Assembly (NCBI GenBank): GCA_947461915.1
Contig: CANHNG010000001.1
Coordinates: 1 to 23,062, forward strand
Direction of reading: 5' to 3'
Source: Flavobacteriaceae bacterium
GTDB lineage: Bacteria > Bacteroidota > Bacteroidia > Flavobacteriales > Flavobacteriaceae
Length of the DNA: 23,062 nt
In this document: one piece after another, positions 1 through 23,062 of the stretch
Position numbering within the stretch: the stretch's first letter is position 1
Layout of the letters: each line of letters begins with the position of its first letter
The notes under the pieces: model-generated
Told to the model about the DNA's origin: nothing
What the model saw: only the letters and a program-made list of their open reading frames with translations
Database searches by the model: none
Program-made: the position numbers and the translations under genes

Positions 1-373
1 CATCCGCGTCTTGAACAATATCCAACTCAACAGATGAGAATGTCTTTTCGGTTTTTCCGCCTTTAAAAGAGAGGTTTTCTATAATGTTTATGACATGCTG
101 AATTGTTACTACATTTACATTTTCGCTTTCAAGAAATTCACGGGCGATTTTAGGTCCAATGGTCTCATCTCCATCATGAAACTTACTGTCGGCAATATCA
201 TGAAGTAGTGCGGCTAATTTAACTATACTAACATCACAAACTTCGTTTTCGGCTATTAAAAGCGCATTTTTATAGACTCTTTCAATATGAAACCAGTCGT
301 GACCGCCTTCGGCATTTTCTAGTTTTTCCTGAACAAAAAGTATGGTTTTGTGGACTATATCTGAATTATCCAT
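1..373 (-). CDS. HD-domain phosphohydrolase (YedJ-like), 3' end outside window
   Basis: The leftward frame opens with ATG at 373-371 and stays open to the window edge, giving 124 residues of a protein that continues beyond base 1. Visible motifs fit the HD superfamily of metal-dependent phosphohydrolases: GGHDWFHIERV near residues 23-33 (first metal-binding His), LLHDIADSKFHDGDE near 56-70 with the HD pair at H58-D59, and VQDAD at the very edge, which in YedJ-type proteins continues as the last metal-binding Asp. The family hydrolyses phosphomonoesters or nucleotides; the substrate cannot be read from the sequence. It lies downstream of the desaturase gene on the same strand but is separated from it by 114 bases holding a strong hairpin, so it is probably transcribed separately. 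The HD family assignment is firm; the subfamily is inferred. Confidence 0.8.
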   Translation of the reverse strand, partial: MDNSDIVHKTILFVQEKLENAEGGHDWFHIERVYKNALLIAENEVCDVSIVKLAALLHDIADSKFHDGDETIGPKIAREFLESENVNVVTIQHVINIIENLSFKGGKTEKTFSSVELDIVQDAD

Positions 374-396
374 CTTTCAAGTAAGTTTATAAAAAA

Positions 397-432
397 TGCT
401 GATTTTTAAAGTTTTAAATTCAAAAATCAGCA
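397..432 (-). terminator. Hairpin, likely terminator after the desaturase gene
   Basis: An 11-bp perfect inverted repeat (TGCTGATTTTT at 397-407, AAAAATCAGCA at 422-432) with a 14-base loop sits 56 bases past the leftward desaturase stop. The ends of both arms near the loop are T or A runs, so the structure could serve in either direction. A terminator role is inferred from position. Confidence 0.5.
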
Positions 433-487
433 ATTCAATATTTTAATCAATTTCAATGGCAATTTCAAAAAATCTGAAATCTGAAAT

Positions 488-1474
488 TTACAATCTAGCT
501 GGCTCTACCCATTTGAACTGAAATGATTCTTGAGGAATGACCAATCTTTCCGAAATTCTAGCCATTCTGGCCGGTAACTTCATCAAATAATCTCTTGCTT
601 TCTCAGCTTCATCGGTCAAACTTCCAATTTTATCAATTTCCCATTTCTCGATGAGTTTTTGTAAAATATCCACATAGTCATTGGCGGTATAAACACCTAT
701 ACGCTGTGCAGAATCTGAAAAATGTTCAAAAGCGGAGCTAATTTTTTGTCCTGATTCTCTCAAGAAATGAGCTGGCATAACAATTTTTGCTTTCATCATG
801 TATTGAAAAGCAAGCATCATTTCGCTTGGATCAATTTTAAAAATCTGGTTCACAAATTCGCTATAGGCAAGGTGATGGCGCATTTCGTCACCAGCAATCA
901 TTTTGCACATTTTAGCTAATTTTGTATCGCCGTAACTTTTGGCCAATTGAGAAACTCTGTTGTGAGAAACATAGGTAGCTAATTCTTGGAAACTGGTATA
1001 TACAAAGTTTTTATAAGGATCTCTGCCGGTTCCAATGTCGAAACCGTCATTGATAAGATGTTGCGTAGTCATTTCGATTTCGCGCATATTGACACGCCCT
1101 GACAAATAAAGGTATTTGTTCAATAAATCGCCATGTCGGTTTTCTTCTCCCGTCCATTGTCTCACCCATTTTGCCCAACCGTTTCTTTCCAAATTATCGA
1201 CTCCTTCCACCTCCATTAACCAATTTTCGTATGTTGGCAAGGCCTCCTCGGTAATCATATCACCTACCATGGCCACCCAAAAATCATAAGGCAAATCTTT
1301 TGAAATCTCTCTAAGCTCTTTTACTTCTTCTAAAAAATTATCCCCTTCAGAATTGGGTAAAAAATCAGAGGGTTGCCAAATTTTTTCTACTGGGATTAGA
1401 TATTGGTCAACATAACTGCTGACGTTTTTTTCTAAAAGTTGCATTACTTCTAATCGAATGTTTTTTATGGACAT
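488..1474 (-). CDS. Soluble acyl-ACP desaturase (ferritin-like diiron)
   Basis: This 328-residue protein belongs to the soluble acyl-[acyl-carrier-protein] desaturase family, which inserts a cis double bond into fatty acyl-ACP using O2 and a diiron centre. The two hallmark carboxylate-histidine motifs are present: EENRHGD at about residues 110-116 and DEMRHH at about 196-201. Extra helix glutamates are visible in TEEALPTY (76-83) and FQELATY (162-168). The start is placed at the ATG at 1474 (MSIKNIRLEVM), because that is where family members begin and the 11 upstream in-frame residues look like untranslated DNA. It lies 40 bases after a PlsC-type acyltransferase on the same strand, so the two are probably one membrane-lipid operon controlling unsaturation and phosphatidic acid formation. 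Exact regiospecificity cannot be seen. Confidence 0.92.
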   Translation of the reverse strand: MSIKNIRLEVMQLLEKNVSSYVDQYLIPVEKIWQPSDFLPNSEGDNFLEEVKELREISKDLPYDFWVAMVGDMITEEALPTYENWLMEVEGVDNLERNGWAKWVRQWTGEENRHGDLLNKYLYLSGRVNMREIEMTTQHLINDGFDIGTGRDPYKNFVYTSFQELATYVSHNRVSQLAKSYGDTKLAKMCKMIAGDEMRHHLAYSEFVNQIFKIDPSEMMLAFQYMMKAKIVMPAHFLRESGQKISSAFEHFSDSAQRIGVYTANDYVDILQKLIEKWEIDKIGSLTDEAEKARDYLMKLPARMARISERLVIPQESFQFKWVEPARL

Positions 1475-1514
1475 TTTATTTAAAATTGAGATTTCTCCAA
1501 AATTCAAAATCTAT

Positions 1515-2252
1515 TTATACTTTATTTATTCCTTCAATAATTATTTTTTCTGTTCTCTGCATTATCTCTGCAAAATCAAATTCGTTTACCTTTAGAGGTT
1601 TATGGACCGTAAAGCTAAGACGATTTCCCAAACCTAGTGGAAAAAATCCAAATTTCACCATTTTCCACGAATTATTTATGCTTATCGGCACCACATAAGC
1701 TGATGGAGCATATTTACACAATATTTTTAATCCACTTTGGGCAAATTCCTTGGGTTTTCCCGTTTTGCTTCGAGTACCTTCAGGAAAAATAACCGCAGAG
1801 CGCTGATTTTTTTCAATATATTCGGACAATCCTTTAATCAGTGGGACGGCTTGTTTAGGGTCTTTTCGATCAATAAGCACCGAACCTCCGTGTCGTAAAT
1901 TATAGGAAACACTTGGTATCCCTTTTCCCAATTCTTTTTTGCTGACATACTGGCAATGAAAATCCCGCAAATACCAAATCATAGCAATAATATCATATAA
2001 ACTTTGATGATTGGACACGAAAATCAAAGGAGCATTTTTAGGGATTAATCCCCTATTTTCAAATGAATACCTTGTTCCTAATATATTGGTGCATCTTAGC
2101 AATACTAAATTCAAGTAGTCAACACTTTTTTTGTGGGCTTGATACCCAAAGATGTTGAAACAAATCCACTGAATAGGATGAAAAACTACTAAGGTAAGTC
2201 CAAAGCACAAATAATAAATTGCGGATATGGGATACGAAATTAGTTTTTGCAT
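1515..2252 (-). CDS. plsC: 1-acyl-sn-glycerol-3-phosphate acyltransferase (PlsC family)
   Basis: The 245-residue product transfers a fatty acyl group to lysophosphatidic acid, making phosphatidic acid at the inner membrane. The N-terminal 35 residues are hydrophobic and can anchor it. The catalytic NHQSLYD block (H82 and D87, the HX4D motif) and the FPEGTRSKTG block (156-165, phosphate binding) are intact. It is the first gene of a leftward pair with the acyl-ACP desaturase, and the divergent neighbour is rnpA. A TATTTTTG box on the minus strand 18 bases before the start is a plausible promoter. A second PlsC-type gene occurs at 15004-15750, so the genome encodes at least two paralogues; which one is the essential enzyme is not decidable here. 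Confidence 0.88.
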   Translation of the reverse strand: MQKLISYPISAIYYLCFGLTLVVFHPIQWICFNIFGYQAHKKSVDYLNLVLLRCTNILGTRYSFENRGLIPKNAPLIFVSNHQSLYDIIAMIWYLRDFHCQYVSKKELGKGIPSVSYNLRHGGSVLIDRKDPKQAVPLIKGLSEYIEKNQRSAVIFPEGTRSKTGKPKEFAQSGLKILCKYAPSAYVVPISINNSWKMVKFGFFPLGLGNRLSFTVHKPLKVNEFDFAEIMQRTEKIIIEGINKV

Positions 2253-2269
2253 CTTTAAAAATTTGATTG

Positions 2270-2277
2270 CAAAAATA
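2270..2277 (-). promoter_or_regulatory. -7 box of the plsC-desaturase promoter
   Basis: Read on the minus strand this is TATTTTTG, an exact match to the Bacteroidota TAnnTTTG element, 18 bases before the plsC start. No convincing -33 TTG is found at the usual spacing, so it rests on one element. Confidence 0.4.
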
Positions 2278-2337
2278 AGAAATATATTTGTAGCGGGATT
2301 TTAATCGGAAACAATATTCCCATTTGGCGTATAATTG

Positions 2338-2345
2338 TACCTTTG
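2338..2345 (+). promoter_or_regulatory. -7 box of the rnpA promoter
   Basis: TACCTTTG matches the Bacteroidota TAnnTTTG consensus exactly and leaves a leader of about 30 bases before the rnpA ATG at 2378. The -33 TTG is not at the ideal distance; a TTG at 2324-2326 is too close. Confidence 0.5.
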
Positions 2346-2377
2346 CCCAATACTGTTTTTGACTATTTATCCAAAAA

Positions 2378-2770
2378 ATGAACTTCACTTATCCAAAAAA
2401 CGAAAAGCTAAAAAGTAAAATCACGATAGATTTACTTTTTTCCAAAGGCAAATCCGTTTCAAAGTATCCTTTGAGATTGGTTTATGTGGAAAGTGACTAT
2501 GGCATTCTCGAAGGATCAAAACAAAAAATAAAAATGGGTGTTTCGGTTTCCAAAAAATATTTCAAGCATGCCGTGGACCGAAATTACTTTAAACGTTTGC
2601 TTCGGGAAACCTATCGATTGAACAAACATTTATTGGTTGAGAATCTCGATAAACCCTACGCTTTTATGTTTTTTTACCAAACCAAAGACCGTTTGACGTA
2701 TGAAGAAATCAATACCAAAACGGTTCAATTGTTTGAAAAACTCCATCTCCAAATAAAAAACGAAGAATAA
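2378..2770 (+). CDS. rnpA: Ribonuclease P protein component
   Basis: RnpA is the small basic protein that partners the RNase P RNA in 5' maturation of tRNAs. The 130-residue protein carries the family signature RNYFKRLLRE (residues 68-77), preceded by the conserved GVSVSKKYFKHAV strand-helix. The N-terminal YPKNEKLKSK matches the usual opening of the family. It is slightly longer than the E. coli protein because of a lysine-rich insert around residues 44-52. It is not next to rpmH here, as is usual in Bacteroidota, but precedes the S41 protease gene on the same strand with a 78-base gap, an arrangement known from flavobacteria. A TACCTTTG box upstream indicates its own promoter. Confidence 0.95.
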   Translation: MNFTYPKNEKLKSKITIDLLFSKGKSVSKYPLRLVYVESDYGILEGSKQKIKMGVSVSKKYFKHAVDRNYFKRLLRETYRLNKHLLVENLDKPYAFMFFYQTKDRLTYEEINTKTVQLFEKLHLQIKNEE

Positions 2771-2848
2771 TAGCTTTTGTTTTTTGCCCAATACCATTAT
2801 TGCCGATTTATTCTTATTTTAGTGGTCTAAAATTAAGCCCCAAAAATC

Positions 2849-4486
2849 ATGACCTCATTTTTAAAAAAAAAATACATACTTCCTGTCGTAGCCTCGGCGT
2901 TTCTTTTTGTAGGGGTTAGTTTCAAAGACGATTTCTTTGAAATTGCCAAGCAAATAGAAATATTCACCACCCTTTTTAAGGAGTTGAACATGAATTATGT
3001 TGACGAGACAAATCCAGGCGATTTAATGGATAAGGCCGTCAAAGGAATGTTGGCTAGTCTCGATCCCTACACGGTGTATTTCAACGAACAGGATGTTGTA
3101 AAATTCAAAATAAACAATACTGGAGAATATACTGGCATAGGCGCACAAATAACTCGAAAAGAGGATAAATTAATCATCAAGGAACCCTATAAAAATTTCC
3201 CTGCCGATAAAGCCGGTCTAAAAGCCGGAGACGAAATCATCCAAATAGGCGATGTGCTCTTGTCTGATTTCAAAGATGACGCTTCACAACTCTTGAAAGG
3301 AGCAAAAAACACCAAAGTCGACATTAAATACATTCGTCAAGGGAAAAAATACACCGCCCAAATTATACTCGACGAAGTCGCCATCAAATCGGTTACTTTT
3401 TTCGGAAAAATAGACGAAAAAACCGGTTACATAGTTTTGTCGCGTTTCAACCAAAAGGCCTCTCAAGAAACCAAAGATGCTTTAGAACAACTTAAAAAAG
3501 ACGGTGCCGAAAAAATCGTCCTCGATTTAAGGGGAAATCCCGGCGGGCTTTTGAATGAAGCGGTAAATATTTGTAATTTATTTGTTCCAAAAAATGAAAC
3601 TATTGTTTTTACCAAATCGAAAATCGAGAAACACAACAACACTTATAAAACGTCTAGAGACCCCGTAGATACTGAAATTCCTTTGGCTATTCTAGTCAAC
3701 GGAAAAAGCGCCTCAGCATCAGAAATTGTTTCGGGAGCCTTGCAGGATTTGGATCGCGCCGTGGTTATTGGCAGCCGAAGTTTCGGAAAAGGGTTGGTGC
3801 AAAGACCTGTAGATTTAACGTATGGAACGCAACTTAAAGTGACCATTTCGCGCTATTACACCCCTTCCGGAAGGTGCATTCAGGCGTTGGATTATGCGCA
3901 TAAAGACAAAAATGGTGTCGCTATAAAAACTGAAGCTAAAAATTATAACGCCTTCAAAACTCGTAAAGGAAGAACCGTTTATGATGGTGGAGGTATTCAG
4001 CCGGACATCGAAATGGAAGAAACCAAGTTGAGCCCTATCACGGATGCCTTGGTAAAAAACGACGGAATTTTTAATTATGCTACCCGTTATTATTACAAAA
4101 ATCCAAATTTGGGTACCCAAATCCCAACGATTTCTGAAGCTGACTACCAAGATTTCAAACAGTTTTTAAAATATCAAAAGTTCTCTTTTGACACCGAAAC
4201 GGAACTGGCTTTGAAAAACACTTTGGCTTTAGCCAAGAAAGAAAAAATAGACGAAAGTATTAGCAAAGAATACCAACAATTGTTTACTGCTCTTCAAAAA
4301 AGCGAAGAGAATTTATTGGATAAAAATCAAAGAGAAATCAAAAATTTGATGGTGGATGAAATCATTAAACGCTACCAATACCAAGAAGGCCTATACCAAT
4401 ATTACCTGAAAAACAACTCCGAAATCAAGAAAGCCGTGAGTATTTTGAACAATAGCGCCGAGTATAAAAGCATCTTAAAAATGTGA
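2849..4486 (+). CDS. Carboxyl-terminal processing protease (S41 family, PDZ)
   Basis: The 545-residue protein is an S41A peptidase of the CtpA/Prc type that cleaves substrates in the cell envelope. Residues 9-24 form an N-terminal hydrophobic signal or anchor. A PDZ domain spans about 90-175 (GIGAQI through AGLKAGDEIIQIGD). The protease domain follows, with the DLRGNPGGLL strand at 226-235, the nucleophile region KSASASEIVSGALQD (S289 is the likely catalytic Ser) and the general base Lys at K314 in RSFGKGLVQ. A C-terminal helical region of about 130 residues is predicted tail-specific or substrate-handling structure. The last codons overlap the following OmpA-domain gene by one base (TGATG), so the two are translationally coupled and probably act together in envelope protein quality control. 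Confidence 0.93.
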   Translation: MTSFLKKKYILPVVASAFLFVGVSFKDDFFEIAKQIEIFTTLFKELNMNYVDETNPGDLMDKAVKGMLASLDPYTVYFNEQDVVKFKINNTGEYTGIGAQITRKEDKLIIKEPYKNFPADKAGLKAGDEIIQIGDVLLSDFKDDASQLLKGAKNTKVDIKYIRQGKKYTAQIILDEVAIKSVTFFGKIDEKTGYIVLSRFNQKASQETKDALEQLKKDGAEKIVLDLRGNPGGLLNEAVNICNLFVPKNETIVFTKSKIEKHNNTYKTSRDPVDTEIPLAILVNGKSASASEIVSGALQDLDRAVVIGSRSFGKGLVQRPVDLTYGTQLKVTISRYYTPSGRCIQALDYAHKDKNGVAIKTEAKNYNAFKTRKGRTVYDGGGIQPDIEMEETKLSPITDALVKNDGIFNYATRYYYKNPNLGTQIPTISEADYQDFKQFLKYQKFSFDTETELALKNTLALAKKEKIDESISKEYQQLFTALQKSEENLLDKNQREIKNLMVDEIIKRYQYQEGLYQYYLKNNSEIKKAVSILNNSAEYKSILKM

Positions 4487-5277
4487 TGAAAAGAGTCACA
4501 CAAATAGTATTGCTTTTGTTCTTTGGCTTCCTTTCAGCACAAGAAAATGGCACGCAATCCGTATATTTTGAATTTGATAAATTCAATTTAAATCAAGACC
4601 AAATAACTACAATCACGGGTCTTTTAAACGCTTCCACTACGCCTCGTTTTGATGCCATTCAACTCTACGGGTACTGCGACGACAGAGGTAGCGAAGATTA
4701 TAATGACAAATTATCGAATAAAAGAGTCGCCACGGTTCAGAAAATATTATTGGCTAACGGTATTGCGCTGAATAAAATATTTATTTGTGAAGGTCGGGGG
4801 CGGGTAATAATTGCGAAAGATTCCGTAAAAAATTTACAAAAAACCCGGGATAGAAATAGGCGTGTTGATTTAATATTCATCAAAAACACCTCTTACAACT
4901 CTTTTCCAGAAAATCCAAAAGTGGGAGATCTCATCATTTTAGACAAGATTGAATTTGAGATGGGCTCGAGTGTGCTGTCTTTAAAAGCAAAGAAAGAATT
5001 AGACAAAAACATTGTTTCATTGCAAAAATACAAGTCCCTACGTTTTGAAATTAAGGGTCACGTTTGTTGCACTTCTAGCAAATATCTCGATGCGATTGAC
5101 AAGGAAACCGACGAAAGAAATCTTTCAATAAATAGGGCCAAAAATGTATTTTCGTATCTCCGTTCTAAAGGAATAAACCCCTATAGAATGACTTTTAAGG
5201 GATATGGCAATCGTTTTCCGCTTGGAAAAGGAGATTCGTTTGATAGAAGAGTCGAATTCCTGATTACCAAAATATAG
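4486..5277 (+). CDS. Exported protein with two tandem OmpA C-terminal domains
   Basis: The 263-residue product starts at the ATG overlapping the protease stop codon (TGATG at 4484-4488). A signal peptide covers about residues 1-18 (LLLFFGFLSA then QE). No beta-barrel precedes the globular part: residues about 25-132 and 150-263 are each an OmpA-like peptidoglycan-binding domain. The first has YFEFDKFNLN, YGYCDDRGSEDYN and the closing RDRNRRVDLIF; the second has IEFEMGSSVL, IKGHVC and the closing SFDRRVEFLI. The Asp and Arg that contact diaminopimelate in OmpA (the D in N-x-x-L-S-x-x-R-A context and NRR) are better kept in the first copy than in the second, whose GHVCCTSSKYLD stretch is divergent. 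It likely works in the periplasm near peptidoglycan with the coupled protease. The specific role is unknown. Confidence 0.8.
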   Translation: MKRVTQIVLLLFFGFLSAQENGTQSVYFEFDKFNLNQDQITTITGLLNASTTPRFDAIQLYGYCDDRGSEDYNDKLSNKRVATVQKILLANGIALNKIFICEGRGRVIIAKDSVKNLQKTRDRNRRVDLIFIKNTSYNSFPENPKVGDLIILDKIEFEMGSSVLSLKAKKELDKNIVSLQKYKSLRFEIKGHVCCTSSKYLDAIDKETDERNLSINRAKNVFSYLRSKGINPYRMTFKGYGNRFPLGKGDSFDRRVEFLITKI

Positions 5278-5724
5278 TTATCCCTTTTGCATCTCAATAT
5301 GGGGAATATCATCTTCTAGATATATTTCACTAGTTTGAATGAAACCGTGGCTTTCGTAGAATTTCTTTAAGTATAATTGCGCCCCAATAGTAATTCGGAT
5401 TTTGCCAAAATGGGACTCAATTCCGGCGATAGCCTCTTGCATTAATTCATGTCCCCAATTTTTATCTCGATAGTTTGCATCGACAACCACTCTACCTATG
5501 GAAGCATTGTCAAAAGAAATTCCGGGTTTAAAAAGTCTGGAATAGCCCACGATTTTGCCTTCAAATTCACCAAAAAGATGCAGACCTAGTTTGTCTTTGC
5601 CGTCAATGTCGAGGTAAACACAATTCTGCTCCACCACAAATACCTCGCTTCTTAATCTCAGGATATCGTATAATTCGGCTGCCGAAAGGGCTTCAAAGGG
5701 TTTTATTTGCCAACGTATTGCCAT
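5278..5724 (-). CDS. elaA: GNAT family N-acetyltransferase, ElaA-like
   Basis: The 148-residue protein matches the ElaA branch of GNAT acetyltransferases, which use acetyl-CoA. ElaA features are visible: the N-terminal LYDILRLRSEVFVVEQNCVY segment (split here as LYDILRLR and SEVFVVEQ), DIDGKDKLGLHL, the strand SIGRVVVDANYRDKNWGHELM with the acetyl-CoA loop R-x-x-x-x-G at about 88-93, and the C-terminal YLKKFYESHGF. The substrate is unknown; ElaA is often named as a metabolite acetyltransferase without proof. Its stop abuts the stop of the convergent OmpA-domain gene with no spacer, and it follows the DUF4837 gene by three bases, so it is probably expressed as the second gene of that leftward unit. 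Confidence 0.85.
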   Translation of the reverse strand: MAIRWQIKPFEALSAAELYDILRLRSEVFVVEQNCVYLDIDGKDKLGLHLFGEFEGKIVGYSRLFKPGISFDNASIGRVVVDANYRDKNWGHELMQEAIAGIESHFGKIRITIGAQLYLKKFYESHGFIQTSEIYLEDDIPHIEMQKG

Positions 5725-5727
5725 ATT

Positions 5728-6702
5728 TTAGTTTAAGATAACTATTGATTTTATAATGGACTCCAATTCGTGCATCAAATCCCGTTCTTCTTTAGATGGG
5801 GAATAGCAAAACCCCTCTAAAACCAAAATCCTATCGTGTCCCTTATCTTCTATTGTATAATTGATAAAGGGTCCCGACATGAAATCGTTTTTTAATTCCC
5901 AAGTTCCCTTAGTTTCGTAGGTTTCTTTACCGTCTAGTTTTATTTTGAAAAGATAGGGAGCATAGCCTTCTTCGGTAATCATTCGGGTATCGGGTTCCGT
6001 TCCACTAATATATAAATCCCCAATGGAATCGCGCATTTTAATAATGTTGGCAATAGCATTTGGGTCTTTTTTGATGGAACTTATAGGGACTTGGTAAATC
6101 AAAATACTAGTGTTTCCGCTGGTAATTTCCTTTTTCAACCAAACAAAATTATTCTCTTGAAGCACATACAAATAACCCTTTGGTATTTTTATGGAAATGT
6201 GAAATTTGTTGGTGATTGTTTTCGTGTTCAGTAACGATTGTCTAATGATTCTTTGGTTTTCGGTGATTTCCGTTTCCTTTATAGTTTGAATGATTTTGGG
6301 TGCATTTATTTCTATGATTTTCAAAATGTCTGCACTTGTTTTCCCCGAAATATGAAACACATTTTGTGGGGACGCGTATTGATTTTTCTTTGCTGAAAAT
6401 TCATTTTTCTCCTCCTTTTTTACAACGATAATAGTTCTGCTATCCGTCATAAATCCCTCCATCAATTTAGCTGGATATTGATTTATGGTAAAAAGAGGTT
6501 CCTCTTCGGTTAACCCAATCACGGGCGATGCAAACTTGTTTCGAATGCTGTCACCAACCTCACCATTCCATAACTGATTCTCAATAATAACCGAAATAGT
6601 ATTGATTTTACCCTTTGCTTTTCGAGGCAAATTGTCGCTTTTATTCCTGCAGGAAAATAAAAGGAAGGAAATTAGAAGCAATAAAAAATGGGTTTTATTC
6701 AT
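5728..6702 (-). CDS. DUF4837-family lipoprotein
   Basis: The 324-residue product has a lipoprotein signal peptide with lipobox LLFSC (Cys at residue 18), so the mature protein is lipid-anchored in the envelope. The body, with the opening LPRKAKGKINTISVIIENQLWNG region (starting near residue 25) and a C-terminal ELKNDFMSGPF segment, resembles the DUF4837 family found in Bacteroidota. No catalytic motif is recognisable and no function is known for the family. The gene sits between the MltD-like transglycosylase (49-base gap) and an ElaA-like acetyltransferase (3-base gap), all leftward. A TAAATTTG box on the minus strand 26 bases before the start suggests an own promoter. Family naming is from memory of the family pattern and should be verified. 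Confidence 0.7.
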   Translation of the reverse strand: MNKTHFLLLLISFLLFSCRNKSDNLPRKAKGKINTISVIIENQLWNGEVGDSIRNKFASPVIGLTEEEPLFTINQYPAKLMEGFMTDSRTIIVVKKEEKNEFSAKKNQYASPQNVFHISGKTSADILKIIEINAPKIIQTIKETEITENQRIIRQSLLNTKTITNKFHISIKIPKGYLYVLQENNFVWLKKEITSGNTSILIYQVPISSIKKDPNAIANIIKMRDSIGDLYISGTEPDTRMITEEGYAPYLFKIKLDGKETYETKGTWELKNDFMSGPFINYTIEDKGHDRILVLEGFCYSPSKEERDLMHELESIIKSIVILN

Positions 6703-6727
6703 TATAATTCAATTATGAAATAAAACC

Positions 6728-6735
6728 CAAATTTA
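6728..6735 (-). promoter_or_regulatory. -7 box before the DUF4837 lipoprotein gene
   Basis: Read on the minus strand the bases are TAAATTTG, matching TAnnTTTG, 25 bases before the start codon. A -33 TTG is not evident at the standard distance. Confidence 0.4.
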
Positions 6736-6750
6736 TAGAAGATTATTTTA

Positions 6751-8811
6751 TTATCCGTTTATTTTTAACTTCATTCCGGGTTTGAGGTCTTCCGCGTTAA
6801 TATTGTTCCATTTTTTAATGTCCGAAATAGTTACTCCAGGATATTTTTTTGAAATGCTGTATAAGGAATCCCCTTTTTTTACGTAATAGTTGATTTCATT
6901 CTTTTTTGAAACAGACGCCAAGTTTTCTTTTTTGCTAAAGGAGTTGACAACGGTTTTATCAACAATGGCTATTTCGTTTTTGGCAACAATTAACGAGCTC
7001 CCCAATGCAACATTAATATCCGGTAAATTATTCCACAGCTTCAGATTTTCAATGGAAGCTCCGAATTTCTTAGCAATAGTACCCAAATTGTCTCCTTTTT
7101 TGACAATATACTCTAAGTTTCTCAACTTGGGGGTTTGGGTTGACTCTTCCTTGTTGGCGATGTCATCATTTTTGGCAACCTGCAATGAGGCTCCCAATTG
7201 GATTGAATTATCGACAAGATGATTCCATTCTTTTATTTCAGCTACCGTAACATTATTCTTTTTGGCGATAGAACTCAAATTGTCTCCTTTTTGAACTACG
7301 TGGGGAGCGACTCCAGAAGATAAGGCGTCGATTTTCAAAGATTTCTTTGCTTTCTCCTCTTTGTTAATTTTTACATCTGAAACGGCAATTTGCTGTTTAT
7401 CGGTTTTAATTTCTAAAGGGGCTTTATCATTTATCGGTTCTTTTTTAACCGTTCTAACCACACTTTCGCTAGTGAAAATCTTCAGGCTTTTTCCGCGGGC
7501 AACCGTATTTCCTCTTAACCTATTCCATTTTTTTATATCGGCAATAGTAACATCATATTTACTGGCAATTTCACTCAAATTGTCTCCTCGCCTTACAATA
7601 TAATATTTTGTTTTAGGTAGTGTTATTCTTTGCTGGGTATAATTTAAGGTATCAGTTGCCACAATTGCTTTTGTAACCTGAAATGGTCTTTCACGACGGT
7701 CAACTTCACGTTGAACGTACGCATAAATTTTATCTTCATTGGAAGCGAAAACGGCAATTTTGTCCTTTGGTAATCTCAAAAAATGATTTTGATCCTCGTA
7801 GGATGGAATTACATTTAATTTGTATGACGGATTCATCACCTGCAATTGCGTCAGGGGAACATCTAATAAATCTGAAATTTGAGCGAACGACATTTGCTTT
7901 TTAATCATAATGGTGTCCGTGGCGAAATGTTTTATGGTTGCTCTGTCAGGGCGTATTCCGTGCTCCTTATGGTATTCATAAATATACATGGTTGCCAAAA
8001 AAGCGGGAACATACCCTTGCGTTTCTTGAGGTAGATTTTTTCTGATGTTCCAGTAATTTTGTTGTCCTCCTGAACGGCGAATCGCTTTGGAAACATTCCC
8101 AGGGCCTGAATTATAAGAAGCTAAAACCAAATCCCAATCGCCAAAAATAGCATACATATTGGCCATGTATTGTGCCGCGGCCTCACTTGCTTTTAAGGGA
8201 TCGCTTCGTTCGTCAACATAGGAATCAATCTTTAGGTTGTATTGTTTTCCAGTTTGATACATAAATTGCCAAAGCCCCGTAGCGCCCATTCTAGAAACCG
8301 CTTTTGGGTTCAATGCTGATTCGACAATTGCCAAATATTTGATCTCCAAGGGTACGTTTTGTTTGGCGAATGCCTCCTCAAACATTGGGAAATAATATTC
8401 TGAAATGGCCATCAATCGTTCAAAAGATTTCTTTCTATTTTTCAGAAATGACTTGATGATATTTTCAAGACCTGGATTGTATTCAATGTTGAAAGGGGAT
8501 TTGGCATCCATCGCCTTAAGTCTTTCCTTCAGCAAATCGGTAGAGAGTTCATAATCCACTTTTTCGTCGATATTGATGTTTTTTATATCATCTGAAATGT
8601 CATTGTATAAATCTAAATTGGCTAATTCCTTCATCCACAGGCTGTCTACGCAGGAAGCCATTTCGTCTTTTACGAAGGTTTTTTTAATGGAATCTAAATA
8701 GGAATTTTTTGTTTCTGTGTATCCATTTTTTTTGTTTTCGACAAACTTTTGCGAAAACGAATGAATTGATAACAGCAGAAAAAACGATAGGGCAGTTTTT
8801 TTTATATTCAT
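6751..8811 (-). CDS. mltD: Membrane-bound lytic murein transglycosylase D-like, four LysM domains
   Basis: The 686-residue exported protein cleaves peptidoglycan glycan strands without hydrolysis. A signal peptide covers about residues 1-20 (ALSFFLLLSIHSFS). The SLT catalytic domain spans about 150-290, with the catalytic Glu at E164 in AIVESALNP, followed by GATGLWQFM (176-184) and ASYNSGPGN (231-239). A degenerate LysM-like stretch lies at about 305-355. Four clear LysM peptidoglycan-binding modules follow at about 403-446, 503-547, 567-611 and 641-685, each opening with a V-x-x-GD-x-L motif and separated by Lys/Ser-rich linkers. The protein ends right after the last module. E. coli MltD has two LysM modules, so this is an expanded version. 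A TATGTTTG box lies 55 bases before the start. Confidence 0.92.
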   Translation of the reverse strand: MNIKKTALSFFLLLSIHSFSQKFVENKKNGYTETKNSYLDSIKKTFVKDEMASCVDSLWMKELANLDLYNDISDDIKNINIDEKVDYELSTDLLKERLKAMDAKSPFNIEYNPGLENIIKSFLKNRKKSFERLMAISEYYFPMFEEAFAKQNVPLEIKYLAIVESALNPKAVSRMGATGLWQFMYQTGKQYNLKIDSYVDERSDPLKASEAAAQYMANMYAIFGDWDLVLASYNSGPGNVSKAIRRSGGQQNYWNIRKNLPQETQGYVPAFLATMYIYEYHKEHGIRPDRATIKHFATDTIMIKKQMSFAQISDLLDVPLTQLQVMNPSYKLNVIPSYEDQNHFLRLPKDKIAVFASNEDKIYAYVQREVDRRERPFQVTKAIVATDTLNYTQQRITLPKTKYYIVRRGDNLSEIASKYDVTIADIKKWNRLRGNTVARGKSLKIFTSESVVRTVKKEPINDKAPLEIKTDKQQIAVSDVKINKEEKAKKSLKIDALSSGVAPHVVQKGDNLSSIAKKNNVTVAEIKEWNHLVDNSIQLGASLQVAKNDDIANKEESTQTPKLRNLEYIVKKGDNLGTIAKKFGASIENLKLWNNLPDINVALGSSLIVAKNEIAIVDKTVVNSFSKKENLASVSKKNEINYYVKKGDSLYSISKKYPGVTISDIKKWNNINAEDLKPGMKLKING

Positions 8812-8841
8812 AATTCTTTAATCAACATACTATATTCCAAA

Positions 8842-8858
8842 CGATTAAAAAATAATCG
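8842..8858. terminator. Weak hairpin between pgk and mltD
   Basis: CGATTA (8842-8847) and TAATCG (8853-8858) form a 6-bp perfect stem. On the plus strand it is followed by CTTTTTG; on the minus strand, the direction of pgk transcription, only TTT follows. It may separate pgk from mltD, but the signal is weak. Confidence 0.25.
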
Positions 8859-8865
8859 CTTTTTG

Positions 8866-8873
8866 CAAACATA
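8866..8873 (-). promoter_or_regulatory. -7 box before mltD
   Basis: The minus strand reads TATGTTTG, matching TAnnTTTG, and leaves a leader of roughly 50 bases before the mltD start at 8811. Confidence 0.4.
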
Positions 8874-8921
8874 ATACGTTTTAACTAAAAATTTCAGTAA
8901 ATATTGTTAAAAAAGCAGTTT

Positions 8922-10109
8922 TTAGTCCAAAATAGCCGCAATTCCAGGTAAAATCCTGCCTTCTAGCATTTCTAGCATCGCACCACCACCTGTTGAAACA
9001 TAACTCACTTTGTCTTCAAAACCAAATTGTTTTACCGCCGCAACAGAATCGCCTCCGCCTACTAGCGAGAATGCTCCATTTGCAGTTGCTTCGGCAATAA
9101 AGTTCCCTAATTGGATGGTGCCATTGGCAAAAGTTGGCATCTCGAAAACGCCTAAAGGACCGTTCCAAAGTATGGTTTTTGATTCTAAAATTACTTTTTT
9201 GAAGTTCTCCAATGATTTTGGTCCCGCATCCATTCCTTCCCATCCATCAGGAATTGCTCTTACATCGACAATTTGGGTGTTGGCTGTATTCGAAAAATCA
9301 TCCGCGGCAACAACATCAACAGGAATATGTATTTGAACGCCTTTTTCCTTGGCTAATCTCAAGATTTCCAATGCCAATTCTTGTTTATCATCTTCACAAA
9401 TAGAATTTCCCACTTTTCCGCCCAAGGCTTTCACGAAGGTAAAAGTCATTCCACCTCCAATAATCATGTGATCTACTTTGTCCAAAATATTTTCGATAAC
9501 CGTAATTTTCGAAGACACTTTCGATCCTCCAAGAACTGCTGTTACGGGTTTTTTCGAATCTTTCAACACTTTGTTCAAGCTTTCGATTTCTTTGGCCAAT
9601 AACAATCCGAAACATTTATGATTAGGAAAAAACTGGGCAATTATGGTTGTCGAAGCGTGTGCTCGGTGCGCCGTTCCAAAAGCATCATTCACGTAAATGT
9701 CTCCAAGTGAAGCCAATGCTGCGGCAAAAGCAATGTCTCCCGCTTCTTCTTCATTGTGAAAACGTAGATTTTCTAATAGTAAAACTTCTCCAGGTTGTAA
9801 TGCATCAGCGGCTGTTTTAGCGCTGGTACCAATACAGTTTTCAGCAAATTTCACTGGAACACCAAGAATTTCTGAGGCTGTTTGTAGAATATGTTGCAAT
9901 GAATACTTTTGTTCAACTCCTTTTGGTCTGCCTAAATGCGACATCAAAATGACACTTCCGCCATCGGCAAGAATTTTGTCAATGGTAGGTTTTGCCGCTT
10001 CAATACGAGTGGCGTCGGTTACCTTAAAATTTTCGTCTAAAGGGACATTAAAATCTACGCGGATGATGGCTTTTTTAGCGGCAAAATAGAAATCGTTTAC
10101 AGTTTTCAT
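8922..10109 (-). CDS. pgk: Phosphoglycerate kinase
   Basis: Pgk interconverts 1,3-bisphosphoglycerate plus ADP and 3-phosphoglycerate plus ATP in glycolysis and gluconeogenesis. At 395 residues it has full family length. Conserved elements run in order: RVDFNVPL (17-24), SHLGRPKG (57-64), [10 protein letters not shown] and [14 protein letters not shown] in the N-domain, [11 protein letters not shown], then GGGMTFTF and [10 protein letters not shown] in the nucleotide domain, and the C-terminal GGGDSVAA and STGGGAMLE. The gene stands alone on the minus strand, with its own TATATTTG box 35 bases upstream and a weak hairpin downstream. No oddities are seen. Confidence 0.98.
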
Positions 10110-10143
10110 TATATTCTGTTTTTTAGTTTTTTTGAAAGAATGA

Positions 10144-10151
10144 CAAATATA
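10144..10151 (-). promoter_or_regulatory. -7 box of the pgk promoter
   Basis: The minus strand reads TATATTTG, an exact TAnnTTTG match, 35 bases before the pgk start codon. A possible -33 TTG (CAA at 10176-10178 on plus) is a few bases too far. Confidence 0.45.
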
Positions 10152-10318
10152 GCACTTTTAGGTTATCCATAAATTCAAAATAATCAAAAAAGGCTGGTTT
10201 ATCCCTACGAAAACGTTGTAAATTAAAAAATCCAAACTGAATTTTTGTTTTTTGTGAATGTTCATTTCCCCGCTAGAACGATCTGACTAATCAATAATTA
10301 TAATTGGATAACTTCAAC

Positions 10319-10380
10319 GTTCGTCGTTCGATCGTCGTTTGTTCCTCATTTTTTTTATTCTTGAATTTGGAATGACGAAC
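10319..10380. repeat. Imperfect inverted repeat, GTTCGTCGTTC type
   Basis: GTTCGTCGTTC (10319-10329) pairs with GAATGACGAAC (10370-10380) with one mismatch in 11 positions. The 40-base loop includes a second CGTCG and a T-run. It resembles a small dispersed intergenic palindrome; no second copy is seen in this window. Confidence 0.5.
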
Positions 10381-10418
10381 ATAGAATAATGAATTTTGAA
10401 AAAACGTCAAGGATTTTA

Positions 10419-10455
10419 GCTCGTGACCGTGAGATTTGTCACGAGCGTGACGCTC
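10419..10455. repeat. GC-rich nested hairpins, dispersed-repeat-like
   Basis: GCTCGTGAC (10419-10427) pairs perfectly with GTCACGAGC (10438-10446), and the overlapping GAGCG (10443-10447) pairs with CGCTC (10451-10455), so two alternative hairpins compete. The unit is much more GC-rich than its surroundings. It is flanked by near-direct repeats of GAATTTTGAA (about 10391 and 10475). It could also end transcription of the FISUMP gene, which stops 47 bases away. Confidence 0.5.
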
Positions 10456-10502
10456 GCGCTAGCAGGGGAACATGGAATTTTGAATAAAAAAACGGTAAGT
10501 GT

Positions 10503-11459
10503 CTAATCCCTGAGGCAACGCACTGAGAAACCGTATTCCTTTTCGTCAATATCTCCGTAAGCAATGCCGAAATCGGAATCAAGGAAGCGGAGCATGGCTC
10601 TTGCCGTCCCGTCCTCTGAAGAACTCCACCAGTCGCTGGCGTGCCCAATGTTCCAGAATGTACCATTGTAGCTGCGTAAACCACCCGGAAGACCTGTAAA
10701 ACCACTGCTGTTCGTAGCTGCTGTATTGGGGCTAAGCCAAAGCGATGTGCCCGTTGCTTTCATTTTGCCTCCTGCAATTGATTCTCCGCCTAAATAGGTG
10801 GTTAAAGTAGTCCATTCGGCGTCTGATGGAATGTGGTAGCCCGTAGGGGCAAGTTTTTTTCTTTGAGAAGCATCTATTTTTGAGGCTTCGTTCCATATCC
10901 CCGCTACGGCATACCAGTTGTACAATTTGCCATAAGTCGTGCCATTTGCAGAGTCATTATTGTAATAACACCAGGCACCAGTGGTTAACGAAGCCCATGC
11001 GGTTGGGTCAGTTACTTGTGGTATTAATGTGCCATCGCTGTAGGTGGCTACATCAAGGTTTTTGGTAGTCCAGGTTTGGGTGCCTATTGTTACAGATGGT
11101 ATCGTTGAATATGTAGTTAGCGTAAGTTCAATGCTATAAGTAGGCGATTTTCCCCCTTCATTATACGAATACACTCTATAAATATAAGTGGTAGCTGGGG
11201 TTAGACCTGTATTGCTAAAAGTGGCAATATTAGTGGCTGTTGTTCCTACCACTTCAAATGTTCCTCCTTCTAACTTGCGTTCTATATTAAATCCAGTTTC
11301 ATTGGTGGAGCGGTCTGTCCACATTAAATTTATTGCTGTAGTCGAAATAACTTCTCCCGTTAAATTCTCAGGAGGTGCAGGAACTGCTTCAGACTTATCA
11401 TCCTTTGTGCATCCTGAAAATAAAATTATTCCCAATAAAAGAGTCAGTATTTTTTTCAT
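10503..11459 (-). CDS. Lipoprotein with fibronectin type III and FISUMP domains
   Basis: The 318-residue product begins with a lipoprotein signal peptide and lipobox LFSGC (Cys at residue 17), so it is anchored in the envelope, probably on the cell surface. Residues about 29-116 form one fibronectin type III domain (PAPPENLTG opening, the SGL-like SNTGLTPATTYIYRVYSYN stretch in two halves, closing TLTTY). Residues about 122-318 are a FISUMP domain (Fibrobacter succinogenes major paralogue family): IGTQTWTTKNLDV, YNWYAVAG, GYHIPSDAEWTTL, GLPGGLRSY, WWSSSE and the closing GFSVRCLRD. FISUMP proteins are surface proteins of unknown biochemical role in Bacteroidota and Fibrobacter. Base composition is richer in G and C than in neighbouring genes, hinting at recent spread. 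A TAGGTTTG box lies 37 bases upstream. Confidence 0.88.
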   Translation of the reverse strand: MKKILTLLLGIILFSGCTKDDKSEAVPAPPENLTGEVISTTAINLMWTDRSTNETGFNIERKLEGGTFEVVGTTATNIATFSNTGLTPATTYIYRVYSYNEGGKSPTYSIELTLTTYSTIPSVTIGTQTWTTKNLDVATYSDGTLIPQVTDPTAWASLTTGAWCYYNNDSANGTTYGKLYNWYAVAGIWNEASKIDASQRKKLAPTGYHIPSDAEWTTLTTYLGGESIAGGKMKATGTSLWLSPNTAATNSSGFTGLPGGLRSYNGTFWNIGHASDWWSSSEDGTARAMLRFLDSDFGIAYGDIDEKEYGFSVRCLRD

Positions 11460-11495
11460 AACTATTGTTTTTTAACGAATTGCCGGATTAAAATA

Positions 11496-11503
11496 CAAAC
11501 CTA
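11496..11503 (-). promoter_or_regulatory. -7 box before the FISUMP lipoprotein gene
   Basis: The minus strand reads TAGGTTTG, matching TAnnTTTG, 37 bases before the start codon. The -33 element is not clear. Confidence 0.4.
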
Positions 11504-11566
11504 AGCAATTAACCTAAATAGTAAACAGGATTTCAATACAAATTATAAAACTTGATAACTTTCTGC

Positions 11567-11574
11567 TATATTTG
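11567..11574 (+). promoter_or_regulatory. -7 box of the holB promoter
   Basis: TATATTTG is an exact TAnnTTTG match and ends only four bases before the ATG at 11579. If used, the mRNA would be leaderless or nearly so. This supports the 11579 start over the in-frame ATG-like start upstream at 11552, which would lie before the box. Confidence 0.5.
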
Positions 11575-11578
11575 CCTG

Positions 11579-12727
11579 ATGCAGTTTTCAGAAATTTTAG
11601 GACAGGAGCATATCAAAAATCACTTGACGCGAAGTGCCGATTTGGGCAGAATTCCACACGCACAATTGTTTGTTGGACCCGAAGGAAGTGGCACCTTGCC
11701 CATGGCGATTGCTTATGCCCAATATATTTTGTGTGGGAACCAAAACGGAGAGAATTTGGGTGCAAATGAATCTTGCAACCTCAAATTCCAAAAAATTTCG
11801 CATCCCGATTTGCATTTTGTTTATCCTACGGTAAGCACCGAGGATGTGAAAACAAAACCCAAAAGCATCGATTTCATTGCCGATTGGAGACAATTTATTA
11901 CTCAAAATCCTTACGGCAGTTTATTCGATTGGTATTCCGTTTTGGACGTTAAAAATAAACAAGGATTTATCCGCGTGGAGGACGCAGGAGAGGTTTTAAA
12001 AACATTGGCTTTAAAATCCTACGAAGGCGGGTATAAAATTATGATGGTTTGGATGGCCGATAAAATGAATACTGAAGCCTCCAACAAATTACTCAAATTA
12101 CTCGAAGAGCCACCTGAAAAAACGGTTTTCATTCTCATTTCCGAAAACGAGGAAGACATCATTCAAACAATCCGTTCTCGTTGCCAGGTTTTGCATTTTA
12201 ATGGATTAAGTGAGCATGTCATTACCGAAGCGCTTATTTCCCGTAAAAATATTGAACCAAAATTAGCTTCAAAAATTGCCCATCAAGCACAAGGAAATTA
12301 CAATAAAGCGCTGCATCTGCTTAAAGACGACAGCGACGAATTCCCATTTGAACAATGGTTTGTGGTATGGGTTCGGGCGGCGTTCAAAGCCAAAGGAAAC
12401 CCTGCCGTAATTGCCGATTTGATTCATTGGAGCGAACAAATTGCCGTTTTGGGAAGAGAAACCCAAAAGAAATTCTTGCAGTTTTGTATCGATATTTTCC
12501 GTCAGGCGTTACTGCACAATTACGAAACCCCGAGTTTGGTTTATCTAGAACCAACGGTGGAAAATTTTACGATTGCCAAATTTGCCCCTTTTGTAAACGG
12601 TAATAACATTCACGAAATATTTCAGGAATTATCCGATGCGATGTACCACATTGAGCGCAACGGAAACGCCAAAATAATCCTCACCGATTTGTCCATCAAA
12701 CTGACTCGTTTAATACACAAAAAATAA
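11579..12727 (+). CDS. holB: DNA polymerase III clamp loader subunit delta-prime
   Basis: The 382-residue protein is the delta-prime-type subunit of the clamp loader that loads the sliding clamp during replication. It starts MQFSEILGQEHIKNHL, the usual opening of the AAA+ fold. The P-loop position reads FVGPEGSGTLP (31-41): the Walker A Lys is replaced by Thr (T39), fitting a subunit that does not bind ATP. Further AAA+ landmarks are MADKMNTEASNKLLKLLEEP and the SRC motif in TIRSRCQVLHF. The zinc-binding four-Cys module of classical members is reduced, with only two Cys (CGNQ and ESC) near it. Downstream, DoxX follows after four bases, so they are likely cotranscribed. Confidence 0.9.
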   Translation: MQFSEILGQEHIKNHLTRSADLGRIPHAQLFVGPEGSGTLPMAIAYAQYILCGNQNGENLGANESCNLKFQKISHPDLHFVYPTVSTEDVKTKPKSIDFIADWRQFITQNPYGSLFDWYSVLDVKNKQGFIRVEDAGEVLKTLALKSYEGGYKIMMVWMADKMNTEASNKLLKLLEEPPEKTVFILISENEEDIIQTIRSRCQVLHFNGLSEHVITEALISRKNIEPKLASKIAHQAQGNYNKALHLLKDDSDEFPFEQWFVVWVRAAFKAKGNPAVIADLIHWSEQIAVLGRETQKKFLQFCIDIFRQALLHNYETPSLVYLEPTVENFTIAKFAPFVNGNNIHEIFQELSDAMYHIERNGNAKIILTDLSIKLTRLIHKK

Positions 12728-12731
12728 GATT

Positions 12732-13115
12732 ATGAACAATGCAGCCTCCATTTTGCTATTGGTTTTTTTGGCCATCACATTCATACAATCGGGTTATGAT
12801 AAGTTGTTTTATTGGAAAGATAATTTGGATTGGTTAAAAAAGCATTTTGCCAAAACCAGACTAAAAAATTTAGTACCTTTAGCTTTGCTCCATATTCTGG
12901 TTTTAGAATTAATTTCTGGTATTTTATGTGTTGTGGGATGCATCGAATTGTTAGTAAGCAACGAAAGAACCTTTGGGTTGTACGGCGCAGTTTTTTCGAG
13001 TATCACTTTATTAATGCTGTTGTTTGGACAACGATTGGCCAAAGATTATGATGGAGCCAGAACGATAGTCATTTATTTTATTCCGGCTATAATGGCGGTG
13101 TATTGGTTGAATTAA
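12732..13115 (+). CDS. DoxX-family small membrane protein
   Basis: The 127-residue product has four hydrophobic segments (about residues 4-20, 46-70, 78-97 and 108-126), the layout of the DoxX/DoxD-like family. The first helix ends with the family-typical SGYDKLFYW. Members are linked to thiosulfate:quinone oxidation in archaea and to redox stress in mycobacteria, but the role in Bacteroidota is unknown. It begins four bases after holB and is likely translated from the same mRNA. The next gene is 52 bases away, across a dispersed-repeat fragment. Confidence 0.75.
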   Translation: MNNAASILLLVFLAITFIQSGYDKLFYWKDNLDWLKKHFAKTRLKNLVPLALLHILVLELISGILCVVGCIELLVSNERTFGLYGAVFSSITLLMLLFGQRLAKDYDGARTIVIYFIPAIMAVYWLN

Positions 13116-13127
13116 AAAAAATCAAAC

Positions 13128-13153
13128 CCTTTGTGTCTTCGTGCCTTCGTGCC
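13128..13153. repeat. Fragment of a dispersed intergenic repeat (CTTCGTGCC type)
   Basis: The 26 bases consist of near-tandem units: CTTTGTGT, then CTTCGTGCC twice. The unit resembles the CTTTGCG units of the terminal repeats around the GxxExxY gene (15792-15824, 16255-16287). No coding role; it sits in the 52-base gap between the DoxX and thioesterase genes. Confidence 0.45.
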
Positions 13154-13167
13154 AAAAAAACTAAATT

Positions 13168-13677
13168 ATGACTCCAAAACATCCTTCTGAATCGTTGACT
13201 GTATTGACTGATTTGGTTTTACCGAGCGAAACGAATGCTTTGAATAACCTTTTTGGGGGCGAATTGTTAGCCCGAATGGATCGTGCTGCCAGCATCTCGG
13301 CAGGAAGGCATTCGCGCAGAATTGCCGTAACGGCATCTGTAAATCACGTGGCCTTCAACAAAGCCATTCCATTGGGGAGCGTAGTCATTATTGAGGCCAA
13401 AGTGTCCAGAGCTTTCAAAACCTCTATGGAAGTTTACCTTGATGTTTGGGTCGAAGATCGAGAATCTGGAAAGCGAACCAAGGCCAACGAAGCCATTTAT
13501 ACTTTTGTGGCCGTGGACGAAACGGGAAAACCGGTTGAGGTACCCCAAATAATTCCCGAAACCAAACTCGAAACACACCGTTTTGATGCGGCTTTGAGAA
13601 GAAAACAATTGAGTTTGCTCTTGGCTGGAAAAATAAAACCTGAAGAAGCCACAGAATTGAAGGCGTTATTTGTTTAG
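13168..13677 (+). CDS. Acyl-CoA thioesterase, hotdog fold (YciA/BFIT-like)
   Basis: The 169-residue protein hydrolyses acyl-CoA thioesters in the cytoplasm. The hotdog signature is complete: NALNNLFGGELLARMDRAASISA (written in parts: NNLFGGELLARMD then RAASISA), with the catalytic-type Asp at D38 after GGELLARM, followed by VTASVNHVAFNKAIPLG and the central strand of VYLDVWVED. The C-terminal tail (about 130-169) is charged and helical. Chain-length preference cannot be told. It lies between a DoxX gene and recA on the same strand, and is separated from recA by 96 bases holding the recA promoter. Confidence 0.88.
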   Translation: MTPKHPSESLTVLTDLVLPSETNALNNLFGGELLARMDRAASISAGRHSRRIAVTASVNHVAFNKAIPLGSVVIIEAKVSRAFKTSMEVYLDVWVEDRESGKRTKANEAIYTFVAVDETGKPVEVPQIIPETKLETHRFDAALRRKQLSLLLAGKIKPEEATELKALFV

Positions 13678-13709
13678 AATAAGGTTTTATTTTCCGCAAA
13701 ACATTCCCC

Positions 13710-13739
13710 TTGCTTCTTCCAAAAAAAGAAGTATTTTTA
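13710..13739 (+). promoter_or_regulatory. recA promoter, -33 and -7 elements
   Basis: TTG at 13710-13712, a 19-base spacer, then TATTTTTA at 13732-13739 (seven of eight bases of TAnnTTTG) match the Bacteroidota sigma-A layout. The recA ATG follows 34 bases later. No LexA-type palindrome is visible, which fits flavobacteria that mostly lack a classical SOS box. Confidence 0.5.
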
Positions 13740-13773
13740 CAAAAGATAAGTACCAAAATAAATATAAGAAAAG

Positions 13774-14778
13774 ATGAGTTCAGAAAAAGAAGCCAAATTA
13801 AAAGCACTACAACTAACCCTTGACAAATTAGATAAAACCTACGGAAAAGGCACCGTGATGAAAATGGGCGACAAAGCCGTCGAAGAAGTGGAAACTATTT
13901 CGTCTGGATCTTTGGGAATCGATTTAGCCTTGGGAGTTGGCGGTTATCCAAGAGGAAGAGTGATTGAAATATACGGTCCGGAATCTTCAGGAAAAACAAC
14001 CTTGACTTTGCACGCTATTGCCGAAGCTCAAAAAGCCGGAGGAATCGCTGCTTTTATAGATGCAGAACACGCTTTCGATAGAAATTATGCCGAGAAATTG
14101 GGCGTGGATATCGAAAACTTGATTATATCACAACCAGACAACGGGGAACAAGCCTTAGAAATTGCCGAGAACTTAATTCGTTCGGGTGCGATTGATATTG
14201 TCGTGATTGACTCCGTTGCTGCTTTGACTCCAAAAAGTGAAATCGAAGGCGAAATGGGTGATTCTAAAATGGGATTACACGCTCGTTTGATGTCTCAAGC
14301 CTTAAGAAAACTGACTGGAACCATCAGCAAAACGCATTGTACGGTTTTCTTCATCAACCAGTTGAGAGAGAAAATTGGCGTGATGTTCGGAAATCCAGAA
14401 ACCACAACGGGTGGAAATGCCTTGAAGTTTTATGCTTCGGTTCGTTTAGATATTCGTCGTTCTACACAAATCAAAGATGGAGATAATGTACTTGGAAACA
14501 GAACCAAAGTGAAGGTGGTAAAAAACAAAGTAGCTCCGCCATTTAAAGTAGCCGAATTTGACATCATGTACGGCGAAGGAATTTCGAAAACAGGTGAAAT
14601 ATTGGATTTGGCCGTTGAATTTGAAATTATCAAAAAAGCGGGTTCTTGGTTCAGCTATGGCGACACCAAATTAGGGCAAGGCCGAGATGCGGTGAAAGCA
14701 TTAATAAAAGACAATCCAGAGCTAGCCGACGAATTAGAAGAAAAAATCAAAGCTTTGATAAAAGAAAACAACGCATAA
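13774..14778 (+). CDS. recA: Recombinase A
   Basis: RecA forms ATP-dependent filaments on single-stranded DNA, pairs homologous strands and drives recombination and repair. The 334-residue protein is full length. Walker A is GPESSGKTT (68-76), followed by IDAEHAFD, the Walker B strand [12 protein letters not shown], the L1 loop after [21 protein letters not shown] (in parts [13 protein letters not shown] and LMSQALRK), [19 protein letters not shown] and [17 protein letters not shown]. The acidic C-terminal tail is shorter than in E. coli RecA. A strong hairpin terminator follows. With dprA 3 kb away, natural transformation genes are near each other, but this may be coincidence. Confidence 0.98.
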
Positions 14779-14782
14779 AAAC

Positions 14783-14816
14783 AAAAAAGAGTTCGCCACG
14801 GTGAACTCTTTTTTTT
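14783..14816 (+). terminator. Intrinsic terminator after recA
   Basis: GAGTTC and GAACTC flank a short GC-rich loop (GCCACGGT), extended by AAAAAA and TTTTTTTT on either side, five bases after the recA stop. The classic stem plus T-run layout supports rho-independent termination. It can also act on the minus strand. Confidence 0.8.
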
Positions 14817-14842
14817 GCGACATAGACAATATTCTAATCCAT

Positions 14843-14906
14843 TTGTCACGCTGAAAGCGTTTCAATACACTAGAGCAACTTAATTGAGACGCTTCCAGCG
14901 TGACAA
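14843..14906. repeat. Copy A of the GACGCTTCCAGCGTGACAA element
   Basis: Two 23-base arms (14843-14865 and 14884-14906) are inverted complements at 21 of 23 positions and enclose an 18-base loop. The right arm contains GACGCTTCCAGCGTGACAA, shared with the copies at 17383-17486 and 17847-17968, while the inner part is shorter than in those copies. This looks like a small palindromic, non-autonomous mobile repeat. It lies in the recA-plsC intergenic gap. Confidence 0.7.
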
Positions 14907-14927
14907 CTAACAATAAATTATTTAGTT

Positions 14928-14999
14928 GTCATTACGAGTAACGAAGTAATCCCAATAGTTGTTCTAATAATGCGATTGCCTCCTTACCCACATTTACTA
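14928..14999. repeat. REP-like repeat, GTCATTNCGAG type
   Basis: The left part (GTCATTACGAGTAACGAAG then TAATCCC, 14928-14953) matches the widespread REP-like unit GTCATTGCGAG-n-CGAAGCAATC. The right part (near 14971-14989, GCGATTGCCTCCTTACCC) is a degenerate inverted copy, 14 of 19 paired bases. A related fragment is inside dprA at 18200-18226. Together with the adjacent copy A element it fills the gap between recA and the leftward plsC-type gene. Confidence 0.55.
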
Positions 15000-15003
15000 T
15001 AAA

Positions 15004-15750
15004 CTACTTTTTCGTCTCGAACTCTTGTAGTTGTTTGTGAATAACTTTCCACGTATGGTCTTTTAGACTATTCTTGTCTGCCATTGTTTTCCCTTTTGTT
15101 TCAATAAAAGGCATTATTTTTACTCGAAGAAGTCCCGGTTTTCCGCTAAAAATGGTGTAGGAATACCGTTTTTTATTGTCCCCAAAAGCGATTGGTACAA
15201 TCGGCAACTCGTGATCGATCGCCAAGCGGAAAGCGCCGTCTTTAAAATGATCCAAAAGTATGGATTCGTCCCCAGGCACGCCGCCTTCGGGGAAAATACA
15301 AATGCTGAGCCCTTGGTTGATTCTTTTTTGGGCTCTTTCGAAAACGCCATGTTTGCTTCTGGAACTTGTTCGGTCAACCAAAATACACGTTCTTTTGTAG
15401 AAAAACCCAAACAGAGGAATTTTTGACAACTCTTTTTTTCCCACAAAAACAAAAGGTTTATTGATGGAGACCAGCATCAGCATAATGTCGACCATCGAAG
15501 TATGATTGGCCACAAACATATAACTTTTATGAGGCTCCAATTCTTGATCTTTATCGATTTTATAATAAAATCCCATTCCCAAAAGAATGAATTTCGACCA
15601 AATCCTGGCCATTTTGAAAAAGTATGGATAGCCGCTTTCGGTCAAAATGGAAGCCACCAAAAAAGGAAACATAATTAGAATGGGAATGCCCATTAAAACA
15701 TAAAACCAAACCCGCCAAACCAACCAAAAAATAATTTTTATTACTCTCAT
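15004..15750 (-). CDS. Second PlsC-type acyltransferase
   Basis: The 248-residue membrane-bound acyltransferase has an N-terminal hydrophobic region (residues 4-35), the catalytic NHTSMVD block (H83, D88), VGKKELSKIPLFG, the VDRTSSRSK strand and the phosphate-binding FPEGG block (153-157, divergent from FPEGTR). It likely acylates lysophosphatidic acid or another lysolipid at the inner membrane. The start is set at the ATG at 15750 (MRVIKIIFW): a longer open frame reaches 15858, but it would run through the inverted repeat at 15792-15824 and overlap the GxxExxY gene. It is a diverged paralogue of the gene at 1515-2252, so one of them may acylate a special lipid. Transcription is leftward, against recA. 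Confidence 0.85.
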   Translation of the reverse strand: MRVIKIIFWLVWRVWFYVLMGIPILIMFPFLVASILTESGYPYFFKMARIWSKFILLGMGFYYKIDKDQELEPHKSYMFVANHTSMVDIMLMLVSINKPFVFVGKKELSKIPLFGFFYKRTCILVDRTSSRSKHGVFERAQKRINQGLSICIFPEGGVPGDESILLDHFKDGAFRLAIDHELPIVPIAFGDNKKRYSYTIFSGKPGLLRVKIMPFIETKGKTMADKNSLKDHTWKVIHKQLQEFETKK

Positions 15751-15791
15751 AAATCCAAAAGTAAGGAAAAGTGTGTAAGTTTGGATATGCC

Positions 15792-15824
15792 TAACCGCAA
15801 AGTGCACAAAGTTTTCCGCAAAGT
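15792..15824. repeat. Left terminal inverted repeat of the GxxExxY cassette
   Basis: This 33-base sequence contains three spaced CAAAG units (CCGCAAAG, CACAAAG, CCGCAAAG). It is the inverted complement of 16255-16287 at 29 of 33 positions. It ends 12 bases before the GxxExxY start codon. Confidence 0.8.
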
Positions 15825-15836
15825 AAAAAATAAAAG

Positions 15837-16214
15837 ATGACTGAAAATGAAATTTCAAAAATTATTATAGGTTTAGCAATAGAGGTTCACAAAGGTCTTG
15901 GCCCTGGTTTATTGGAAAATGCATATAAAGAATGTTTGTTTTATAAAATAAAGCAATCTGGACTTTTTGTTGAAAAAGAAAAAGTTTTGCCATTAATCTT
16001 TGAAGAGGTAAAATTAGATTGCGGTTATCGAGTTGATTTATTGGTAGAAAATAAGTTTGTAATTGAACTTAAAAGTGTAGAGTCATTGTGCGAAATTCAC
16101 TTAGCTCAAACCCTAACGTATTTAAAAATTGGAAACTACAAACTCGGATTATTAATAAACTTTAACGAAGTTCTACTAAAAAACGGCATTAGAAGAGTGG
16201 TCAATAATTTATAA
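15837..16214 (+). CDS. GxxExxY protein (PD-(D/E)XK nuclease-like)
   Basis: The 125-residue protein carries the naming motif GLLENAY (G24, E27, Y30). The remaining motif pattern fits a PD-(D/E)XK nuclease fold: D67 in GYRVDLLV, then E77-x-K79 in FVIELKS, and a QxxxY motif (Q91, Y95 in AQTLTYL), as in RecB-type nucleases. The family is very common in Bacteroidota as stand-alone short genes; no function is established. Here the gene lies inside a roughly 496-base unit delimited by 33-base inverted repeats (15792-15824 and 16255-16287), inserted between a plsC-type gene and trpS, whose ATG is only 13 bases past the right repeat. All putative catalytic residues are intact, so the gene seems functional. 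The nuclease activity is inferred. Confidence 0.85.
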   Translation: MTENEISKIIIGLAIEVHKGLGPGLLENAYKECLFYKIKQSGLFVEKEKVLPLIFEEVKLDCGYRVDLLVENKFVIELKSVESLCEIHLAQTLTYLKIGNYKLGLLINFNEVLLKNGIRRVVNNL

Positions 16215-16254
16215 CATTTGAGAGCTTTTTCAAAAAACTCTCAAATCTTTGACA

Positions 16255-16287
16255 ACTTTGCGAAAATCTTTGCGAACTTTGCGGTTA
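16255..16287. repeat. Right terminal inverted repeat of the GxxExxY cassette
   Basis: The 33 bases contain three CTTTG units (ACTTTGCG, TCTTTGCG, ACTTTGCGG) and pair with 15792-15824 at 29 of 33 positions. The repeat ends 13 bases before trpS, so the trpS leader or promoter now lies in or beyond it. Confidence 0.8.
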
Positions 16288-16300
16288 AGAAATAAACGTA

Positions 16301-17278
16301 ATGGCAAAAATACTCACCGGAGTTCAAAGTACGGGAACTCCTCATTTGGGAAATTTACTTGGCGCAATCATTCCCGCAATTGAATTATCGAATAATCCCG
16401 AAAACGAATCGTTCCTTTTCATTGCCGATTTGCATTCGATAACCCAAATAAAAGACGGCAAAACTTTAAGAGCTAACACCTACAGTACTGCAGCAGCTTG
16501 GCTTGCTTGTGGTTTGAACGTGGACAAAGTAGTTTTTTACCGTCAGTCTGATGTACCTCAAACGGCAGAGTTGGCTTGGTATTTGAGTTGTTTTTTCCCT
16601 TTCCAAAGATTGACATTAGCCCATTCTTTCAAAGACAAAGCCGATAGACTGGAAGACGTCAACGCCGGCTTATTTTCATATCCAATGTTGATGGCCGCCG
16701 ATATTTTGCTGTACGATGCCCAGTTCGTTCCTGTTGGAAAAGACCAGTTGCAACATGTCGAAATTACGCGCGATGTGGCTTCCCGCTTCAATCACCAAAT
16801 GGGAGAAACATTTGTAATTCCAGAAGCCAAAATCCAAAAAGACACGATGTATGTTCCGGGAACCAATGGCGGGAAAATGAGCAAATCGGCTAATAATTTC
16901 ATCAATATTTTTTTGGATGACAAGATTTTGCGCAAACAAATCATGAGCATCGAAACCGACAGCACACCACTCGAAGACCCAAAAAACCCAGAGACTTGCA
17001 ATGCTTTTGCACTTTATAAATTATTGGCAAACGAAAGCCAGATCCAAACCATGACCGCCAATTATCTAGGTGGAAATTATGGTTACGGTCACGCCAAACA
17101 AGCCTTGTTTGAATTGATTGTCGAAAGATTCAAAACCGAAAGGAAGCAATACAATTACTACATAAATAACCTCGCCGAAGTGGATGCTTTGTTGAAAACG
17201 GGTGCCGAAAAAGCCGCCCTTGTTGCCAATGGCGTTTTGGGAAGAGTGCGAGAAAAGTTGGGGTTTGAAGCCATTTAA
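16301..17278 (+). CDS. trpS: Tryptophanyl-tRNA synthetase
   Basis: TrpS charges tRNA-Trp with tryptophan, using ATP. The 325-residue protein is a class I synthetase: the HIGH-type motif is TPHLGNL (13-19) and the KMSKS loop is KMSKS exactly (192-196) in GGKMSKSANNF. Other landmarks are ADLHSIT (42-48), AWYLSCFFPFQRL and MAADILLYDA (131-140). The C-terminal anticodon-binding helical domain is complete. The start codon lies 13 bases after the right repeat of the GxxExxY cassette, and no TAnnTTTG box is visible between them, so expression may depend on the cassette side or upstream transcription. Confidence 0.97.
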   Translation: MAKILTGVQSTGTPHLGNLLGAIIPAIELSNNPENESFLFIADLHSITQIKDGKTLRANTYSTAAAWLACGLNVDKVVFYRQSDVPQTAELAWYLSCFFPFQRLTLAHSFKDKADRLEDVNAGLFSYPMLMAADILLYDAQFVPVGKDQLQHVEITRDVASRFNHQMGETFVIPEAKIQKDTMYVPGTNGGKMSKSANNFINIFLDDKILRKQIMSIETDSTPLEDPKNPETCNAFALYKLLANESQIQTMTANYLGGNYGYGHAKQALFELIVERFKTERKQYNYYINNLAEVDALLKTGAEKAALVANGVLGRVREKLGFEAI

Positions 17279-17382
17279 AACCAATTATTTATTAAAAAGC
17301 CCTAATACAATTGCATCATATTTGTAATTCACCACTCCTTTGCCAAGCTTGAAACGGCTCAATTAATTTGCTCTCACGCATT

Positions 17383-17486
17383 GCGACGCTTCCAGCGAGA
17401 CAAACTAAGTAGAGCGTGTCTGTTGCTCATCACTATATTATCGAGCTTATTTATTTTCTTGCTATTTGTCACGCTGGAAGCGTCTC
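17383..17486. repeat. Copy B of the GACGCTTCCAGCGTGACAA element
   Basis: The 21-base arms at 17383-17403 and 17466-17486 pair at 19 of 21 positions. The left arm (GACGCTTCCAGCGAGACAA) is followed by ACTAAGTAGAGCGTGTCTGT, nearly identical to the corresponding part of copy C. The right arm ends 12 bases before the GIY-YIG stop. A partial further unit (TGAAACGGCTC near 17350) precedes it. Confidence 0.75.
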
Positions 17487-17498
17487 TAAGTGGGACAA

Positions 17499-17807
17499 TT
17501 AAAACAAATCGTTTAGAAAATTCCAATCTGGATTAATATTATTAATTAACATTTCTTTTTTATCTCGTTTCATATCCTTAATCTCTTTCTCTCGAGCAAT
17601 AGCAAGTTGTATCCAAGTAAAATGTTCATAATAAAGTAAAAATTCAACATTATATTGTGCGGTAAAACTTTTTGGATTTATTTTTTCTTTATGCTCCTGT
17701 AAACGTCTTTTTAGGTTATTTGTGACACCGGTATATAGCACTGTTTTATTTTTGTTAGTCAGTATGTAAACATAAAAATTGTAAATGCCTTCATTGTATT
17801 CTATCAT
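17499..17807 (-). CDS. GIY-YIG domain small nuclease-like protein
   Basis: The 102-residue protein is a single GIY-YIG domain, the fold of UvrC, homing endonucleases and the UPF0213/YhbQ family. The motif reads VYILTNKN then LYTGVTNNLKRRLQEH, with the Tyr pair at Y14 and Y25, the likely catalytic Arg at R35 and His at H39. The metal-binding Glu is in LAIAREKEIKDMKR (E73 or E75). No extra DNA-binding module is attached, as in UPF0213-type proteins, which occur in many copies in flavobacterial genomes. The gene is bracketed by copies B and C of the palindromic element, so the gene and repeats may be a unit. It is AT-rich like its surroundings, and its activity is inferred from the fold. Confidence 0.85.
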   Translation of the reverse strand: MIEYNEGIYNFYVYILTNKNKTVLYTGVTNNLKRRLQEHKEKINPKSFTAQYNVEFLLYYEHFTWIQLAIAREKEIKDMKRDKKEMLINNINPDWNFLNDLF

Positions 17808-17846
17808 AATGATGCTCTTAAAGTCAATTTTTATTGCCCTCCTAAT

Positions 17847-17968
17847 TTGAGACGCTTCCAGCGTGACAAACTAAATAGAGCGTGTTTGTTGTTTATCAAT
17901 TAAGGATCAACTATCAATAAATTACCAACTTGTTTTTCCTGCTATTTATAATGATTGAAGCGGCTCTA
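17847..17968. repeat. Copy C of the GACGCTTCCAGCGTGACAA element
   Basis: The left arm (17847-17869, including GACGCTTCCAGCGTGACAA) is intact. It is followed by ACTAAATAGAGCGTGTTTGT, as in copy B, then a variable middle. The right end aligns base for base with copy B (GCTATTT, then GAAGCGGCTCTA) but its palindrome has decayed. It lies upstream of the GIY-YIG gene, in the same orientation as copy B. Confidence 0.7.
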
Positions 17969-17989
17969 TTTTTCGCTTTATTACACTCG

Positions 17990-19111
17990 CTAAATCGCCT
18001 CAAACAATTTCCCTGGCAAAGGTCGAATGACGCCTTTGAGCTCCATATTCAATAGCATTCCCGAGATTTTATAAATGGGGAAATTGCATCGTAAGGCAAT
18101 GATATCCATCAATTCTTTTCCGTTTTTTACGAGATAGTCGTATACTTTTTGTTCGTCATTTTCGAGTGAGACAAACAATTGTTTTTGAACTGGTTTTTTG
18201 TCATTGCGAGATTTCGAAGCAATCCCCTCAATGTCCCAATTCAGGATATAAACCAAATCAGCAGCGCTAGTAAGCAGATTTGCCTTTTGAGTTTTAATCA
18301 AATTATTACAACCTGCGCTGTACTTGTCGGTTGTTCGCCCTGGAACGGCAAAAACGTCGCGGTTGTAATCATTGGCAATATTTGCAGTGATTAATGAACC
18401 ACCTCTTTCGGCCGATTCGATTACAATCGTGGCTTCAGAAATTCCTGCTACAATGCGGTTTCTTTTTACAAAATTTTCCTTGTCCGGATTCGACGAGCTC
18501 CAAAACTCCGTCATAAAACCCCCGTTTTGTTTTGTTTTGGACACGTATTTTTGGTGCGTTTTGGGGTAAATTTGGTTCAGGCCATGAGCCAAAACCCCTA
18601 TGGTTTGCAGTTCGTGTTCCATCGCCAACTGATGCGCAAAAATATCCACTCCATAAGCAAAACCACTTACGATTATTGGATCAAGGGGCGCTAAATCTTC
18701 CATCAATTTTCGGCAAAATTCCATTCCGTAAGACGTGATTTGTCGCGTTCCCACAATACTGATTATTTTTTTGTTTTTCAAGTCAATATTCCCCGAAGTA
18801 AACAACAAAAGGGGCCCGTCGATGCAATGCTTTAGACGAGATGGGTAATTTTCGTCTTGAAAATAAGTAAAATTGATTTCGTTTGACTTAATGAATTGGA
18901 GTTCTTGTTCCGCTTTATTGAAAACGGTTTTGTCTTTTAATTTTTGCAATAAAACAGAGCCAATTCCATCAATGGCGGCGATTTGGGAAGTTTTAGTCTT
19001 GAAAACCAATTCTGCACTTCCGCAGTGATTGATCAATTTTTTGGCCATAATATCGCCCACACCTTCTATTTGCTGCAATGCCAATACATGAAATAATTCT
19101 TGCTCCGTCAT
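17990..19111 (-). CDS. dprA: DNA processing protein DprA
   Basis: DprA protects incoming single-stranded DNA and loads RecA during natural transformation. The 373-residue protein has an N-terminal helix-hairpin-helix region (about 1-60), the Rossmann-like core with SIVGTRQITSYG (118-129), SGFAYGVDIFAH (149-160), FVKRNRIVAGIS (214-225) and ERGGSLITA (235-243), and a C-terminal winged-helix domain (about 317-373). The linker between core and winged helix (residues about 296-304, GIASKSRND) is coded by a REP-like repeat fragment read in frame. The product is otherwise full length with no frameshift, and the start ATG at 19111 fits the family opening. The upstream divergent gene is the HU-CCDC81/SPOR protein. 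Confidence 0.94.
   Translation of the reverse strand: MTEQELFHVLALQQIEGVGDIMAKKLINHCGSAELVFKTKTSQIAAIDGIGSVLLQKLKDKTVFNKAEQELQFIKSNEINFTYFQDENYPSRLKHCIDGPLLLFTSGNIDLKNKKIISIVGTRQITSYGMEFCRKLMEDLAPLDPIIVSGFAYGVDIFAHQLAMEHELQTIGVLAHGLNQIYPKTHQKYVSKTKQNGGFMTEFWSSSNPDKENFVKRNRIVAGISEATIVIESAERGGSLITANIANDYNRDVFAVPGRTTDKYSAGCNNLIKTQKANLLTSAADLVYILNWDIEGIASKSRNDKKPVQKQLFVSLENDEQKVYDYLVKNGKELMDIIALRCNFPIYKISGMLLNMELKGVIRPLPGKLFEAI
18200..18226. repeat. REP-like fragment inside the dprA coding sequence
   Basis: On the plus strand these bases read GTCATTGCGAG, four variable bases, then CGAAGCAATCCC. This matches the repeat at 14928-14953 and the common GTCATTGCGAG-CGAAGCAATC unit of Bacteroidota. In dprA frame it codes for GIASKSRND in the interdomain linker without breaking the frame. 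Confidence 0.55.
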
Positions 19112-19179
19112 ACTAATCGTTTGAGACTGAAATGTATAAAAATTTATGCGGATTGTTAATAAAAATTGTGAATAAAATT

Positions 19180-19208
19180 TTGATAACTATTTTCAATGTA
19201 TAACTTTG
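19180..19208 (+). promoter_or_regulatory. Promoter of the HU-CCDC81/SPOR gene, deciding its start
   Basis: TTG at 19180-19182, an 18-base spacer and TAACTTTG at 19201-19208 match the Bacteroidota promoter. The ATG at 19214 lies five bases after the box, so the mRNA would be nearly leaderless. The in-frame ATG at 19196 lies upstream of the box and cannot be on such a transcript. Confidence 0.6.
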
Positions 19209-19213
19209 TAACT

Positions 19214-20149
19214 ATGAAAATCGAATCCTACATCGCACAGCTTTTATACCGTTACCAATGTGTAACCGTCCCAGGTTTCGGAGCTTTTTTGACCGAAATT
19301 CAATCGGCTCAATTAATTGAAAGTTCCAATTCGTTTTTCCCGCCAAAGAAAATGATTTCTTTCAATGCCTATTTAAAAAATAATGATGGATTATTGGCCA
19401 ATCATATTGCGCAAGCCGAAAAAACATCCTATGAATATGCCATAAGTGCCATTCAATACGAGGTTTTCAATTGGAGAAAAGCGCTTCAGGAAAATGGATT
19501 GTTCGCCATAAAAAACGTAGGGGACTTTTCGCTTAATGCTGATAAAAATTTGATTTTCACCCCTTACGACCAAACCAATTATTTGTCCAATTCTTTTGGT
19601 TTAGCCCCATTTGTTTCGCCTAAGGTAAAAAGAGAATTATTCGAACAAAAAATCGAAGCTCTCGAGGATGAAAGCGTAATTCCTCTTATTCCAGAACGAA
19701 GAAAAACAAGTGCCTATTTAAAATATGCCGCTATTTTTGTCTTGGGATTGGGATTAACCGGAGCTGTTGTTTATCCGATATACCAACAACAAATTGCTAA
19801 CGAAACTATTCTTGTGGAGCAATCTGTTCAAATGAAAGTTCAAAACAAAATTCAGGAAGCCACTTTCTTTATCGAAAACCCCATTCCGGCTGTAACGCTT
19901 ACTGTAAAGGAAGTAAAAATGTCCTATCACGTTGTAGCGGGCGCTTTTAGAGAAGAGAAAAATGCGAACAAAATATTTCATCAATTATCGGATCAAGGGT
20001 ATAAAGCAAGACGCATCCCGCAAAACAAATACGGATTATTTCCCGTCCTTTACGGAAGTTATGCCACTTTTCCTGAAGCCGAGAGCGCCAAACATGAAAT
20101 TCAAAAAACCGGCAATCCTGATGCTTGGATTCTGGTTGAATCACTATAA
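19214..20149 (+). CDS. HU-CCDC81 and SPOR domain membrane protein
   Basis: The 311-residue protein has three parts. Residues about 1-135 match the bacterial HU-CCDC81 pair of HU-like domains (MKIESYIAQLLYRYQCVTV opening, VPGFGAFLTE, NVGDFSLN). A transmembrane helix lies at about 168-190 (YLKYAAIFVLGLGLTGAVVY). The C-terminal 75 residues (from YHVVAGAFREEKNANKI to the end) are a SPOR domain, which binds denuded glycan strands at the division septum. The topology puts the HU-like part in the cytoplasm and SPOR in the periplasm, suggesting a link between nucleoid-side factors and cell-wall division sites in Bacteroidota. The function is not established. The start is chosen by the promoter position. 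A strong terminator follows. Confidence 0.85.
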   Translation: MKIESYIAQLLYRYQCVTVPGFGAFLTEIQSAQLIESSNSFFPPKKMISFNAYLKNNDGLLANHIAQAEKTSYEYAISAIQYEVFNWRKALQENGLFAIKNVGDFSLNADKNLIFTPYDQTNYLSNSFGLAPFVSPKVKRELFEQKIEALEDESVIPLIPERRKTSAYLKYAAIFVLGLGLTGAVVYPIYQQQIANETILVEQSVQMKVQNKIQEATFFIENPIPAVTLTVKEVKMSYHVVAGAFREEKNANKIFHQLSDQGYKARRIPQNKYGLFPVLYGSYATFPEAESAKHEIQKTGNPDAWILVESL

Positions 20150-20154
20150 AAAAC

Positions 20155-20186
20155 AAAACCCATTCCAAAAGGAATGGGTTTTTTGG
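20155..20186 (+). terminator. Intrinsic terminator after the HU/SPOR gene
   Basis: AAAACCCATTCC (20155-20166) pairs perfectly with GGAATGGGTTTT (20171-20182) around an AAAA loop and is followed by TTGGTTTTTTT, six bases after the stop codon. Confidence 0.85.
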
Positions 20187-20244
20187 TTTTTTTATTTCTT
20201 TGTGAATTTTGCAAAAATTTTGTCGAACCATTTCCCACACAATT

Positions 20245-20450
20245 ATAGAAACAGCCTACATCAAGACCCCTTTAGGAATCGCCAAAATTTGCGGCGATGA
20301 AAAGAGCATTTCGGTAATTTCAGTTTCCGACTAAGGATTCATTCCTTAAATAATTCCAACCTTTCGCTGACAGCCTATGCCGGTGAATTGTGGCGCAAAA
20401 AAGGGTAGTTGGAACACGAAAATCCTACGACCCAACAAAGTTTATTTTAG
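20245..20450 (+). pseudogene. ogt: Remnant of methylated-DNA-protein-cysteine methyltransferase
   Basis: The bases from 20245 read (I/M)ETAYIKTPLGIAKICGDE and on to ISVISVSD in one frame before a stop at 20332. This is the typical N-terminus of flavobacterial O6-methylguanine-DNA methyltransferase, with ATA where ATG is expected. A second frame from 20358 reads NLSLTAYAGELWRKKG, a TAG, then LEHENPTTQQSLF and a stop, matching the C-terminus (consensus YAGGLHRKKW-LLEHENP). The two pieces are in different frames, and the central part with the PCHRV active-site Cys is missing, about 100 residues. The gene is thus doubly broken: lost start, internal deletion, frameshift and nonsense codon. The family has a role in repair of alkylated bases; another copy may exist elsewhere. 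Confidence 0.75.
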
Positions 20451-20550
20451 GTTCGACAGCATAGATTTTCAGCAATTTAGACTATCTTAGATTTTCACAA
20501 ATTCTAGCTTTGAAAATCAAATCTAAGAAGTCTGCATTAAAGTCTCAATT
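20451..20550. repeat. Palindrome before the exonuclease gene
   Basis: CTTAGATTT (20486-20494) and AAATCTAAG (20519-20527) form a 9-bp perfect stem with a 24-base loop. The motif AGATTTTCA-x-CAA also repeats directly nearby (about 20463 and 20490). No gene is seen. It may be a leader or the scar of the decayed gene upstream. Confidence 0.35.
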
Positions 20551-21264
20551 ATGATAGAAAAAATAAACCTCAACAACATCCTGTTTCTCGATATAGAAAC
20601 CGTTCCGGAAGTTGCCGATTTTAAGGAATTGGACCCCGAAATGAAAGACCTTTGGGAACACAAAACCCAATACCAGCGCAAGGACGAATACACGCCTGAG
20701 GATTTTTATGACCGAGCAGGAATATGGGCAGAGTTTGGAAAAATCGTCTGCATTTCGGTGGGTTATTTTACCATCAAAGGCGACATTCGGAATTTTAGGG
20801 TAACTTCTTTTTTTGGTGAAGAAAAGAAAATCTTGCACGACTTCAGCAACCTTTTGAACAATCATTTCAACCAACCCCAACACGTTTTGTGCGGGCATAA
20901 CGCCAAGGAATTCGATATTCCGTTCATTGCCAGAAGAATGATTATCAACCAGATGGCTATCCCCAATAAGTTGAATTTATTTGGGAAAAAACCATGGGAA
21001 ATCCCTCATTTGGATACTTTGGAATTGTGGAAATTTGGCGATTACAAACATTTCACTTCCCTAAAATTAATGTGCAAAGTCCTCGGGATTCCTTCTCCAA
21101 AAGGAGACATAGACGGCAGCCAAGTGGGTCACGTTTTCTATGTAGAAAAAGATATTGACCGCATTGTGACTTATTGCGAAAAAGATACGATTGCCGTGGC
21201 TCAGATTTTCTTGCGTTTGCGACGGGAAGATTTGCTGATTGCCGAAGAAATTATGCATGTTTAA
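20551..21264 (+). CDS. 3'-5' exonuclease, DEDDy (DnaQ/PolB-like) family
   Basis: The 237-residue protein has the RNase H-like 3'-5' exonuclease core found in family B polymerases, as a stand-alone domain. The motifs are ExoI FLDIETVPE (D14, E16), ExoII GHNAKEFDIPF (D122) and ExoIII YCEKDTIAVAQ (Y208, D212), which is the DEDDy pattern. An extra segment (about residues 25-60) separates ExoI from the next strand, typical of the predicted PolB-like 3'-5' exonuclease family. It probably degrades or edits DNA in the cytoplasm; the substrate and partner polymerase are unknown. It lies alone between the ogt remnant and the SpmA-SpmB gene, 54 bases before the latter. Confidence 0.85.
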   Translation: MIEKINLNNILFLDIETVPEVADFKELDPEMKDLWEHKTQYQRKDEYTPEDFYDRAGIWAEFGKIVCISVGYFTIKGDIRNFRVTSFFGEEKKILHDFSNLLNNHFNQPQHVLCGHNAKEFDIPFIARRMIINQMAIPNKLNLFGKKPWEIPHLDTLELWKFGDYKHFTSLKLMCKVLGIPSPKGDIDGSQVGHVFYVEKDIDRIVTYCEKDTIAVAQIFLRLRREDLLIAEEIMHV

Positions 21265-21318
21265 ATTACTTTGTAATCTTTTGGGGTTAAATAATTACAT
21301 TTACAAAAATTATAAATT

Positions 21319-22758
21319 ATGGTATTGAGTAGATTTTGGCTGGCAATTTTCATTTCGTCGATTGCTTTTATAGTAGTGAGTTTATTTGTTGGGAACAGTT
21401 ACACGATTGATTTTGTTTTGAATGGCAAAAAAGACGATCCTATTTTAATATCTGAAAAATACATCGACCAGTTGCCGGCATTTATAAAAGACAGCATCGC
21501 TATGGCGCCAGACAAAACCATGCTAATCAATAGAGATACGATAAATGCAGATACCACTTATGTGTATTCGTCTAAAACGGTCAAGATTTATAGTGGCATA
21601 CAAAAATCGGACGGGTTATTGCCCACTTGTAAAAACACGGTTTTGGATTTAATTATTCCGTTGATAGCCTATTTGGCTTTCTTTTGTGGATTGATGGAGT
21701 TGCTTATCGTTTCTGGTGCAGCCGAAAAACTCGCCAAAAGATTAAGTCCCGTTTTTGTAAAAGTGTTTCCTAGCGTTCCAAAAAATCACGAATCGATTTC
21801 TTATATGACCTTGAATTTTGCCGCTAATTTCCTCGGATTGGATTCGGCTGCAACCCCATTTGGATTGAAAGCGATGGAAAGTTTGCAAACCCTGAATCCC
21901 GACAAAGATAAGGCGAGCGATGCCCAAATCATGTTTATGTGTTTGCACGCTGCCGGACTCACCTTAATTCCCACTTCCATTATTGGGTATCGCGCCGCCG
22001 AAAATGCCGCTAATCCGGCCGATGTGATGTTGCCTTGTATCATCACTTCGTTTATTGGTACGATTGCCGCTTTTTTGATTGTGGGCATCCGGCAAAAAGT
22101 AAATTTCAAAAGCGCCACATTGGTGTTCGCTTTGATGGCTATTGTAGCCGCGATTGTGGGATTGTTGATGTACGTCAATCGGTTGGATTTGGTGGGTAAA
22201 AATTTCTTTACGGCGAACCTTTCGGGCTTGATGTTAGTGGCAATTATTGGGTTTACCTTGGTGTTTTCGTTTGTACATGAGAAAAAATTCTCTAGCCAAG
22301 AAACAACAGTTTTTGACACTTTTGTGATAGGGGCAAACAATGGTTTGAAAACTGGTATTACTATTTTTCCGTATGTTCTCGCCATGTTAGTGGCTATTTC
22401 CCTTTTTAGAAACAGTGGTTTGTTTGAAATTGTCAGCAACTGGCTTTCCTTTGTTTTCTCTCATATGGGCGTGAGCAAAGAAATAACCGATGCCTTGCCC
22501 GTGGCGATGCTACGCCCTTTTAGCTCTGGCGGTTCCAGAGGATTTATGATAGATTCCATGCGTACTTTTGGGGTCGATTCTTTCACCGGGAGGCTAAGTT
22601 CTATTTTTCAATGCAGTGCCGAAACCACCTTTTATGTGATTGCCGTTTATTTTGGATCGGTAAAAATCAAAAATACGCGCTACACTCTGAGCACTATGCT
22701 TCTGGTTGATTTGATTTGTGTGATTACGGCTATTTTTGTGGCGAGCTGGTTTTTTTAA
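21319..22758 (+). CDS. Fused SpmA-SpmB (nucleoside recognition/Gate) membrane protein
   Basis: The 479-residue protein fuses two families that are separate genes (spmA, spmB) in Bacillus. The first part (about residues 100-270: LSPVFVKVFPSVP, MTLNFAANFLGLDSAATPFGLKAME, GLTLIPTSIIGYRA) is SpmA-like. The second (about 330-479: GANNGLKTGITIFPYVLAML, LPVAMLRPFSSGGSRG, FQCSAETTFYVIAVYFG) is SpmB-like. Both belong to the Gate/nucleoside-recognition membrane families. Between the first and second transmembrane segments is a polar segment of about 80 residues (30-100) that is probably periplasmic. The organism is not a spore former, so the role is not spore maturation; transport is suspected but the substrate is unknown. 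Confidence 0.88.
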   Translation: MVLSRFWLAIFISSIAFIVVSLFVGNSYTIDFVLNGKKDDPILISEKYIDQLPAFIKDSIAMAPDKTMLINRDTINADTTYVYSSKTVKIYSGIQKSDGLLPTCKNTVLDLIIPLIAYLAFFCGLMELLIVSGAAEKLAKRLSPVFVKVFPSVPKNHESISYMTLNFAANFLGLDSAATPFGLKAMESLQTLNPDKDKASDAQIMFMCLHAAGLTLIPTSIIGYRAAENAANPADVMLPCIITSFIGTIAAFLIVGIRQKVNFKSATLVFALMAIVAAIVGLLMYVNRLDLVGKNFFTANLSGLMLVAIIGFTLVFSFVHEKKFSSQETTVFDTFVIGANNGLKTGITIFPYVLAMLVAISLFRNSGLFEIVSNWLSFVFSHMGVSKEITDALPVAMLRPFSSGGSRGFMIDSMRTFGVDSFTGRLSSIFQCSAETTFYVIAVYFGSVKIKNTRYTLSTMLLVDLICVITAIFVASWFF

Positions 22759-22785
22759 ATCCTCATTTTAAAAACAGTATGTTTC

Positions 22786-22809
22786 TTGTGCCTAATAATT
22801 TAGGCAAAA
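22786..22809. terminator. Hairpin between the SpmA-SpmB gene and the ubiquitin-like gene
   Basis: TTGTGCCTAA (22786-22795) pairs with TTAGGCAAAA (22800-22809) at nine of ten positions around a TAAT loop. The core GCCTAA/TTAGGC is perfect. It sits 28 bases after the spmAB stop and may end that transcript, though no long T-run follows. Confidence 0.4.
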
Positions 22810-22811
22810 TA

Positions 22812-22850
22812 TTTACGTAAAACCGTAAAGTATTGTAAATAGATACTTTA
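22812..22850. promoter_or_regulatory. Two overlapping palindromes upstream of the ubiquitin-like gene
   Basis: TTTACG (22812-22817) and CGTAAA (22824-22829) form a 6-bp perfect dyad with a 6-base spacer. TAAAGTAT (22826-22833) and ATACTTTA (22843-22850) form an 8-bp perfect dyad with a 9-base spacer. They share four bases, so only one hairpin can form at a time. They lie 75-113 bases before the ATG, a position suited for activator or repressor binding. This is an inferred operator. Confidence 0.45.
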
Positions 22851-22897
22851 TAAGTGTTTTTTTAATACATAAAATAGGAATTTCTTTATAATAGTGT

Positions 22898-22905
22898 TTA
22901 ATTTG
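22898..22905 (+). promoter_or_regulatory. Candidate -7 box of the ubiquitin-like gene
   Basis: TTAATTTG matches TAnnTTTG at all fixed positions but one (T for A at the second). It ends 19 bases before the ATG. No clear -33 TTG is found at the usual distance, so this is weak. Confidence 0.3.
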
Positions 22906-22924
22906 TTGCTATAAAATTGAACCT

Positions 22925-23062
22925 ATGAAAAAATCAGTATTTATACTCGTCGTATTTTTAATTCTGGAGTTTGCATCGATTGCGCAGGCAAATGCTCAAG
23001 GGGGGTCGGGGATGCAAATATTTGTTAAAACCCTAACCGGTAAAACCATCACCTTAGATACG
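22925..23062 (+). CDS. Exported ubiquitin-domain protein, 3' end outside window
   Basis: The frame opens at ATG 22925 and is still open after 46 codons at the window edge. Residues 1-24 look like a Sec signal peptide: basic MKK, a hydrophobic core (SVFILVVFLILEF) and a cleavage site after A-N-A at residue 24. A short linker QGGSG follows. From Met30 (base 23012) the protein reads MQIFVKTLTGKTITLDT. This is identical to eukaryotic ubiquitin at residues 1-15 and differs at 16 and 17 (D, T versus E, V in the human protein). It includes the positions equivalent to K6 and K11 and the first beta-hairpin. Known bacterial parallel: the exported ubiquitin of Bacteroides fragilis. Whether the gene codes for one ubiquitin, a chain, or a fusion, and whether a Gly-Gly tail is present, cannot be seen. 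The codons are AT-leaning and bacterial in style. Confidence 0.85.
   Translation, partial: MKKSVFILVVFLILEFASIAQANAQGGSGMQIFVKTLTGKTITLDT

Follow-up and report, generated by a model that had tools for sequence, protein, structure and literature searches.

A flavobacterial gene for a predicted exported ubiquitin whose linker resembles a junction of environmental polyubiquitins

The window analysed here, a stretch of 23,062 nucleotides, is the entire contig C1 of a Flavobacteriaceae assembly, which is 81% complete and spreads 2.0 Mb over 330 contigs. Its 138 terminal bases (22925–23062) form a stop-free frame with the translation MKKSVFILVVFLILEFASIAQANAQGGSGMQIFVKTLTGKTITLDT, which divides into the predicted signal peptide MKKSVFILVVFLILEFASIAQANA, a QGGSG linker and MQIFVKTLTGKTITLDT, the beginning of a ubiquitin domain. 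The signal peptide was judged by eye from its basic start, hydrophobic core and small residues at positions −3 and −1. Over the ubiquitin residues present in the window, 15 of 17 are identical to human ubiquitin; the runner-up match to these residues in a six-frame scan of the whole window reaches just 6/17, which argues that the ubiquitin match is not due to chance. The uninterrupted frame reported in the preliminary description thus held up. The upstream 'palindromes' mentioned there are short (10-nt arms, 90% complementary, 22786–22809; 8-nt arms, 22826–22850) and lie in AT-rich DNA, and no conclusion is drawn from them here.

Table 1. Features at the end of contig C1.
Feature	Position	Strand	Basis
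24-residue predicted signal peptide MKKSVFILVVFLILEFASIAQANA, probably cleaved at ANA/Q	22925..22996	+	by eye
QGGSG linker; GGSG probably left over from a junction between polyubiquitin units (RGG-SG-Met)	22997..23011	+	translation, junction table
Ubiquitin domain residues 1–17, truncated by the contig end	23012..23062	+	translation
Exact 119-bp repeat in common with contig C48	22944..23062	+	DNA comparison
Upstream region particular to the C1 copy; DNA match to G002 stops at ~22759	22759..22924	+	

Upstream lies a gene for a 479-residue transporter-like protein, and the other genes of the window appear housekeeping-like by eye, with no E1, E2 or JAMM gene apparent among them. The E2 profile PF00179 matched 0 of 12 genomes, but also 0 of 14 controls, so that absence is not demonstrated by it. 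The transporter is 96% identical to that of a close relative, genome G002; the DNA match between the two ends ahead of the ubiquitin gene and G002 carries a different gene there, placing the window gene at an accessory position.

A second copy in the same genome (C48:7978–9030; L002, L003) contains the entire ubiquitin domain in frame. The final 119 bp of C1 are identical in C48, with divergence upstream of these, and this recurrence explains why C1 stops inside the gene, as expected of a graph assembler; 119 is a default word length of MEGAHIT. The C48 ubiquitin is identical to human ubiquitin at 63 of 76 positions. Of the residues that the preliminary description sought beyond the contig end, I44 and K48 are present along with all seven lysines, L8, R42, G47, H68 and V70, but the C-terminal Gly-Gly is gone: the tail reads LRFPKGDV (sequence there, LVLRFPKGDVSS), residues 75–76 are K-G, and the chain continues into an Ig-like body up to that contig's end. 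A ubiquitin that lacks Gly-Gly is unfit for conjugation and has also lost the usual site of deubiquitinases, so the domain would be conjugation-dead. The remainder of the C1 or C48 copy was found on no contig of the genome itself.

Complete homologues supply the missing part. P0255, a 691-residue protein encoded on a 36.9-kb metagenomic contig, begins with the C1-type start MKKSVFILVVFLILEFASI (MKKSVFILVVF...) and is organised as signal peptide, QGGSG, ubiquitin (98.6% identical to that of C48), Ig-like (Ig_7) region and type IX secretion system (T9SS) type A sorting domain. Pfam and NCBIfam profiles for ubiquitin, Ig_7 and Por_Secre_tail match both P0255 and a further homologue, P0062, and both score above the curated PF18962 and TIGR04183 cut-offs, marking them as T9SS type A cargo; the sorting domain is known from these homologues, both copies in the window's own genome being cut upstream of that point. 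This agrees with the earlier suggestion that the ubiquitin might belong to a larger protein, perhaps one ending in a type IX secretion domain, while the chain of ubiquitins offered as another possibility appears neither in the second copy nor in the complete homologues examined. The genome itself has 31 matches to T9SS sorting domains, and SprA (SprA_N) was detected in 11 of the 12 genomes searched, the exception being this same, 81% complete, genome. The structure predicted for P0255 (mean pLDDT 66.9, pTM 0.40, residues 101–214 below 50) shows the ubiquitin strands and helix followed by a run of beta domains. The top Foldseek matches to it, pieces of the Aureispira grappling-hook protein (neck, fragment and base), are what chains of Ig repeats give and were discounted; TM-scores by query length did not exceed 0.22 among the 50 matches listed. 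Elsewhere in the family, six proteins of ~170 residues from five Flavobacteriaceae genomes (L040–L044, L046) consist of a signal peptide, ubiquitin and a T9SS-aligned tail, with ubiquitin as sole cargo, the tail domain having been scanned in L040.

The QGGSG linker is identical in C1, C48, P0255 and P0062 and is shorter in P0251 (QGG) and P0256 (QG). In the G002 homologue, a 574-residue protein encoded at another genomic site, and in P0034, Met1 follows the likely cleavage site directly; in the window copy five residues intervene. The preliminary description regarded the Gly-Ser residues as a spacer; the GGSG is better read as a relic of a polyubiquitin junction (RGG-SG-Met), as the following sequence comparisons suggest. 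We compared the domain with polyubiquitins from two of three protein searches (120 matches listed of 5006 and of 7982), a set that, as the product of polyubiquitin-swamped searches, is no even sample of eukaryotes. Among the unit junctions of the fetched proteins, 980 have no insertion, 45 carry SG (6 proteins) and 22 carry DG (2 proteins), others being rarer. All 9 distinct units that follow an SG junction carry D16 together with Q28; among units that follow a plain junction, the counts are 34/192 and 4/192, respectively. The window-genome ubiquitin has GGSG before Met1, i.e. a two-residue insertion between Gly-Gly and Met1, together with D16, S22, Q28 and A57. Its closest eukaryotic units among those fetched are SG units, two of them identical at 66 of 72 positions, with 64 for the best of 138 others (one-sided rank test, p 4e-6, with non-independent rows). 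The four rows nearest to it after P0255 in a tree of 72 columns are likewise SG units, at weak support (9 of 228 inner branches are well supported, no supported set contains the window row, and L065 is excluded). The linker was left out of both the identity comparison and the tree.

Insertions of one or two residues at polyubiquitin junctions are described as rhizarian, the double insertion as cercozoan, in the parts of the literature available to us (PMC3014934, PMC6133090, PMC12930898). The SG polyubiquitins are environmental proteins without organism names, and the letters SG do not occur in the available cercozoan passages of these papers; we infer that the SG proteins are cercozoan, DG two-residue insertions occurring too. 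Because the linker matches the SG junction, the closest units are SG units and the double insertion is cercozoan, the domain was likely captured from the polyubiquitin of a cercozoan-type protist, with which it would share the RGG-SG-Met junction, D16 and Q28; rhizarian polyubiquitin, in contrast, is a head-to-tail chain with Gly-Gly, whereas one unit follows the signal peptide in the window family. Bacterial loci with SG directly before Met1 (9 of the 79 described below, three of which lack a strong signal peptide) have D16 and Q28 in 9/9 cases, while exported loci without SG have D16 in 33/63 and Q28 in 28/63 (Fisher p 0.002 for the Q28 difference). The ubiquitins of G002 and P0034 are linkerless and closest to other, non-SG eukaryotic units, which would allow a second capture. 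In two loci from bins labelled as actinomycete (L097, L102), MSG directly precedes MQIF without a clear signal peptide, resembling the MSGMQIF start of the SG polyubiquitins P0033 and P0104.

The ubiquitin domain is not tied to its body. When only the body (residues 98–574 of the G002 homologue) served as the query, 72 proteins were retrieved, of which 10 have a ubiquitin domain. P0244 and P0250, flavobacterial T9SS type A Ig-repeat proteins, are like the window family from the body start (AGGDA...VGQ...GVQQ) through the sorting domain but differ in having no ubiquitin, so that the signal peptide abuts the body; over the first body stretch, C48 and P0244 share 71 of 110 residues. P0062 has a mosaic make-up: it groups with P0034 from residue ~120 onwards (97% across the first 233 residues of the body), whereas its signal peptide, linker and ubiquitin are of the P0255/C48 type. 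Its ubiquitin is 74% identical to that of P0034 and 86% to that of C48, although the bodies of P0062 and C48 are just 54% identical. In G023 (L007) and, by eye, in G106 (L031), the ubiquitin domain is divergent and precedes collagen repeats on a scaffold of another kind. With the same kind of body occurring without ubiquitin or with a different one, ubiquitin behaves as a cassette. A ubiquitin-free member of the apparent G023/G106 scaffold family adjoins the G002 ubiquitin gene, as judged by eye.

The findings bear out the presence in Bacteroidota of a predicted exported ubiquitin besides BfUbb of Bacteroides fragilis; that it would be a lone second case proved too narrow. PF00240 matches occur in 5/100 genomes of relatives, 12/398 of the genus, 8/397 of the family and 6/395 of the phylum, in overlapping samples that each include the window's own genome. 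From a scan of genome contigs we kept the best 80 of at least 437 relatives, or 79 loci after L115, whose frame was unreadable, was dropped. As judged by a crude hydrophobicity count, 69 of these 79 best matches have a hydrophobic stretch ahead of ubiquitin and look exported, and 10 (including L124, whose start is cut) have no strong one; since the query began with a signal peptide and ubiquitin, both the exported share and the identities given below are inflated. Small residues at −3 and −1 stand directly before Met1 in 60 of the 69 exported loci, and Gly-Gly is retained at 75–76 in 2/69. By record label the exported forms come from ten named phyla, with two loci lacking a phylum, and such labels of metagenome bins can err; 13 of the records with related genes are titled as named strains. 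Exported bacterial ubiquitin is thus, as far as sequence can tell, a broad class with a common layout. Among the publication matches listed, as far as titles and abstract openings go and with subscription journals mostly outside, none concerned this wider class.

The proteins of this class end in diverse ways. A Pfam/NCBIfam scan of 68 exported proteins (L064, with runs of N, left out) gave autotransporter families in 15, dockerin in 13, outer-membrane-protein barrels in 5, T9SS in 3, IPTL-CTERM in 3 and SLH in 2, counts that may overlap within one protein and that imply many proteins without a recognised anchor. The scan gives the anchor position for the first of the 68 only; otherwise it is known for a handful of proteins besides the window family. 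No family specific to exported ubiquitin proteins appeared among the first 25 of the 40 NCBIfam families matched. Identity to human ubiquitin across the 69 loci is 0.94 for the I44 patch, 0.96 for K48, 0.99 for K63, 0.95 for the F4 side, 0.95 for the lysines, 0.92 for the core, 0.84 for the I36 patch and 0.45 for the tail. By eye, ubiquitin precedes a dockerin in ten Clostridia loci, many from rumen (L057, L058, L069, L070, L074, L088, L091, L100, L103, L112); Dockerin_1, found in 13/68 of the scanned proteins, would hang ubiquitin on cellulosome-like scaffolds. Three of ten matches on putative viral contigs (L129–L131) show, by eye, a signal peptide, ubiquitin and an IPTL-CTERM-like tail. Four loci in bins labelled bacterial (L065, L106, L111, L123) encode plain ubiquitin or polyubiquitin with Gly-Gly and without a signal peptide, likely eukaryotic contamination.

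BfUbb is, in the published accounts available to us, the only exported bacterial ubiquitin with a demonstrated function, the inhibition of other B. fragilis strains; it comprises a signal peptide and a 76-residue ubiquitin without Gly-Gly and with a C-terminal cysteine (PMC3352274, PMC5705921). We compared it by this description, its sequence not being among the Protein Data Bank matches listed (60 out of 411 and 60 out of 267). Like the window family, it combines a bacterial signal peptide with a eukaryote-like ubiquitin lacking C-terminal Gly-Gly and occurs in some strains only. It is, however, a free protein ending in a cysteine, whereas in the window family ubiquitin follows a GGSG linker, has no cysteine there and comes first among the domains of what is predicted to be a T9SS surface protein; C48 and P0255 extend hundreds of residues beyond it. 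A 2024 paper reportedly found BfUbb to bind a peptidyl-prolyl isomerase and to contain a disulfide at the C-terminus, which we do not use as evidence. The secreted ubiquitin of Globodera, likened here by description alone, is exported and has a C-terminal extension like the window family, but is an animal effector without a surface anchor (PMC5705921, as far as available).

Nearer to BfUbb in layout than the window family are short Flavobacterium proteins such as L004, L026 and L039. We count 13 exported BfUbb-like ubiquitins of ~95 residues (L004, L006, L008, L009, L025–L029, L032, L036, L038, L039), which are clustered in G008 (three), G249 (two) and G737 (two); the L026 gene of G434, a genome from the same genus as the window's, is the same as that of the Flavobacterium collinsii record L078, so that this genus is presumably Flavobacterium. 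A C-terminal cysteine, absent from C48, is found in 11 of these 13 Flavobacteriaceae proteins, always together with cysteine 40, while two have neither; cysteines 19 and 57 co-occur in 5/13. The fold of one short protein is predicted with a mean pLDDT of 86.3, and the cysteine pairing looks as if disulfides hold the fold.

To describe selection, we calculated dN/dS for 26 pairs chosen by eye, with some loci reused; 9 pairs cover ubiquitin only and 17 have a second part, 2 of which have infinite dS. In all 15 pairs with finite dS, ubiquitin lies below the rest of the same protein (0.00–0.20 versus 0.09–0.47), in one pair barely (0.11 versus 0.12). Nine pairs of short Flavobacteriaceae proteins range from 0.03 to 0.76, the maximum belonging to L006 versus L008. 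Within the window family the binding face changes to K48Q in P0062 and P0251, V70F in P0256 and P0251, and H68R in G002 and P0034.

Our tentative model, to which we assign appreciably less than an even chance, is that the product would be a T9SS-exported, surface-anchored protein carrying a dead ubiquitin tip of cercozoan-type origin, probably acting as a decoy or ligand for protist proteins that recognise ubiquitin. After Sec export and passage through the T9SS, C-terminal cleavage and anchoring would leave the N-terminal ubiquitin as the free end, displayed towards the ubiquitin-recognising proteins of bacteria-eating protists. The exporters and anchors of the families found act at the C-terminus, so an N-terminal ubiquitin should be outermost. 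We favour display of a dead ubiquitin because Gly-Gly is absent and most recognition faces are kept (in a biased set), and a protist-facing role because the donor was likely a bacteria-eating protist. Three points speak against protists as the target: the binding face is not strictly kept within the Flavobacterium family; BfUbb, the sole tested relative in the accounts available, acts on bacteria, by analogy with which the tip might too; and eukaryotic ubiquitin receptors are cytosolic, a compartment that an ingested bacterium reaches only after the phagosome breaks. A more general form of the model, for which the chances come close to balanced, would have bacteria of many phyla wear protist-derived dead ubiquitin as an exchangeable tip on any scaffold, be it T9SS, autotransporter, cellulosome dockerin or S-layer, the Flavobacterium gene keeping a cercozoan junction scar.

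The domain could instead be a weapon against rival bacteria that, like BfUbb, would probably block a partner in close relatives, with cassette exchange as the mark of an arms race. We consider this unlikely, though it accounts for several observations: the action of BfUbb itself on other strains (again from partial accounts), the grouping of BfUbb-like short proteins within single genomes and the fast divergence of paralogues there, and the P0062 mosaic, whose ubiquitin is nearer to that of the window genome than to that of its body relative. The window family, however, has no C-terminal cysteine and carries a large, predicted-anchored body that could hardly enter a rival's periplasm, and no immunity-like gene is seen by eye upstream, the downstream side of both copies lying beyond the contigs. 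Less probable still is that ubiquitin has no special partner and serves as a stable, protease-resistant cap or spacer at the free end. Ubiquitin stability is established, the domain leads proteins of very different kinds, and its core is well conserved; but the I44, F4 and lysine surfaces are kept like the core although a cap would not need them, and a cap would require no one particular fold. The surface argument has its own limit, in that the I36 patch and the tail are less kept and close matches are over-represented in the sample. Very improbable indeed is an artefact in which eukaryotic ubiquitin DNA was joined to a bacterial contig. That the contig ends within the gene at a repeat might suggest one; we nevertheless dismissed an assembly chimera, the refutation that the preliminary description had itself envisaged, since a second in-frame copy exists in the genome, the same joint recurs in P0255 and P0062 on other contigs, the G002 homologue lies on a 49.8-kb contig among bacterial genes, and related genes occur in the named-strain records.

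The probable scar of a polyubiquitin junction offers a clue to origin beyond what a lone 76-residue protein could supply. Should the tip be directed at protists, it would represent a bacterial device against grazing, or for uptake, made from a signalling protein of the eukaryotes themselves; should it be directed at bacteria, BfUbb would be the earliest known member of a large family of weapons.
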